A stretch of 64,000 nucleotides of DNA from positions 1-64,000 of the forward strand of contig CAJXSF010000012.1 in NCBI GenBank assembly GCA_913061515.1, written 5' to 3'. A program made the position numbers and the translations under genes. The first letter of the stretch is position 1, and each line of letters starts with the position of its first letter. Under the pieces are notes generated by a model, which saw nothing but the letters and a program-made list of their open reading frames with translations, had not been told where the DNA came from and made no database searches. Source of the stretch: an uncultured Gammaproteobacteria bacterium. Lineage in GTDB: Bacteria > Pseudomonadota > Gammaproteobacteria > Pseudomonadales > Pseudohongiellaceae. Shown here piece after piece: positions 1 to 64,000 of this stretch.

Positions 1-492
1 AGCTATTTCCGAAAATTTCCAGCCGAAGATGTAAAGCAAGCCTACCAGTTGTTGGCGAGAGTTGGACTTGAAAGCATGCTCGACAAGCGCTCAGATGCTC
101 TTTCGGGTGGGCAGAAACAACGCGTTGGCATCGCCCGCGCCCTGATGCAAAATCCGAAACTATTACTAGTCGATGAGCCCACTGCTAGCCTCGATCCGAA
201 AACTTCTCGGCAAATTATGCGATTGATTTGCGAGCTTTGTCAGGAACAAAACTTAGCCACCATAATCAATATCCATGATGTTGCACTTGCGCAGCAATTT
301 GTGCACAGAGTGGTGGGCTTGCGTGCCGGTGAAATAGTGTATGACGGAAGCCCCGACGGATTAACGCCCGAAATTTTGACAACGATCTATGGTGAAGAAG
401 ACTGGAGCCTTGAAAATAAGGCGCAAGACAGCGAAGGCGAGAGCGATCGAAATGATGATGTGGCTGCGGCGATTTTGGGAGGCCATCCGTGA
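1..492 (+). CDS. phnC: Phosphonate-type ABC transporter ATP-binding protein, 5'-truncated by window edge
   Basis: This is the C-terminal part of an ABC ATPase. The frame is open from base 1, so the listed 49 start is internal. The signature motif [15 protein letters not shown] and the Walker B sequence [12 protein letters not shown] are visible, followed by an H-loop-like INIHDV. Walker A lies outside the window. The stop overlaps the next gene's GTG (GTGA), and two PhnE-like permeases follow, which points to the PhnC family. It would energise import of phosphonate or a related phosphorus compound at the inner membrane. The binding protein PhnD is not in the window and would be expected to the left. 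The last 25 residues or so are acidic and variable. Confidence 0.9.
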
Positions 493-1322
493 CTGATAGT
501 TCTGTCGCTGGTGCGACACGCATTAGCGCCGCTAAAAACGGACATTGGCGGCCGTTACCAATGGTTAGCAGTGCGGCATTGCGTTGGGGGCTAAATGCAG
601 CGGTACTCGTATATTTGGTCTTGCTCTACTTCAGTGTCGATATTAATTGGGCGCGTGTGGCGCAAGGAATGGATCGAGGCCTTGCCTTTATGGCCTCGTT
701 TTTTACTCCGGATTTCGTGACTAGAGGCGGCGAGATCGCAATTGGTTTACGTGAAAGCCTAACGATGACGTTTGTTGCCACTGTGCTGGGTATAGCATTC
801 GCTATACCGGTAGGCTTAGGCGCTGCAAGAAATATAGCCCCTGCGCCTGTGTATTATTTCTGTCGTGCAATCATCGCTTTATCACGCACTTTTCAAGAGA
901 TCATCATTGCTATTTTGTTTGTGGCGATGTTTGGTTTTGGGCCCTTGGCGGGGGTAATGACTTTAGCCTTTGCCACCGTCGGGTTTATGGCAAAGTTATT
1001 GGCGGAAGATATCGAAGATGCGCAGCGTGACCCAATGGAAGCGGTTCGCGCAACAGGAGCTAGTTGGCTGCAATGGATCAACTATGCAGTACAGCCGCAA
1101 GTCATGCCGCGCTTGATTGGCCTGTCATTGTATCGTTTAGATATTAATTTTCGTGAGTCAGCGATCATCGGCATCGTTGGCGCCGGTGGAATAGGGGCGA
1201 CTTTGAACACATCGATTAATCGTTATGATTATGATACCTCTGCAGCGGTACTCCTTGTGATTATTGGGATAGTGTTATGCAGTGAATACTTGTCGGGCTA
1301 TGTCCGCAAATGGACAGCCTAA
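489..1322 (+). CDS. phnE: Phosphonate-type ABC transporter permease PhnE (first copy)
   Basis: 277-residue integral membrane protein with about six hydrophobic segments. The binding-protein-dependent permease (EAA) loop reads [21 protein letters not shown], near residues 180-200. The end has the PhnE-typical [19 protein letters not shown]. The GTG start overlaps the phnC stop by 4 nt, so it is translationally coupled. A second, related permease follows directly, so the channel is probably a heterodimer of two PhnE paralogues, as in several phosphonate and phosphite systems. The substrate cannot be read from the permease alone. Confidence 0.9.
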
Positions 1323-2134
1323 TGCCTTTGACTATGAATGATAAAACGCCGGTATGGCGCAGACGAGAACCACTAGCACAGCGCCTGATTTGGTTAGGCT
1401 ATTTTTTGTCATTGTTGTTGTTTTTGCTTTGCTGGAAGATAGTATCGGACAACACTATTTGGGAATTCTTGGCGGATGCCCATATTCAGGCGGCGAGTCT
1501 GATTGGGCGTATGATCCCACCGCAATGGTCGATAACGGGGTCTTTACTGTTACCGTTATGGGACACCATTAACATCGCTACGGTTGGCACTGCGCTAGGC
1601 GTCTTGATCGCGTTTCCGCTAGCATTTCTTGCCGCTCGCAATACTAGCCCACATCCAGCTTTGCGCGCATTTGCCTTAGCGGTAATCGTTAGCTCTCGAT
1701 CCATTAACGCCCTTATATGGGCGATTTTGTTGGTGACTATTGTTGGGCCGGGTTTGTTGGCAGGTATGATCGCAATTGCATTGCGTTCAATTGGCTTTGT
1801 AGGAAAATTATTGTACGAGGCGATCGAAGAGATACAGGTAACTCCTGTGGAGGCGGTGACCGCAACAGGCGCTGGCCGAATGCAAATACTCAACTATGCA
1901 GTTCTGCCACAAATTATGCCTGCGTTTGCGGGCATCACTGTCTATCGTTGGGATATCAATATTCGAGAGTCCACTGTGCTAGGGTTGGTTGGCGCTGGGG
2001 GAATCGGCTTGCAAATGAACGCTGCGATTAATAACTTGGCTTGGGGTCAAGTATCGATGGTTTTTGTGCTCATTTTTGCCACCGTGATTTTATCTGAGTG
2101 GGTGTCGGCGAAGGTTCGGCATGCCGTAATTTAA
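1310..2134 (+). CDS. phnE: Phosphonate-type ABC transporter permease PhnE (second copy)
   Basis: 274-residue membrane protein paralogous to the preceding permease. It repeats the EAA loop (EAVTATGAGRMQILNYAVLPQ) and the motif DINIRESTVLGLVGAGGIG. The ORF opens at 1310 inside the previous gene, but an ATG at 1322 forms a TAATG overlap with its stop and is an equally good coupled start. It forms the transmembrane channel with the other PhnE and the PhnC ATPase. The next gene follows after 12 nt, so the operon probably continues into the oxygenase. Confidence 0.9.
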   Translation: MDSLMPLTMNDKTPVWRRREPLAQRLIWLGYFLSLLLFLLCWKIVSDNTIWEFLADAHIQAASLIGRMIPPQWSITGSLLLPLWDTINIATVGTALGVLIAFPLAFLAARNTSPHPALRAFALAVIVSSRSINALIWAILLVTIVGPGLLAGMIAIALRSIGFVGKLLYEAIEEIQVTPVEAVTATGAGRMQILNYAVLPQIMPAFAGITVYRWDINIRESTVLGLVGAGGIGLQMNAAINNLAWGQVSMVFVLIFATVILSEWVSAKVRHAVI

Positions 2135-2146
2135 GGAATTGGGCGC

Positions 2147-2773
2147 GTGTCACAACAACATGAAATAATGAATATGTTTGCGACGCCGCTGTATCGCGCC
2201 TCGTTACAACGTCAATTTACACAGAATGAGATTGAGTGTTTTCGCCAAGAACTCGCCGATAGCGTACCTGCAATTTCAAATCTCTCTTCTCGCAACAAGC
2301 AGGTGTTGAACAATCCAGGTCTTGCGCAGATTAAAGCGAGCCTGCAAGAGCACCTCGATACATATCTGCAGTCGGTGTTCAACACTTCCAATGATGTACG
2401 ATTAATGCTCACTCAATCGTGGCTAACCCTCTCCCGAATAGGCGAGTCGCATCATGCCCACACTCACCCTAATAGTGTTGTGAGCGGAGTGCTTTACATC
2501 AACCTGGCGCCCAGTGATGGCATAAGTTTTCATCGTAACGAAGACAATGTCTGGCACGAATTGGTAGCGGCGCAGGAAAATTACTTCAATGCTAAAAGCT
2601 ATTTTGTCAGCACACAGGTGGGCGATATTGTCTTATTTCCTTCTAACGTTAAACACGGTGTGCGCGAGGTAAAGGAAAATATAGAACGGGTCAGCCTTTC
2701 TTTTAATAGTTTTTTCTCAGGGAATATAGGGCGTGAAGAGTTCGCGAACTCCCTCAGTATTTCATTGCCCTAG
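2147..2773 (+). CDS. Putative 2-oxoglutarate/Fe(II)-dependent oxygenase (TIGR02466-like)
   Basis: 208-residue soluble protein with no signal peptide. A double-stranded beta-helix metal site is suggested by SHHAHTHPNSVVSGVLYI (H105 and H107 in an HxHPN motif), a distal histidine in FPSNVKHGV (H170), and an arginine in ERVSLSFN (R181) suited to 2-oxoglutarate. These match the putative 2OG-Fe(II) oxygenase family TIGR02466. It starts at GTG 2147, 12 nt after phnE, behind AAGGAA. Its position in the transporter operon suggests it acts on the imported compound or a derivative, but the reaction is unknown. It does not look like PhnY (PhyH family), which does oxidise aminoethylphosphonate. Confidence 0.8.
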   Translation: MSQQHEIMNMFATPLYRASLQRQFTQNEIECFRQELADSVPAISNLSSRNKQVLNNPGLAQIKASLQEHLDTYLQSVFNTSNDVRLMLTQSWLTLSRIGESHHAHTHPNSVVSGVLYINLAPSDGISFHRNEDNVWHELVAAQENYFNAKSYFVSTQVGDIVLFPSNVKHGVREVKENIERVSLSFNSFFSGNIGREEFANSLSISLP

Positions 2774-2793
2774 AATCCTGAATAGGAGCGCCA

Positions 2794-3087
2794 ATGATTG
2801 TAGTAATTTTTCGGGCTAAGATGCGCAGTATTGATGATGAATACCTCGAAACGGCCAAGCGCATGCGCGAATTGGCTATGACACAATTTTCCTGCAAGGA
2901 GTTTCACGCGGTTTGCGAAGATGGCGAGGAGGTGGCTTTATCCTATTGGCCTGATGAGGCCAGCATCAAGGCCTGGCGTGAGCATCCTGAGCATAAAGAA
3001 GCGCAACGTCGCGGCCAACAGAAGTGGTATCAGTCCTATCGAGTAGAAGTTGCAAATATCACTAGGGAATACCCTATGGGCTCATGA
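2794..3087 (+). CDS. Antibiotic biosynthesis monooxygenase (ABM) fold protein
   Basis: 97-residue single-domain protein of dimeric alpha/beta-barrel type. It starts with MIVVIFRAKM, has an acidic and aromatic middle (VALSYWPDEASIKAWREHPEHKEAQ), and ends in YRVEVANITREY, the usual ABM pattern. An AGGAG ribosome-binding site precedes the ATG and it follows the oxygenase by 20 nt. Small ABM proteins include haem-degrading and quinol-type monooxygenases, but many have no assigned substrate. Probably the last gene of the phn operon, with a role unknown beyond that context. Confidence 0.8.
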   Translation: MIVVIFRAKMRSIDDEYLETAKRMRELAMTQFSCKEFHAVCEDGEEVALSYWPDEASIKAWREHPEHKEAQRRGQQKWYQSYRVEVANITREYPMGS

Positions 3088-3157
3088 TACGCTTGCACTT
3101 GAGCCCCTAAAAGCTTCATTTTTGAGCTGCTTTCGGTTGTCTAAAAGGTAATGCACT

Positions 3158-4987
3158 TTGAGCGAATTTTTCCCAGTTGTTCCCAATGGTCATGCGCTGT
3201 TTTCAATGCTGTTGACGGCGGTTGCCCTTTATTTGTTCACACGAAAAAAGATCCCTTTAGAGATCTCTAGCCTTGCCCTTTTAGTATTCCTAGCGCTGAG
3301 CTTTGCGCTGTTTCCATTCGAGTTGGGCGGAGAGCATTTCGAGGCCATCGCGTTTTTCGAAGGCTTTGGGCACGAAGCGCTCATCACGGTTTGTGCGCTT
3401 ATGGTGGTAGGTCAAGGCCTCGTGCAGACTGGCGCACTGGAACCGATTGGCAGGGTGCTCACTAAAGCATGGACACGCGCGCCCTTTATTTCATTTTTAA
3501 TCACCTTGGTCGTCAGTGCAATCTTAAGTGCCTTTATCAACAACACCCCAATTGTAGTTTTGCTGCTACCAATATTGATTAGTGTGTGTCTGAGAACTAA
3601 AAGCCCTGCGTCTCGCGTATTGATGCCAATGGGCTTTGCGACGCTCGTTGGTGGCATGGGGACGACCATCGGTACCTCTACTAACTTGCTAGTTGTCAGC
3701 GTGGCGCGAGATATGGGGCTGCCCCAGATCGGCATGTTCGATTTTGCATTACCAGCAGCAATTGCCAGTGGCGTGGCAATCCTTTACCTATGGCTTATCG
3801 CGCCTCGTATGCTTGGCGATCGGCAAGTGGGTTTGGGGGATAGTTCACCGCGGCTGTTTACCGCGTTTTTGCATATTGAAGAAGACAGTACCGTAGCAGG
3901 GAAAACACTCGCAGAGGCCAAAGCTATGGCATCTGATGGTATTCATGTTGTACGCATTCGTCGCGGCGATCACTTTATCTCGCCATTGCCTGATGCTTTG
4001 TTGCAAGAGGGTGACCGAATTCGAGTCATGGATACCTCCGTAAAGATTCGCGCAGCAGCCGAAGCGCTAAAAGCGACGCTGTATTCAGGTGACCACGAGG
4101 TCGATGATGAGCACCCTCTTAATGCAGAGAACCAGACGCTAGCGGAAATCGCAGTGGTTGCTGGTTCGCGCTTAGATCGCACGAATCTGCGTTACACCTC
4201 TTTTCTAGAGCGGCATCAGTTGGTAGTGCTTGGTTTACACCGTGCTGGCAAGGACATTTGGAAGCAGTCGGAAGAAATTATGGACGTCACCTTAGAGCAA
4301 GGCGATGTGATGCTTGTGCAAGGTAACAAAGACGAAATTCGTAAATTAAAGAAGGACACCGAATTTCTTGTGCTGGACTCCTCGGTTGAGGTGCCCAGTA
4401 CCGAAAAAGCCTTTGTGGCACTTTTTACCATGTTAGCAGTGGTCGCAACGGCGGCCACAGGTATCCTGCCGATTGCCGTGAGTAGCTTGACAGGGGCAAT
4501 GATTATGCTCGCAACTAAATGTTTGCGCTTAGGCGGGGCAATCCGAGCGGTGAGCTCTTCGGTGTATTTCGTCGTAGTAGCCAGTTTGGCCCTGGGGCAG
4601 GCGCTAACGGTCACTGGGGCATCGGGCTACCTTACTGATGTCTTCTTGTTCTTTACGCAAGATGCAGCGCCTGTGGTCGTGCTAAGTGCCTTGATGTTGC
4701 TAATGGCGATACTCACCAATGTCGTCTCCAATAATGCGGCGGCCGTAATCGGCACGCCAATCGGCATTGGAATTGCACAGCAGCTAGGAGTAGACCCGCA
4801 ACCATTTATCCTTGCGGTCTTATTTGGCTCCAACTTAAGTTTTGCGACCCCTATGTCCTATAAGACCAATCTTCTAGTGATGAGTGCGGGTGGCTATAGT
4901 TTTAATGACTTCTTGAAGGTCGGTATCCCCCTGACAGTGATTATGTGGCTTTCATACACCTTTATATTGGGTGAGCTCTATCTATAA
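3158..4987 (+). CDS. SLC13/DASS family anion permease with two TrkA-C domains
   Basis: 609 residues. The N-terminal half of the transporter spans about residues 1-210. Two RCK_C/TrkA-C regulatory domains follow (about 225-310 and 325-410; for example EEDSTVAGKTLAEA and GDVMLVQGNKDEIRKL). The second transport half ends with TNVVSNNAAAVIGTPIGIG and FATPMSYKTNLLVM, typical of Na+/sulfate or dicarboxylate symporters. FINNTPIVVLLLPI in the first half is the matching pseudo-repeat motif. It starts at TTG 3158 behind AAAGGT. The substrate (sulfate, carboxylate or other anion) is not determined. A paralogue lies at 30600. Confidence 0.88.
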   Translation: MSEFFPVVPNGHALFSMLLTAVALYLFTRKKIPLEISSLALLVFLALSFALFPFELGGEHFEAIAFFEGFGHEALITVCALMVVGQGLVQTGALEPIGRVLTKAWTRAPFISFLITLVVSAILSAFINNTPIVVLLLPILISVCLRTKSPASRVLMPMGFATLVGGMGTTIGTSTNLLVVSVARDMGLPQIGMFDFALPAAIASGVAILYLWLIAPRMLGDRQVGLGDSSPRLFTAFLHIEEDSTVAGKTLAEAKAMASDGIHVVRIRRGDHFISPLPDALLQEGDRIRVMDTSVKIRAAAEALKATLYSGDHEVDDEHPLNAENQTLAEIAVVAGSRLDRTNLRYTSFLERHQLVVLGLHRAGKDIWKQSEEIMDVTLEQGDVMLVQGNKDEIRKLKKDTEFLVLDSSVEVPSTEKAFVALFTMLAVVATAATGILPIAVSSLTGAMIMLATKCLRLGGAIRAVSSSVYFVVVASLALGQALTVTGASGYLTDVFLFFTQDAAPVVVLSALMLLMAILTNVVSNNAAAVIGTPIGIGIAQQLGVDPQPFILAVLFGSNLSFATPMSYKTNLLVMSAGGYSFNDFLKVGIPLTVIMWLSYTFILGELYL

Positions 4988-5029
4988 CGTGAAGCCAATC
5001 TAGTCGCCGCCCCTCACGATTCCTTGCGC

Positions 5030-5062
5030 AAAAACCCAGTATGGAAGAAATACTGGGTTTTT
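5030..5062. terminator. Bidirectional intrinsic terminator after the SLC13 gene
   Basis: A perfect 13-bp inverted repeat (AAAAACCCAGTAT/ATACTGGGTTTTT) with a 7-nt loop. It has an A-tract on the left and a T-tract on the right, so it can terminate transcripts from either direction. It sits 43 nt after the permease stop. Confidence 0.85.
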
Positions 5063-5161
5063 CCGTACTATTGCAATGCATCAGACTAAACCTAATCGAA
5101 TGATTTAGATCCCTGCACAGCTTTGGCAGAAGGGCTCTTCAATGAACAGGATTTCAAAATA

Positions 5162-7384
5162 ATGACAACGATGGGCAAGTTTTTTATCTTTTTAGCGGCT
5201 ACGAGTGGCATTTGCATGACGGGCGTTGCCCAAGAGATTAACGAGACTGAAGTAGTGTCTCGTAAAAGCGTTCGCGCAATTCGAGTCGACACCCCACCAA
5301 TTATTGACGGCAAGCTTGATGATTCGGTATGGGAGCTCGCGCAGCCTATTACCGACTTTCATCAAATTAGGCCGGGCAATCAAACTGAGCCCTCGGAGGT
5401 AACGGAAGTCTATGTGCTATACGATGATGATGCGCTCTATATCGGGGCCCGTATGGCAGATAGCAATCCAGAGCTAATCTCAGCTCCCGTTATTCGACAT
5501 GGCCAAGGCTTGCCTTCGGATGATCGTTTGGTGGTGATCCTAGACCCCTTCAATACGCAACGCACAGGGTATCGTTTCGAAACCAATTTGAATGCGGTGC
5601 GCCACGATGCTTTGTATACCAGCGTTAGCTCGTTTCAATTGGAATGGAATACGATATGGGCTACGGCCACTAGTCGCTATGATAATGGTTGGATTGCAGA
5701 GGTAGAGATTCCATTTAAATCACTTCCTTTCGATCCTTCGATTGATACATGGGGGTTTAACTTTGGTCGTGGCATTCGTCGCCGTGGTGAAGAGATGGCG
5801 TGGGTTTCTTATAACCGCACCTATAACCCTAGTATCTCTGGCCTGCTGACAGGATTGGAAGGGATGGACCAAGGGGTTGGCCTAGATTTAGTGCCTTCAC
5901 TATCAGTCAATAGAGACAAGCAATTTGATATAGGCACAAACCAAACTAATACGGATCCTTCTTTGGATGCATTCTATCGCCTAACCCCCTCCTTGAATGC
6001 GGCATTAACCATCAATACCGATTTCTCAGCAACAGAAGTTGATAATCGACAAGTGAACCTCACACGCTTTAATTTGTTCTTCCCAGAGAAGCGTGACTTT
6101 TTCCTCAATGATTCGGATTTGTTTCAGTTCGGAGGCATTGGTGGTAACACTGGTAATAGCGCACAAAGTAATGGGTCGCGCCAAAACGCACGCCCCTATT
6201 TCTCAAGAAAATTAGGGCTTAGCCAAAGTGGCTCGCCAGTGGATATCAATTACGGTGGTCGTATAAGCGGGCGCGTTGGCCGTTGGAATATCGGCACGCT
6301 CGCGATCAAGCAAGATGAGTTTGGTGCGGTGGATTCGTCGAATCTCTTTATCAGCCGTGTCTCTGCCAATGTGCTGCGAGAGTCGAGCGTTGGTTTCATT
6401 CTTACTGACGGCAATCCTGGCTCGAATACCGACAATACAGTTTATGGCGCTGACTTTCGTTATCTCAACACTCGCTTAGCGGGGGGGCAAGTGATCGAGG
6501 CTGATGCCTGGCTACAAAAATCGGACACGCCAGGCTTAGACGGTGATGATGAATCCTATGGCTTTGGATTACGCTCGCCGAACAACACAGGCCTGCGCGG
6601 TGGCATAGGGTTTAAAGAAGTTCAGAAAAACTTCAATCCTGCCATGGGTTATATCAATCGCTCGAACATACGCGATTACACTGCTGATGTTGGTTATACC
6701 CATTTCTTTAATGACAGTTTCTTGCAGTCGGCTTATTTCGGAGTGGATGGTCAGCGCATCAACGTTATCGATGGCGGCTTGCAGAGTGAAGTACTAACGT
6801 TCCGATTGCTTGAATTGGACACCAATTCACGTGACAGCATGGAGGTCTCTTATCAACGGAACAAAGAGGTAGTCTTGACTCCATTTGCCGTGTATCGCGC
6901 GCCAGATAGAAGTGTGTTTATCGATCCAGGCAGCTATTCTTTTGATGAGAGAACAGTGGCATTTCGCACCGCTGGGCAGCGAGAATTCTCAGGCAGTTTC
7001 AGCATGACGAATGGAGACTTCTACAACGGTAAACGGAATAACCTCAATGGTTCGGTCTCATGGACTCAGTCGCGAAATTTCGTGATGTCGGCCAGTTACG
7101 ATTGGAATGACATTAGCTTACCACAAGGTGATTTCATCACGAGGTTAACGAGTGTTTCGACACAAGTGGCATTTTCGTCAACCTTATATTGGGTTAGCTT
7201 AGTTCAATACGATAATTTGTCAGAAGAGATCGGCATTAATACTCGGATTCAATGGATCCCAAGAGCCGGTCAGGAAGGCTTCATTGTCTTGAATTACAAT
7301 CTTCAAGACCACGATAAGAACAATGCCTTTGAAGCGGCATCGTCTGATCTGGCCGTGAAGTTTAAATACACATTCCGATTCTAA
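5162..7384 (+). CDS. DUF5916 outer-membrane protein with N-terminal CBM9-like domain
   Basis: About 740 residues from ATG 5162; the ORF track's TTG 5123 adds 13 residues ahead of a clear signal peptide (MTTMGKFFIFLAATSGICMTGVAQ). Residues about 35-220 form a CBM9/DOMON-like domain (IDGKLDDSVWELAQPITDF, VYVLYDDDALYIGARM). The rest is a DUF5916-type beta-barrel with alternating polar and aromatic strands ending in KFKYTFRF, a terminal-Phe outer-membrane signature. The function of the family is not established; a surface carbohydrate or metabolite interaction is often supposed. Its 3' end overlaps the convergent DUF1840 gene by 4 nt. Confidence 0.85.
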   Translation: MTTMGKFFIFLAATSGICMTGVAQEINETEVVSRKSVRAIRVDTPPIIDGKLDDSVWELAQPITDFHQIRPGNQTEPSEVTEVYVLYDDDALYIGARMADSNPELISAPVIRHGQGLPSDDRLVVILDPFNTQRTGYRFETNLNAVRHDALYTSVSSFQLEWNTIWATATSRYDNGWIAEVEIPFKSLPFDPSIDTWGFNFGRGIRRRGEEMAWVSYNRTYNPSISGLLTGLEGMDQGVGLDLVPSLSVNRDKQFDIGTNQTNTDPSLDAFYRLTPSLNAALTINTDFSATEVDNRQVNLTRFNLFFPEKRDFFLNDSDLFQFGGIGGNTGNSAQSNGSRQNARPYFSRKLGLSQSGSPVDINYGGRISGRVGRWNIGTLAIKQDEFGAVDSSNLFISRVSANVLRESSVGFILTDGNPGSNTDNTVYGADFRYLNTRLAGGQVIEADAWLQKSDTPGLDGDDESYGFGLRSPNNTGLRGGIGFKEVQKNFNPAMGYINRSNIRDYTADVGYTHFFNDSFLQSAYFGVDGQRINVIDGGLQSEVLTFRLLELDTNSRDSMEVSYQRNKEVVLTPFAVYRAPDRSVFIDPGSYSFDERTVAFRTAGQREFSGSFSMTNGDFYNGKRNNLNGSVSWTQSRNFVMSASYDWNDISLPQGDFITRLTSVSTQVAFSSTLYWVSLVQYDNLSEEIGINTRIQWIPRAGQEGFIVLNYNLQDHDKNNAFEAASSDLAVKFKYTFRF

Positions 7385-7692
7385 GAGTCTTCCTGCCACA
7401 TGACATAACCGTCCTCGGCCGCCGCTTTGCGCAGCATTTCTAGCAAAGGCGCGGCTCGAGTGCTCAATGCAAGCGCGGGTTCTTGCTCTTCGTCATCATC
7501 TTCAGGTTCTACTTGGTTTTTTTCCTGTTGCTGTAAACCTGTCTCTAGTTGCCGCAAGGCACTGTGTAGCGCCTTGTCGCTCACTGCCCCTTCGGTGTTG
7601 CCGCTAGTGCCCATTAGTTTTAATAGCGGCAACGCCACATCGCTCATCATGACGAAGTCACCAGATTGTTCACTCTTAAACTTGATTAACAT
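7381..7692 (-). CDS. DUF1840 family protein
   Basis: 103-residue cytosolic protein. It starts with MLIKFKSEQSGDFVMMSDVALPLLKLMG, the hallmark N-terminus of DUF1840, and ends in a small helical segment (APLLEMLRKAAAEDGYVMWQ). Between them lies a Gln/Glu-rich acidic linker (QQQEKNQVEPEDDDEEQEP). The function is unknown across the family. The gene follows the TonB receptor on the same strand but is separated from it by an intrinsic terminator, so it probably has its own promoter. It converges with the DUF5916 gene with 4 nt overlap. Confidence 0.8.
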   Translation of the reverse strand: MLIKFKSEQSGDFVMMSDVALPLLKLMGTSGNTEGAVSDKALHSALRQLETGLQQQEKNQVEPEDDDEEQEPALALSTRAAPLLEMLRKAAAEDGYVMWQEDS

Positions 7693-7706
7693 ATTGATGT
7701 CCCTGC

Positions 7707-7740
7707 AAAAAAAACGGCGATACCCCTAAGTGTATCGCCG
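7707..7740 (-). terminator. Intrinsic terminator of the TonB receptor gene
   Basis: On the minus strand, CGGCGATAC/GTATCGCCG makes a 9-bp stem with an 8-nt loop followed by eight T residues. It lies 27 nt downstream of the receptor stop and upstream of the DUF1840 start. Confidence 0.85.
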
Positions 7741-7766
7741 CTTTTGGATTGCTTGTTAGAAAGCGC

Positions 7767-10700
7767 TTAGAGTTGCATTAAGACCCGAGCGTACAGTCTT
7801 CTGCCTCTGCCATCAAACACTGATGCATCATAGTTGATTGCGCCAGCGGTGCGATTCTCACGGTACGGTAGGTCTGCATTGAACGCATCAAGAGCCCCGA
7901 CCGTTAGTATAGTCGTGCCTAGACGATCGTTAGCCCACTGATGGGTATAGCTGTATTGCAAGTCCCAGCTTTGATAGCTGTCGATAGTCTTGCTTACCAG
8001 TGAGCGCACAGTATCGTTGCCAGTGGCAAAGGTATTCTCGTAAGAGAGGTCGCGATAGGAGCCGATAACCCGAGTAATCACTGAAACGGCGTGGTTGTTG
8101 CGCATCCAGCTCAAGCTTGCGTTGCCCTTATTATCAGGCAATGAGCGCACCAGGTTGCCATCGCCAGTAGTGCCAGCGGCATCGAAAACACCGGTTTCTA
8201 ACAAACCGAGCTCTAGTCCAGGGACGTTTTCAAGTTTGTATTGACGTACGTGGGTGTAATCTAGGCCGGCGCGGAAGCGGCCCCAGTCGTTCGTCCATGT
8301 ATAGCCTAGCTTGATGTCGATTCCGTCTGCCGTGATGTTGCCGGCGTTGACTGCGCTAAGCTGGGTAGTGGTTAAATCGGCTGTCGAGACGCCAAAGGTT
8401 CTTACCACCCCTTCGATCTTATAGGCGGCAGGGTTGACGACGCAGTCAAGGCGAGAGCCGGCGATAACATCTCTAAAGCCTGTATTGCCGCCAGGGGTGC
8501 CCTGGGTGTTTGGATCGGTGCCCCATTGCGCCTCTAATGCCACTGGGTCACATGGTGTGAGCTGTTCCATCGCGGCCCAGTCGCCAGTGCGATTTGCAGG
8601 AATGGTGCCATTGAGAACGTAATTGGATGGGTCCGCAGCGGCTTGTTTGAATAACGCAAGCTCGTCAGCAATTGCTGAGATGCCAGGTTGGGGGAGCACT
8701 TTGTCGCTTAGCTCAAAGCGCCAGAGATCGGCATTCACGGAAAGCCCTTCTAAACGGCCCCCTGGAGTCCAAATAAAGCCCGTACCATAAGTGTCGGCAT
8801 ATTCGTTGCCGACATTGGGGGCCGGCCCGCCCAAAGTGTAGGTAAAGTTAGGCAGCGCATTGGCATTGTTTACCTCAGCAAGACCCGCGCGTACGGCTTG
8901 ATTACGAATAGGGTCTCGGAAGGTGTTGCTCGAGGCCTCTAGCCCCTCTTCCACTATCCCAACGTTAGGGGCGCGGAATGACTGTGAGAAAGAGCCTCTG
9001 ACCAATAATGTTTCGACTGGGCGCCAACTCATCGCAATCTTAGAGGTCAGCTCACCGCCAATATTGCCACCGTAATCTTCGTAGCGCAGGGCGATTTGGG
9101 TTTCAATATTTTCAATCAGTGGTAACGATAGTTCGGTGAACACGGATTTAACATCACGATCGTTTTCATAGGTAAAGCTACAGAACGCACACTCATAGTT
9201 GTTGCTGACATAATGCGTCGTATTGGGCTCGCCATTGCTACCCCAATCTAAAATTGCCGCGGGAATTCCGGGCACATTCAAATAAGGGGCGCGAGACTTA
9301 TTGTTTTGCATGCGGTATTGAGCCCCGACTGCAAACTGCGCGGTACCCCCTTGAAGCTCCATGATCTCGCCTGATAGCACTGCGTCGATAACACCCAGTT
9401 TATTACGCTTGTCGGCGCGTTTCACCGTTGGGTTCATCCATTCCATCAATGCTTCGTTATTGGCTAGGTCGGCATTGGTCATCTGAGTGAGGAATGGGTT
9501 GTAGAACATACAACCGTCTTGTCCGTGATTATTACTGGTTAGTGCCAGTGAAATACTTTCACGTGTGGTGAAAACAAACCCTGGGAAAAATGTCTGCGTA
9601 TAGCCGCCATAGTAGGCGCCATTTGCCACATTCCAAATGGTGGGCAATGCGCCACCGAATGGCCCCGGTTCATCTCTGAAATTGAAATCGCTTATACCGT
9701 TAGGGGTACAACTTGCGCCACCAAGGCCGTTGGCCGCGAGCTCTGCACGGTCACGCTGGAAGGTTTGATATTCTTGTTCGAAACTTGTGCCGCTCCAAGA
9801 GTAACCGACGTCATAGTTAAAGCGGCGATCATCGAAGGCATGAAACTCACCTTTAACACCGGCCTGAATGCCCAAAGTTTCTGTTTTAGTCAGATTGCTA
9901 TTGCCGCCTTGCCGTGGCGCATTGCCACGCTGCACAGTGGCATAGAAGGGCACGTTAAGGCCTCCATTGGCCATCGAGTTGGGCATATTGGGAATGCTGC
10001 TGGGCGGAGTAAGCCCTGCCTTACCGGCATAGTAGCCGAGCTCGGAGGTCATCCCGATTGCATAACCGCCGAATTGTGGGTTGCCAGTGTGAGCACCAGG
10101 TGCTGCAAGAAAGGTTGCGGGGCCACGTGACCCGTTTGCACCAGAGTCAGCGCGTTCAATTTCGGTATCCGAATATTGAAAGAAGGAGTAAAACTCAGCT
10201 TTCTCGCTGAAGCTGTGGCTAAATGCACCCGCAAAACTATTGCGTTCCATTCCAACTTGCATGAACTCCCACTCTTCAGTGTATTCACGGCAATTTCCAT
10301 TATTGTCGCCCCGTTGATCTTGTCTAGTGCCGGTAAAGAACGCGCGACCATCGGCACTGCTAAGCTCGCTACACAGGGGGTCAGTTAGTACTAGCGTCGA
10401 GGCTCCGCCTTCGGCGATGTTTTGGGCGGTTAAAGCGCTATTGATGTAGGAAGGGTTGACGTTGGAGCCAAAGGCGGGGTTTGCCATAGTCTGAGCGATC
10501 GTTCTTGGCGCGCCCCCCACAATGCCTGTGTACTCAACATTTTCATCATAGAAATTGCCGTACTCTACCTGCACTGGGTCGCGACTAAACTTTTCGGCGG
10601 ATAAGACAAAATGGGTGTCGCCATCGTCATCTCCCCAGCCCCAGATGATGCTACCTGTTTTGTCTTGTTGATTGGTTGCTGCATCTAGCGCTTGTATGTC

Positions 10701-11246
10701 GCCATACACTTCTAAGCCTTCGAAGTCGGTGCGCATAATGACGTTGACGACGCCAGCGACGGCATCGGAGCCGTAAAGTGCTGAACCGCCGTCAGTGAGC
10801 ACTTCGACGCGCTCGACCATGACCAGAGGAATTGTGTTGATATCGACAAATTCGCCACCGCTGCGGGTTGTTGTGGCAGCGGAAACCTGACGTTTCCCAT
10901 TGACGAGTGTTAGGGTGGAGTTCTCGCCTAAGTTGCGCAAGTTGACGTTAGCAGTGCCAGATAAGGCAGACCCTTCTCCTGCCCCTTCATTAGTGAAAGA
11001 GCCGGAGTTGATCTCTAAATTTTTAATAACATCCCAGATTTGGGCGGCACCTTGTGCTTCTATAGAGGCTCTATCGACGGTAGTCACAGGAGACGGCGCG
11101 TCCAGTGGTGTACCACGGATATAAGAGCCCGTGACTATGACCTCTTCGACTTCAGCTTCTTGTTGGGCAGCGGCTTGTAATGAAAGGCTAGCTAAGATAA
11201 TGGCAGTAGTGATTGCATTACGTCTGCAAGGTATTGGTCCACGCAT
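7767..11246 (-). CDS. TonB-dependent outer-membrane receptor
   Basis: 1159 residues from ATG 11246. That start has GGGGGGAAG eight bases upstream and opens a signal peptide ending ASLSLQAAAQ; the ORF track's longer N-terminus is probably not translated. The plug domain begins at EEVIVTGSYIRGTPLDAPSPV and includes NLRNLGENSTLTLVNGKR and YGSDAVAGVVNVIM. The remainder is a long barrel with extended loops (several Cys pairs, Gly/Asn-rich), ending in GRRLYARVLMQL. Substrate unknown; this sub-type is common in marine gammaproteobacteria and often linked to carbohydrate or peptide uptake. No exbB/tonB genes are nearby. Confidence 0.9.
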   Translation of the reverse strand: MRGPIPCRRNAITTAIILASLSLQAAAQQEAEVEEVIVTGSYIRGTPLDAPSPVTTVDRASIEAQGAAQIWDVIKNLEINSGSFTNEGAGEGSALSGTANVNLRNLGENSTLTLVNGKRQVSAATTTRSGGEFVDINTIPLVMVERVEVLTDGGSALYGSDAVAGVVNVIMRTDFEGLEVYGDIQALDAATNQQDKTGSIIWGWGDDDGDTHFVLSAEKFSRDPVQVEYGNFYDENVEYTGIVGGAPRTIAQTMANPAFGSNVNPSYINSALTAQNIAEGGASTLVLTDPLCSELSSADGRAFFTGTRQDQRGDNNGNCREYTEEWEFMQVGMERNSFAGAFSHSFSEKAEFYSFFQYSDTEIERADSGANGSRGPATFLAAPGAHTGNPQFGGYAIGMTSELGYYAGKAGLTPPSSIPNMPNSMANGGLNVPFYATVQRGNAPRQGGNSNLTKTETLGIQAGVKGEFHAFDDRRFNYDVGYSWSGTSFEQEYQTFQRDRAELAANGLGGASCTPNGISDFNFRDEPGPFGGALPTIWNVANGAYYGGYTQTFFPGFVFTTRESISLALTSNNHGQDGCMFYNPFLTQMTNADLANNEALMEWMNPTVKRADKRNKLGVIDAVLSGEIMELQGGTAQFAVGAQYRMQNNKSRAPYLNVPGIPAAILDWGSNGEPNTTHYVSNNYECAFCSFTYENDRDVKSVFTELSLPLIENIETQIALRYEDYGGNIGGELTSKIAMSWRPVETLLVRGSFSQSFRAPNVGIVEEGLEASSNTFRDPIRNQAVRAGLAEVNNANALPNFTYTLGGPAPNVGNEYADTYGTGFIWTPGGRLEGLSVNADLWRFELSDKVLPQPGISAIADELALFKQAAADPSNYVLNGTIPANRTGDWAAMEQLTPCDPVALEAQWGTDPNTQGTPGGNTGFRDVIAGSRLDCVVNPAAYKIEGVVRTFGVSTADLTTTQLSAVNAGNITADGIDIKLGYTWTNDWGRFRAGLDYTHVRQYKLENVPGLELGLLETGVFDAAGTTGDGNLVRSLPDNKGNASLSWMRNNHAVSVITRVIGSYRDLSYENTFATGNDTVRSLVSKTIDSYQSWDLQYSYTHQWANDRLGTTILTVGALDAFNADLPYRENRTAGAINYDASVFDGRGRRLYARVLMQL

Positions 11247-11693
11247 ACTTCTTCCCCCCGGTATTCTTATAGTTGTAGGACACATGTGTCGCTTGCGCTG
11301 ACAATTGCCGTCCATGTCAAAAAATCCATTTACTATCCAAGTATCGAAGCTTGAAGCGCAAGTTAGTATAGGGCACATAAATCTTTGATGGCAATAGATT
11401 TTATCTAAGGCTAACGCGGATTGCCTGCCCTATAAGAAGAATGAATTCTATTCATTGTTTGCAGTGATTCATCACAACGCAGAACATCTTTTTCGATTAC
11501 TTAATGAGTACAATAGGAGCATTACTGTCACATTCTTGAAGCATATTGCTATTGTGGAGCGGGGAAAGGGGTTGATTTTTAACTGATCAATAAAAACTAT
11601 CGATATCCTTGTATACAATCTATTTACATTAAGTGTGGTTCTTGCGTAAAATGCCCTCTTAGTAATTCACCATGTCCTAACAGGAGTAAATAA
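11247..11693. other. Intergenic region between TonB receptor and ahpC
   Basis: About 450 bp, AT-rich and with no convincing ORF. It must hold both divergent promoters. The ahpC side has a recognisable sigma70-type promoter and OxyR-like site (listed separately). The receptor side has no promoter I could assign with confidence. Confidence 0.6.
11586..11652 (+). promoter_or_regulatory. ahpC promoter with upstream OxyR-like element
   Basis: The -35 TTTACA (11623-11628) and -10 TAAAAT (11647-11652) are separated by 18 bp, about 40 nt before the ahpC GTG. Just upstream are two 15-bp blocks, ATCAATAAAAACTAT (11586-11600) and TTGTATACAATCTAT (11609-11623). They fit the right-hand part of the OxyR half-site ATAGnTnnnAnCTAT. 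Their spacing is one base longer than the E. coli consensus. The left block matches 13 of 15 bases with a block upstream of oxyR in this window. Promoter call fairly firm; OxyR call tentative. Confidence 0.55.
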
Positions 11694-12257
11694 GTGTCTC
11701 TAATTAACAGTGAAATCAAGCCATTTAAAACCACCGCCTTTCATAATGGCGAGTTTTCTGAAGTGACAGAAGCTACACTGCGTGGCAAATGGTCAGTGGT
11801 ATTCTTCTACCCAGCAGACTTTACGTTTGTATGCCCAACTGAGCTTGGCGATCTTGCAGATAACTACGAAGAATTTAAAAAGCTAGGCGTGGAAATCTAC
11901 AGTGTGTCTACTGATACGCATTTCACTCACAAAGCTTGGCATGACAGCTCAGAAACTATTGGCAAAATCCAGTACCCGATGCTTGGCGATGCGACTGGCA
12001 CAATCAGCCGTAACTTCGAAGTGATGATTGAGGCCGACGGTTTAGCTGAGCGTGGCACGTTTGTTATCGATCCCGAAGGCGTTATTCAGATCGTTGAAAT
12101 TACAGCCGGTGGTATTGGCCGCGATGCATCTGAGCTCCTACGTAAAGTAAAGGCAGCGCAGTATGTAGCAGCGCACCCAGGTGAGGTTTGCCCAGCTAAG
12201 TGGAAAGAAGGCGACGCAACTTTGGCTCCGTCACTTGATCTAGTCGGTAAAATCTAA
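11694..12257 (+). CDS. ahpC: Alkyl hydroperoxide reductase subunit C (typical 2-Cys peroxiredoxin)
   Basis: 187 residues, full length. The peroxidatic cysteine is C47 in DFTFVCPTE and the resolving cysteine is C166 in [10 protein letters not shown], as in the AhpC/Prx1 class. The motif GGIG and the C-terminal tail needed for hyperoxidation sensitivity are present. The start is GTG 11694, with CAGGAG 8 nt upstream; no ATG fits. It reduces hydrogen peroxide, organic peroxides and peroxynitrite in the cytoplasm and is recycled by AhpF, encoded 120 bp downstream. The promoter and OxyR-like element upstream imply peroxide induction. Confidence 0.97.
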
Positions 12258-12285
12258 GCACTACCTCTGCAAGTCTGACGACTGC

Positions 12286-12319
12286 CAGGGCAGGCCTTTC
12301 TTTGATAGGTCTGCCCCTG
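12286..12319 (+). other. Stem-loop between ahpC and ahpF
   Basis: CAGGGCAGGCCT pairs with AGGTCTGCCCCTG with one bulged C, one G-U pair and a 9-nt loop, about 28 nt after the ahpC stop. No T-tract follows, so it is not a standard terminator. It may stabilise the ahpC transcript 3' end or weaken read-through into ahpF, giving more AhpC than AhpF. Inference only. Confidence 0.55.
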
Positions 12320-12377
12320 TCATCCGCGTGTCGCTCACCCCTCTTTCTTCTCAACCCTCTATGAAGGATTTACGTCC

Positions 12378-13931
12378 ATGTTAGACGCAACAATGAAGTC
12401 ACAATTGCAAGTTTATCTCGAGAAAGTGCAGCAACCCTTCGAGCTTGTTGCCTCATTGGATGATAGTGATAAATCCCAGGAGCTGTGGGCCTTGCTGGAA
12501 GAGATCGCGGCGTTGAGCGATAAGATCACTGCCCGTAACGATGGTCAGGATGCGCGCACTCCATCCTTCGCGATCAGCCGCGAGACAGCCGATATCAGTT
12601 TACGCTTCGCTGGCATTCCTCTAGGCCATGAATTTACTTCGTTAGTGTTAGCGCTATTACAAGTAGGGGGGCACCCGCCCCGGGTGAGCGACGAAGTCAT
12701 CGATCAGATCAAAGGCATTGACGGCGACTTCGTCTTCGAAACCTATTTCTCGCTATCTTGCCAAAACTGTCCCGATGTCGTGCAAGCTTTGAATGTGCTA
12801 GCAGTACTAAACCCAAATATTAAACATGTCGCCATTGACGGTGCTCTGTTCCAAGACGAAGTTGATGAGCGGCAGATTATGTCTGTGCCCTCGATCTATC
12901 TGAATGGCGAACCATTTGGGCAGGGCCGTATGGGTGTGGAAGAGATACTAGCAAAGCTCGATACAGGTACGCAGGCACGAGAAGCTGCGCGGATATCAGA
13001 GCGTGAGCCTTTTGATGTTTTGGTGGTAGGTGGAGGGCCAGCAGGCGCTGCAGGAGCCATCTACGCAGCGCGCAAAGGTATTCGAACGGGGGTTGCCGCG
13101 CAGCGCTTTGGCGGCCAAGTCCTCGACACTATGGGTATCGAAAACTTAATCGCTATTGCTGAAACTGAAGGGCCTAAATTGGCGCGTGCTCTAGAGGAGA
13201 ACGTGCGCAACTATGATGTCGATATCATGAATTTACAAACAGCCTCTGCTTTGTTGCCCGCTGCAAATGAAGGTGGCCTGCATGAGGTGAAGTTCGATAG
13301 TGGCGCAAGCCTGAAGGCGAAGACTGTGATTCTAGCGACTGGTGCACGTTGGAGAGAGCTGAACGTACCTGGTGAGGATGAGTACCGAAACCGCGGCGTG
13401 GCTTATTGCCCCCATTGCGATGGTCCTTTGTTTAAAGGTAAGCGTGTTGCGGTTATCGGCGGCGGCAATTCTGGTATTGAAGCAGCCATTGATCTAGCTG
13501 GTTTGGTAAGTCATGTCACTGTGCTGGAGTTTGCAGAGCAATTGCGCGCCGATGCTGTGCTGCAAAAGAAACTTTACAGCCTGAATAACGTGACGGTAAT
13601 CAGCAATGCCCAAACGACGCAAGTTCTTGGCGATGGTCAAAAAGTCACCGGTTTGACATACACCGATCGTGCCTCTGGCGAATCATACGATATCGAACTA
13701 GAAGGGGTGTTTGTGCAGATTGGTTTGCTCCCAAACAGTGATTGGCTAAAGGGCACGGTCGAGTTGAGCAAGCATGGAGAAATAGTGACCGATCAACGTG
13801 GCGAGACGAATATTGCTGGAGTGTTCGCAGCAGGGGATGTGACAACTGTCCCTTATAAGCAGATCGTGATTGCCATGGGAGAAGGTGCGCGCGCCTCACT
13901 AAGCGCCTTTGATCATTTGATCCGTCATTAA
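12378..13931 (+). CDS. ahpF: Alkyl hydroperoxide reductase subunit F
   Basis: 517 residues, the usual AhpF length. The N-terminal tandem thioredoxin-fold domain carries the CxxC in [10 protein letters not shown] (C128/C131). The linker leads to an FAD/NADH thioredoxin-reductase-like module with [21 protein letters not shown], a second CxxC in AYCPHCDGP, and the NADH motif [14 protein letters not shown]. The C-terminus has the FAD-binding [15 protein letters not shown]. It transfers electrons from NADH through FAD and two disulfides to AhpC. An AAGGA ribosome-binding site precedes the ATG, and a strong terminator follows. Confidence 0.97.
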
Positions 13932-13943
13932 GATTGCTTGTTC

Positions 13944-13988
13944 AAAAAAACGGGCCTGTCGCGTGAAAGCGACAAGCCCGTTTTTTTT
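13944..13988. terminator. Bidirectional intrinsic terminator between ahpF and the PQQ dehydrogenase
   Basis: CGGGCCTGTCGC pairs with GCGACAAGCCCG (one C-A mismatch) around a short loop, flanked by seven A on the left and eight T on the right. It serves the convergent ends of ahpF and the minus-strand quinoprotein gene. Confidence 0.88.
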
Positions 13989-13997
13989 AGCATTGTT

Positions 13998-15662
13998 TTA
14001 TTCGGGCAGTGCGAATGTTGCCATGGCATTGCCCGAGATGACGGTGACGTATTGCACACCATCAACCATATAGGTCACTGGAGCCATGGCAATTTGGCCG
14101 CCTAAACTTGCTTTCCACAATAGCTCGCCAGTGCGAGCATCCAGTGCGTGGAAATGACCCTCGCGTCCACCAGCGAAGAGTAAGTCGGTGGCTGTAGTAA
14201 GCATGCCTCCATCGCTGACATCAAACTGCTCATATTTCCAAACGGCTTTGCCAGTGTCGGGATCCATGGCCATAAGTGCAGCGTGCCCTACTTCATCGGT
14301 CCAGGTGTTGATTGGTGTGGTACGGCCAATGCCTACCCCTGGGGCGCCAATAGCTGGGGTGAGAACCGTAAAACCACCACCCAAGAAGGCTCGGCCTGGC
14401 TCATACTCCTGTTCTTCGGCCCGATAAATGGTCGCGTAGTCTTCCCAAGCGCTGAAATAGAACAAGTCTGTGCGTGGGCTATAGGATGGTGGGTACCAGT
14501 TCGTTGCACCTTGATTGCCAGGCCATGTTGGCATTCCTTCTGGCTGTGGAGTTGGGATTGGTCGACCATTCTCATCAAGCCCACTAGACCAATTGACTTT
14601 CACATAAGGCTCGCCGAGTAAGAACTCGCCATCTTCGCGATCAAGCACATAGAAATAGCCATTGCGGTTAGCCCAGAGCATTAATTTGCGTTGTTGCCCC
14701 TGCCATTCACGATCCACTAGCACGGGCACTTGTACTGAGTCGTAGTCGTAGCCATCGTTGGGAGTAAACTGAAAGTGCCAGGCCAGCTCCCCAGTGTCGG
14801 CATCTAGGGCGATCACCGAGTCAGAATAGAGATTGTCGCCAGGGCGCTGATGGGGGTTCCAATCGGGGCCTGGGTTGCCTACGCCCCAATACGTCAGGTT
14901 GAGGTCGGGATCGAATGAGCCGGTGATCCAAACTGGTGCGCCACCATGTTCCCAATCCTCGTCATCCCAAGAATCGTGGCCAGGCTCACCTGGTGCAGGG
15001 ATGGTATAAAACTTCCAAGCTTCCTCGCCAGTGTCGGCGTCATAGGCAACAACGTAGCCGCGAATGCCAAACTCGCCGCCGCCAACGCCAACCATGACTT
15101 TATCTTTGACGATAAGAGGAGCCATGGTAATCGAGTAGGCAAGGTTCACATCACCTACCTCAATATTCCATAATGGCTCGCCGCTGATGCGATCGATAGC
15201 GATAAGGCGCGCATCGAGTGTGCCCATATAAACCTTGTCACCTAATATTGCGATGCCGCGGTTGTTAGCGCCGCAGCAAACCCGTGCGTTCTCTGCGGGG
15301 GTATGTTTGTACATCCAGAAAACGCGCCCGGTAACGGGGTCCATCGCAATCACATCATTAGGCCGTTGGGTAATGTACATAACACCATCGACTACTATAG
15401 GGTTAGATTGCCAAGCGCCAAACACTTGGTTTTGCAATAACCATTTGAGCTCCAACTCGTCCACGTTATTGCGATTAATCTGACTTAGCTGGCTGTGGCG
15501 TTGCCCAGAATAATCCCCGTTGTAAGTCATCCAATTTTCAGGCTCGTCTTGGCTATTGAGTAGTCGCTCATAGGTCACCTCTTGCTGGGCGAGGCTGTCG
15601 AAGCTTGTTATGAAAGCCGTTACAAATAGTGCGCAGGCACTGATAGTTTTTAATATGTTCAT
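13998..15662 (-). CDS. PQQ-dependent alcohol dehydrogenase-type quinoprotein
   Basis: 554 residues with a Sec signal peptide (ending TSFDSLAQ), so periplasmic. It has the eight-blade propeller pattern with repeated tryptophan-docking motifs (DADTGELAWHFQ, DPDTGKAVWKYEQ, DARTGELLWKASLGG). The adjacent cysteines in ARVCCGANNRG (C129-C130) form the vicinal disulfide typical of methanol/ethanol dehydrogenases. There is no fused cytochrome domain. A dihaem cytochrome c gene immediately upstream overlaps it by 4 nt (ATGA) and is the likely electron acceptor. The alcohol or aldehyde substrate is unknown; no xoxF/mxa accessory genes or PQQ synthesis genes are in the window. Confidence 0.9.
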   Translation of the reverse strand: MNILKTISACALFVTAFITSFDSLAQQEVTYERLLNSQDEPENWMTYNGDYSGQRHSQLSQINRNNVDELELKWLLQNQVFGAWQSNPIVVDGVMYITQRPNDVIAMDPVTGRVFWMYKHTPAENARVCCGANNRGIAILGDKVYMGTLDARLIAIDRISGEPLWNIEVGDVNLAYSITMAPLIVKDKVMVGVGGGEFGIRGYVVAYDADTGEEAWKFYTIPAPGEPGHDSWDDEDWEHGGAPVWITGSFDPDLNLTYWGVGNPGPDWNPHQRPGDNLYSDSVIALDADTGELAWHFQFTPNDGYDYDSVQVPVLVDREWQGQQRKLMLWANRNGYFYVLDREDGEFLLGEPYVKVNWSSGLDENGRPIPTPQPEGMPTWPGNQGATNWYPPSYSPRTDLFYFSAWEDYATIYRAEEQEYEPGRAFLGGGFTVLTPAIGAPGVGIGRTTPINTWTDEVGHAALMAMDPDTGKAVWKYEQFDVSDGGMLTTATDLLFAGGREGHFHALDARTGELLWKASLGGQIAMAPVTYMVDGVQYVTVISGNAMATFALPE

Positions 15663-16468
15663 TCTAGACCTCTCAGTGTTAGCAAGTAGCCTATGAGGTC
15701 GGCGACTTCTTCATTGGCAAGTGATGTAGGTTCATGCACTGGAGTGCTGCTAAGCTCGTAACTTACTAGGTCGGCTTTTATGAGGGAGCGCAATTGCTCA
15801 TTGGAGTCGATGACCTGCACGGAATAAGTGTCTTCATTCAAGCGCCGGCCAATGATGACTTCCTCAGTCCTCGTTACTAAACGTATCTGGCGATTAATAG
15901 GCTGTAATGTGGCGATAGGGTTAGTTAGGCTTGTCTGTAAAACAGAGGGCGTCCGGATTAGTCCGATGTCACTGAGGTCTGGTGCAATTCGGCTGCCTAC
16001 ACCGTTGATGCGATGGCATGTGGCACAGTCGCCCTTGCCATCGTAGATTGCCTTGCCGCGCGCAGGGTCACCTATACGTATAGCTACCCCTTCAGGGTCG
16101 AAGCCCGCACGGATAAACGCGATGACGCCGCTGAGCTCCTCAGGTCGCAGTTCAAAAGATGGCATTCTGCCCCCGGCAGCACCCTCACTAATGACACGTG
16201 CTAGGTCTTCGTCAGAACTTGCGGTTCTAAACTGCCCTTGTCGCAGGTTGATGCCATCAATGGTGTCGCCCTGGGGGCCGTGGCAAAGCGCGCACTGTTG
16301 CACATAGACACGAGAGCCTGCTTGAATGGACTCGCTAGTATATTGGTGATCACTGATCTCTTGCGCCATCGAAGGTCCAGCAACGCCAAAAGCGATGAAG
16401 CAGGACAATAGCGAAGAAACTAAGGGGATTCTGGGCTTACGCCAGGAACGGGATAGAAATGCATTCAC
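15659..16468 (-). CDS. Periplasmic dihaem cytochrome c
   Basis: 269 residues with a signal peptide ending GVAGPSMAQ. It contains two class I haem sites: CALCHGPQG (C59/C62/H63) and CATCHRINGVG (C148/C151/H152). A probable Met ligand is in GGRMPSF. The C-terminal 100 residues resemble the haem-binding domain that follows CxxCH in planctomycete-type membrane cytochromes (LTNPIATLQPINRQIRLVT, IIGRRLNEDTYSVQVID). The stop overlaps the start of the PQQ dehydrogenase, so the two form an operon, with electrons presumably passing from PQQ to this cytochrome and on to an oxidase. Confidence 0.88.
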   Translation of the reverse strand: MNAFLSRSWRKPRIPLVSSLLSCFIAFGVAGPSMAQEISDHQYTSESIQAGSRVYVQQCALCHGPQGDTIDGINLRQGQFRTASSDEDLARVISEGAAGGRMPSFELRPEELSGVIAFIRAGFDPEGVAIRIGDPARGKAIYDGKGDCATCHRINGVGSRIAPDLSDIGLIRTPSVLQTSLTNPIATLQPINRQIRLVTRTEEVIIGRRLNEDTYSVQVIDSNEQLRSLIKADLVSYELSSTPVHEPTSLANEEVADLIGYLLTLRGLE

Positions 16469-16606
16469 GGTATACGGCCTATTTTAGTTATTGTTTTAGA
16501 GTTCGAAGAATAATCGCATTTGCTGTGTGAATCCAGCGGATGCAGTCACATAACTGCATGTGTTACCGTAGCTTAACAATAAAAATCGCTATGAGTGCCC
16601 CGTCTA

Positions 16607-17215
16607 ATGGCCTTGAAACGAAAAGTAATGCTGTGTTTCACTTTGTGCTTGCTCCTGCCTGGGGTCGGCTACGGGCATGGCGGAGTCGCATACGAAGAGG
16701 ACCTATGCGTCATAAACATCGATTTTCTTCAGGCGCATTTTACAATCTACCAACCCGAAGTCAGTGGCAACGAGGAGTTTTGCGAAGAAATTCCGAGTGT
16801 AAGTGACACTGTTTTCGTCATGGAATACCAACACGAGTTTCTAAAGCAAATGCCCGTTGATTTTCGCATCATCGAGGATGCTCAAGATTTTGGCATCTAT
16901 GCCCGCTGGGAAGATGTTCAAACAATTCCTGATATCGAAGCCGTCACTGTCTTCTATCAACCCCCAGTAGTGCGCGAACAAGGTGCCTTCACTACGGAGT
17001 ATGAGTTTACTGAAGGTGGAACATATATTGGAATTGTGACGGCTGCCCATCCGGACAATGGCCGAGTCTATAACGCAGTCTTCTATTTTCAAGTCGGAGG
17101 TCCGGACTATGGAACCCTGCCTTGGTTTTTCGCTCTGGCTATCTTATTACAATGTCTTTATTGGCTTAGCAATGGAGGCTTGAAGAAATTAAAGCGCCAA
17201 AAAGAACAATTATAA
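16607..17215 (+). CDS. Small exported protein with C-terminal membrane anchor, function unknown
   Basis: About 202 residues from ATG 16607 (GTG 16595 also possible; neither has a strong ribosome-binding site). Signal peptide MALKRKVMLCFTLCLLLPGVGYG, then HGG and a periplasmic region. The part reading REQGAFTTEYEFTEGGTYIGIVTAAHPDNGRVYNAVFYFQV resembles an Ig-like/YtkA-type beta-sandwich. One transmembrane helix (LPWFFALAILLQCLYWL) and a basic tail follow. It leads an operon with a multicopper oxidase and a cupredoxin, so a role in copper handling or assembly is possible but unproven. Confidence 0.65.
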   Translation: MALKRKVMLCFTLCLLLPGVGYGHGGVAYEEDLCVINIDFLQAHFTIYQPEVSGNEEFCEEIPSVSDTVFVMEYQHEFLKQMPVDFRIIEDAQDFGIYARWEDVQTIPDIEAVTVFYQPPVVREQGAFTTEYEFTEGGTYIGIVTAAHPDNGRVYNAVFYFQVGGPDYGTLPWFFALAILLQCLYWLSNGGLKKLKRQKEQL

Positions 17216-17255
17216 TTCATAAAAACTCATTCATTATTTACAAGTGGTAGGCATC

Positions 17256-18917
17256 ATGCGAGCAATTGTTTGGCTGTTGTTGGGAGCGTTGCTAAGTGCA
17301 TTGTTTTACCCCCCGCAGTGGTACCCCCAGCGTTTGCGGTTTGAGTTGGCGCAGTGGTTTGGTACACCGAGCTACAGTGCCGGTGCTAAAGCAAGCCCTC
17401 AAGTAAGTACTCAAACCGACTTGGAGCAAGTATGCCCAGACGATCTGTTAGGATGGCGTGATGCGCAAACGATAGAAGGCGTAAGTATCGCCGCAGCGCC
17501 AAGTTGTGTTGCCGACAACCCCTATGCCATCGCAGCTTTTGTCAAGGGCACTAATAATGTGTCAATGGATACTTTAATGCGCGCGGGATTGACTCCTGAT
17601 GCGCTGGAAAAAGGCGCCGATCTAGATGGCGATGGCGACCCTGATGAGATTCACATTCGATTAGAAATAGCGGAGCTAAACGGAGGTTCGCCAGATGTTC
17701 TCGAGCCCACCGCGCAATACGCTATCGCTCCCGGAATTACGCCAGGCTTATGGGTTTTTGCCCCCAAAACATTTGGCATGGCAACGGAAAATTTTGAATC
17801 GAATATTGCACAAGCCTTGCTTCGCTCTCCCTCCCCTGCCATAAGAATAGAACAGGGCGATAGAGTATTTATTACTCTTGAAAACTCGCACTATATGCCG
17901 CATACCATTCACTTCCACGGTGTCGATCATGCTTACTTGCGTGCCGATGGCGAAGGCAATGATGGCGTACCAATGACAAGCGAACTGCCGGTAGCACCGG
18001 GGCAGTCGCGTACTTATGAATTAAATCCTCGGTCAGCGGGAACCGCTTTTTATCATTGTCACGTGCAGCCGCAGTCGCATATCCTTATGGGGCTGCAAGG
18101 CATGTTTATTGTAGAGGAGAACCGGCCGAATAATGTATTGCAGTCGATGAATATCGGTGCTGGCCAAGTGCGGGTTCGCTCTGTTGCCAGTAAAGAGGCT
18201 TACGATCAAGAGTACGATCTACAATATACCGACATCGACAGCCAGCTTAACAATATAATTCAAGAAACGAACGATCCAGATAAGATCGAAGCATGGTTGC
18301 ATGGAGGGTATAATTTAACCGACGCTCGCAGTAATTATTACACGATCAATGGGCGCTCGTTTCCATACAGTTTTAGAGAGTCGCTTATTGTTCCGCACCC
18401 CAATCAACATATTCGCTTGCGCGTTCTCAATGCGGGCACAGAAGGCTTGGAGTTACATACCCACGGACACAAAGCCACGGCAACTCACTTAGATGGAATG
18501 GCGCAGAACCCAGAAGCACAGGTGACGCGAGATGTGTTCTGGCTTGCGAGCGCCCAGCGCGTCGATTTAGATCTCAATACAAGCAATGATGGCACTCACT
18601 CCTATGGCAGTGGGGTGTGGATGTTGCACGATCATACGGGCAAGGGCACGACGAATGATGGTATCGCGCCTGGTGGCAATATGACGGCCATTGTTTACGA
18701 CGACTATATAGACGAGAACGGCTGGCCAATCACGCAAGGTGAAAATCTAGCGATGTTTTTCTCGGAAGCATTTTATCAACGTGATGATAGGCTTGTGGAT
18801 GAACCCTATACGCTCTTTAGCTATTTGCGCATTGTCGGCTTAGGGTTAGCGCTCGGTCTAATGCTGGCGGGCATCACACAAATACTGTCGCAATTGCTGC
18901 GAGGGCGGAATGATTAG
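17256..18917 (+). CDS. Membrane-anchored multicopper oxidase-like protein
   Basis: About 553 residues from ATG 17256 (GGTAGG just upstream). It has an N-terminal hydrophobic segment, a unique region with DLDGDGDPDEIHI (about 123-135), two cupredoxin-type domains and a C-terminal transmembrane helix. Domain 1 has HTIHFHG and FYHCHVQPQSHILMG (numbered about 219 and 267), the type 1/type 3 copper pattern. Domain 2 has LELHTHGHKATA and MLHDHTGKG, histidine pairs without the usual cysteine, so the type 1 site is probably only in domain 1. Periplasmic oxidase of unknown substrate. It overlaps the cupredoxin gene by 8 nt. Confidence 0.82.
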   Translation: MRAIVWLLLGALLSALFYPPQWYPQRLRFELAQWFGTPSYSAGAKASPQVSTQTDLEQVCPDDLLGWRDAQTIEGVSIAAAPSCVADNPYAIAAFVKGTNNVSMDTLMRAGLTPDALEKGADLDGDGDPDEIHIRLEIAELNGGSPDVLEPTAQYAIAPGITPGLWVFAPKTFGMATENFESNIAQALLRSPSPAIRIEQGDRVFITLENSHYMPHTIHFHGVDHAYLRADGEGNDGVPMTSELPVAPGQSRTYELNPRSAGTAFYHCHVQPQSHILMGLQGMFIVEENRPNNVLQSMNIGAGQVRVRSVASKEAYDQEYDLQYTDIDSQLNNIIQETNDPDKIEAWLHGGYNLTDARSNYYTINGRSFPYSFRESLIVPHPNQHIRLRVLNAGTEGLELHTHGHKATATHLDGMAQNPEAQVTRDVFWLASAQRVDLDLNTSNDGTHSYGSGVWMLHDHTGKGTTNDGIAPGGNMTAIVYDDYIDENGWPITQGENLAMFFSEAFYQRDDRLVDEPYTLFSYLRIVGLGLALGLMLAGITQILSQLLRGRND

Positions 18918-19593
18918 GACAATGTTGTTCGGGTTGCTAGCATGCCATGCGCTCGTCAGTGTGAACGTGTCCGCGCAAGTTGATCATAGCGCCCATATGC
19001 CAAGCCATGATGAGCATGAAAGTCATGACATGTTGTTTGATAGATCAGGGATGGTGATGAATGCCAATAGCACTGTGTTACCCCGTGGCTGTGAAAACAT
19101 TAGTGAAAATGTCGATTTTACCATAAGGGCTGGAACCGACTATGCAATAGAAGAAGCTGGTCGAGTGTTCGGGTATAGCCAGTATGATTTTCAAGTGCCA
19201 GCGTGCAGTCGAGTTAATATTGTTTTTATCAATGAGGACGAAATTCGCCATCAATGGATGCTGCACGGCCTGCCACGATACCTATATCCACAGGGGATGT
19301 TTCATTTAGAGGCTAGTGGTGGCGAAACAGTGCGGGGAAGTTTTATTGTGCCTGCAGATGATGCTACCTATTTAGTGCATTGTGATGTGACCCAACATAT
19401 GGAAAAGGGCATGAAGGCGCAGTTTATTGTAGGCAAAGGCTCGGGCACTCTTTGGAGTATTCCTAGCGTAAGCGCCGATTTCAAGCTTGATTCCAGGTCA
19501 AGTAGCATTGCTTCTTGGCTACTTTTTTGCTCAACTATTAGCGCTTTTATTTTACTGATGTTTTTCGTTAAAAAAGGATTTTCTGCGCGTTAG
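18910..19593 (+). CDS. Membrane-anchored cupredoxin
   Basis: 227 residues. A signal peptide is followed by a His-rich segment (DHSAHMPSHDEHESHD) that could bind metal. The single cupredoxin domain (about 90-175) has a complete type 1 copper set: H114 in EIRHQWM, then C158, H163 and M168 in VHCDVTQHMEKGMKA (C-x4-H-x4-M). A C-terminal transmembrane helix (ASWLLFCSTISAFILLMFFV) anchors it. It starts 8 nt inside the multicopper oxidase gene, so the two are translationally coupled. It is a likely electron partner of that oxidase. Confidence 0.82.
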   Translation: MIRTMLFGLLACHALVSVNVSAQVDHSAHMPSHDEHESHDMLFDRSGMVMNANSTVLPRGCENISENVDFTIRAGTDYAIEEAGRVFGYSQYDFQVPACSRVNIVFINEDEIRHQWMLHGLPRYLYPQGMFHLEASGGETVRGSFIVPADDATYLVHCDVTQHMEKGMKAQFIVGKGSGTLWSIPSVSADFKLDSRSSSIASWLLFCSTISAFILLMFFVKKGFSAR

Positions 19594-19598
19594 GTCTT

Positions 19599-20783
19599 AT
19601 GAAAAATCTATTGCTAAAACAGAATTTATTACACTTGCCTTTAAAACCGATTTTATTACTCAGTTTGAGTCTTATTCCCATCGCTTGCCAAAGTATCGAT
19701 CTCTATCGCTTTGAGCGACAAATGATCGATGCAGATGTTACAGGTGCCTTTGATCTTAGTTTGGCAGATATCGATGGCGATGGGCTTGTTGATATCGTTG
19801 CCGTTGCCAATGATCCTGCGCAATTTGTGTGGTATCAAAATCCCTCGTGGAACAAACATATCATCTCTAGCTCAGCCCGTGGCAATGTGGCCACCGCTCC
19901 CTATGATATCGATGGTGATGGAGATACCGACCTAGTATTGGCAAGTGCGCTCGAAACAAACGCGGGTGCTCAAGAGGGGCTTCTGCAATGGTTTGAGAAT
20001 CCTGGCAACCCTGAAGAGGTGCAACAGTGGTCTGAGCACACTATTAGTCGCACAACAGCGCCGCAAGCTGTGCAGTGGATTGACGTTGTTGGTAACGCAC
20101 GTAAGATTCTTGTTAGCCTTCCTCAGCGTGATGGCCAATTACGGGGTTACCCTATCCCGCGAAACCCTACCTCGAACTGGCAGAGTGTTGTGTTGGGTCA
20201 AGCATCTGCTAGGACTCATGGGCTAGCAGTAAGCGACTACAATGAAGACGGTAAAGATGAGTTGTTGATAGCCAGTGTGTCAGGCGTTGACATGGTGCAG
20301 TTCGCCACCGAAGAACAATCTGTTCTGACGAGCCGTATTGGTGAGGGTTATGAAGGAATAGCGCCAAATTCAGGCAGTGCGAAAGCCCTGCTAGGTCGGC
20401 TAAGCAATGCTCAGCGGTTTATTGCAAGTATCGAGCCTTGGAATGGAAATGAGGTCGTAATTTATACACCAAGTAATAATAACGATATGACCTGGGAGCG
20501 CGCGGTCATTGATAGCAGTTTGCTCGCGCTGCAGGCGATGGCGCTAGTAGATAGTAATAACGATGGAGTCGATGAGATTGTGGTCGCCAATAGTGCTCAG
20601 CCCTACGGTATCTATACTTATCGTTTTAATACGCAGAGTGGTCAGTGGGAACGGGAGACACTAAGTCAAGTGTCCACAGCGATTGCCGATATCGACGTAG
20701 GGGATGTCAATGGAGATGGGCGTAGCGATATCATTGCCGCTGGTCGCAGTGGGGATATCATCTTGCTACGAAGCGCTCAATAA
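19599..20783 (+). CDS. FG-GAP/VCBS-repeat lipoprotein
   Basis: 394 residues. The N-terminus is hydrophobic and ends in a lipobox-like LIPIACQS, predicting a lipoprotein. The body is a beta-propeller of FG-GAP/VCBS repeats with calcium-binding loops (DIDGDGLVDIVAVAND, DIDGDGDTDLVLAS, DYNEDGKDELLIAS, DSNNDGVDEIVVAN, DVNGDGRSDIIAAG). It lies 5 nt after the cupredoxin, so it is the last gene of the copper-protein operon. The propeller suggests a scaffold or binding role on the periplasmic or outer face; no enzymatic motif is seen. Confidence 0.82.
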   Translation: MKNLLLKQNLLHLPLKPILLLSLSLIPIACQSIDLYRFERQMIDADVTGAFDLSLADIDGDGLVDIVAVANDPAQFVWYQNPSWNKHIISSSARGNVATAPYDIDGDGDTDLVLASALETNAGAQEGLLQWFENPGNPEEVQQWSEHTISRTTAPQAVQWIDVVGNARKILVSLPQRDGQLRGYPIPRNPTSNWQSVVLGQASARTHGLAVSDYNEDGKDELLIASVSGVDMVQFATEEQSVLTSRIGEGYEGIAPNSGSAKALLGRLSNAQRFIASIEPWNGNEVVIYTPSNNNDMTWERAVIDSSLLALQAMALVDSNNDGVDEIVVANSAQPYGIYTYRFNTQSGQWERETLSQVSTAIADIDVGDVNGDGRSDIIAAGRSGDIILLRSAQ

Positions 20784-20798
20784 AGGTTGAGCGCTTCG
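20769..20798. other. 12-bp perfect inverted repeat spanning the FG-GAP stop codon
   Basis: CGAAGCGCTCAA and TTGAGCGCTTCG flank a 6-nt loop that contains the TAA stop. There is no T-run on either strand, so it may be a factor-assisted terminator or mRNA-stabilising hairpin between two convergent genes. Confidence 0.6.
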
Positions 20799-20803
20799 TC
20801 TAT

Positions 20804-22087
20804 TCAGTCCCTTGGTACGCGGTTGCCTGCTATCCAAACATCGCTCAGTGATTGGGTATTGTTGATATCGTCTAAGGGGTTGCGCTCTAATACGACAATA
20901 TCAGCCCACTTGCCCTCCTCCAGAGTTCCGAGATCGTCTAATCCGAGGCACTTTGCCGCAACACTCGTGGCTGACTGAATGACGGCGGATGGGCTCATGC
21001 CGGCATCGACCATCATGCTCATCTCCAGGTGTTCGAAATATCCTTGAAAACGGGCGGCAGGCCCTGAATCGGTGCCCATAACAATGCTAACACCGGCATC
21101 GGATAACACTTTCAAATTATGCATGGCCATAGGAAGAGCGTGGTTTTTGTAGTGTTGGGCTGTCTCACTATTTTGCACTCGAGCCTGTCGTTCTGGGTCG
21201 TTCAGGGTGGTCATGATCTCTGAGCTGACTTCCTTTGTGAAAAAGGGGTCATTGAAAAACGCCGGTTCGCTTTCATAGATAAAAGTCGACACTTCTCTTG
21301 TTAATGTTGGTGTATAGCAGACCTGGCTGCTAATAAGCGCATCAATGAATTCCTGGTCTACTTCTTGATCTCGCACGCTGTGGGCAATAAAGTCCGCTCC
21401 CGCTGCGAGCGTCGCTTTCGCGTCCTCTAGGTTGTAGGCATGCACGGCCAATGGAATGCCACGCTTTTCTGACTCGTCGGCGATGGCTTGATAGATCTCG
21501 GGAGCCATCTTGGCAGTGCGGCCTAAGTTATCATCGACTCTTATCTTGATGAAGTCCGCATTTTGATCAGCAACGCCGTTGACGGCACGCACGGCTTGCT
21601 CTGTAGTGCGCGGTGCTAGGACTGGTCCTGCCACCATAAGGCGGCTGTAATTCAACGAATAGGGATTCAAGTCGTTGCGGATCTGGAAACCCTCATACTC
21701 ATCATCGCCTAAACTGTTCACCATAGTGATACCGTAACGCGCATACAGAGCTAGTTGTCGTAACACGTTGCCGCGATCATAGTGGCCATTTTCTAATCCA
21801 AGTACTTGCCCCACATGGCCGTGCGTATTTATCAGCCCTGGCATGATGGTTTTTCCCTGTAAATCGACAATCTCTGCGTCATCTGGAATCGTTACGTTGG
21901 CGGCGCTACCGACATTGGAGATTTTCCCGTCGATACTAATCAAAACACCATTTTCGATCGGGGCATTCTCTGTGCCATCGATGATGCGAGCGCCAGTAAA
22001 GGCAAGGGTGCCAGGGGCAGCGTAGGCAACGGCACTGACAAGAGAAAGGCTAATCGCTATAAGCGCTGCGCGAGTTTTCAAGAACAT
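20804..22087 (-). CDS. Secreted metal-dependent amidohydrolase
   Basis: 427 residues with a signal peptide (ending VAYAAPG). It has the amidohydrolase TIM-barrel set: HGH in GLINTHGHVGQ, a possible metal-bridging Lys in ADFIKIRVDD, H in PLAVHAYN, H in DFIAHSVRD, and D in IVMGTDSGPAA. The flanking beta-sandwich (FTGARIIDGTENAPIENG and KWADIVVLERNPLDD) is standard. It resembles imidazolonepropionase-like or Xaa-Pro dipeptidase (prolidase-type) amidohydrolases found in the periplasm. Substrate unknown. It converges with the FG-GAP gene. Confidence 0.88.
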   Translation of the reverse strand: MFLKTRAALIAISLSLVSAVAYAAPGTLAFTGARIIDGTENAPIENGVLISIDGKISNVGSAANVTIPDDAEIVDLQGKTIMPGLINTHGHVGQVLGLENGHYDRGNVLRQLALYARYGITMVNSLGDDEYEGFQIRNDLNPYSLNYSRLMVAGPVLAPRTTEQAVRAVNGVADQNADFIKIRVDDNLGRTAKMAPEIYQAIADESEKRGIPLAVHAYNLEDAKATLAAGADFIAHSVRDQEVDQEFIDALISSQVCYTPTLTREVSTFIYESEPAFFNDPFFTKEVSSEIMTTLNDPERQARVQNSETAQHYKNHALPMAMHNLKVLSDAGVSIVMGTDSGPAARFQGYFEHLEMSMMVDAGMSPSAVIQSATSVAAKCLGLDDLGTLEEGKWADIVVLERNPLDDINNTQSLSDVWIAGNRVPRD

Positions 22088-22220
22088 GTATATACTCCGT
22101 TATTATTGTAAATGACCACGTTTGAGCCCACGATGAGATTTGACAGCTTATCGGTTTCTGTAGGTTAATTCCAAGTAGCCTTGGCTATATATATTTTTTA
22201 ATCACTCCTGGAGAGAATGA

Positions 22221-23036
22221 ATGGAGAACGTAAACATCAATTCAGACGTATTAATGGGATACGTCTATATCTACGGCCCGAAATTGATCGCGGCAATTCT
22301 AACGCTAGTAATCGGCTTGTTGTTGGCTAACTTCATTGTGGGAATGGTAAAGCGCATCCTCAATAAGAGTAAAGTTGACCCTTCTTTGCAAAGCTTTTTA
22401 AGCAGTTTAGTGGCCATTTTATTGAAAGTGATGGTGTATATCTCAGCCCTCGGCATGCTGGGCGTTGAGATGACCTCATTTGTGGCGATATTGGGTGCCG
22501 CAGGCTTGGCCGTAGGTTTGGCATTATCCGGCACGCTGCAGAATTTTGCTGGTGGCGTCATGATTTTGTTCTTCAAGACCTTCAAGGTCGGTGATTTCAT
22601 CGAAGCGCAGGGTTATTCAGGTAGTGTGAAAGAGATTCAGATATTCGTGACAGTACTAACTACTCCAGATAACAAAACCGTGATTATTCCTAATGGGCCC
22701 TTAGCCACTGGCACGCTTGTAAATTTCTCTGCGCAGCCAAGACGTCGTGTTGATTGGACCTTCGGGATTGCCTATGGCGATGATGTTGATAAAGCCTATG
22801 ATGTGCTCAAAAATCTAATCGCTGAAGACGAGCGAATCAAGACTGATCCGGAGCCGTTCTATGCTGTTTCGGCCTTGGCAGATAGCTCCGTCAATATAGT
22901 AGTCCGTGTGTGGGTTGATGCGGCCGATTACTGGGGCGTGTTCTTCCGCATGAACGAATTAGTGTACAAGCGTTTCCCAGATGCTGGGTTGAGCATTCCG
23001 TTTCCGCAGCGCGATGTGCACGTATATCAGAAGTAA
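22221..23036 (+). CDS. mscS: Small-conductance mechanosensitive channel, MscS type
   Basis: 271 residues, the size of the minimal MscS. It has three N-terminal transmembrane segments, with the pore helix rich in Gly and Ala (LGAAGLAVGLALSGTLQNFAGGVMI). The beta-domain follows (FKVGDFIEAQGYSGSVKEIQIFVTVLTTPDNKTVIIPNGPL) and then the alpha/beta vestibule. It forms a homoheptameric inner-membrane valve releasing solutes on hypo-osmotic shock. A good GGAGAG ribosome-binding site precedes the ATG. Confidence 0.93.
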   Translation: MENVNINSDVLMGYVYIYGPKLIAAILTLVIGLLLANFIVGMVKRILNKSKVDPSLQSFLSSLVAILLKVMVYISALGMLGVEMTSFVAILGAAGLAVGLALSGTLQNFAGGVMILFFKTFKVGDFIEAQGYSGSVKEIQIFVTVLTTPDNKTVIIPNGPLATGTLVNFSAQPRRRVDWTFGIAYGDDVDKAYDVLKNLIAEDERIKTDPEPFYAVSALADSSVNIVVRVWVDAADYWGVFFRMNELVYKRFPDAGLSIPFPQRDVHVYQK

Positions 23037-23112
23037 GTCACAGACTACGGTGTGTTAACGTGTTAGGCTTGCTTTGACATTTGAACGATTTAATTCGCAA
23101 AAGGAGGAAGTG

Positions 23113-23499
23113 ATGAAATTCAGTTCGTTAATTGGCAAATCTATTAATTCGGTACTCATTGCGGCGATGGCTCTGATGTGTGTGCAAGCACCCGCAATGG
23201 CAGATATCGTCAGCACAGAGCAGATTGCCACCGAGCAACGCACGGATATGCAGCGTGAGGCGGTGAGAAGCTTTCTAGACCGTGACGATGTAAAAGCGCA
23301 ACTAGAAGCGCGCGGCGTAGATGCAGACAGTGCCTCGCAGCGTGTCGATAGTTTAACTGCAACAGAGTTGTCAGAGTTGTCAATGCAGATCGATACTTTG
23401 CCTGCGGGCGAAGGGGCCATTGGCTTCGTCATAGGTCTGATCGTGATCTTTATGTTGCTGGATATTGCAGGGGTTACAGACGTATTCCCCGCAATATAG
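23113..23499 (+). CDS. PA2779 family protein
   Basis: 128 residues from ATG 23113, which has AAGGAGG immediately upstream (the longer TTG start is unlikely). Signal-like helix (SVLIAAMALMCVQAPAMA), then an Ala/Glu/Asp-rich helical region (REAVRSFLDRDDVKAQLEARGVDADSASQRVDSLT) and a C-terminal transmembrane helix (AIGFVIGLIVIFMLLDIAGV). This matches the PA2779 family, which usually sits next to a PA2778-type cysteine peptidase as it does here. Function unknown; perhaps a substrate or partner of that peptidase. Confidence 0.85.
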   Translation: MKFSSLIGKSINSVLIAAMALMCVQAPAMADIVSTEQIATEQRTDMQREAVRSFLDRDDVKAQLEARGVDADSASQRVDSLTATELSELSMQIDTLPAGEGAIGFVIGLIVIFMLLDIAGVTDVFPAI

Positions 23500-23500
23500 T

Positions 23501-24496
23501 GTGTACGCAACAGTGCAAAAAAATGCCCGCATAATTATTGGGCTGATAGCATTAATGGGTTTGGGGGGCTGCGTGGCGGCTCCTCAATCCACATTGCTCA
23601 TTGAGAGTTTTCAACAACAATCCGAACAAAATCTTGCTTTAGATATCCCATCCCGCCTACTGCTCGAATCCGTCGCGTTTTTTCCGCAGGAATTATATCA
23701 ATGTGGGCCTGCAGCGCTGGCAACCGTTCTGCACAGCAGTGCTGTTTTAGTTCAGCCAGAAGAGCTCGTGTCACAAGTGTATGTTCCGGCAAGGCAAGGT
23801 AGCTTGCAAATAGAAATGCTTGCGGCTGCGCGTCGTTATGGCCGTATTGCCTATGTGCTGCCACCCTCATTAGAAGTCCTGTTGCAAGAGTTAGATTCAG
23901 GTCGGCCTGTACTTGTGATGCAAAACTTAGGTTTAAAGCGCTTTCCACAATGGCACTATGCCGTTGCAGTAGGCTATGATTTTTTTGAAAAGGAGTTAAT
24001 TCTGCGCTCTGGTGTAGTAAAGGACTATCGCATGAAGCTGCAGACCTTTGAGCGAACATGGCAGCGTGCTGATCACTGGGCGGTAGTGCTACTGGCCCCT
24101 GGTGAGCTCGCCGCTGATGTGGATGAGGCGGCTTATTTTGATGCGGTAAGCGCATTTGCGCGAGTTGCCGACGAAGAGGCTCTTAGCGCGGCGTATGCTG
24201 CGGGGCTTAAACGTTGGCCAGCAAGCTCGACGCTAGGGATGGGGCTTGGCAATCTCCACTATCAAAAGCAGCGCTTGTCAAAGGCAGCGCAGAGTTATTC
24301 AACAGTACTTAGGTATTCCCCCAATTATGCGGCAGCGCATAATAATCTGGCACAAGTGTTACTGGAACTAGATAGCCTAAACGAGGCACAGAGGCATGCC
24401 GAAATGGCGGTCGCAATAGGAGGGACTTTTGCGGATAATTATAAAAAGACACTTGCAACCATCAATCGTTTGCTTGCAGAGCAAGCTAATAATTAG
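23501..24496 (+). CDS. PA2778 family lipoprotein cysteine peptidase with TPR region
   Basis: About 331 residues from GTG 23501 (23465 and 23513 also possible). Lipobox LMGLGGCVA. The C39-like papain-fold domain has the nucleophile in YQCGPAALATVL and the catalytic histidine in PQWHYAVAVGYD. The C-terminal third holds TPR-like repeats (MGLGNLHYQKQRLSKAAQSYSTVLRYSPNYAAAHNNLAQVL). It is one base after the PA2779-family gene, the conserved pairing. Such proteins are peptidase-like outer-membrane or periplasmic lipoproteins of unknown target. Its end overlaps the convergent EAL gene by 11 nt. Confidence 0.85.
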   Translation: MYATVQKNARIIIGLIALMGLGGCVAAPQSTLLIESFQQQSEQNLALDIPSRLLLESVAFFPQELYQCGPAALATVLHSSAVLVQPEELVSQVYVPARQGSLQIEMLAAARRYGRIAYVLPPSLEVLLQELDSGRPVLVMQNLGLKRFPQWHYAVAVGYDFFEKELILRSGVVKDYRMKLQTFERTWQRADHWAVVLLAPGELAADVDEAAYFDAVSAFARVADEEALSAAYAAGLKRWPASSTLGMGLGNLHYQKQRLSKAAQSYSTVLRYSPNYAAAHNNLAQVLLELDSLNEAQRHAEMAVAIGGTFADNYKKTLATINRLLAEQANN

Positions 24497-25718
24497 AGTC
24501 TTCCCACAACACGTCACAGCAAACAATGAACTGGGTGTTTTCGATTTCAAGTTGTAATGATAGGGTTATGCAAAGAGTTCCATCGGCTATGGAAAAATAA
24601 GGTTTCGTAGCTTGTATAAAACCAGGATTATTAACTGCGTTGCTAAAATACTCACGTCGCTTCCAACTCGCTCCTTGAGCATCAGCTAAGGCACTTAATC
24701 TATCTTTCGTAGGGATGCATATGGTCGTTGAGTTGATGTTAGAGAAACATTGTTCTCCATCGAGCGATAATTGATAAAGGCGAATGGTGCGCTGTTCTTT
24801 TAGCAAGATATCTGCCATTGTTTGCAGGTTTGCGTTCTCTTTTTCGGTGGCTTCGGTGAACTTATCAATATAGGTAGAGAGTATTTGTGAGTACCGTGCA
24901 TTGCTTAGAAGGCTAAGCTCATCGAAATTCTGATAAAGGTCTTTCCATAGGCCTGGCCGTGCTGGAATAGACTCGGATAGTAGAAACGGATGAGCGAAAT
25001 AGAAGCCCTGTACCAAGTCGACACCGCTGTCCATTGCTACAATTGCCTCCTCTTGTGTCTCAACACCTTCGGCAAGAACGATGCATTTACAATTGTGCAG
25101 CATATTAGTGACGCCTTTAATGAGGCTGCGCACACTAGGATCAATGCCTGCCTTTTGCAGCATTCCCCTATCGAGTTTTACGATATCGGGCTTAATGCGC
25201 CAGATCCTTTCGAAATTAGACTGCCCCGCGCCGAAATCATCAATGGCGATCAAAAAACCTAAATCTTTGTATTGTTGAATACAGTTTTCGAGCTCTGACT
25301 CATCATCGATCATCGACTCGAGGATTTCGATGACGATTTGATTTTCTTGATGATTGCCCTGTTTTACCAGTGTGCTTAGGAATTCTATATGACGGTCTTT
25401 GTCACTTAAGGTGTACGGGTCAATATTCAGAAAAAGCCAGGCATTTGGAGGATTTAGTGCATAGAAATTGTCGAGATGGACACGCTGGCATAAATAATCT
25501 AATTGAATGATGTCTTCACTTTTCTGCGCAGTGAATAGCTGCGCTGGAGCGACACTATTGGCATTGCTATCGATGCCACGTGCCAAACCCTCTAAGCCAA
25601 CAATCCGACGATGGGCAATGCTATAAATAGGTTGAAAGGCGGACATGATGCGAATATCGCGATGTTGCGCATAATGATTGCCCTTGTAAAACCCAAAATT
25701 GGGCACTGTCTCACTCAT
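24486..25718 (-). CDS. EAL-domain cyclic-di-GMP phosphodiesterase with C-terminal sensor-like region
   Basis: 410 residues, cytosolic. The EAL domain (about 20-255) keeps all catalytic positions: E43 (as EGL), N98 in FLNID, E131, D160/D161 in DDFGAG, K181, E217 in EGVET and the QGFYF segment. It is therefore predicted active in hydrolysing c-di-GMP to pGpG. There is no GGDEF domain. Residues about 270-400 look like a Cache/PDC-type sensor (SWKRREYFSNAVNNPGF, IQATKPYFSIADGTLCITLSL) placed after the EAL domain, an arrangement seen in some standalone EAL proteins. The ligand is unknown. Confidence 0.88.
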   Translation of the reverse strand: MSETVPNFGFYKGNHYAQHRDIRIMSAFQPIYSIAHRRIVGLEGLARGIDSNANSVAPAQLFTAQKSEDIIQLDYLCQRVHLDNFYALNPPNAWLFLNIDPYTLSDKDRHIEFLSTLVKQGNHQENQIVIEILESMIDDESELENCIQQYKDLGFLIAIDDFGAGQSNFERIWRIKPDIVKLDRGMLQKAGIDPSVRSLIKGVTNMLHNCKCIVLAEGVETQEEAIVAMDSGVDLVQGFYFAHPFLLSESIPARPGLWKDLYQNFDELSLLSNARYSQILSTYIDKFTEATEKENANLQTMADILLKEQRTIRLYQLSLDGEQCFSNINSTTICIPTKDRLSALADAQGASWKRREYFSNAVNNPGFIQATKPYFSIADGTLCITLSLQLEIENTQFIVCCDVLWEDSNY

Positions 25719-25747
25719 TTGAATTGTCTCATCGTACGAGTTTTAGT

Positions 25748-26767
25748 TTAGAAGCCTAATGGAAAGTAGAAGCCGGCACGCAGGCTAGATGATTTCTTGT
25801 TGTAGCTTATTAATGCTTCACCATAGCCTGAATAGTAACTTATATAGAACCGACTATTCACCCATCGAGACATGGGGACAATGACATCAAGCTGGTAACT
25901 GAGTTTGTCAGATTTTCTGCCAAGCATGGTTTTGAGGTCTACGCGAACCCAGTTGTTCAGGTCTAAATGGGTTGTGATCTCGGCGTTGCCAAGATAGTCC
26001 TCGATGTCTTCGTTGTAGTCCCCCAGATTCATAGCTTGCCAGTATTTTAGCGTCCACGACCATGCCTCGCTTAGACGCAGGTTGCGTGAGACATAGAGCC
26101 GGTCCCAACTGCGAGACTCGAAACTGTCGCGGCCGTTAGATTGATGCTCAAAACCGATAAGATCGAAAATATGCAACCGCGTTCTGCTGCTAGGTTTCGC
26201 TAAATTCTCTCTAAAATCCCAAAAAATCTCGGGGTTATAGTTGTGTTCTTTAAAGGGCGCAGAAGCCTCCGATATGTCCCACCAAGACCGCTGAGAATAA
26301 CCAAACTTGATGGGAGCTAAACCCTCTAGTTCCTTTATATTGGGGAATAGTCTGAACTTCATCCCTAGCTCAAACTTAATGTCGAGGGATTCACCGCTAA
26401 AAGGCGCACTCTTGTCTTCATACTCCATTGAGCCAAAGCTAATATAGTTATTTTTATAGGGTTCGAAGAAGGTGTTGCGAATTGGATTTTGGAAACTAAA
26501 CTGACGAATGCTAGCGGCCACCGCAGTGGAGTCGACAATTTGTGCATCATCGCCTATGTTCTCTTCCAAAATAGCGGTGCAGATTGCTCTGAGATCTCCG
26601 ACTAGAAGCTCATCATTTTCGGGTTTCAGAACTTGTTCCTGCAAGCAGCTCTCGACAGTGGATAGTTGAGCAACTGCAATAGATGTATTTGTGCATAAAA
26701 TAGCGGTAATACAAAAGCCACGTAACAGCGTATGCAAAAGACTGTTGCGCTTAAGTCGGTTAGACAT
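25748..26767 (-). CDS. pldA: Outer-membrane phospholipase A1 (OMPLA family)
   Basis: About 339 residues from the second ATG (26767), which gives a clean signal peptide ending IAVAQ. It is a 12-strand barrel enzyme. The active-site signature is FEHQSNGRDSFESRSWDRLY, equivalent to E. coli H142/S144; the third triad residue, Asn156 in E. coli, is Asp here (D229 in ORF-track numbering). Calcium-site serines and arginine around SNGR are kept. It hydrolyses phospholipids in the outer leaflet when dimerised by membrane damage. It is divergent from an AraC-type regulator with a 94-bp gap. Confidence 0.88.
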   Translation of the reverse strand: MSNRLKRNSLLHTLLRGFCITAILCTNTSIAVAQLSTVESCLQEQVLKPENDELLVGDLRAICTAILEENIGDDAQIVDSTAVAASIRQFSFQNPIRNTFFEPYKNNYISFGSMEYEDKSAPFSGESLDIKFELGMKFRLFPNIKELEGLAPIKFGYSQRSWWDISEASAPFKEHNYNPEIFWDFRENLAKPSSRTRLHIFDLIGFEHQSNGRDSFESRSWDRLYVSRNLRLSEAWSWTLKYWQAMNLGDYNEDIEDYLGNAEITTHLDLNNWVRVDLKTMLGRKSDKLSYQLDVIVPMSRWVNSRFYISYYSGYGEALISYNKKSSSLRAGFYFPLGF

Positions 26768-26861
26768 GATGGGATCCAGGCGTGGCATGAGGTGCTTATT
26801 GAGGTGAATGAGTGACTGTGCTTATATATCCCTATCGAGCATTGGATCGATTATATGACCC

Positions 26862-27971
26862 ATGGAGCCTTCCTTGCTACTGTTTAGCGCGCAAATAATT
26901 GCGATCATGTCTGTACTGCTTCTGGCAATTGGCTATTTAAAAACGAATGCCAATGATGCTAGCGCAAGAATATTCTTTCTGCTGACCATTGGCATTATTA
27001 GCTATTTTGTAAGAAGCATGACGATGGCGCATGTGGATCCTGCCCTGCGACTCGACCCTGGGGCATGGGGCGTGCTTCTAAATCTAGGGAGCAACGCGAT
27101 CCCAGGCTTGTTTATGTTGTACTGCTATTACGTGTTTCAGGATTCAGTCAAAATCCCCAGAATCTTGATCGGGCTATTAGTATTGCAGCTAGTGCTCGAT
27201 CACTTGAACTATCGTTCCTATCGCCCTTCCGCTTTTTTGTCGGTGCAGGCCGATAGCTCCTTAACGCAATTTTTGCTTGGCCCAGTGCCAGACTTCATGC
27301 AGTTAGTGTTTTCACTTTGCGCTGTTTTCTGGACAGCGCGTGGGTGGAGTAGCGATTTGATTGAGACGCGACGTTTCTTGCGCTGGGTGATTGTTGGTGT
27401 GCAAGGAGGTTTGATACTTAGCATCGTATTTCTAGAAAACTATCTGCTTAGTAGTGCTTCAATTTACTATGGTCCGATGCATGCAACCATCATGTACGTA
27501 GTTGCGGTGCTGACATTTGCAATGTTGCTATCGCTTCTCCATATCGATTATGTCGGATTTGGGAAGGTGATGAGAAAGGTAGCGCCATTTGTGCCACAAG
27601 AACAAGCTGACGAGACTTTGCTTGCTGATGTTCGGCATTTCAAGAAGATCTTTGAACAGGAAAGGGTCTATCGGGAACATGGTTTGACCATAGCCAACCT
27701 AGCAGCAAAATTAGATTTACCGGAATATCGATTGCGCGCATTGATAAACAAGCATTTGGGGTATCGCAATTTCAATGCGTTGTTGCACGAATATCGCATC
27801 AAAGATGCGTGTGAAATGTTGTCTGACGCCAAGCAGCGTCAATTGCCGATATTAACGATCGCGCTAACCGTAGGGTATCAATCAATCACTCCCTTTAATA
27901 ATGCCTTTCGGCAATCCAAAGGCGTTACGCCGACAGAGTTTAGAAAGAAAGCCCTCAGCGATATTGTCTAA
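26862..27971 (+). CDS. AraC-family regulator with N-terminal membrane domain
   Basis: 369 residues. Residues 1-230 contain about seven hydrophobic helices (LLLFSAQIIAIMSVLLLAIGYL to YVVAVLTFAMLLSLLHI). The C-terminal 100 residues are an AraC double helix-turn-helix (LTIANLAAKLDLPEYRLRALINKHLGYRNFNALLHEYRI, then ILTIALTVGYQSITPFNNAFRQSKGVTPTEFRKK). This membrane-sensor architecture is common in marine Gammaproteobacteria. Its signal and targets are unknown; the divergent pldA is one candidate. It overlaps the convergent LysR gene by 4 nt. Confidence 0.88.
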   Translation: MEPSLLLFSAQIIAIMSVLLLAIGYLKTNANDASARIFFLLTIGIISYFVRSMTMAHVDPALRLDPGAWGVLLNLGSNAIPGLFMLYCYYVFQDSVKIPRILIGLLVLQLVLDHLNYRSYRPSAFLSVQADSSLTQFLLGPVPDFMQLVFSLCAVFWTARGWSSDLIETRRFLRWVIVGVQGGLILSIVFLENYLLSSASIYYGPMHATIMYVVAVLTFAMLLSLLHIDYVGFGKVMRKVAPFVPQEQADETLLADVRHFKKIFEQERVYREHGLTIANLAAKLDLPEYRLRALINKHLGYRNFNALLHEYRIKDACEMLSDAKQRQLPILTIALTVGYQSITPFNNAFRQSKGVTPTEFRKKALSDIV

Positions 27972-28906
27972 GAATGTTGTTTTAGGCAGCTTTCAAGATT
28001 GCTAGCAAGTAGCCTAGTTGCAGGCCCTGCCGACTCTGGTGCTGAAAGCATTAAATACAATTGCAGTATTCGCAGTTTGCCCTTGCTTAGTGGCAGTTGT
28101 TGCAAAGTCCCTGCACGCAAATCTTCCTCTGCCAATTGTTCAGGAATAAAAGCAAACCCTAAACCCGCGCGCACAACAGATAAACTGCTAGCAAAATGAC
28201 TGACGGTCCAGCGCTGTTCAGAACCAAGCCAACCCGCATCCTGCGTTCTTCTTTGGCCTGTATCGCGCAAGACAATCTGACGATGGGTTTTTAACTCCCA
28301 GTCACTGATTCCAGTCTCGGTAGCCTCTGGATCGCTAGCCAATGCTGTAGGCCGTTGTTCTGAAATGCGGAACAGGGGGTGATTGGGGTGAGCGACAGGA
28401 ATCATCCTGCTGAGATAAACAGGAATCCCTGAGAAACCAGTAGGGACGTTTGGCCCTATAACGATATTCGCTTTTTTCTCCAGCAAAGCCTCCTCGGTCC
28501 CCGAAAGCGAAGTTTCCAATAGGCGTAATCTGGTGAGGGGGTAGCGTTTGGAGAGTAGTTCTAGTGCTGGCATTACTTTGGCGACCCCCAATAAGGCATC
28601 GACCGCGATAGTCACTTCTGTTTCTAGGCCTTGCGCCAATTGCTTAGCGACATCTTCGGTTTCTTCAGCCTGCGCTAGTAACTGCGCCGCACGTCGATAC
28701 AGCACTTTGCCATCTTCGGTTAGTTCGGCCCGTCTGCCCACGATGCTCAGCACTGGGCGAGGTAATTGCTCATTTAGTCGAGCGATCGCATAGCTAATGC
28801 TCGACTGGCTTTTATTGAGCGCCTCAGCCGCAAGTGCAAATGAGCCTTCGTCGACAACTGACTTGAAGCTTGCCCACTGCTCAAGGGTGATTCTTGGTGT
28901 TTTCAT
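27968..28906 (-). CDS. LysR-type transcriptional regulator
   Basis: 312 residues. The N-terminal winged HTH reads ITLEQWASFKSVVDEGSFALAAEALNKSQSSISYAIARLNEQL, followed by a periplasmic-binding-protein-like effector domain. It is divergent from an azoreductase-pirin operon with a 135-bp AT-rich spacer, the usual layout for a LysR regulator controlling the adjacent operon and itself. The effector is not known; the target genes suggest quinone or electrophile stress. Confidence 0.9.
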   Translation of the reverse strand: MKTPRITLEQWASFKSVVDEGSFALAAEALNKSQSSISYAIARLNEQLPRPVLSIVGRRAELTEDGKVLYRRAAQLLAQAEETEDVAKQLAQGLETEVTIAVDALLGVAKVMPALELLSKRYPLTRLRLLETSLSGTEEALLEKKANIVIGPNVPTGFSGIPVYLSRMIPVAHPNHPLFRISEQRPTALASDPEATETGISDWELKTHRQIVLRDTGQRRTQDAGWLGSEQRWTVSHFASSLSVVRAGLGFAFIPEQLAEEDLRAGTLQQLPLSKGKLRILQLYLMLSAPESAGPATRLLASNLESCLKQHS

Positions 28907-29041
28907 TACTGCAATATATCTAATTATTAGATCTTATAAAGGGATTTATTGCATAAATACATCAATTAATAAGATTTATTATAGCCGTCATAGTTCAACA
29001 ATTCGCGCGGCACACACAGTTGCTGCCACAAAAGGAGATTT

Positions 29042-29671
29042 ATGATGCTAAACGTATTGCAGCTAAAAACGAGTATTTTGGATTCGAGCACTCAGCAGGG
29101 AGTCTCTAGCGAGCTCAGCGATGAACTGCTTGCACAACTGCGCAGCGAATATAGTGAAGTGCAGCTCACACAACGCAGTTTCTCTAAGGACCCAGTGCCC
29201 AACTTAGATCAGGCTTGGCTGCAGGCGCTCATGACACCTGCTGAGCAGCGTAGCGGCGAACAGAAGGAGAAAGTGGCCTATTCTGACAGCTTAATTCAAG
29301 AGCTCGAGCAAGCCGACATTCTGCTTGTTGGTGTCCCTATGTACAATTTCGCAATCCCAGCAATGCTGAAGTCTTGGACTGACCATGTTGCACGGGCAGG
29401 CGTGACATTCAAATATACCGAAACCGGCCCAGTTGGGCTGCTAAAGAATAAGAAAGTGTATGCGGTGCTCAGCTCCGGCGGGCAACATGAAGAAGGTGTC
29501 AGTGACTTCATTCGGCCATACCTGCGAACATTTTTTGGTTTCTTAGGCTTGAGCGATGTTGAGTTTATTGTAGCCCACGGTCTCAATATGGGCGAAGAGT
29601 CTAGAGCGCTTGGCTTTGCGCAGGCGCGTGAGCAAATTAGAAAGCTAAGCAAGCAAGGGGTGGCAGCATGA
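29042..29671 (+). CDS. azoR: FMN-dependent NADH-azoreductase
   Basis: 209 residues, flavodoxin-like fold. Diagnostic segments are VLQLKTSILDSSTQQGVSSEL at the N-terminus (FMN phosphate site), PMYNFAIPAMLKSWTDHVARAGVTFKYTETGPVGLL, and VLSSGGQHEEG. The enzyme makes two-electron reductions of quinones and azo compounds with NADH in the cytoplasm. AAAGGAG lies a few bases before the ATG (a second ATG follows directly). The stop overlaps the pirin gene by 4 nt (ATGA), and a LysR regulator is divergent. Confidence 0.93.
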   Translation: MMLNVLQLKTSILDSSTQQGVSSELSDELLAQLRSEYSEVQLTQRSFSKDPVPNLDQAWLQALMTPAEQRSGEQKEKVAYSDSLIQELEQADILLVGVPMYNFAIPAMLKSWTDHVARAGVTFKYTETGPVGLLKNKKVYAVLSSGGQHEEGVSDFIRPYLRTFFGFLGLSDVEFIVAHGLNMGEESRALGFAQAREQIRKLSKQGVAA

Positions 29672-30501
29672 CAATGCGCAAAGTCGAAGAATTGTTGGTC
29701 GCTAGAGCGACCTCCGACGGGGATGGTGTGCGCCTGAAGCGCGTTTTTGGCGGAGGCGACCTGAGTCGTTTCGATCCATTTCTCATGATGGACGAATTCG
29801 GCTCTGAAGAGGCAAGCGACTATAATGGTGGTTTTCCTTCGCATCCCCATAGAGGTTTCGAAACGATTACCTATATGCTCGATGGTCATATGCAACATAG
29901 AGATCATATGGGCAACATCGGTGAGTTGAAGAATGGGGATGTGCAGTGGATGACCGCTGGTTCCGGGATCATCCATTCCGAGATGCCCCAGCAGAAAGAG
30001 GGGCATATGCGAGGTTTTCAGGTATGGCTAAACCTTGCAGCCAAAGACAAAATGCAGGCTGCTTCCTATGACGATATTGCCGCGGCTGCAATCCCAGAGT
30101 TTGTGCGCGATGGTGCCCGGATCAAAGCCATTGCGGGAAAGGTAGGCAGCATTGAGGGAAAAGTTCAAAAGGCTATGACCGAGCCATTGTATTTGGATAT
30201 TGACATACACAGTGCTCGCTACCGAGAGTCCTTTGCGGTGCCAGAGGGGCATACTGTTCTGGTTTATGTGTATGAGGGCGAGGTGCAAGTGGGAGACGAG
30301 CGTGTGCGCAAATCTCACCTTGCGAGGCTCGCGCGCAAAGGGTTAGTCCAGCTAACTGGGCTTGGAGCCGCTAAATTGTTGTTGCTTGCTGGCAAACCGA
30401 TAGGCGAACCCATTGTGAGCTACGGGCCTTTCGTGATGAACACCCGTGAGGAGATCGAGCAGGCGTTGGCAGACTATAGAGATGGTCGATTGACTGCTTA
30501 A
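29668..30501 (+). CDS. Pirin family bicupin protein
   Basis: 277 residues. The N-terminal cupin has the pirin metal site: HPHRGFETITYMLDG (two His), and SGIIHSEMPQ (His and Glu). DPFLMMDEFGSEE is the classical pirin N-terminal motif. The C-terminal cupin follows. Bacterial pirins of this type often have quercetinase activity or act as redox-responsive partners. Coupling with azoR by 4-nt overlap suggests joint handling of quinones or flavonoid-like compounds. A second, distinct pirin lies at 39685. Confidence 0.9.
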   Translation: MTMRKVEELLVARATSDGDGVRLKRVFGGGDLSRFDPFLMMDEFGSEEASDYNGGFPSHPHRGFETITYMLDGHMQHRDHMGNIGELKNGDVQWMTAGSGIIHSEMPQQKEGHMRGFQVWLNLAAKDKMQAASYDDIAAAAIPEFVRDGARIKAIAGKVGSIEGKVQKAMTEPLYLDIDIHSARYRESFAVPEGHTVLVYVYEGEVQVGDERVRKSHLARLARKGLVQLTGLGAAKLLLLAGKPIGEPIVSYGPFVMNTREEIEQALADYRDGRLTA

Positions 30502-30526
30502 ATATTCCTTAATGGCATAAGTATAT

Positions 30527-30568
30527 CGCCATATATTCTTTTTTAGAATATGTGGCGCGCTCTATAAT
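30527..30568 (+). promoter_or_regulatory. Inverted repeat and -10 box upstream of the second SLC13 gene
   Basis: CGCCATATATTCT (30527-30539) and AGAATATGTGGCG (30545-30557) form a 13-bp stem (one G-U) with a T5 loop. A perfect TATAAT (30563-30568) follows 5 nt later, 32 nt before the ATG. The repeat covers the expected -35 zone, so it could be a regulator operator, or the 3' hairpin of the azoR-pirin transcript. No -35 box stands out. Confidence 0.5.
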
Positions 30569-30599
30569 GCCGCCCTAAGAATTCAATTGAGGTTTTATC

Positions 30600-32372
30600 A
30601 TGGATTGGCAGGGCTGGTTGTCTCTAGGGTTAACGTTCAGTACTTTGTTAGTGCTTTTGAGTACGCGTTTGAGCCCGCACCTTGTCTTAGTGGCTTCCTT
30701 GACGGTGCTCAGTGTTAGTGGTGTGTTGAGCCCATCTGAGGCATTGGCAGGGTTCTCCAATCCTGGGCTGATTACTGTAGCTGCCATGTTTGTGGTGGCG
30801 GCAGGCTTGCATGCCTCTGGTGGCATTGACCTTTTGGTGAATCGATTCTTAGGTCGTCCACGCAGTATTTTCTCAGCACTCGTGCGTCTTTTTATTCCTG
30901 TCATTCCCCTAAGTGGTTTTCTGAACAATACGCCAGTGGTGGCAACAATGATTCCTGCGATCAATGCATGGTCTCGTCGCATCGACATCGCGCCCTCAAA
31001 GCTGATGATCCCCTTAAGTTATGGGGCAATTATTGGCGGCTGTTTGACGATGATTGGCACGAGCACAAACCTAGTAGTCAGCGGTCAATATCAAGCCCTG
31101 ACAGGTGAGGAAGGGTTTTCGATCTTTGCCATTAGTGCTGTCGGTTTGCCCGTTGCAGCGGTGGCGGTGTTATTTATGCTGTTTTTTCTACCGCGCATTC
31201 TGCCGGATCGTCGCGAGCAACGGCCTTTCGAGAATATGCGTGAATTTACTCTCGAGGTTGCAATTGACCCAGATGGCCCATTAGTTGGGATGAGTGTTGA
31301 GCAAGCGGGTCTGCGTAATTTAGAGCGCGTCTATTTGGTCGAGATCGATCGGCGCGAGAGTATCGTGACAGCGGTACCTTCAGAGGAAATCCTTCGTGGC
31401 GGCGACCGTTTGGTGTTCGCAGGGGAAACAGAGGCCATTTCGGATCTGTTGCGGATAAACGGCATCGTGTCCTCAATCAATCGTGAGAAAGCGCCACTTG
31501 CAGAAGATCGTGCGGAGCGACGCCTTGTTGAAGTGGTAGTGTCGCAATCTTGCTCCTCTATTGGTGAAACTGTACGCGGGTCGCGTTTTCATGACCGCTA
31601 CGGCGCTATTGTGTTAGCTGTGGCACGTAATGGTGAGCGTGTGGCGGGAAATCTTGGCAATATCATCATCAAACCCGGTGATACTTTGTTGCTGGAGGCG
31701 CGCCCAGTCTTCGTAAGTCGGCAAAAGTACAACAAAGACTTTCTTGTGATGAATGATCTGGATACGGTACAGCCTCGGCATAAAAAGGCTGTGCTCGCTT
31801 GGGGGATTTTGTTGGTCTTGGTGGCCGCAGCGGGTTTAGATCTAATTAGCATGCTCAACGCTGCGTTGATTGGTGCTGGCGCTATGCTGGCAACCGGTTG
31901 TCTCTCAGTGAGCCAAGCCGAGAAGAGTCTAGATTTGCCCGTTCTCATCACGATTGCGGCTTCATTTGCATTGGGCGCTGCGTTGCAAAAAACCGGAGTG
32001 GCAGCGATATTGGCAGAGAACATCGTCTTGCTTAGCGACGGAAAGCCTTGGTTACTGCTTATTCTCACTTATGCAACGGTGTCTCTTCTTACCGAGACAA
32101 TCACCAATAATGCTGCAGCAGTGATTATGGTACCCATAATTCTAGCCATCACCCAGCAAGCAGGGTTGAACCCTGAGCCCTTTATGTTTGCGGTAATGAT
32201 GGCGGCCTCTGCGAGTTTTGCGACCCCTTTGGGATACCAAACCAACTTGATGGTCTACGGTCCAGGTGGCTATCGGTTCGCAGATTTCATGCGGGCAGGC
32301 TTGCCGATGAATCTTGTTGTCGGGATCAGTACAGTGACTGTGCTGTTGCTCGGCTGGCAGTTAGAGATCTAG
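30600..32372 (+). CDS. SLC13/DASS family anion permease with two TrkA-C domains (paralogue)
   Basis: 590 residues with the same plan as the permease at 3158. The first transport half contains FLNNTPVVATMIPAI and GGCLTMIGTSTNLVVSG. Two RCK_C domains follow at about 215-290 and 305-390. The second half ends in ETITNNAAAVIMVPIILAI and FATPLGYQTNLMVYGPGGY. It is an inner-membrane symporter; the anion is undetermined. It has a TATAAT -10 box of its own and lies alone between the azoR-pirin operon and a convergent quinoprotein gene. Confidence 0.9.
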   Translation: MDWQGWLSLGLTFSTLLVLLSTRLSPHLVLVASLTVLSVSGVLSPSEALAGFSNPGLITVAAMFVVAAGLHASGGIDLLVNRFLGRPRSIFSALVRLFIPVIPLSGFLNNTPVVATMIPAINAWSRRIDIAPSKLMIPLSYGAIIGGCLTMIGTSTNLVVSGQYQALTGEEGFSIFAISAVGLPVAAVAVLFMLFFLPRILPDRREQRPFENMREFTLEVAIDPDGPLVGMSVEQAGLRNLERVYLVEIDRRESIVTAVPSEEILRGGDRLVFAGETEAISDLLRINGIVSSINREKAPLAEDRAERRLVEVVVSQSCSSIGETVRGSRFHDRYGAIVLAVARNGERVAGNLGNIIIKPGDTLLLEARPVFVSRQKYNKDFLVMNDLDTVQPRHKKAVLAWGILLVLVAAAGLDLISMLNAALIGAGAMLATGCLSVSQAEKSLDLPVLITIAASFALGAALQKTGVAAILAENIVLLSDGKPWLLLILTYATVSLLTETITNNAAAVIMVPIILAITQQAGLNPEPFMFAVMMAASASFATPLGYQTNLMVYGPGGYRFADFMRAGLPMNLVVGISTVTVLLLGWQLEI

Positions 32373-32412
32373 GGGCTGATCAAATCAACCCCTTAGTCTC
32401 TGAGCTGTGCGT

Positions 32413-34533
32413 TTAGTCGCCTAAACTAAAGACATAGACGGCGTTGCCGCCAGAAGGGTGACGAATCTCTGGGGTCACCACAGCAGGAACCATGCGTGGG
32501 CTCGTGCCCCCTACTGCCGTAGTCACTGCAATGTATTGCTTGCCATCGACGCTGAATGACAACGGGTGGCCTTGCACCGAAGTGCCTAAACGTGTCTCCC
32601 AGAGTATGTCGCCAGTGGCGACATCGAAGGCGCGGAAACGACGGTCTAAGTCACCGGCAAATACTAAGTCACCTGCAGTGCTTAACACGCCAGTGATAAA
32701 CGAGGCGCGTTGTTCATAGCTCCAAACTTCTTCAAGGGTGCTAACGTCATAGGCGGCGAGTTTTCCTACATTGCCATCTGTGCCCGGCATTTCGAAGAAC
32801 TTGCGGCTTGCGGCTAGCCCTCCAGAGCCTGGCGCTAGCTCGACTGCCCTGGCGGCATTTTCGAGGCAAGTTTGGCTTAACGGTGCGATCAGAACGCCGC
32901 TAGGCACATGATAGCTCATTGAATGCCAGTCTTTGCCACCTGCGCTGCTAGGGCAAGCTGAAGTCCATTCGTCAATCTGAGCATTGATGATGTCATCGCG
33001 ATAAGTCACCGCTCCCGTATCTGGGTCGATATTGGTAAATGCGTTTTGGTAAACGGTCTCTGTATAGCCTAAAAACTCGCCAGTCACTCGATCGTTTTTC
33101 CAGAGGATGCCGTATTTGCCAATTGAGAGCACAAGTTTACGGCCATCTCTATCAACTAGTACCCGCTCGAATACTTCGTCGAGGTCCAGAGCTTCGCCAG
33201 GCACGTGTTGGAAGTGCCAATCGAGTGTGCCGTCATCGATATTCAGCGCGATTGTAGAGTTGGTGTATAGGCCAGCGTCATGGATCGACATATGGCGACT
33301 AACTGGCACCCAAGGCTTGGCTTGCGCAGTGCCCCAGTAGGTCAGCTTTAACTCAGGGTCATAGCTGCCGGTAATCCATGTTTCACCACCCTTACGGTAT
33401 AGATTGTCTAGGCCGCCCCAAGTGTCACCGCCAGGAAATTCGGCATGAGCAACAGTGTTGAACTCCCAAAGGCGTTCACCAGTATTGACGTCGTGCGCCG
33501 TCATATAGCAGTTCTCAACGATATAGGTCGCACAACCTGCTTGGCCCATGATGATCTTGCCATCGGCGACAAGTGGGCCGCTCGAGTTTGAAAAGCCTTT
33601 GCTGCTATCGGCGATCACGGTCTCCCAGATTTTCTCACCCGTACGAGCATCCAGTGCCATCAAACGAGCATCTGTCGTGGCATGAATGATTTTGTCGCCG
33701 TAAATGGAGATATTGCGCATATCTTCACGGGTTTCGGAGCCGCCATGATGCTCCCAAATCAGTTCGCCAGTAGCCGCGTCTAAGGCCTGAATGATATTGC
33801 TCGTATTAATGAGATACATGATGCCGTCGTAGACAATTGGCGCTGGCTCGGAGGCGCCTTCATGCATGGACCAAACCCACTCGAGCTTTAAGTCTTTGAC
33901 GTTGCCACGATTGACTTGCTCCAGTGCGCTATAGCTATGGGCCTGATAATTTCCTCGCCACATTAACCAGTCGGAAGGGTCTGGGTTGGCCATGTCCGCA
34001 TCTGTCAAAGGCACAAAATTTTCCACAGTGCCAGCAATGGTGACCCCTACAGGAGTTTCTACCGTACGCTGGGATTGGCTAGCACTGGCATTACTGCCGC
34101 CGCTGGTATTGCCGGTAGCACTAGCAATGAGCATCTCGGTTGCAGAGCTCAGCGGCGCGTTGCCAGCCACAGCCCCGTTAGACTGTAGAATTTGCGCCAC
34201 AATATTGCCTACTGTCGCATCTGGTAGTGCGGTGTTTGAACCCGGAGGCATGGAAGACTTGATATAACGAAACAGTTCCCCTGCGCTACGAGCACCCCAG
34301 CGTGCCATGAATCCAGTGCCTGAGAGCGTCGGTGCCGTCGGTGTTCCTTCCAGATTAGCACCATGGCATGAGGCGCAGCTGGTTTGATACAAGCCGGCCC
34401 CTGCTGCCGCCTGAACAGCGGTAAAAGGACCAGAAGTTTGAGCGCTTGCGTGGCCGCTATAGCTTAAAAACATTGCCGCGAAGATGGCACTTGCGAGGGT
34501 GGTGCGAGAGTCAGTGGTCGTTGGAAGCTTCAT
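32413..34533 (-). CDS. PQQ-dependent dehydrogenase with N-terminal cytochrome c domain
   Basis: 706 residues from ATG 34533, which has AGGAAAG upstream and begins a signal peptide ending SGHASAQ (the ORF track's first 22 residues are unlikely). A class I cytochrome c domain comes first: [13 protein letters not shown] (C53/C56/H57), probable Met in SSMPPGS. A Ser/Asn/Gly-rich linker (about 155-180) leads to an eight-blade PQQ propeller ([42 protein letters not shown]). The haem is N-terminal, whereas classical quinohaemoprotein alcohol dehydrogenases carry it C-terminally. Substrate unknown. A CHRD protein is encoded 51 nt upstream on the same strand. Confidence 0.88.
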
Positions 34534-34583
34534 AGTCTTTCCTATTATTGTCAGTGATTGGGCAAGGTGACGAAGAGGTTCGC

Positions 34584-35045
34584 TTAATGGGTGAGCCAAC
34601 CGCGTAATTCCCCTTCGGGATTGCCTTCGCTATGAATTTGGATGTAGAGGCTTTCAGCATGCAAGGCACTGATCAACTCGGGGGTTAGCGTTAAAGTGCC
34701 GCTGATCGTGCCGCTGCTTGCATTGCTGACATCGAGTCGGAGCACCACGGGGCCGGGAATTGCTTTTGGGCCTTGATGGATGTGCGCCATTGTTGCTGCT
34801 GAACTCATGCCAGAGAACTCACCACTCACATTGAGCGTGTTGCCATTGAGGATGGCGCGCACCTGCCCTTGGCCAGTGATGGTTTTAACAGTGGCGGCGG
34901 TCACAGGCATTGGAGAAAGGCGCCCGCCTAAGTTGTTCATGCTTTGTGCGAAGGCGTGTGTGCTTATTAATAGTAGCAATGTCAGCAAGACACTATGCAG
35001 TGAAAGTGATTTCTTGTTAACGAGTAGTTTGTAAGATTGTTGCAT
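34584..35045 (-). CDS. Exported CHRD-domain protein
   Basis: 153 residues with a signal peptide ([15 protein letters not shown]). The mature part is one CHRD domain: [47 protein letters not shown], ending [19 protein letters not shown], the typical CHRD end. CHRD domains are named from chordin and are common, without known activity, in bacterial exported proteins; the conserved histidines could bind metal. It probably forms an operon with the PQQ-cytochrome dehydrogenase 51 nt downstream. Confidence 0.85.
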
Positions 35046-35317
35046 GGGTAACCCCGTTTATTATTGTGTTTTGTAAATTTGGCTCACTGTAATGACTTGC
35101 TGATTATACTCAAGCATAGCGTTTGGTCGAGTTACATTGTGTCAAGCCCTGATAAACCGAGCCTCATCACAGTATCCGAGACATTGAACGGGTATATTAA
35201 ACGCTATATGATCAAAGTCATAAGAATTCTATAACGCGACTCTTTGGTCGGCTCAATTGATCAGTAGAAAGAGGGCTCTCCGCTTTGAGCGGCAATATCA
35301 CTAATAAGATTTACACC

Positions 35318-38300
35318 ATGGCGAATTTTCGACAGCAAGCCTACTCAGCACTTCTGCTCCTAATATTACTATTTTCGGTTAGCTCATTGGCGGCCCCTCT
35401 GGAACTAGAGAGCGGCTTGGGAGAACTCAGCCCAGGCTCTTCTATGCGGCTGCTCGAAGACGAACGGGCGAATCTTACCTTCGAAGAGGCAGTTCCTTTA
35501 TTGGCACGTCAGGGTGAGGTGTGGGAGTCGCGAGGATTTCCAACCCTAGGGTATACCTCTTCAGCGTATTGGGCTGCTGTGTATATCGCAAATGACTTTG
35601 CGAGCGATCAGACTTGGCTTGCAAAAATGAAGTTTGCGACGATCGATCAGATTGATATGTATTATCAAGATGCCAATGGGCAATGGGTGCAAAAAAGTGC
35701 AGGTGATACTCTGCCATTTGCGCAAAGAGATATTGCGCATCACTCCATCTATTTCAAATTTCCAGTTTTGGCCTCGCAAGCCCAGACGCTTTACTTTCGT
35801 GTGCAAAGTAAAGGCTCTGTGCAATTGCCACTAAGTTTTACCAGCTTAGAAGACTTTCAAGTCAACTCTAAGAATGAATATTTTTGGATTGGAGGTTACT
35901 ACGGGCTAATCCTTTTGCTTGCTTTGTACAGCGGCTTTATTTGGGTGACAAGTAAAGACAAGACCTTTCTTTACTTTATTTTATTTATATTGAGCGGCGG
36001 ACTTTTCTCTTTTGCGTTTCAAGGTCTCGCGTATCAATATCTCTGGCCCGATATCCCCTATTGGGCGAATCGAAGCACCGTTGCTTCGATTGGGCTCGCC
36101 TCGGCGGCCGGATTATTGTTTGTACGCTATTTTCTTGAGCTGCGAATCTATCACAAGACACTAAATATTGCTTTGCGGTTTGGGATGTATGTCTCAATTG
36201 TCTATGCCCTCATGTGCTTGGTGTTCCCTTATGAGTTTCTAGTCGTTTTCATGAATATAGTGATAATCATGGATTTGATTTTGGTGAGCCTTGCAACGTG
36301 GAAGGTGGCTAAGCAGGGCTATAAACCAGCGCTATTTCTTTTGACGACTTGGACAGTCTTATTGCTTGGAATTGGATTAGAGCTAGTGCAACGCATGGGG
36401 GTGAACTTGCCTCCACTGCTCAGCTATCACAGCATGCAATATGCTTTCAGTATTAGTGTCGTTTGTCTTTCTTTAGGTTTGGCAGATCGAATTAACTCGA
36501 TTATTAAGCAGTACAGCACTGTGCAAGGCGATATGTTGAAAGCAAATCAGTTAAAGATTGAGGCGCTACAAAAAGCCGATGATGTAAAAGAAGAGTTTAT
36601 TGCCAATGTCTCCCATGAGCTGCGCACGCCCTTGACGGGTATTATTGGCCTTTCTGAAATCATTTTGGAAAAAAGCGCAGCGTCCTTGGATGATGGTGCG
36701 CGTGAAAATCTCAATATGATTCGTATTAGTGGCCAGCGTCTGGCGAATCTAGTGAATGACGTTATCGATTTCTCTGCGATAAAAAATGGGCACTTAGAGC
36801 TGCACAAGAAAACAGTAGATCTCAAAAACGTCTGTATCATTGTTAATAAGATGTGCCGCCCTTTAATCGGAGATAAGCCGATACAGCTAGCAGAGAGTTT
36901 CCCTTCCGAGCCAGTGTTGGTGATGGGTGACGAAGACAGGCTCCAACAAATTCTCTTTAATTTGGTATCTAATGCTATCAAATTCACACAGCGTGGCTGG
37001 GTTGCCGTGTCGATCGAAATAATCGATATTGATGCCCGTGTAATGGTCAAGGATACAGGGATTGGTATCAGCAAAGAGCAGCAATCAAGAATCTTTTCGC
37101 GCTTCTATCAGGTAGATTCTGCTGCGAGTCGTGAAGAGGGTGGAACAGGGCTTGGGCTAGCGATATCGCAGAAACTTGTAGAGCTACACGGGACGGAGAT
37201 TGTCCTGCGCAGCAACCCTGGCGAAGGTTCTACCTTCTTCTTTGATCTACCTATTTTAACTGAGAAAGAACGAAAAGCGGCTACTCGCATTGGGTCCCAG
37301 AAGAAAATTGAGAAAGAGTTAGATGGGTTGGTGCAAGCAAGAGTGGATTCAGCGCCTATCGTCGATCGACGAAACCGCGATGTCGCTGCGGAGCCAGTAG
37401 CGGATGTCATCGCGACAGCCGGTGGAAAGCGTCGCAGTATTTTGGTCGTTGATGATGAATACCTTAATGTGCGAATTGTGAAAGAGCATCTGTCTTCCAC
37501 CTATGATATTGACAGTGCGCTGAGCGGTCATGATGCATTGATGATGATGCAACAACACAAGCCTGACCTCGTTATTCTCGACCTTATGATGCCTATTATG
37601 ACCGGTTTCGAGTTATGCCAGCGCATTCGTGAAAAGTACAGCATGGATGAATTGCCTATTGTGATTTTGACTGCCAAGAATCGTGTTGAAGACTTAGTCA
37701 AAGGTTTGAATCTAGGGGCAAACGACTACATCAGCAAGCCGTTCAGCAAAGAAGAGTTGAAAGTGCGAGTAGGTAAGCAATTTGAAATGTTGCATCTATT
37801 GAATATGCGACAAGAGAATCAGCGTTTGTCTTGGCAACTGCAAAAATATCAGGAAACCGAACGTAAGCTTCGCGAGCGTGAAAACCGTTTTGCACGGATG
37901 TTAGATGTCACAGGTGATGCATTAATCTCAATTGATGATAGTGGCACGATCAGCTATGTCAACAAAGCCGCCGAAGCAATGTTGAAGCTAAGGGCGGAAG
38001 ACTTTCAAGATCACGATCTCGAAGATCTTGCGTTGCGATTGGAGGTGATCTGTACTGGCATAACCGAGATTATTAGTTTTCCATTCAAAGAGAGTGTGAT
38101 TTCCTCTGCGGATGCGCCGAGTTTTTATTCTTTTCCGATGAAGCACCCCGATGAGGACCCGAATATTGATTCTCGCATTCGCGTGTGCGTATTGCCTCTG
38201 AGTCTAGAGCAAGAATTTTATCTATTGATGTTCCAGAATGAAGTTCCAGAGCTGGCAAGCAGTGCAGATGATGAAAGCATCAAAGATTCGCTGCCACAGT

Positions 38301-38794
38301 TAATAGATCAGATTAACCGCAACGTCGAGCGGACTCAGGTGCTGAGTGAATATCTTGCAAGAATTACCCCGGAAGATTTGCAGAAGCACAAGCATCTGTT
38401 TTCGGATCTTGAGAACGTGGATCGGATTATTCAAAATCTATCAGGTAGTTTGCCAACTGATACAGATGAGGAGCAGCAATATCGAGAGGCGCTGGTCAAG
38501 CTCATGCAGGATTGTCATTACTATTGGCAGAAGGTCACAGGTGAATCGATTATCGAGTTGGCCGAGAAGAGCCGTATATGGAGCGTGAGCGTCGATAACG
38601 GGCGTTTACGGACGCGATCGATGAATCGCTATCTCTCTATCGATAAACTGCCTAGCAATCCGCGCTGGCGACAAGTCGCTAGAACCGCCTATTTTGTGCT
38701 CTCTAAAGTATCCGGCGACCAAGAGGCGAAAGAGGCATTAGAGAAGTCAGTTTCTCGCTTGCAAGATATTGTTGAATCCAAAGCATTGAATTAG
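35318..38794 (+). CDS. 7TMR-DISM hybrid sensor histidine kinase/response regulator with PAS domain
   Basis: About 1158 residues from ATG 35318 (TTG 35285 also possible). Order: signal peptide; extracytoplasmic 7TMR-DISMED2 region (about 35-180); seven-helix 7TMR-DISM membrane domain (about 190-400); HisKA with FIANVSHELRTPLTG; HATPase with DEDRLQQILFNLVSNAIKFT, DTGIGIS and GGTGLGLAIS; receiver with ILVVDDE and the phospho-acceptor in VILDLMMP; PAS domain (FARMLDVTGDALISIDDSG); and a helical C-terminal module (KLMQDCHYYWQKVTGESIIELAEKS...). That tail recurs in kinases of this class in related bacteria, without a name I know. Signal and output are unknown. Confidence 0.9.
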   Translation: MANFRQQAYSALLLLILLFSVSSLAAPLELESGLGELSPGSSMRLLEDERANLTFEEAVPLLARQGEVWESRGFPTLGYTSSAYWAAVYIANDFASDQTWLAKMKFATIDQIDMYYQDANGQWVQKSAGDTLPFAQRDIAHHSIYFKFPVLASQAQTLYFRVQSKGSVQLPLSFTSLEDFQVNSKNEYFWIGGYYGLILLLALYSGFIWVTSKDKTFLYFILFILSGGLFSFAFQGLAYQYLWPDIPYWANRSTVASIGLASAAGLLFVRYFLELRIYHKTLNIALRFGMYVSIVYALMCLVFPYEFLVVFMNIVIIMDLILVSLATWKVAKQGYKPALFLLTTWTVLLLGIGLELVQRMGVNLPPLLSYHSMQYAFSISVVCLSLGLADRINSIIKQYSTVQGDMLKANQLKIEALQKADDVKEEFIANVSHELRTPLTGIIGLSEIILEKSAASLDDGARENLNMIRISGQRLANLVNDVIDFSAIKNGHLELHKKTVDLKNVCIIVNKMCRPLIGDKPIQLAESFPSEPVLVMGDEDRLQQILFNLVSNAIKFTQRGWVAVSIEIIDIDARVMVKDTGIGISKEQQSRIFSRFYQVDSAASREEGGTGLGLAISQKLVELHGTEIVLRSNPGEGSTFFFDLPILTEKERKAATRIGSQKKIEKELDGLVQARVDSAPIVDRRNRDVAAEPVADVIATAGGKRRSILVVDDEYLNVRIVKEHLSSTYDIDSALSGHDALMMMQQHKPDLVILDLMMPIMTGFELCQRIREKYSMDELPIVILTAKNRVEDLVKGLNLGANDYISKPFSKEELKVRVGKQFEMLHLLNMRQENQRLSWQLQKYQETERKLRERENRFARMLDVTGDALISIDDSGTISYVNKAAEAMLKLRAEDFQDHDLEDLALRLEVICTGITEIISFPFKESVISSADAPSFYSFPMKHPDEDPNIDSRIRVCVLPLSLEQEFYLLMFQNEVPELASSADDESIKDSLPQLIDQINRNVERTQVLSEYLARITPEDLQKHKHLFSDLENVDRIIQNLSGSLPTDTDEEQQYREALVKLMQDCHYYWQKVTGESIIELAEKSRIWSVSVDNGRLRTRSMNRYLSIDKLPSNPRWRQVARTAYFVLSKVSGDQEAKEALEKSVSRLQDIVESKALN

Positions 38795-38826
38795 GCCATT
38801 GAGTTAATAAGCGAAAAAGAGGTTTC

Positions 38827-39675
38827 ATGAGTTTAGAGCAAGTATCGATCGCTCAGTGTTTTGGTGGGCAGCAATTACGCTACAAGCATCAATCGGCAGT
38901 GTTGTCATGTGAGATGCATTTTTCCGTGTATATGCCACCGGGTGTTGATGAGCAAACTCCGGTCGTTTATTTCTTGGCAGGTCTTACCTGCACGGATGAG
39001 AATTTCATGCAAAAAGCTGGCGCCCAGCGCATCGCCGCGGAGCTAGGTCTAGTATTGGTGTGCCCGGATACCAGCCCCCGCGGAGAGGGCGTGCCAGATG
39101 CCGCAGATGGCGCATATGATCTAGGTTTAGGCGCTGGTTTCTATCTCAATGCTGTGCAGGAGCCTTGGCGTAAACATTATCAAATGTATGACTATATCGT
39201 CCATGAGTTACCCGCACTGCTTGAGTCCACGTTGGCTGTTGATCATCAAAGACGCTCTATCTTCGGACACTCAATGGGCGGGCATGGCGCATTGACAATA
39301 GCGTTGCGTAATCCAGGGCGCTATTGCAGTGTTTCTGCTTTTGCGCCGATTATGGCGCCGAGTGAGTGCCCCTGGGGGCGCAAAGCATTTAGCCATTATC
39401 TAGGTGAAGATCGCGCGCTTTGGGAACAATATGACGCTAGCCTGTTAGTGCCTAAAGCGGAGTCGGCAATTCCTGTGTTGGTAGATCAAGGGCTATCTGA
39501 CCAGTTTTTCGAAGAGCAATTATTAACACAGCGGTTTCTAGCGTCTTGCGAGTCAGTGAATTATCCCGTGGACTATAGAGAGCGAGAAGGCTATGACCAT
39601 GGGTATTACTATATAGCGACCTTTGTGGAGGAGCATCTGCGCTTCCACGCTGAGTATTTAGCCAAAGCCACATAG
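38827..39675 (+). CDS. fghA: S-formylglutathione hydrolase
   Basis: 282 residues, full length for the family. Esterase-D-like alpha/beta hydrolase: nucleophile in FGHSMGGHGALTIALR, oxyanion and N-terminal motif VYFLAGLTCTDENFMQKAGAQR, catalytic His in EGYDHGYYYI, and acid in VDQGLSDQF. It hydrolyses S-formylglutathione to formate and glutathione in formaldehyde detoxification. The partner alcohol dehydrogenase (adhC) is not in the window. Formaldehyde could come from oxidation by PQQ dehydrogenases. The pirin gene follows after 9 nt. Confidence 0.93.
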   Translation: MSLEQVSIAQCFGGQQLRYKHQSAVLSCEMHFSVYMPPGVDEQTPVVYFLAGLTCTDENFMQKAGAQRIAAELGLVLVCPDTSPRGEGVPDAADGAYDLGLGAGFYLNAVQEPWRKHYQMYDYIVHELPALLESTLAVDHQRRSIFGHSMGGHGALTIALRNPGRYCSVSAFAPIMAPSECPWGRKAFSHYLGEDRALWEQYDASLLVPKAESAIPVLVDQGLSDQFFEEQLLTQRFLASCESVNYPVDYREREGYDHGYYYIATFVEEHLRFHAEYLAKAT

Positions 39676-39684
39676 GAGTGTCTA

Positions 39685-40545
39685 GTGACGCTGATCATTG
39701 AGCCTAAGTCAAAAGATATTGGTTTTCCTGTGCGGCGTCTTTTGCCGGCACAGGAGTGCCAACGAGTAGGGCCTTTCATTTTCGTAGATCATATGGGGCC
39801 TGCGAAATTTGAAAAAGGCACCACGGCGGGAGATGTTCGGCAACATCCGCATATTGGCTTGGCCACGGTTACCTTTCTTTTCTCCGGAGCGATGATGCAT
39901 CGCGATAGTTTGGGGATTGTGCAAAGGATAGAGCCTGGTGCGATTAATCTAATGACGGCAGGTCGCGGGATTGTGCACTCGGAAAGAATGCCGGCCGATG
40001 TGCGCGACGAAGAGTGTGACGTTCAAGGTATACAGACATGGTTGGCCTTGCCAGTCGAGCAAGAGGAGATCGCCCCTAGTTTCGATCACTATGCGGCAGA
40101 GCAAATTCCTACAGTTCAATTGGCAGCTGGCTTTGTACGTGTGCTGATCGGCGAGTTAGAAGGCGTTAAGTCGCCTGTTTTGACTCATTCAAAAACGAGT
40201 TACTTTGAACTTAAGCTCAATGAAAATTCTGATTACTCAATTGATATTGCAGGGCAAGAGCTCGCTGTTTATTTGGTAAGCGGTGAGTTGATAGTCAATG
40301 GGGATAGGCTTAACGAGAATCAATTGTTAATCGGTGATGGCGTCTTGCGTTTAAGCACAGGCAGTGCGCCTTGTCATGCTATGGTTCTTGGTGGCGAGGC
40401 AATGGAAGGGAAACGCTATTTGCATTGGAACTTCGTGTCTTCACGGCTAGAGCGTATTAAGCAGGCAAGCGAGGATTGGGAGCAGAAACGCTTCACGCTC
40501 GTTCCTGGTGAAACCGAATTCATTCCACTGCCGAGTAAGATTTAA
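39685..40545 (+). CDS. Pirin family bicupin protein (second type)
   Basis: 286 residues. Metal-site motifs are QHPHIGLATVTFLFSG and GRGIVHSER, with FIFVDHMGPAKFEKG as the pirin N-terminal signature. It belongs to the other pirin branch than the protein at 29668 and keeps the C-terminal cupin. It starts at GTG 39685 with AGGAG upstream, 9 nt after fghA, so is probably co-transcribed with it. It overlaps the convergent HAD-UbiA gene by 4 nt. Activity unknown. Confidence 0.88.
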   Translation: MTLIIEPKSKDIGFPVRRLLPAQECQRVGPFIFVDHMGPAKFEKGTTAGDVRQHPHIGLATVTFLFSGAMMHRDSLGIVQRIEPGAINLMTAGRGIVHSERMPADVRDEECDVQGIQTWLALPVEQEEIAPSFDHYAAEQIPTVQLAAGFVRVLIGELEGVKSPVLTHSKTSYFELKLNENSDYSIDIAGQELAVYLVSGELIVNGDRLNENQLLIGDGVLRLSTGSAPCHAMVLGGEAMEGKRYLHWNFVSSRLERIKQASEDWEQKRFTLVPGETEFIPLPSKI

Positions 40546-41993
40546 AGCAGTAGTGCGCGCCAATCCAAATTGGCCGCCCATAATAAAATGCCGCAGACAA
40601 GCGTGATGATTTGACTAACTCTATCTTTGAGCGCGAATACTATTGGGTCTTCCTCGATTTTACCCCGTGCTGCAAGCAACCAAATTCTGGTCACCGTGTA
40701 TAGCAATAGCGGGCATATCAACCAGAGAATCTCAGGTGTTAAATACTGTTCACGAGTGTCCTCGTTATTGATATAGAGCGCAAATACCATTACCGATAGA
40801 AATGCGCTGGCACAGCCAAACATGGCCATCATGTTGAGGTCTTGTGCAAGGTAGCCTCTGCCTTGGGTTTGCGCGATACCCGCTGCTCGTAAGTAATCAA
40901 GCTCAGTATAACGTTTTACAACCGCAAGGCTAAAAAACAAGAACATCGAAAACGCGAGCAACCAGAACGATGGAACCACAGAGATCGCTGCGGCGCCCGA
41001 AATAATTCGCAAGGTGTACAACGCCGCGAGTAAGATGACATCGACGAGCATAATGCGTTTAAGTACGAAGCTATATAAGCCTGTGCATAAATAGTAGAAG
41101 GCCAGAACAAAGCTAAACTCCCATGGCAAAAAGCTCGCTAATCCGAAGGCGGCGACCAGTAGCAACGGGCTCAATAAAAGACCGCTTAATAATGGTACGT
41201 CACCGGCTGCTAATGGGCGATGGCATTTACTTCGATGTTGTCGGTCACTACTAAGGTCGAGCAGGTCGTTGAGTAAATAGACACTAGAGGCACATAAGCC
41301 AAAGCAAAAGAATGCAATGACGGCATTCCAGATGGCGGCTGGGTCATTGAGTTCGTGGGCTAAGGCCAGAGGCAGGAATACTAAGGTATTCTTCAGCCAC
41401 TGATGCAAACGCAGGGTGCGAACATAATCCCTAAAGCGAGTGTTATTGTTTTCAAAATGTTTTTCAATCGTGCTGATGTTTGCGACTTTTTTAGTAAGGC
41501 TTGGGCTTGTATTGACAGTGATTGCGGCTTCGGCTTGCTGCCAAACTGCAAGATCTATTTTGCTATCACCTGCATAGACAAACGCCTGCGTGTCTTGGTT
41601 GATGCGTGCTAGTTTGCAACTACCGGAACAATTTGTTGTTTGATCACTGCCTATGGCAGTGTCAAAAATTCCTAAATGTTTCGCTACAGCATCGACTAAT
41701 TTTCGATTAGAAGCAGAAATTAAAACCAATTTTCTGCCGATTCTCTTCTGTTCTTTAAGGTAGTCTAGAAACGCTTTATTGTAAGGAAGAAGTTCGGGGT
41801 GAATATCACTACGGATCGCTATTTGGTGCTTTAGATTAGCTTTGCCCCGCAGTAGCCATACCGGCACTAAGAAGACAAACAGTAGATTGCTTTTGATTAG
41901 CCACAAGAAAGACTCTAATAGAAGATCGCTCTTTATGAGTGTGCCATCAAGGTCAACGTAGAGGGGAAGCTTCGTCTGAGTTGCTGTAGTCAT
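40542..41993 (-). CDS. HAD phosphatase-UbiA prenyltransferase fusion (DPPR synthase-like)
   Basis: 483 residues. The N-terminal HAD domain (1-180) has motif I YVDLDGTL (D14/D16), motif II LISAS and motif III/IV YAGDSKIDLAVW (D143). The C-terminal integral-membrane UbiA domain (about 190-483) has the prenyl-diphosphate motif NDLLDLSSD (N242 to D250) and a second motif LVDVILLAALYTLR typical of 5-phosphoribosyl-1-diphosphate:decaprenyl-phosphate transferases. With DprE1/DprE2/GtrA-like genes upstream on the same strand, it is predicted to make polyprenyl-phospho-5-phosphoribose. The HAD domain could remove the 5-phosphate. Substrate assignment is inference. Confidence 0.83.
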   Translation of the reverse strand: MTTATQTKLPLYVDLDGTLIKSDLLLESFLWLIKSNLLFVFLVPVWLLRGKANLKHQIAIRSDIHPELLPYNKAFLDYLKEQKRIGRKLVLISASNRKLVDAVAKHLGIFDTAIGSDQTTNCSGSCKLARINQDTQAFVYAGDSKIDLAVWQQAEAAITVNTSPSLTKKVANISTIEKHFENNNTRFRDYVRTLRLHQWLKNTLVFLPLALAHELNDPAAIWNAVIAFFCFGLCASSVYLLNDLLDLSSDRQHRSKCHRPLAAGDVPLLSGLLLSPLLLVAAFGLASFLPWEFSFVLAFYYLCTGLYSFVLKRIMLVDVILLAALYTLRIISGAAAISVVPSFWLLAFSMFLFFSLAVVKRYTELDYLRAAGIAQTQGRGYLAQDLNMMAMFGCASAFLSVMVFALYINNEDTREQYLTPEILWLICPLLLYTVTRIWLLAARGKIEEDPIVFALKDRVSQIITLVCGILLWAANLDWRALLL

Positions 41994-42233
41994 ATAAAGA
42001 GAATCTATCTAGTAGAGCGCGCCACTAGCTATCGCCATGCCGGCATAATATTGTTGTGGTCTTATGATGCCAGTACCGTCTTGTTCAATGCTAGTATTTA
42101 ACTACGATTAGTGGAATTAAAGGGTGAAATCGCGGCCATTGGGCTGCGCAAGAGAAGATTATGGTGGAAGAAGTAGGCGTCCACGGATGAATTAGAGTTC
42201 CTGAAGCAGCCTGGCTAGTCCTTCTGAGCAGCG

Positions 42234-42971
42234 TTAAAACTTCAATTTCTTAAAAATACTCTCGGGAATACTGCAGACGATCTGCATGATGTAGCGCCAA
42301 AAATAGGGTGCATAGACGGTAGGTTTGTTTCTGTCGATACCCTTTACAATGCAATGCGCGACTTGCTCAGGGCTTGCCCACAGCGCACCTTTTTTAATAT
42401 GGCTTGTCATGGGTGTGTCGACAAAGCCAGGTTTGATGTCAATCACATTGACATTGAAAGGAAATAATCGACCACGCAAGCCTTGTAAGTAGAGTGACAC
42501 CATCCCTTTCGCGGCACCGTAAATATAATTGGATTGTCGGCCTCGATCCCCTGCGACCGAGGTAACAACCGCGATGCTGCCATTGTTTTGTTGTTGCATT
42601 TTTTGCGCAAGTATATTGAGCAGTGATATGACACTTAAGGCGTTAACCTTGAATGCTTCGCTAGCTGCGTCGAAATCGACCTCGCAGAGCGACTGGTCTG
42701 GCAAGCTGCCATGGCAAATGAGTACTATGTCGATATGACCAAGAATATCCAAAGCCTGATCTATGACAGCTTCGTGAATGGCAAAATGGGTTGCATCGAA
42801 TGGGGCAAAGTCAACTGACGCTGCGCCGCGAATTTCTAGGTCGGCTTTTTGCTCTGCTAGCGTGGCGGTGTCACGCCCAAGTAAATAGAGTTGACACTGC
42901 TCCTGGGCATATAGTCGCGCGGTTGCTTTCGCAATGGCTGAGTTGGCGCCGATAATTAATATTGTTTTCAA
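42234..42971 (-). CDS. Short-chain dehydrogenase, DprE2-like
   Basis: 245 residues, Rossmann-fold SDR. It has the NAD(P) motif ILIIGANSAIAKATARLYA, ICHGSLP in the NNAG position, S in TSVAGDRG, and the catalytic YxxxK in YIYGAAKGM. The sequence and setting match decaprenylphosphoryl-D-2-keto-erythro-pentose reductase (DprE2), which finishes epimerisation of polyprenyl-phospho-ribose to -arabinose. The DprE1-like oxidase gene ends 24 nt upstream. The product HAD-UbiA gene follows after about 240 bp. Confidence 0.82.
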   Translation of the reverse strand: MKTILIIGANSAIAKATARLYAQEQCQLYLLGRDTATLAEQKADLEIRGAASVDFAPFDATHFAIHEAVIDQALDILGHIDIVLICHGSLPDQSLCEVDFDAASEAFKVNALSVISLLNILAQKMQQQNNGSIAVVTSVAGDRGRQSNYIYGAAKGMVSLYLQGLRGRLFPFNVNVIDIKPGFVDTPMTSHIKKGALWASPEQVAHCIVKGIDRNKPTVYAPYFWRYIMQIVCSIPESIFKKLKF

Positions 42972-42995
42972 TGAGCTCTCCTTGTTCGATAGGGT

Positions 42996-44300
42996 CTAAA
43001 GACCTAGGCGCGTTGATTGTAGTGAGTTGCAGACTTTATTGGCGCCAATTCTCTCTCTTATTGATTGCATTTCTTCCCAGCGTGGATAGAAACGCTTGAA
43101 CATCGTTTCGCTCATGCGGGCATCTTTGGCAAGATAAAGACGGCCGCCATGATCGGCGACTATATGGTCGAGTTCATCTAGCAGCGAAAAGATACTTCTT
43201 TCTACTTTAAAATCCATTGCCAAGGTATAACCTTGCATTGGGAATGACAGCAAATTCTTGTTACTCGGTCCAAGTTTTTTTAAGACAGATAGAAATGAAC
43301 CTTTGCCTGCAGCGCTAACTGTGCTCAAGATACTTCTCATAGCGTCTAGCGCAGAAGGGTCAGGTATAACGCACTGGTATTGAACAAACCCTCTGCGTCC
43401 ATAGAGTCGATTCCAATGCGCAATGCTGTCTAATGGGAAAAAGTATTTGTAGGCTTCCAATTTTATCGCTTGTGTGGTGTTCGTGGGCTTATTGTAATAG
43501 GCAGAATTGAAGAGACGCATGCTATAGCGGTTAAGCATTTGGCTAGGAGTCGCAAACGGAATGCTGATAGTCCCCCTGCCCTGTTTTTTGAGCTGATTGT
43601 CTTTGGCGTGTTCGCCTAAATATAATAGAGAGCGGCCAAGATGTTCTTTTTGAGCCAGGCAGTCCAGCCATGCCACTGAATAGGAGCTGTCGTGATGATC
43701 CTCAAATTGTGCAAACACTTCTTCGAGATTTCTTGCTCGCAGGGTATTTTGCGTGATCGCAGAGCTGTGTATTTTTCGTAGCGACAATGTGGCTTCAAGA
43801 ATAACGCCTGTTAAGCCCATGCCTGCGCAAGTGGCGAAAAAAAGTTCGCTATTCTCGGTAACCGAGCATTGCACAATTTCTCCAGAGGGGAGCAATAGGC
43901 TCAGCGCGCTAATATGTTGGCAAAATGAGCCATCGACATGGTGGTTTTTGCCATGAATGTCGCTAGCAATTGCACCACCGACAGTGACAAAACGCGTGCC
44001 AGGGACCACAGGAAGAAACCATCCCCTAGGCATGAAAGTGTTCAATATGCTGTCGAGAGTGACGCCCGCAGCACAGCGCAATAGGCCAGTATCTTCACTA
44101 AACGCATAAAACTGGTCTACCCTTTCAGTGCAAATCACTTCGTCAGCAAGTGCGCTGTCCCCATAACTACGGCCGAGGCCTCTGGCGATTGCGCTGCCCC
44201 CAGATAGGCCGCTAAGGCTTTTCTGTAAAGCGGTGGCGGAGAGAGCCTTGTGTGTTTTACTTGCGCTGACCGGGTAGCGACCCCATGAATGTAGTTTCAT
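42996..44300 (-). CDS. FAD-binding oxidase, DprE1-like
   Basis: 434 residues. FAD-linked oxidase of the VAO family: ARGLGRSYGDSALA (flavin-binding loop), VTVGGAIASDIHGKNHHVDGSF, and C-terminal LAKDARMSETMFKRFYP with the lysine equivalent to mycobacterial DprE1 K418 (K392 here). These closely follow DprE1, the decaprenylphosphoryl-ribose 2'-oxidase. The cysteine targeted by benzothiazinones in M. tuberculosis (C387, in GW-C-VDF context) aligns with alanine (A361, GYTLAMDF). It overlaps gtrA by 4 nt and precedes the DprE2-like gene, so the three form an operon. Confidence 0.85.
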   Translation of the reverse strand: MKLHSWGRYPVSASKTHKALSATALQKSLSGLSGGSAIARGLGRSYGDSALADEVICTERVDQFYAFSEDTGLLRCAAGVTLDSILNTFMPRGWFLPVVPGTRFVTVGGAIASDIHGKNHHVDGSFCQHISALSLLLPSGEIVQCSVTENSELFFATCAGMGLTGVILEATLSLRKIHSSAITQNTLRARNLEEVFAQFEDHHDSSYSVAWLDCLAQKEHLGRSLLYLGEHAKDNQLKKQGRGTISIPFATPSQMLNRYSMRLFNSAYYNKPTNTTQAIKLEAYKYFFPLDSIAHWNRLYGRRGFVQYQCVIPDPSALDAMRSILSTVSAAGKGSFLSVLKKLGPSNKNLLSFPMQGYTLAMDFKVERSIFSLLDELDHIVADHGGRLYLAKDARMSETMFKRFYPRWEEMQSIRERIGANKVCNSLQSTRLGL

Positions 44301-44701
44301 GACGAGAGTCTTCTGGTGAATACAAAGCGTTTGTCGAGTTGATATTTCAAATAGTAACCACAGCTCAAGCCGAGAACGGCCCCAAGGTATCTCGCTTCTT
44401 TGCTCCCGAATAGGTAGTCAAATGTAAGCTCTGCCCCCCAAAACAACATGGTCGTTAGAACACCCGTGCTGGCATAAGCAATGAATTGCGTTGCGTCTTT
44501 ATTGAGCGGTTGCGTATCAGCCTTGAAGATATATTTGCGATCAAGCAGGTATTTAATCACGAGCCCAACTGCGGTACCGACGAGAATTGCGATCGCGAGC
44601 TCGAAAGCGCCGGAGTATAGCGCTAGCGTCATTTCTTGGCTTAAGAGATTCGCAGTGATTGCGACAATTGCAAAGAAACTATAAATGAGCGCAATGGTCA
44701 T
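44297..44701 (-). CDS. GtrA family membrane protein
   Basis: 134 residues with four predicted transmembrane helices and the GtrA pattern (FIAYASTGVLTTMLFWGAELTFDYL, SCGYYLKYQLDKRFVF). GtrA-like proteins take part in moving polyprenyl-phosphate-linked sugars across the inner membrane; in mycobacteria the gene next to dprE1 (Rv3789) belongs to this family. It is first in the operon and overlaps the DprE1-like gene by 4 nt. Its role in polyprenyl-phospho-arabinose export is inferred from context. Confidence 0.85.
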   Translation of the reverse strand: MTIALIYSFFAIVAITANLLSQEMTLALYSGAFELAIAILVGTAVGLVIKYLLDRKYIFKADTQPLNKDATQFIAYASTGVLTTMLFWGAELTFDYLFGSKEARYLGAVLGLSCGYYLKYQLDKRFVFTRRLSS

Positions 44702-44881
44702 GGTGTCCTTTTATGATGACGTGACGCATTCAATACGAAGAATAAAGTGTTTTTTGCACAGTACAGTGTAATGCGATTGTTGGCTACGCGGATTATAAGC
44801 TGTACGGGGTTTGCATGCACATGGGTGCTTGGGGCTCTAACTGTTATACTGCCTCCTATATTTATTCTAGGTTTGTTAATT

Positions 44882-45706
44882 ATGACGGCAAGTATTTTAC
44901 AATTTACCCGTGCGCTGGCGGTTCAGGCAGGCCAGCTTATTCTGCAAGAGCGAAATGCGGCAGTGAACCTAGAGACCAGTTTCAAGGATGGTGTCGAATT
45001 GGTTACGCAAGTGGATGTGATGGCTGAGGAGTTTATCTGCGATAGGATTCGCGAGGCTTTCCCTGAGCATCGGATCTTAGCTGAAGAGTCTGCCCCAGAT
45101 ATGCGAGACCTGTCGACCTATAAAGGGCCTCTATGGATTATTGACCCGATCGATGGCACGGTGAATTACGCCCATGGCCATTATCAAAGCGCCGTGTCTA
45201 TCGCCTATGTCGATCAAGGGCTTGTACAGTGTGGTGTCGTCTGCAATCCCTTCGTCGATGAAACGTTTCACGCACAGTTAGGGCAAGGGGCATTCTTAAA
45301 TGACAAAGCAATTAAGGTTGGTGAGAAGACAGAGCTGCGACGGTGTTTGATTGCCACGGGGTTTCCCTACGTTAAAGGGGACATGACGCCATTGCTAAGA
45401 AGAGTGGCGCTTGTGCTGCAAGAGTGTGCCGATTTGCGCCGTTTAGGCTCCGCGGCACTGGATATTTGCTGGGTGGCTATGGGGCGCATTGATGGCTATT
45501 ACGAGAATCTTAGCGTCTGGGATTTTGCTGCGGCACAACTGATTGCACGCGAGGCCGGTGCTCGCTACGGCCATTTTAAACCAGTGCCTGATGGGGTCAG
45601 CGCGCAGTTTCACAATAAGAATATTCTGATTGCAAACCCAACGCTGTACCCGCTGTTAGATGACCTTCTCAATCGCGCCGACGCAGTGCAATTAACTCTG
45701 CCTTAA
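44882..45706 (+). CDS. Inositol monophosphatase family protein
   Basis: 274 residues from ATG 44882, the normal IMPase length; the ORF track's extra 45 residues upstream are not family-like and probably untranslated. Metal-site motifs are AEESAPD, WIIDPIDGTVNYAHG and the C-terminal WDFAAAQLIAREAGA. Mg-dependent, Li-sensitive-type phosphatase acting on inositol-1-phosphate or similar phosphates (some members hydrolyse 3'-phosphoadenosine-5'-phosphate or fructose-1,6-bisphosphate). It may be SuhB-like, but it is not placed in a ribosomal context. The end overlaps the convergent LysR gene by 4 nt. Confidence 0.88.
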   Translation: MTASILQFTRALAVQAGQLILQERNAAVNLETSFKDGVELVTQVDVMAEEFICDRIREAFPEHRILAEESAPDMRDLSTYKGPLWIIDPIDGTVNYAHGHYQSAVSIAYVDQGLVQCGVVCNPFVDETFHAQLGQGAFLNDKAIKVGEKTELRRCLIATGFPYVKGDMTPLLRRVALVLQECADLRRLGSAALDICWVAMGRIDGYYENLSVWDFAAAQLIAREAGARYGHFKPVPDGVSAQFHNKNILIANPTLYPLLDDLLNRADAVQLTLP

Positions 45707-46587
45707 GTGCTGTGTTGTTGGCACAAAGATAGCCAGCTTTGAATGCCCGCACTGCGGTATTTTTGCTTGTGCAGAATGAAGTAAAAATTTCTTGTCCAAT
45801 CCCTAGAGGGGGCGCGTAGTTCAACAAGGCTTCCTCTAGCAAATGCCTCCTGCAGAGTTAGTGCAGACAAGCACCCTATCCCAAGATTGGCCTCAACAGC
45901 CCTTTTAATCGCTTCTGTGTGCTGTAATTCGAGTCTCAATTGGAGTTGCGGTAATAGTCCGTGCATGGCACGGTCAAACGCTTGCCGAGTCCCAGACCCT
46001 GCCTCGCGCACTATCCATTGGGCTTGTAGAAGCTGCTCATCGCTGAGTTCACGATATTGAGCAAAAGGGTGGGAGGGCGAGCAAAACAATACAAGTTCAT
46101 CTGCGCGCCAAGGAATAACCTCTAATGAGGCCTCTTGCAGCTCGCCTTCGATAAGCCCTACATCTAGTTCGAAGTTGCGAACCCGGCTGGCGATGGCTGC
46201 CGTATTTTCGACCGTCAATGAGACCTTCGCGCCTTGATGCAGTTTCATAAAGGCCGCCATAATGCTGACGGCAAGGTAGTTTCCTATGGTGAGGGTCGCC
46301 CCTACTTTGATTTCCCCAATCTCCGAGTGCAACGATAAGCCCTGCTCCAGCTCGCGAGCTTGCGCCATTAGGGCCTCGGCTCTGGGGCGAAGAGACTTGC
46401 CGAGTTCATTGAGTTGCAGGCGTTTGCCCGCGCGGTCAAATAATTGAATTGAAAAGCGTTGCTCTAAGTCTTGTAAAGCCGAACTGGCGGCAGATTGGGA
46501 CATGGATAAACTTGTGGCGGCTTGCGTAACGTTTTCAAAGTGAGCCGTCGCCAGAAAAACTTCAAGTTGTCGTAAAGTATAGTGCAT
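45703..46587 (-). CDS. finR: LysR-type regulator, FinR-like
   Basis: 294 residues. N-terminal HTH (LRQLEVFLATAHFENVTQAATSLSMSQSAASSALQDLEQRF) and LysR substrate domain. It is divergent from fpr with about 240 bp between, the arrangement of finR-fprA in Pseudomonas, where FinR activates fprA under superoxide stress. The symbol is given by context and similarity, so it is less certain than the family. An imperfect repeat GCTTATT/AATAGC (46712-46736) in the spacer is a possible site. Confidence 0.75.
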   Translation of the reverse strand: MHYTLRQLEVFLATAHFENVTQAATSLSMSQSAASSALQDLEQRFSIQLFDRAGKRLQLNELGKSLRPRAEALMAQARELEQGLSLHSEIGEIKVGATLTIGNYLAVSIMAAFMKLHQGAKVSLTVENTAAIASRVRNFELDVGLIEGELQEASLEVIPWRADELVLFCSPSHPFAQYRELSDEQLLQAQWIVREAGSGTRQAFDRAMHGLLPQLQLRLELQHTEAIKRAVEANLGIGCLSALTLQEAFARGSLVELRAPSRDWTRNFYFILHKQKYRSAGIQSWLSLCQQHST

Positions 46588-46826
46588 CGCTCGTCATCCT
46601 CTTGGAAATGCCCCTAGGTCTTGAAATTCGGGGCGTCCCGCTGTATTGTCCCGCACCAAATATTGTATCAGACGAATTTATCTTTATATCAGAAAAACCG
46701 ATTAAGGATATGCTTATTATCTGTTTTGCGAATAGCTTAATGGTCGCTTAGAATGGGCGCAAGCTGCACGTGCCGCTTTAGCGCGTTGATAGAATAAACA
46801 CACGAAATTAGACGGGAATATTGGAA

Positions 46827-47597
46827 ATGGCTGCAATCTCTAAACAAAGCGTTACAAGTGTCCACCACTGGAATGAGTCCTTGTTTAGCTTTACCACAAC
46901 GCGAGATAAGTCGCTGCGTTTCGAGAATGGTCACTTTGTGATGGTCGGAATGGAAGTGGAAGGTCGCCCATTAATGCGTGCCTATAGTATTGCCAGTGCC
47001 AATTATGAAGAAGAGTTGGAATTCTTTAGCATTAAGGTTCCCGATGGTCCTTTGACCTCGCGTCTGCAGAACATCAAGGTCGGCGATGAGCTATTCATCA
47101 GCAGCAAACCTACAGGCACTTTGGTGGCAGACCATTTGCTACCGGGCCGCAATTTGTACTTATTAAGCACAGGGACGGGATTGGCACCTTTCATGAGCGT
47201 TATTCGTGACCCTGAAGTCTACGAGCGGTTTGAGAAGATTATTCTTGTGCACGGTGTTCGTCGCGTGGTTGATTTGGCCTACCATGAATTGATCACTGAG
47301 GAGCTTCCCAAGAATGAATTCTTTGGCGAAGAGGTGAGCAAGCAGCTGATTTACTACCCTACGGTCACCCGTGAGCAGTTTAAGAATACTGGGCGCGTTA
47401 CCGACCTAATGCTCAGCGGAAAATTATTTGAAGACATTGGCTTGCCTAAGCCGAACAAAGAAGACGATCGCTTCATGCTGTGCGGTAGCTCCGCTATGCT
47501 AAAAGATATTGGGCAGATCTTAGATGACTGGGGTTTTGATGAGTCCCGTCAGGGCATTAAAGCGGAATACGTGATTGAACGAGCATTTGTAGGCTAA
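46827..47597 (+). CDS. fpr: Ferredoxin-NADP+ reductase
   Basis: 256 residues from ATG 46827 (TTG 46821 adds two). Bacterial subclass FNR: FAD motif RAYSIASANYEEELEFFSIKV, phosphate-binding PDGPLTSRLQ, NADP-ribose motif LLSTGTGLAPFMSVIRDP, CGSSAMLKD, and the C-terminal YVIERAFVG typical of this class. It exchanges electrons between NADPH and ferredoxin or flavodoxin, supporting Fe-S repair and oxidative-stress defence. The divergent FinR-like regulator suggests redox control. A strong terminator follows 27 nt downstream. Confidence 0.95.
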   Translation: MAAISKQSVTSVHHWNESLFSFTTTRDKSLRFENGHFVMVGMEVEGRPLMRAYSIASANYEEELEFFSIKVPDGPLTSRLQNIKVGDELFISSKPTGTLVADHLLPGRNLYLLSTGTGLAPFMSVIRDPEVYERFEKIILVHGVRRVVDLAYHELITEELPKNEFFGEEVSKQLIYYPTVTREQFKNTGRVTDLMLSGKLFEDIGLPKPNKEDDRFMLCGSSAMLKDIGQILDDWGFDESRQGIKAEYVIERAFVG

Positions 47598-47620
47598 GCC
47601 GCTCATTGTGCAGTGATAAA

Positions 47621-47654
47621 AAAAGGGCGTCTGTGAAAACAGACGCCCTTTTTT
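47621..47654. terminator. Bidirectional intrinsic terminator between fpr and the redoxin gene
   Basis: A perfect 10-bp stem GGGCGTCTGT/ACAGACGCCC with a GAAA tetraloop, extended by an A-tract on the left and a T-tract on the right. It serves both convergent genes. Confidence 0.92.
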
Positions 47655-47674
47655 ACGTGTATTGTAACTCTGGC

Positions 47675-48286
47675 TTATAGACCAGTGACCGCAGGGTGGA
47701 AGAAGCCGACTAAGCAACCTTTGGAGTCGGGAATCTCATCCATATCCACTACGCCACCAGCCAGAATCGTATCTAACGCGTCAGTAAGATAATGGTTATC
47801 GACTCTAGTGCGTTGCGTTTCATACCCTAAAGCGTCATTGATTGGCCCACGGAACACTGTTTCGTTAGTGCGTGGATCAATGATGAATACTTCAGCCGTA
47901 CGCTCTACACCCAAGGATTTGGCGACTGTTTGATCTTCATCTTTAAGAATCGGGAAGTCGATTTTAAAGTCGACCGCTTCTTTCTGAATGCGTGTCATAT
48001 CGTCTTGGATGAAAGAGTTCAGCATAAGGAACTCGATATTCTTGCTGCGGTAAGTCGCCGCAATCTCTTTGTATTCAGGAACTGATAGGCGTGCGATCGG
48101 GCAGCCTGAGCCGTGGATATACATCACGACATAGTCCTTGTCCGCGTAGTCGCTCATCGTGTGGGTCTCGCCCAGATGATCGACTAAGCTGAATTCTTTG
48201 ATTGGTTTGAGGTAGTCATCTGCTGCTGCGCCGAATGAGGCAAGCATCAATAAGCCACTCAGTAATACTCCAGAAATCTTTTTCAT
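47675..48286 (-). CDS. Exported redoxin (AhpC/TSA-like) protein
   Basis: 203 residues. Signal peptide ending FGAAADD, strong GGGAGGAG ribosome-binding site. Thioredoxin-fold domain: FSLVDHLGETHTMSDYADKDYVVMYIHGSGCPIARLSVPEY, with a single cysteine at the redoxin active-site position, then FPILKDEDQTVAKSLGVERTAEVFIIDPRTNETVFRGPINDA. A second cysteine sits near the end (SKGCLVGF). It resembles the N-terminal domain of the multidomain protein at 55512, but as a stand-alone. Periplasmic thiol function likely; partner unknown. Confidence 0.82.
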   Translation of the reverse strand: MKKISGVLLSGLLMLASFGAAADDYLKPIKEFSLVDHLGETHTMSDYADKDYVVMYIHGSGCPIARLSVPEYKEIAATYRSKNIEFLMLNSFIQDDMTRIQKEAVDFKIDFPILKDEDQTVAKSLGVERTAEVFIIDPRTNETVFRGPINDALGYETQRTRVDNHYLTDALDTILAGGVVDMDEIPDSKGCLVGFFHPAVTGL

Positions 48287-48677
48287 TACTACACTCCTCC
48301 CGACAACCTTTTAGTTTTCATAGGGTCGTAATTGCATAAGGGGCGGTAAAATACTCCTTATTGACACCATGAGTCCACTTTATACAAGACTTATGTGCCA
48401 TCGCAAGGCATAGATTGTGACGAATTGTGATGTTGTGAGTGCGCCGAAGTGCTTAATTTTACACAAAAATTTCCAAATTGATGATGCTAAGCAACTGATT
48501 CTAGAGCGATTGCTCGGTGATCGCTAGTTTGTCGCCTTAGAGAAACTTGTCAGTGATGCAAGCGCAATAGCAACAAGGTATAGTAAGCCGCGTTAATTCA
48601 GTGCTGCAGACTGCCACTCTTCGCTAGAGGGGCTGCCCTTTAAGTCTCTGTCGTCACTCACCAAATTAAGGATAATT
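48287..48677. other. Intergenic region between redoxin and RND genes
   Basis: About 390 bp between divergent genes. I see no convincing ORF or RNA gene. It should hold both promoters; a TATAGT hexamer (48579-48584) is a possible -10 for the RND gene, but no well-spaced -35 accompanies it. Confidence 0.5.
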
Positions 48678-51185
48678 ATGCGCGCTATTTCGCGTTTTTA
48701 TAGCAACATGGTTTTCAATCGGCCACTGTTGGTAATCGCATTATTACTATGCGTTACCGCCTCCATGGCTTGGTATGCCCAGTACTTCAGGCTTGACGCC
48801 TCATCTGACTCGCTCCTGATGGAAGGCGATGCAGAGCTCGAATATTCCCGTAAAATTAATGAACGCTACGGGGCTAGAGATGCCGTCACCGTCGCGTATA
48901 CCCCGCAGGCCGATCTGTTTAGTCCACAAGTATTTGCTCGCATCGCTGCGATGAGAGATGAATTACTTGCATTGGAGCGAGTAGAGTCGGTCGACAGTCT
49001 GCTTAATGTGCCAATTTTTGGCGATACGCCTTTATTGGGACTATCTGAAGATTACGACACACTTTTAAGTCCAGGCATCGACTTGGAAGCCGCAAAACAA
49101 GAGCTCATGACCAGCCCTGTGTTTAGTAACGCTATCGTCAGCCCAGATGGTCAGACTGCCGCGATATTGGTGAGCTTTTACCGTGATGCTCAGTACCACA
49201 GGCTAATCAACGCTCGCGAGGACTTGCGTGCGGCGCGTGACAGTGAAGGCTTGAATCCCGTGCAGGCGCAAGAGTTAGCGCGCGTCAGTGACGAGTTTGA
49301 CGCCTATAGCACGATTACCTCAGAGCAGCGCCATGCAGATATCGCGCAAATACGGCAGATTTTGGATGCCTATCAAGACGATGCGACGATTTATCTGGGG
49401 GGCGCCCCCATGATTGCCGATGATTTGGTCACCTTCGTTCAGAATGATTTGACGACCTTCAGTGTAGGGGTGTTCGCTTTCATTGTGTTCGCGCTGGGTT
49501 TAATTTTTAGACGTTTGCGTTGGATATTCTTGCCACTGGCCTGCTGCGCTATCGCAGGCACCATCGTGGTAGGGATACTCGGTTTTATGGATTGGCGCGT
49601 CACTGTGGTTTCATCAAACTTCATGTCGTTGCTGTTGATTACTACTATCTCACTGACTGTGCACTTGATTGTGCGCTATCGTCAGCTGCGCTCGACAAGG
49701 CATTTCTCTGAGCATGGTAAGCTTTTGCGCCACGCAGTGTTGTCGATGTGGAAGCCATGCTTATTTACTGCGATGACGACGATGGTGGCATTTGCCTCGT
49801 TACTAGTAAGCGGTATCTCGCCGATTATCTCCTTCGGTTGGATAATGGTAATGGGGGTGGCGACGGCCTTGCTTGTCGTGTTTACGCTCTTCCCTGCACT
49901 AATGTCGATTTTCAAAAAAGACGATTCGACATATGAGCAACAAAGCGCATTGGCATTAACCAGTGGGCTTGCAAAAGTCACCGACCGTTTAGGAAATAAA
50001 ATTCTTTGGATTGCCGCGCTGTTAATGTTTCTCAGTGTTGTTGGGCTGACGCGCCTAAAAGTTGAAAATAGTTTTATCGATTATTTTAGTGAAGACACTG
50101 AAATCTATAAGGGCATGAGCCTATTCGATGAGAAGCTGGGTGGCACCTTGTCGATGGATGTGATCGTTGATTTGCCCGAAGAGGATCAGGCTTTCGACGA
50201 TGGCTTTGATGACGGATTTGATGATGGATTCGATGATGGCTTTGAAGAGGAGGCTAACGATGCCTATTGGTTTACCGGTGTCAAAATGGACCGGATCAAA
50301 GCCATCCATGATTACCTCGATGATAACCCGCAAACCGGAAAAGTACTTTCGTTTGGTGCCGTGATACATTTGGCGGAGATTCTAAATGGCAATGCGCCAG
50401 TGGATAGCTTTGTGTGGGCATTGCTGTATTCGCGGATTCCAGAAACCTTAAAAGAATCAGTCTTGACGCCATTTGTGTCAGTTAGCGAAAACCAGGTTAG
50501 GTTTAATGTTCGCGTAATTGAGTCAGACCCGAACCTCAATCGCAATGAGTTGATCGCTGGAATAAAGCAGGGTTTGCAGGATGAATTTGGGTACAGTGAC
50601 GAGCAAGTGCATGTGACGGGGATATTGGTCCTATACAACAATGTGCTACAGAGTTTGTATCAATCACAGATCTTAACTTTAGGTGTCGTCTTATTTGCGA
50701 TTATGGTGATGTTCCTGTTCTTGTTCCGTTCCTTGAAAATTGCCGTGCTATGTATTATTCCCAATATTTTGGCTGCCCTAGGTGTGCTGGGGATCATGGG
50801 TTGGCTGGGGATTCCGCTCGATATTATGACGATTACGATTGCTGCGATTGCTGTTGGCATCGGGGTCGATAACACAATTCACTATATGCACCGTTTCAAG
50901 CGTGAATTTCATCGGCTTGGCAACTACAAAGACACTATGTATTTCTGTCATGACAGCATTGCACGTGCAATGTATTTCACGACGATGACAGTGGTTGCTG
51001 GTTTCTCGATATTGGTGCTTTCGAATTTTATTCCAACCATAGTGTTTGGTTTGCTTACCAGTATTGCCATGATGGTTGCCCTTCTGGGTTCCCTAACATT
51101 ATTACCGCAGCTTCTGATTGCTTTCCGTCCTTTAGGGACAGAGTCGCATTCGAGCCCTGCACAAACAGTTTCAAATAGTCATTAA
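48678..51185 (+). CDS. RND/MMPL-family exporter
   Basis: 835 residues with the RND pseudo-twofold plan: TM1, large periplasmic loop (about 35-255), TM2-6 (about 255-415), TM7, second periplasmic loop (about 460-650), TM8-12. This is the short COG1033/MMPL form, not the AcrB form; no membrane-fusion gene is adjacent. The ion-relay region of the second half includes AIAVGIGVDNTIHYMHRFKRE. The second loop carries a tandem F-(DDGF)4 insertion. Members export lipids, hopanoids or sterol-like compounds; substrate unknown here. An AAGGATAATT precedes the ATG. clpP-like gene follows after 35 nt. Confidence 0.88.
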   Translation: MRAISRFYSNMVFNRPLLVIALLLCVTASMAWYAQYFRLDASSDSLLMEGDAELEYSRKINERYGARDAVTVAYTPQADLFSPQVFARIAAMRDELLALERVESVDSLLNVPIFGDTPLLGLSEDYDTLLSPGIDLEAAKQELMTSPVFSNAIVSPDGQTAAILVSFYRDAQYHRLINAREDLRAARDSEGLNPVQAQELARVSDEFDAYSTITSEQRHADIAQIRQILDAYQDDATIYLGGAPMIADDLVTFVQNDLTTFSVGVFAFIVFALGLIFRRLRWIFLPLACCAIAGTIVVGILGFMDWRVTVVSSNFMSLLLITTISLTVHLIVRYRQLRSTRHFSEHGKLLRHAVLSMWKPCLFTAMTTMVAFASLLVSGISPIISFGWIMVMGVATALLVVFTLFPALMSIFKKDDSTYEQQSALALTSGLAKVTDRLGNKILWIAALLMFLSVVGLTRLKVENSFIDYFSEDTEIYKGMSLFDEKLGGTLSMDVIVDLPEEDQAFDDGFDDGFDDGFDDGFEEEANDAYWFTGVKMDRIKAIHDYLDDNPQTGKVLSFGAVIHLAEILNGNAPVDSFVWALLYSRIPETLKESVLTPFVSVSENQVRFNVRVIESDPNLNRNELIAGIKQGLQDEFGYSDEQVHVTGILVLYNNVLQSLYQSQILTLGVVLFAIMVMFLFLFRSLKIAVLCIIPNILAALGVLGIMGWLGIPLDIMTITIAAIAVGIGVDNTIHYMHRFKREFHRLGNYKDTMYFCHDSIARAMYFTTMTVVAGFSILVLSNFIPTIVFGLLTSIAMMVALLGSLTLLPQLLIAFRPLGTESHSSPAQTVSNSH
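50193..50243 (+). repeat. In-frame 12-bp tandem repeat encoding (DDGF)4
   Basis: Four 12-nt units (GACGATGGCTTT, GATGACGGATTT, GATGATGGATTC, GATGATGGCTTT) encode DDGF repeated four times in the second periplasmic loop of the RND protein. Third-position differences between units show the copies are not brand new. Confidence 0.95.
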
Positions 51186-51226
51186 AAAACTGCAGTTGAG
51201 GCAGTTAAACCATTCGGAGATTGAAC

Positions 51227-51814
51227 ATGCAAAATGAGAATCCAGAACAAGCCAAAAGCGAAGCGAGCAATGGCCGTTTTATGGACGAGAAACTCTTTAA
51301 ATCACGCTCTATTACTATTTTTGGCGATATCAATGAGCGTATCGCTCGGTCTGTGACTGAGCGCCTTTTAGCATTAGCCGCTGATGGTGATGAGCCGATA
51401 ACGATTTACATTAGCTCTCCTGGTGGTCACGTTGAATCGGGCGATGTTGTTTACGACATGATTAAATTTATTAAGCCAGAGGTGCGCGTGGTTGGCACAG
51501 GTTGGGTTGCCAGCGCCGCCACAACGATCTATTTGGCTGCAAAGAAAGAGAATCGTTATAGCTTGGCAAACACGCGGTTTTTGGTACACCAACCTTCGGG
51601 CGGTTCACGAGGTCGCGCTTCTGATATTAAGATTCAAGCTGAGCAAATCATCAAGATGCGTGAGCGCATCAATAAGTTGATCGCTTTGGAGACGGGCCAG
51701 CCGTTAGAGCGAGTGGCCAAAGATACCGATCGAGATCATTGGATGACTGTTGATGAAGCAATCGAATATGGCATTGTCGGCAAGCAAATTAGTTCGATGT
51801 CCGAGCTAAAATAA
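51227..51814 (+). CDS. clpP: ClpP-like serine protease subunit (secondary paralogue)
   Basis: 195 residues from ATG 51227 (GGAG upstream; the TTG 51221 start is less likely). The ClpP fold is shown by RSITIFGDINERIA, ITIYISSPGGHVESGDVVYDMI, nucleophile Ser in GWVASAATTIYLAA, His in FLVHQPSGG, and Asp in DTDRDHWMTVDEAIEYGIV. The Ser context differs from housekeeping ClpP (usually G-x-AASMGA), and clpX/tig are not adjacent, so this is probably an additional ClpP. It lies 35 nt after the RND exporter and may share its transcript. Confidence 0.85.
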   Translation: MQNENPEQAKSEASNGRFMDEKLFKSRSITIFGDINERIARSVTERLLALAADGDEPITIYISSPGGHVESGDVVYDMIKFIKPEVRVVGTGWVASAATTIYLAAKKENRYSLANTRFLVHQPSGGSRGRASDIKIQAEQIIKMRERINKLIALETGQPLERVAKDTDRDHWMTVDEAIEYGIVGKQISSMSELK

Positions 51815-51822
51815 ACGAGGTC

Positions 51823-51854
51823 TGCGGGAAGCCATATCGTACTGGCTTTCCGCA
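51823..51854. other. Stem-loop after clpP-like gene
   Basis: TGCGGGAAGCCA pairs with TGGCTTTCCGCA (one G-T wobble) around an 8-nt loop, between convergent genes. No T-run follows on either strand, so termination ability is uncertain. Confidence 0.55.
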
Positions 51855-51864
51855 TCATGCCCAG

Positions 51865-52257
51865 TCAGTTTTCGATCTTCGTAAATATCGCTTGTTGGTT
51901 TTGCACGAGTGCGCAAACGAAGTGGTAGTCCGGTTGGCAGCGAGTTGAGCGCGCAACCGCTGTGCCTGCATCGCTCAGTTGCACCATAATGGTCGCTAGC
52001 ACGCCTTGGTATTCAACATTAAACGAGGCGTTTTCCCCTTGCACTCTGCCTGGGCTATTGCGCCAAATAAACCCTAGGGTCTCTACTGGCTCGATCTGAA
52101 GAAACTCGTCGCGCATTGCCACACGCAAGGTGAATAGTGACCCCTGTGCCTGCCAAACTCCCTCCCAGCGCTCATCGGCGTAGGTGCTCGTGCTCATGCA
52201 AGCTGTGGCCGCAATTACGCAAAGAGCTGCACGATAAGCCTTCATAAAGATTTTCAC
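51865..52257 (-). CDS. Small exported protein of unknown function
   Basis: 130 residues with a signal peptide (AALCVIAATACMSTSTYADE). The mature part looks like a small beta-protein (WEGVWQAQGSLFTLRVAMRDEFLQIEPVETLGFIWRNSPGRV) and holds two cysteines (TRCQPDYHFVCALV) that could form a disulfide. I do not recognise a family. It lies 28 nt after nnrU on the same strand and is probably co-transcribed with it. Confidence 0.65.
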   Translation of the reverse strand: MKIFMKAYRAALCVIAATACMSTSTYADERWEGVWQAQGSLFTLRVAMRDEFLQIEPVETLGFIWRNSPGRVQGENASFNVEYQGVLATIMVQLSDAGTAVARSTRCQPDYHFVCALVQNQQAIFTKIEN

Positions 52258-52285
52258 AATGCTTCACTCCCGAACTTAAAGCCCG

Positions 52286-52852
52286 TCAAAGAATAGTGCT
52301 AAGCGCAAAACCGAATAATTGACCATGAAACAATAAAAGCAAGGTATACGCAATCATTCCGAAAACAATGGCCGCGGCATCCCAGACTAGTGAGGGAGTG
52401 GCTCGCACAGTCTCTTTATTGCCAAGACTTTCAAGATAAAAGAACTTCCATAGTGCCCATAGACCAATCCCGGCAAATAGCAAGACAGAGGCTAAATCGC
52501 CGTTTGACATGAGATGGGCGCCGCCCCATACAAATACCCCTACGAGCATAGGGTGCACCATGAGCACGCGCGTGTATGAGAGCGGTAGATTGCCTGCGAC
52601 AACGAGTATGCAAGAAGAGATCATCAGCAGGTGAGTAATAGAGCGCAAATTAAATGGCGGTACCCACAACTGAACAAAGCTCGCTTGGCCCTTGCCAATG
52701 GCGAGCAAGGCGATGCTAATGACAAGCGCAATGGCTAACCCAGATTTATACAAGGTGGAGCCGTATCGAGCTTGCAATCGCGCACGCAGGCCGAGTTCTC
52801 TAAAGCTATGTAGGGCGATAAAAAGGACTAAGCCGAAAAGTAGAATTAGCAA
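52286..52852 (-). CDS. NnrU family membrane protein
   Basis: 188 residues with about six hydrophobic helices. NnrU family features: N-terminal LFGLVLFIALHSFRELGLR, HPMLVGVFVWGGAHLMSNGDLASVLLFAGIGLWALW. NnrU was named for nitrite and nitric oxide reduction in Rhodobacter, but most homologues have no tested function, and no denitrification genes are seen here. The start is TTG 52852; no in-frame ATG fits the family N-terminus. A terminator lies upstream on the same strand. Confidence 0.85.
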   Translation of the reverse strand: MLILLFGLVLFIALHSFRELGLRARLQARYGSTLYKSGLAIALVISIALLAIGKGQASFVQLWVPPFNLRSITHLLMISSCILVVAGNLPLSYTRVLMVHPMLVGVFVWGGAHLMSNGDLASVLLFAGIGLWALWKFFYLESLGNKETVRATPSLVWDAAAIVFGMIAYTLLLLFHGQLFGFALSTIL

Positions 52853-52923
52853 TGTGTTTATCCAGATGCCAAACTTGGCTTTGTTTCTAGCGACTCAGAA
52901 CAATACCCTGCCCTTACTCGAAA

Positions 52924-52964
52924 GTAAAAAAAACCGGAGAATCCGCGTGTAAGCGGTCTCCGGT
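52924..52964 (-). terminator. Strong minus-strand intrinsic terminator with no upstream gene
   Basis: On the minus strand, ACCGGAGACCGC pairs with GCGG-AT-TCTCCGGT (two-base bulge, 6-nt loop) and is followed by at least eight T. It lies upstream of nnrU and downstream of nothing annotated on this strand, so it must end a short non-coding transcript or attenuate nnrU. Confidence 0.85.
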
Positions 52965-53005
52965 AAGGGCCTGTTGAATTAGAGTTCCTTGCGTCAACTG
53001 GATTG
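52924..53005 (-). ncRNA. Candidate OxyS-like small RNA divergent from oxyR
   Basis: A minus-strand TATACT (53017-53012) would place a transcription start near 53005 and, with the intrinsic terminator, give a non-coding RNA of about 80 nt. A tandem OxyR-like site (53041-53077) lies at about -36 to -72 of that start, the position of OxyR at activated promoters. No good -35 box is seen, as expected for an activator-dependent promoter. In E. coli, oxyS is divergent from oxyR and about 110 nt. The alternative is an attenuated leader of nnrU. Position and terminator are seen; expression and function are inferred. Confidence 0.4.
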
Positions 53006-53040
53006 AAAGCAAGTATAAGGGGCTTGGGTAAATACATAAA

Positions 53041-53077
53041 ATGAATTAAAACTATTGCAGTGATATTTATAATGGAT
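53041..53077. promoter_or_regulatory. Candidate tandem OxyR-binding site and oxyR -10 box
   Basis: ATGAATTAAAACTAT (53041-53055) and ATATTTATAATGGAT (53063-53077) are spaced by exactly 7 nt and fit ATAGnTnnnAnCTAT-N7-ATAGnTnnnAnCTAT at most of the weighted positions (A1, T2, T6, A10, A14, T15; C12-T13 only in the first). A perfect TATAAT (53068-53073) for oxyR lies inside the second half, which would allow autorepression. Confidence 0.5.
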
Positions 53078-53142
53078 TAGCCTCTTGTTTAAGAAACACA
53101 CTTAATAAATACGTCAATACACCCGTTTACCGGGGGAGAGGC

Positions 53143-54048
53143 ATGAACCATTTACCCACGACTAAGCAACTTCGCTACTTTGTGGCGCTCGACCAAATTG
53201 GACATTTCGGCAAGGCGGCGGACGCTTGCTTTGTTTCACAACCCGCCTTCAGTGTTGCGATTCGAGAGTTAGAGAACACGCTGAACATCCAGCTTGTGGA
53301 TAGAACCAATAAGAATGTGACGGTGACTAGCCTAGGCCGCGACATTGCCACGCAGGCGCGCCAGGTGTTACGAGATCTAGAAGAGCTAGTCGATATCGCA
53401 CAAGGCAACCAAAAACCCCTCACTGGGCAATTAAAGCTCGGAGTGATCCCAACGATCGCGCCTTTCTTATTGCCACGCTTGCTGCCGGCTTTGCGCAAGT
53501 CCTATCCGGATTTAAAACTGTATTTGAAAGAAGACCTCACCGATCGTGTGTACTCTAGTTTGATGGATGGCGAGCTAGACCTTATTTTGATCGCCCTGCC
53601 CTATGAGCTGCGCAATGTCACCGAGATGCAATTGTTTAAAGATCATTTTTATTTAGCGCATCAAGCTAAGAGTACGCTGGTAGACCCCTTGCATCACCAA
53701 GTCAGTGAGTTGCCCGAAGATAGCATCTTACTGCTAGAAGATGGGCACTGTATGCGTGATCATGCACTATCGGCATGCAGTATTAAAAATGCTAACAAAG
53801 TCAGTAAAATTACTGCGACTAGTCTTTTGACATTGGTTCAGATGGTGGATGCTGATTTAGGGGTAACGTATTTGCCAGAGATGGCAATTGGTTCGTCGTT
53901 ATTACGCAACACCCGCATTAAAACGACGGCGCTCGAAAACGATAGTTTTCGCGATATTGGCCTTGTGTGGCGCAAAGCAAGCACACGTAGCGAAGAGTTT
54001 GAGCTGCTAGGGCGTTTTATCAAGGATAACTATCAGGCAAGCAAATAG
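53143..54048 (+). CDS. oxyR: Peroxide-sensing LysR-type regulator OxyR
   Basis: 301 residues. HTH at residues 5-60 (TKQLRYFVALDQIGHFGKAADACFVSQPAFSVAIRELE). The regulatory domain has the redox pair C203 and C212 in LLEDGHCMRDHALSACSI, aligning with E. coli C199/C208 and the conserved LEDGHC-RD motif. Oxidation by hydrogen peroxide forms the disulfide that activates transcription of antioxidant genes such as ahpCF. The upstream region carries an OxyR-like site and a TATAAT, consistent with autoregulation. A GGGGGAG ribosome-binding site precedes the ATG. Confidence 0.93.
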   Translation: MNHLPTTKQLRYFVALDQIGHFGKAADACFVSQPAFSVAIRELENTLNIQLVDRTNKNVTVTSLGRDIATQARQVLRDLEELVDIAQGNQKPLTGQLKLGVIPTIAPFLLPRLLPALRKSYPDLKLYLKEDLTDRVYSSLMDGELDLILIALPYELRNVTEMQLFKDHFYLAHQAKSTLVDPLHHQVSELPEDSILLLEDGHCMRDHALSACSIKNANKVSKITATSLLTLVQMVDADLGVTYLPEMAIGSSLLRNTRIKTTALENDSFRDIGLVWRKASTRSEEFELLGRFIKDNYQASK

Positions 54049-54244
54049 GTACTGACTCGTGAGTTAGGCTTTGTTAGAAACGAAAGTTTATACGCCTGCT
54101 ACGGTCTCCTAATGCATGTTTAACACTCAATTTAATGTCAGTCTTTTTGGCTGGTCTATGGAGACACGCTCTATTGCTTCGTCGGTAGAGGGTTTAGTTC
54201 AGCGGTATACAATGCCGCTTTTATAATTATAAGGAGAAAGAAGT

Positions 54245-55276
54245 ATGGGAGATGCAAGAGCCTTTTATCGGCAACAAGCGCGCCGCGCGATGATGTTTTG
54301 GCTGGTGCTAGCCGTGATGTTAACAAGCTCATTGACGCAGGCTCAGGAACGCCGACAAGCCCCTGACCACCTGCAGGCCACTAGTATCAACTTGGAAGAC
54401 GTGCCCTACCCTTATCCAGTGAGTCATATTGATTTCAATTTATATGACCAACCAGTGCGTATGGTCTATATGGATGTGGCGCCTACCGCGAGAGCGAATG
54501 GACAAACCGTACTTCTATTACACGGTATGAATTGGTATTCGGAATATTGGGGCGAAACTATTCGCCGTTTAGGCGAAGAAGGTTACCGCGTTATCGCGCC
54601 AGACCAGATTGGCTTTGGGCGTTCATCAAAACCAATAATTCCGTATAGCTTGCATGATCACGTTACGAATACAAAAGCAGTTCTCGATGCCGTTGGCGTT
54701 GAGAAAGCCATCGTACTTGGGCATTCAATGGGCGGGGCAATCGCCACCCGTTTTGCCTTCTCGTTTCCTGCGATTACCTCGCACCTGGTCTTGGTTAACC
54801 CAATTGCTTTGATCGATGGGCGTTTGTCTCGTAGTTGGTCGCGTTTCCAAGCGTACGCGCCTGAAAACGACCGTCGCGATTACGAAGCCGTTCGTCAAAA
54901 TATTGAACGGTATTTCTACACTTGGGATGATGCCTATGAGCGTTATATCGATATTAATTACGGCTGGACCTTAAGTGCGGAATGGCCACGTTTGGCAACG
55001 GTGCGAGCGCTTAATTCTCAATGGTTGTACCAAGACCCAACGGTGTATGATCGTCCGCATATTAAGGCTAAAACCTTGTTCTTGTCGGGCGAACATGACG
55101 GGCCTAATTTCCCTGCATGGGCTGCACAAACAGTTGAAGATATCCCCAATGCACAGCTGCACCTGATTGAAGAGGCGGGGCATATTCCGTTCTTCGAAAA
55201 GCCTGAGGTGTTCTATCCAGCGTTGTTAGAGTTTATTAAATCAGAGCCCCTGCCGATGCCTGCTACGAATCGCTAA
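54245..55276 (+). CDS. Exported alpha/beta hydrolase
   Basis: 343 residues with a signal peptide or N-terminal anchor (MMFWLVLAVMLTSSLTQAQ). AB-hydrolase-1 fold: oxyanion motif LLLHGMNWYS, nucleophile S161 in VLGHSMGGAIA, acid in LSGEHDGPNF and His in EEAGHIPFFEKPEVF. It resembles haloalkane/epoxide-hydrolase-like and lactonase-like periplasmic esterases, but the substrate cannot be told. AAGGAG precedes the ATG. Single-gene unit with its own terminator. Confidence 0.88.
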   Translation: MGDARAFYRQQARRAMMFWLVLAVMLTSSLTQAQERRQAPDHLQATSINLEDVPYPYPVSHIDFNLYDQPVRMVYMDVAPTARANGQTVLLLHGMNWYSEYWGETIRRLGEEGYRVIAPDQIGFGRSSKPIIPYSLHDHVTNTKAVLDAVGVEKAIVLGHSMGGAIATRFAFSFPAITSHLVLVNPIALIDGRLSRSWSRFQAYAPENDRRDYEAVRQNIERYFYTWDDAYERYIDINYGWTLSAEWPRLATVRALNSQWLYQDPTVYDRPHIKAKTLFLSGEHDGPNFPAWAAQTVEDIPNAQLHLIEEAGHIPFFEKPEVFYPALLEFIKSEPLPMPATNR

Positions 55277-55296
55277 GCGATAGTAGTCGTAAACCA

Positions 55297-55331
55297 ATGC
55301 GATGCCTCTAACGAGGCATCGCATTTTTTTT
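55297..55331 (+). terminator. Intrinsic terminator of the alpha/beta hydrolase gene
   Basis: A perfect 12-bp stem ATGCGATGCCTC/GAGGCATCGCAT with a TAAC loop, followed by a run of T, 20 nt after the stop codon. Confidence 0.92.
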
Positions 55332-55511
55332 GCCCTGTATTTCTTATATGTCATTTTGAGACTCACGGAAAATTAAAAACTGCTATCGAAAGATGGAATT
55401 GCGTTGAGCTCGTCGCACAATCCATACTCAAGAGAAAACGATTCCATTACCATGAGTAGGCGTGATATCGGCACCATTGCCGAATCAATATTTATGCGAA
55501 AGGGTTGGAAT

Positions 55512-57482
55512 ATGACATCAATTTATAAACTGCTCATTGCGAAAACCTTTCTTGTCGCTTTTTTAGCGGCAGGGTTAAGTGCGCCAGCTAGCGCACAGGA
55601 TGCTAAAGATTTCACTTTGCTGGATGAGCAGGGTAAGGCTGTGCAATTGCACTACAACCGCCTTGCCGATGCGATAGTGTTGCTAACACACAGGACCGGC
55701 TCTGAGTTAGTGGCACAATCTGCTAGCCAGATTGAGCGACTACGAGAGCAATACGCTGAGCGCGTGATCCCTTTTTATATGATTAACTCTCAAAGCACCG
55801 TAGATAGAAGCGCTTTGTTAGAAGACAAAAGCCGGCTCGCTTATTCCGCTGCGATCCTTCAAGACGATGCGCAACTTGTCGCTCGTACTTATGAATTCCG
55901 TGTCGCTGGGGAAGTTCTGCTTATCGACCCAGCGACTTGGGAAGTGTTCTATCGCGGGCCTGTCTCCGAACCTACGTTGGCAGATCAGGGGGAGTATCTG
56001 GCTCAGGCGTTGGTCGCACTGCTAGAAGAGGATGCCAGTGGAAATATCGCTAGCGTTCTGCCCATGCCCGAGCGTTACGAGCAGGAGCGTTATACGCTAT
56101 TGCCCACGCAAGATCAGATCTCATACATTGATGAGATCGTTCCAATATTGCAGGAGAAGTGTGTCAGTTGTCATAGGCCCGAAGGGATAGGCCCTTGGGC
56201 GATGACGAGTCATGCCATGGTACAAGGGTTTTCGCCAATGATTCGCGAAGTGGTGCTAACCAAGCGCATGCCACCGTGGCATGCTGACCCGAAAATTAAT
56301 GCCTTCAAACATGATATGAGTTTGAGCAACGAACAGGCACAAACACTTGTCGCGTGGATCGATGGCGGTGCGCGTAACAGCGCAGAGACGGACCCGTTAC
56401 AAAGTGTGGCGCAGCGCGAGACAGACTGGGAACTTGGTACGCCCGACTTGGTGCTAGACTTGCCAGCTTTTACGGTGCCAGCGACCGGTACGCTTGACTA
56501 TCAAATTCTAACCGTCGACAACCCTTTGGATCGTGATATTTGGGTGCGCGCAGTGCAGATTGTTCCAAGTGATCGACAAGTTTTACATCATGCTATCGCA
56601 ACCTTTGGGCCGAAAGATTTTGACTCGGGTGTCGATCTTGGCAGCCCCATTGGCGAGGCGCTGTTTCAATCTCAGCTGATGACCTTTGTGCCAGGCAATG
56701 AGCTTTATGAATATCCGCAAGGTACGGGCGTGCTTGTGCCTGCCGGCAGCACCTTTTTTAGCCAAATGCATTACACAACATATGGCCGAGAAACGACTGA
56801 CCAAACCAAGATAGGTTTGTATTTTTCCGAAGTTGAGCCCGAGTTTACTTTACAGCATTATGCAATGTTAAACGCAGATCTGCGCATCCCGCCGGGAGAG
56901 CCAAACTACGAGGCAGGCGCGTATTATGAGTTTCAAAAAGACGCTGTGATCTATGCGTTATTCCCACATGCCCATTACCGTGGAAGAAGTTCTAACTTTG
57001 TGTTGCTGACACCAGATGGGCAGCAGGAAACGCTGTTGTCGGTGCCCAATTATGACTTTAACTGGCAGCGCTATTTTCAATTAGACCAACCAAAAACTGT
57101 TCCTGCGGGAAGTCGTCTGATTCACCACACTATCTATGATAATTCTGCCCAAAATATAAGCAATCCTGATGCGACTAAGCTCGTGCGTTTCGGTGAACAA
57201 ACATGGGAAGAGATGTTATATGGAGGCGTGTCATTTCGATTCCTGAATAAAGAGGATGATATTCGTGAAATCGACACAACGACATACGTGACAGGGATCA
57301 CCATGGGTTATATGGATTTAAACATGGATGGCAAGGTGGTGCTTGATGAAATGCCTGAGAGGGCCCGTCAAGGCTTGGCAATGGCATTTGTCCTGCTAGA
57401 CAAAGATAAGTCGGGTGGGCTTGAGTTTGAAGAGTTTGGGCAATTAATGAGTCAGATGACGCGCAGAGAACAAGCGCAATAG
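55512..57482 (+). CDS. Redoxin-cytochrome c-copper monooxygenase-like protein with EF-hands
   Basis: 656 residues from ATG 55512, which opens a signal peptide (FLVAFLAAGLSAPASAQ). Residues 30-180 are a redoxin domain lacking the active cysteine (LLTHRTGSELVA). A cytochrome c motif follows, KCVSCHRPEGIGPWAM (C217/C220/H221), with MPPW as probable haem-ligand region. The next part (about 270-600) resembles Cu type II ascorbate-dependent monooxygenase domains (VLHHAIATFG, FSQMHYTTYGRE, FPHAHYRGRS). Two EF-hands end it (DLNMDGKVVLDEM, DKDKSGGLEFEEF). Periplasmic. Function unknown; the domain set suggests haem-fed copper oxidation chemistry. Confidence 0.78.
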   Translation: MTSIYKLLIAKTFLVAFLAAGLSAPASAQDAKDFTLLDEQGKAVQLHYNRLADAIVLLTHRTGSELVAQSASQIERLREQYAERVIPFYMINSQSTVDRSALLEDKSRLAYSAAILQDDAQLVARTYEFRVAGEVLLIDPATWEVFYRGPVSEPTLADQGEYLAQALVALLEEDASGNIASVLPMPERYEQERYTLLPTQDQISYIDEIVPILQEKCVSCHRPEGIGPWAMTSHAMVQGFSPMIREVVLTKRMPPWHADPKINAFKHDMSLSNEQAQTLVAWIDGGARNSAETDPLQSVAQRETDWELGTPDLVLDLPAFTVPATGTLDYQILTVDNPLDRDIWVRAVQIVPSDRQVLHHAIATFGPKDFDSGVDLGSPIGEALFQSQLMTFVPGNELYEYPQGTGVLVPAGSTFFSQMHYTTYGRETTDQTKIGLYFSEVEPEFTLQHYAMLNADLRIPPGEPNYEAGAYYEFQKDAVIYALFPHAHYRGRSSNFVLLTPDGQQETLLSVPNYDFNWQRYFQLDQPKTVPAGSRLIHHTIYDNSAQNISNPDATKLVRFGEQTWEEMLYGGVSFRFLNKEDDIREIDTTTYVTGITMGYMDLNMDGKVVLDEMPERARQGLAMAFVLLDKDKSGGLEFEEFGQLMSQMTRREQAQ

Positions 57483-57488
57483 TAAAGA

Positions 57489-57525
57489 AGTCGAGAGTTT
57501 GCGTTATTGGCGCAAACTCTCGACT
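57489..57525. other. 15-bp perfect inverted repeat between convergent genes
   Basis: AGTCGAGAGTTTGCG and CGCAAACTCTCGACT flank a 7-nt loop, 6 nt after the redoxin-cytochrome gene and just before the end of the minus-strand molybdenum oxidoreductase gene. It lacks a T-run, so it is a bidirectional hairpin of uncertain terminator strength. Confidence 0.7.
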
Positions 57526-57535
57526 ATTGCATTGG

Positions 57536-59749
57536 CTATACAGCAGTTTCTACAGGGGCTGCAGTGAACCGGTAGTTTTTCAATGGCAATTCACGTACGC
57601 GCTGACCAGTAAGAATATAGACGGCGTTGGCCACAGCAGCACCAATTGGTGGCGTGGCAGGTTCTCCCAATCCCCCTAATGCTTCTCCAGAGTCCACTGA
57701 TACGATATCGATCTCAGGGGAGTCGTGTAGACGAATCATTTCATAGTCAGTGAAATTGGTCTGTTGCACGCGTCCGTTCTCGATAGTGATCTCGCCATAA
57801 AGTGCAGCGGTTAGGCCGAAAATGACACCGCTCTCAACTTGTGATGCTGCTGCGTCTGGGTTGATTGTGCGACCACAGTCGATCGCGCAGCTGACTCGAT
57901 GCACTTTCACGCTGCCATCGTTGTTGATGGACACTTCTGCTACTTGCGCAACAATGCTGCCAAAGCTTTCTTGCAGAGCGATGCCTTGAGCATGCCCTGG
58001 CGCTAAATTGCGCCCCCAACCAGCCTTCTGCGCAGCGGCTCTAAGCACCGCGGCATGGCGAGGCTTGTCGCCCAGCATATTCAGCCGGAATTGATACGGG
58101 TTTTGCCCTGAGCGGTGAGCCAGCTCGTCTACGAACGACTCTAGAAAGAAGGTGTGCTGTGAATGGGCAACGCTACGCCATGCTCCAAACGGGATGTGGG
58201 TCTCGCTATCGGCATATGCAATATCCTTATTCGCTATGGAGTATGGCGTGTGTGCAGCCTCTGCAGGCTCATTCTTGCCAATGTAATGGTTTTGCCATGC
58301 CACAAGCTGATTGTTGGCGTCAAAGCCTGCACGGAACTTGCTCGTGACTGCAGGACGGTAGTAGTCCTGCTGCATATCGTCTTCACGACTCCAGAGCGTT
58401 TTCACCGGCACGTCAAAGTGCTTTGCGATCAAGGTGGCCTGATCGATGGTGTTGACGTCTGTTGGGAGTCGGCGACCAAAGCCACCTCCCAAATAGAAGC
58501 CGTGCAGCGTGACATCGTTCTCATCCATTTCGGCGACTGTCGCCACACGTCCACGGATGCCGAGATTGTCTTGAGTGCCGGTCCATACATCACATTTACC
58601 ATCGTGGAAATGCACGGTACAGTTCATCGGCTCCATGGCCGCATGGGCAAGATAGGGAACGCGATAGGTTGCCTCCACAACTGTCTCAGCGTTCTCTAGC
58701 GCGTTTGCTGCATCGCCTTCGGCAATGTCTTCGTTCAGCTCGCCTTCTAGGGCAGTATCATATTGCGCATAAATAGACTGTGAGTTTACCTGGTCGTTTT
58801 CGCTGGCTTCAAACTGAACGTCTAAAGCAGCAAGTGCCTGCTTTGCGCGCCAGTAGTTGTCAGCAACAACTGCGACGGCATTTTCTAGCTCGACAACTTT
58901 TACTACGCCGCGGCGAGACAGTGCGGCATCGGCATTCACCGATTGCAGTTTGCTGCCAAACACAGGCGCAGTTTTCACAGCGGCGTAAAGCATGCCAGGG
59001 GCCTCGGCATCGATGCCGTAGGCGGCTGTGCCATCAACTTTGGCGGGGATATCGACACGGGCAATCGATTTTCCCATCAAGGTAAAGTCTTTTTCGTCTT
59101 TGAGTTTAGGTTCTGACGAAGGCTCAAAGCGAGCGGCATCTGAGGCGAGTTCGCCATAAGATAGTGAGCGGCCACTAGCGTCATGATGCACGTAGTTTAA
59201 GCGAGTACTCAGTTCGGTTTCCGGAACATCAAGTCTTGCAGCGGCGGCTTTAACGAGCATTTCTCGTGCCGCGGCACCTGCCGCGCGCATACCCAACTCA
59301 CCTGTGAAGCGAACCGAAGAGCTGCCGCCGGTAATCTGCATATTCATGATTTCAGCGACTTTCATAGTCGCTGAGGTTGCTAAACCATCTAAGAAACGTG
59401 GGAAGCTCACACCAAGAGATTCGGCAAAGCCTTTCACGAGTACTCCGTTGGCGAACAGGTCCGTGGCAGGGGCTTGCTCGACTTTGACAAGGTTCCAGTC
59501 GGCATCCAATTCATCTGCCGCCATCATTGGCAGAGAAGTGTGAACCCCTTGGCCCATTTCGGAGTGTGGGACGATCACAGTCACGGTGTTGTCCTCGGAG
59601 ATGCGTAGCCAAGTGGTAAGAAAAGGTTCAGAGCCCGCCGATTCATTGGCGATTCGGTGTTTGCTAGGGCGTGTAGAGGCATAGCCAAGCAAAAGCCCGC
59701 CCCCAACAACAGTGGTTCCAAGTAAAAAACGACGTCGATTGATTTTCAT
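57536..59749 (-). CDS. iorB: Molybdopterin-binding oxidoreductase large subunit (isoquinoline 1-oxidoreductase type)
   Basis: 737 residues from ATG 59749 (GGGAG upstream; the longer ORF start is unlikely). Twin-arginine signal MKINRRRFLLGTTVVGGGLLLG. Xanthine-dehydrogenase-family molybdenum subunit of the IorB/membrane-bound aldehyde dehydrogenase class: PHSEMGQGVHTSLPMM, GTAAYGIDAEAPGMLYAAVKTAP, GGGFGRRL, HAAMEPMNC, and the C-terminal GLGEPATPPIGAAVANA with the likely base Glu. It works with the 2Fe-2S subunit encoded 14 nt upstream. The complex is exported folded to the periplasm and oxidises an aldehyde or N-heterocycle; substrate unknown. Confidence 0.9.
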   Translation of the reverse strand: MKINRRRFLLGTTVVGGGLLLGYASTRPSKHRIANESAGSEPFLTTWLRISEDNTVTVIVPHSEMGQGVHTSLPMMAADELDADWNLVKVEQAPATDLFANGVLVKGFAESLGVSFPRFLDGLATSATMKVAEIMNMQITGGSSSVRFTGELGMRAAGAAAREMLVKAAAARLDVPETELSTRLNYVHHDASGRSLSYGELASDAARFEPSSEPKLKDEKDFTLMGKSIARVDIPAKVDGTAAYGIDAEAPGMLYAAVKTAPVFGSKLQSVNADAALSRRGVVKVVELENAVAVVADNYWRAKQALAALDVQFEASENDQVNSQSIYAQYDTALEGELNEDIAEGDAANALENAETVVEATYRVPYLAHAAMEPMNCTVHFHDGKCDVWTGTQDNLGIRGRVATVAEMDENDVTLHGFYLGGGFGRRLPTDVNTIDQATLIAKHFDVPVKTLWSREDDMQQDYYRPAVTSKFRAGFDANNQLVAWQNHYIGKNEPAEAAHTPYSIANKDIAYADSETHIPFGAWRSVAHSQHTFFLESFVDELAHRSGQNPYQFRLNMLGDKPRHAAVLRAAAQKAGWGRNLAPGHAQGIALQESFGSIVAQVAEVSINNDGSVKVHRVSCAIDCGRTINPDAAASQVESGVIFGLTAALYGEITIENGRVQQTNFTDYEMIRLHDSPEIDIVSVDSGEALGGLGEPATPPIGAAVANAVYILTGQRVRELPLKNYRFTAAPVETAV

Positions 59750-59763
59750 ATAATTCTCCCGAC

Positions 59764-60228
59764 CTAAGCCGTCGTGCTGAGTGATTTGATGGCACGACGA
59801 ATGCGTGGATAAGTGCCGCAGCGGCATACATTAGTGATTGCGCCGTCAATTTCGGCATCATTAGGGTTTGGGTTGGCCTCTAGCAAAGCAGAGACGGCCA
59901 TCAACATCCCTGATTGGCAATACCCGCATTGTGGGACTTGGTGGTCGATCCACGCTTGTTGTACCGCCGTTAACTGCTTAGAGCCACCGACATCGACCGC
60001 TAGGCCTTCAATGGTTTTTATGTCAGTGCCTTCAATAGCGCTGACAGGTGTGACGCAGCTGCGTACTGGGTTGCCATTGACTTGCACTGTGCAGGCGCCA
60101 CAGGCGGCAATACCGCAACCAAACTTAGTGCCTTTGAGGCCTAGTTCGTCTCGCAAGGCCCATAGAAGCGGCATATCGGGCTCGATGTCTAATTCCCTTT
60201 CTACGCCATTAACTCGAAAACGTGCCAT
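59764..60228 (-). CDS. iorA: 2Fe-2S subunit of molybdenum oxidoreductase (IorA type)
   Basis: 154 residues. N-terminal ferredoxin-type cluster [21 protein letters not shown] and C-terminal four-helix cluster GYCQSGMLM and [12 protein letters not shown], so two [2Fe-2S] centres as in the small subunits of xanthine oxidase-family enzymes. It has no export signal and would travel with the TAT-signalled large subunit. No medium FAD subunit is present, which fits the IorAB type that passes electrons to a cytochrome. Operon with iorB (14 nt gap). Confidence 0.93.
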
Positions 60229-60554
60229 TGCTTATTCCCCTTTATTGATCGATCTGTAGAAACTGATACTGATTTAAATATGCGCTTTATTCTGCGAAGG
60301 TTTGCTAATGCGGATGCAATTGAGCATATAGCACAAACCTAACTGCGGCAATTTGGTGCGCAGTGTACGTCAAAATCGTCTAACTGATTCATTGAATTCT
60401 AAAAATCACTCAGAGCTATGATTAAAAACCTGTCGCTTTGTCGAAATTACCGTTGACTCAGAGAAGATTAAAGCGAAAATAGCTCGGCGCAGTGATTTTT
60501 GCGTTTAAATTAACGCACGACGATTTATATCGATAAGAAAATATAGGGGAAACC
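60229..60554. other. Intergenic region between iorA and the small lipoprotein gene
   Basis: About 325 bp, AT-rich, with divergent genes on both sides. A TTGACT (60453-60458) with a weak AAAATA (60476-60481) 17 bp later could be the lipoprotein promoter, although the start would be about 65 nt from the ATG. No ORF or RNA gene seen. Confidence 0.45.
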
Positions 60555-60920
60555 ATGAAAAGAATTTTCAAAAGCTTCATCGTAGTAGCGGCTACAGTCA
60601 TTTTGGCCGCATGTGCTTCTGCACCAGCTAATCCATTTGCTGGCATGTGGGAACTAAGCATCAATACACCGGTGGGCGCGATGGGAGCAACTTTGGACGT
60701 GTCTGCAGACATGATGGGCACAATGTCATCTGCAGAACTTGGCGCGACAGAGTTACAAGGCATTACAGTTACTGAAAATGCAGTTAGCTTTAATGTGGTA
60801 GTTGACGCTCAAGGTCAAACACTTGCATTGAGCTTTGCTGGCACAATCGAAGGCGACTCGCTTACTGGTACTTTTGATTCAGACTTCGGAGCAATCCCTG
60901 TTACCGGTACACGCATGTAA
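60555..60920 (+). CDS. Small lipoprotein of unknown function
   Basis: 121 residues. Lipobox VILAACASAP predicts a lipoprotein with C20 as the lipidated residue. The rest is Gly/Thr/Ala-rich and likely beta-structured (GMWELSINTPVGAMGATLDVSAD, LSFAGTIEGDSLTGTFDSDFGAIPVTGTRM), like the small calycin-like proteins that end in T-G-T-R. Ribosome-binding site ATAGGGGA before the ATG; terminator 13 nt after the stop. Family not identified. Confidence 0.8.
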   Translation: MKRIFKSFIVVAATVILAACASAPANPFAGMWELSINTPVGAMGATLDVSADMMGTMSSAELGATELQGITVTENAVSFNVVVDAQGQTLALSFAGTIEGDSLTGTFDSDFGAIPVTGTRM

Positions 60921-60932
60921 GAAAGACATATT

Positions 60933-60969
60933 GCTTGGCTCACATTAACGTGAGCCAAGCAGTATTTTT
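60933..60969 (+). terminator. Intrinsic terminator of the lipoprotein gene
   Basis: A perfect 11-bp stem GCTTGGCTCAC/GTGAGCCAAGC with a 6-nt loop, followed by AGTATTTTT. Confidence 0.85.
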
Positions 60970-61026
60970 ACCCTTCGCGGCTCCTTTCTCTCGAAAACTC
61001 CTGCCAAGCCGACTTACTAAACCGCC

Positions 61027-62643
61027 TTAGAAGCTCTCAGCGCTCGCCTTGTGCCAATCTTCAGCATATGCCTCTGGAATACTTGCTGTTAGAAGCTGCC
61101 CACTACTGAGCGGCGTGTGGATCTGATCAAAATGTTTGAGGTCTTTGCCTACGCGTTGAAATAGATCCGAAGGTTGAAGTTGTTCTGGGTCGTCGTAACC
61201 AATTGCTCCACAAATCTCTAAGAATGCCTCAATAGTGCCATTGTGAAAATTGCGTACTCGTTTGGCTTTGTCTTCTACGTTGATGCCTTTGGCGCGCGCG
61301 GGATCTGTCGTCGCAATGCCGGTAGGGCATTTGTTGGTATTACAGGATTTGGATTGCACGCAGCCAAGCGCAAGCATCATCGCGCGCGCAGAATTCACGG
61401 CATCTGCGCCCAGTGAGATTTTTGTTAGCAAGTCGAAACCAGTCGCGGTTTTTCCCGCACTAATGATGCGCAGTTTAGAGCGTAAATCAGCACCAGTGAG
61501 CACTTGGTTGACGAAGTAGGTTGCTTCTAGACACGGCATCCCTATGCGGTTTGAGAATTCCACTGGTGCGGCGCCAGTACCCCCTTCTGCTCCATCGATC
61601 GTAATAAAATCAGGGTAGATCCCAGTGCTGAGCATCGCTTTAACTATGCTCATGAATTCGCTCTTGCGACCAATGCACATTTTAAAGCCTGTGGGTTTTC
61701 CTCCACTCAAATCTCTTAGTCGTTTAACAAACTCTAATAAGCCTATGGGAGTGCTAAATTCTGGATGGTTAGCGGGAGATAGCACCGTTTTTCCAACCTC
61801 TACTAAGCGAATGTCGGCGATCTCTTGGGTGACTTTTGGCCCTGGCAAAACACCGCCATGGGAAGGCTTTGCTCCTTGTGAGATTTTGATTTCGATCATT
61901 TTGACGGCGTCTGCACTTGCGTTTTTCTTAAATGCTTCGTCATTGAAGGTCCCGTCCAAATTACGACAGCCGAAATAACCTGTGCCTATTTGCCAGATAA
62001 GATCTCCGCCGTGAGTCTTATGGTGGGCACTGATGCTGCCTTCCCCCGTATTGTGGGCGAAGTGACCCATTTTGGCAGCCTTATTAAGAGCGCTGATTGC
62101 ATTGCCACTAAGCGCACCAAAACTCATACCAGAGATATTCAGTAGCGAGGCGCTATAGGGTTTGAGGCATTGTTCTCCGCCAATCATGATGCGGGATTTT
62201 TCATGTGGCACGGCGGTGGCTTTGATCGAGTGAAAAACTGTTAGATAGCCGTCGGCCATCAAATCCTGTTCAGTCCCGAAGGGAAGTGTGTCATTGAGTT
62301 TTTTGGCGCGGCGATAAATGAGATCGCGAGCCTCTCGGTTAAAGGGAGCTTCTTCAAGATTGCTAGCGATGAAGTATTGACGGATTTCTGGTCGAATTGA
62401 TTCGAACAGGTAACGCAAATTCGCAAACACAGGATAGTTTTTGCGCAAATTGCTGTCACTGACATAGATATCATGTAAGCCAATTGCGAAAAACACAATG
62501 CCAGCACTAAGAAATATTAATGAGAAAACATGCTCGCTAGCGCTAATCAGGGTGAAACCGCTAGGACCATAAAAAGTGAAAAAACTACCAAGCGCGAGCC
62601 AAAGCAGGCTGGTGATCCAAAAAAAACGCACTACGGGTGTCAT
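61027..62643 (-). CDS. FMN-binding glutamate synthase family protein (GltB-like)
   Basis: 538 residues. Two N-terminal hydrophobic segments (VRFFWITSLLWLALGSFFTFYG and FSLIFLSAGIVFFAIGL) anchor it in the membrane. The rest is the glutamate-synthase FMN/Fe-S domain: GEGSISAHHKTHGGDLIWQIGTGYFG, KISQGAKPSHGGVLPGPKV, TIDGAEGGTGAAP, and the Cys cluster GCVQSKSCNTNKCPTGIAT. It lacks the glutaminase and other GltB domains, so it is not a full glutamate synthase. Biochemical role of this membrane-anchored family is not established. Confidence 0.87.
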   Translation of the reverse strand: MTPVVRFFWITSLLWLALGSFFTFYGPSGFTLISASEHVFSLIFLSAGIVFFAIGLHDIYVSDSNLRKNYPVFANLRYLFESIRPEIRQYFIASNLEEAPFNREARDLIYRRAKKLNDTLPFGTEQDLMADGYLTVFHSIKATAVPHEKSRIMIGGEQCLKPYSASLLNISGMSFGALSGNAISALNKAAKMGHFAHNTGEGSISAHHKTHGGDLIWQIGTGYFGCRNLDGTFNDEAFKKNASADAVKMIEIKISQGAKPSHGGVLPGPKVTQEIADIRLVEVGKTVLSPANHPEFSTPIGLLEFVKRLRDLSGGKPTGFKMCIGRKSEFMSIVKAMLSTGIYPDFITIDGAEGGTGAAPVEFSNRIGMPCLEATYFVNQVLTGADLRSKLRIISAGKTATGFDLLTKISLGADAVNSARAMMLALGCVQSKSCNTNKCPTGIATTDPARAKGINVEDKAKRVRNFHNGTIEAFLEICGAIGYDDPEQLQPSDLFQRVGKDLKHFDQIHTPLSSGQLLTASIPEAYAEDWHKASAESF

Positions 62644-62702
62644 ATTGCTACCTACGCTGATTCAGAAAAACGGCCTGCCGTCAGGCTATACGAACATGCT
62701 GC

Positions 62703-63431
62703 TTACAGGCGAAGTAAAAGTGTTACAGATGCTTCAGTGTCCGTCTTCTCGCGGCCAATTGGAACCTCTGTTTGATGTTTCACTTTAATAGTGAACTTCA
62801 TAGAAAGGTTTTCCATGATATCTGATTGAATCGAGCTTTCTGAACGGCCAATGCTAGACTCTTTGCCGCTCTCGACGCTAAGTGTTTGAACAAATAATGC
62901 GTTGTCAGAGACGTTCCAACGTAGCTCACTTGCTAGTCGAACAATGGCTTCACGAAAACTGTCGTTAGGTTCTTTCGAATAACGCATACCGGCACCGATT
63001 GTGTAGTTCCAATCGAGGTTTTCGTATTGGCGCAAAAGGTTTTGCCCGAAACTGATTGAGGCGTCCGATTGGCTATCATAGCCACTAAAACGGTCATCTT
63101 CATGGGCTAAACGGCCCACCACGAAAGAGTCTTCGTTAAGGTTGTAAGTGGCAGAGCCAACGGTATAGACACGCTGTGCGGCAAGCACATTGTTCTTCGA
63201 TGAGCGAAAGCCGTCGATAGAGAATCCATATTCCCAGCTATCTTTTAGGTAAACGACATTGCCTTTGAATTTAATGTTTTCATCTTCAGTGTTGCCCGAA
63301 GTGAAGATAGCGCCCAGCTCAATCTCAGTCGATAGAGTATCTTCAGTCTCTTGAGCAAACGCGGATGAGGCGCCAAGGCTAAAAACTAGGCACAGGCCCG
63401 CGATGATTGGTGATTGCTTCGTTATAAGCAT
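62703..63431 (-). CDS. DUF481 family outer-membrane protein
   Basis: 242 residues with a signal peptide ending GASSAFAQE. The body is a series of amphipathic strands characteristic of DUF481 (IELGAIFTSGNTEDENIKFKGNVVYLKDSWEYGFSIDGF, ISFGQNLLRQYENLDWNYTIGAGMRYSKEP), ending in ASVTLLLRL. It is probably a salt-induced-type barrel protein (YdiY-like). AGGAAC precedes the ATG. Monocistronic as far as can be seen. Confidence 0.87.
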   Translation of the reverse strand: MLITKQSPIIAGLCLVFSLGASSAFAQETEDTLSTEIELGAIFTSGNTEDENIKFKGNVVYLKDSWEYGFSIDGFRSSKNNVLAAQRVYTVGSATYNLNEDSFVVGRLAHEDDRFSGYDSQSDASISFGQNLLRQYENLDWNYTIGAGMRYSKEPNDSFREAIVRLASELRWNVSDNALFVQTLSVESGKESSIGRSESSIQSDIMENLSMKFTIKVKHQTEVPIGREKTDTEASVTLLLRL

Positions 63432-63571
63432 TATTAGTTCCTATTATCTTGTGAATTCTATGTTTTTTAACGGCTGCATTCTACAAGGGCTTGTTGTAAA
63501 TGGCTATTTTGCGGCAAATGGAGTTGGGGTTATAAAGGGGGCAGTTTTGCCCAAGCATAATTGAAAGACAT

Positions 63572-63604
63572 AAAAAAAGGAGTGACACAATGTGCACTCC
63601 TTTT
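63572..63604 (-). terminator. Intrinsic terminator of ridA-like gene
   Basis: On the minus strand AAAAGGAGTGCACATTGTGTCACTCCTTTTTTT forms a stem of about 9-10 bp followed by a T-run, 25 nt after the RidA-family stop. Confidence 0.8.
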
Positions 63605-63628
63605 GTTCACTCGATGCTAACTAAGTGC

Positions 63629-64000
63629 TTACTTTGGCACTCGCGCTGCTCGAATTTCAATCTCAACCAACCAGCCGTCGACTACTAGGCCTGCAATTTC
63701 TACTACAGAGCGCACTGGTTTCATTGGGTTCTCTTCAGTTCCGAAGAATTTAGCGAAACCGCGGTTAAAACCTGCAAAGTCAAACGTGCCGTCTTCGCCA
63801 GCAACGCCAAATACTCGGACTTGAACGATATCTGACATAGACCAGCCCATGCCTTCTAATGTCGCTTTGAACTTCTCAAACGTGTTAGTTGTTTGCTGTT
63901 CTTGGTCACCGTAAGTGCCATCTTCTTGTTGCGAAGCGCCTGATCCACTTAGGTATAGTGTTTCTGCACCTGCTGGAATGACGATGTTATTGTAGAAAAA
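63629..64000 (-). CDS. RidA/YjgF family protein, 5'-truncated by window edge
   Basis: The minus-strand frame stays open to base 64000, giving about 123 residues of an incomplete protein. Upstream of the listed ATG it reads NNIVIPAGAETLYLSGSGASQQEDGTYGDQEQQTTNTFEKFKATLEGMG, then VQVRVFGVAG, FAKFFGTEENPMKPVRSVVEIAGLVVDGWLVEIEIRAARV, the RidA fold with a trimer-forming core. The conserved Arg in RSVVEIAGL fits RidA-family imine deaminases. It may be a longer, exported variant; the N-terminus is not visible. Confidence 0.85.
   Translation of the reverse strand, partial: FFYNNIVIPAGAETLYLSGSGASQQEDGTYGDQEQQTTNTFEKFKATLEGMGWSMSDIVQVRVFGVAGEDGTFDFAGFNRGFAKFFGTEENPMKPVRSVVEIAGLVVDGWLVEIEIRAARVPK

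Follow-up and report, generated by a model that had tools for sequence, protein, structure and literature searches.

Does the DNA upstream of oxyR in a Pseudohongiellaceae genome encode a small RNA (sRNA) that works as OxyS does in Escherichia coli? The question arose from an earlier note on the stretch analysed here (64,000 nucleotides, hereafter the window), which had described a strong minus-strand terminator with a bulged stem, at least eight T and no gene feeding it, a tandem OxyR-like site near this terminator, a minus-strand TATACT between the two, and a geometry like that of E. coli oxyR/oxyS. We recovered each of these elements (Table 1), and comparison with E. coli gave the same layout, in which the candidate RNA is divergent from oxyR and an OxyR-type site is common to both. 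We consider it likely, well short of certain, that the region encodes an ~80-nt stand-alone sRNA that is activated by OxyR and acts in trans, OxyS-like in its working yet belonging to a separate family.

Table 1. Features of the oxyR-divergent region and its neighbours (positions in the window)
Feature	Coordinates	Strand	Evidence
nnrU-like gene, TTG start, downstream of the terminator	52286..52852	-	PF07298, 134 bits
Possible -10 (TATTGT) of the downstream gene's own promoter	52900..52905	-	TATNNT at the corresponding position of most relatives
Predicted OxyR-divergent small RNA, ~80 nt	52926..53005	-	Promoter and terminator positions; conservation in 25 genomes; covariance model R1 match at 52928-53001
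Intrinsic terminator, 12-bp bulged stem (52933-52964) and eight U	52926..52964	-	Fold z -3.6; compensatory changes in stem
Mostly unpaired conserved stretch AACAGGCCCUU, directly 5' of the terminator	52965..52975	-	CCCU[U/C] in 25/25 sequences
-10 hexamer TATACT of the predicted sRNA promoter	53012..53017	-	TANNNT at fixed spacing in 24/25 intact loci
Weak -35-like hexamer TTTATG, abutting the OxyR site, 17-nt spacer	53035..53040	-	Sequence and inference
Predicted OxyR-type tandem site, common to sRNA and oxyR promoters	53041..53077	.	15/20 consensus positions; motif matches in own genome; core in all 29 loci
oxyR promoter-like TTAAAA-16-TATAAT inside the OxyR site	53046..53073	+	Promoter scan, 10 of 12
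oxyR, LysR family, redox cysteine pair C203/C212, GHCMRDHALSAC	53143..54048	+	NCBIfam; Pfam HTH_1 and LysR_substrate

The terminator can be read directly from the sequence. On the minus strand the hairpin runs ACCGGAGACCGC-UUACAC-GCGG-AU-UCUCCGGU and is followed by eight U, which correspond to the A-run at 52926-52933 on the plus strand. A 116-nt minus-strand stretch folded with an energy of -29.4 kcal/mol, a value that none of 200 shuffles equalled. The hairpin was absent from the list returned by a simple terminator scan of the window, presumably because its stem is bulged. No gene feeds it, as nnrU begins downstream and only the 5' region of oxyR lies upstream. We placed the 5' end of the predicted RNA 7 nt downstream of the -10 hexamer (+/-2 nt) and its 3' end within the U-run; predicted lengths in relatives range from ~55 to 125 nt. 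The unpaired stretch directly before the hairpin is likely a base-pairing, anti-Shine-Dalgarno-like seed. Many of the RNAs also carry a Shine-Dalgarno-like GGAAGG (AAGGAA in the window, within 52976-53000 of the minus strand), which is not followed by a conserved open reading frame (ORF).

The promoter region was compared with the OxyR consensus ATAGnTnnnAnCTAT-N7-ATAGnTnnnAnCTAT. The match at 53041-53077 was the best of the 64-kb window, in which 0.23 matches of this quality would be expected. Across the 3.2 Mb genome, a looser motif shaped on this site matched without mismatch only here, in part because of how the motif was built, and had three one-mismatch matches elsewhere, one of them directly upstream of katG. 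An OxyR-type site directly upstream of this catalase-peroxidase gene lies at ~1500-1573 of L151, and katG is likely an OxyR target. The spacing of the sRNA promoter is narrowly fixed: measured from a fixed reference point in the OxyR site, the distance to TANNNT is 30 or 31 nt at all but one of the 25 intact loci, and the spacer between -10 and site is near random identity (0.56 vs 0.52 random, in the window's genus). The TANNNT is missing at L008, L009 and L038. A weak -35 would be expected of an activator-dependent promoter, and the promoter-like hexamers of oxyR within the OxyR site are consistent with autorepression.

We further surveyed 137 Pseudohongiellaceae genomes, of which 29, in three of eight genera, carry this OxyR subtype. 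Whether relatives with oxyR also retain the promoter-terminator pair had been set beforehand as a test of the idea, and the outcome was favourable: the whole unit is kept upstream of oxyR in 25 of the 29 loci, from all three genera, and its stem covaries. Retention in 25 genomes indicates more than chance. The core of the OxyR site was recognised in 29/29 loci. Promoter and terminator are both gone at L008 and L009, and the terminator is lost at L037 and degenerate at L038, so that the unit is not essential. In the stem, changes on both sides were found in six of eight consensus pairs (22 sequences), with a covariation score of 0.463 vs 0.189 for shuffled and at most 0.139 for slid structures, controls that correct only partly for relatedness. 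As a separate observation judged by eye, a monooxygenase-like frame or remnant adjoins the sRNA between oxyR and the nnrU-family ORF (L003, L007, L008, L009), and at L008 and L009 it stands where other loci have the promoter and terminator of the sRNA.

Conservation is concentrated in the seed region and the stem and is modest outside them. CCCU[U/C] stands directly 5' of the terminator in every one of the 25 sequences, and CCCC occurs in the terminator region of 15; in the window species, as in three of its close relatives, the terminator loop has no CCCC. The seed segment was anchored on its own motif, which makes its identity partly a matter of construction, and the preceding 18 nt give a fairer figure: 0.74 vs ~0.53 random in the window's genus, and 0.64 in Pseudohongiella. 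When 392 Pseudomonadales genomes were searched with the covariance model, E fell below 1e-4 only for this family, beside this oxyR, and the 13 weak matches retrieved elsewhere had no adjoining oxyR. The best reading is of a family confined to one Pseudohongiellaceae lineage that arose independently of OxyS.

The protein encoded beside the predicted RNA has the LysR fold and the CX8C redox cysteine pair by which OxyR is recognised, and both cysteines are invariant across 17 relatives. Its best NCBIfam match is OxyR, at 231 bits; this score lies under the 329-bit equivalog cut-off, as would befit a divergent lineage of OxyR. The sampled sRNA-bearing OxyR proteins formed one group, with support of 100/100, in a tree of 44, and OxyR of this type is only distantly related to that of E. 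coli. A second OxyR-like type (~42-46% identical) was seen at L021-L030 and at G023:C20:61356-62246, with a rubrerythrin gene divergent from it in several genomes; G023 encodes both types.

How might such an RNA work? OxyR oxidised by peroxide would activate the sRNA promoter, with its weak -35, from the shared site, and from the same site it would restrain oxyR itself. The transcript would end at the strong intrinsic terminator, whose U-tail suits Hfq, and the exposed CCCUU stretch would most likely pair in trans with the ribosome-binding sites of target mRNAs; in most relatives the C-rich terminator loop may pair with such sites as well. What would be looked for in the sequence of a trans-acting, Hfq-dependent sRNA is found here, namely a promoter, a U-tailed terminator, an exposed seed and Hfq in the genome. 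Hfq is present in the window's genome (G000) and in all 12 genus relatives searched, and the sRNA is probably Hfq-dependent. Transcription, peroxide induction, Hfq dependence and target pairing are what we infer from this anatomy. When seed complements were sought ahead of ATG in 14 genomes, no target was convincing and no common start region stood out; the exact matches that recur near ATG within the genus look like coding sequence.

The lack of a target from those 14 genomes would also suit a terminator that just insulates the next gene, or a promoter and terminator left over from a lost divergent gene and yielding a short transcript without function in trans. Many relatives have a Redoxin-family or Dps-like gene in the slot, so the pair could be such a relic, and the terminator is lost or being lost in 4/29 loci. 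However, an insulator needs neither the CCCU[U/C] that all 25 sequences share nor the C-rich loops that most have, and the sequence next to them is near random identity; the -10 is kept, as is its spacing, and neither is in decay. We therefore regard an insulator or relic as unlikely. That the RNA encodes a small peptide, with the conserved GGAAGG as its Shine-Dalgarno sequence, is very improbable: the GGAAGG-like element does occur in many sequences, but most of the 25 RNAs, including that of the window, have no ORF of at least 8 codons, and the others share no peptide beyond near-identical relatives.

Promoter, terminator and nnrU also follow one another in this order on one strand, and in the window's genus almost every locus has an nnrU-family ORF next. 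These facts would fit a 5' leader of nnrU in which the terminator serves as an attenuator. In most loci of Pseudohongiella and the third genus, however, the next gene is a different one, a homologue of the small-protein gene that stands second in the window's genus. Past the terminator and before the gene, most relatives have a further TATNNT (in most Pseudohongiella loci TATACT), which makes a separate promoter for the downstream gene probable, and no conserved alternative anti-terminator fold was found. Since the next gene varies by genus and mostly has its own promoter-like site, the predicted sRNA is not simply an nnrU leader, a reading to which we give little credence; the alternative of readthrough into nnrU, named in the earlier note, is weakened on the same grounds. 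The stand-alone sRNA is probably a separate transcript. The small-protein gene itself (51865-52257, minus strand) is conserved among relatives, where it follows either nnrU or the sRNA itself, and had no Pfam or NCBIfam match.

Where could an OxyR-activated RNA have come from? In other members of this OxyR lineage the divergent slot often holds a gene for a Redoxin-family peroxiredoxin or a Dps-like ferritin; one member has a cytochrome c peroxidase gene there and several have none of these genes. Pfam confirmed the family of one representative per kind, and the remaining genes were grouped by eye from sequence. Such Redoxin and Dps-like genes are as expected for an OxyR-activated promoter. 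Because relatives often hold peroxide-defence genes in this slot, it is plausibly an old OxyR-activated one that now yields RNA. Searched with the covariance model, the loci of deeper relatives gave no significant trace of the RNA. We propose, tentatively and at somewhat less than even likelihood, that an OxyR-controlled slot gave rise to a peroxide-responsive regulatory RNA for a second time, independently of OxyS, when the gene for a peroxiredoxin or Dps-like protein disappeared but its promoter stayed. The statement on a peroxide-responding sRNA that the title of Krieger et al. 2022 reportedly makes would parallel such a second origin. If true, a second, unrelated OxyR-linked small RNA would occupy the genomic position of OxyS, in a lineage of which a member can be cultured. 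One could then test whether promoters that sense peroxide have repeatedly exchanged an enzyme for a regulatory RNA, and whether the resulting RNAs have come to share targets.

We found no report of this oxyR-adjacent Pseudohongiellaceae RNA in the literature. Among known systems, the CcsR RNAs of Rhodobacter are base-pairing sRNAs with C-rich seeds. The predicted RNA resembles them in its unpaired C-rich stretch and in the C-rich loop, both suited to Shine-Dalgarno pairing, whereas its control and genome position are unlike theirs; in sequence the two were compared by Rfam scan only. The oxyR-peroxiredoxin and oxyR-dps arrangements, in which the two genes are divergent or adjacent, share with the window locus the divergent slot and an OxyR-type promoter region, in a layout seen in relatives of the window OxyR, and differ in that a predicted non-coding transcript stands here in place of an enzyme gene. 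In Vibrio cholerae, oxyR adjoins gprx (PMC11975290).

Membership of OxyS (RF00035) is ruled out by covariance-model and sequence comparison in both directions. An Rfam scan of the window and eight relatives gave no match, RF00035 included (gathering score 75 bits; E. coli oxyS, the positive control, reached 139.5 bits), local alignment of seven sequences to E. coli OxyS was no better than shuffles, and model R1 scored only 3.5 bits on E. coli oxyS (E 1.1). These comparisons agree with the earlier remark that the sequence has no evident identity with OxyS. Taken together, the conserved unit, the covariation and the absence of OxyS similarity support the proposal of an analogous, non-homologous OxyS-like RNA; this support covers anatomy and inference only. 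The OxyS homologues given in PMC5793797 are enterobacterial. In contrast to its lack of a sequence match and the distant relationship of its OxyR, the predicted RNA shares with OxyS of E. coli and other enterobacteria a position divergent from oxyR, a shared OxyR-type site, a similar length, an intrinsic terminator and a host with Hfq.
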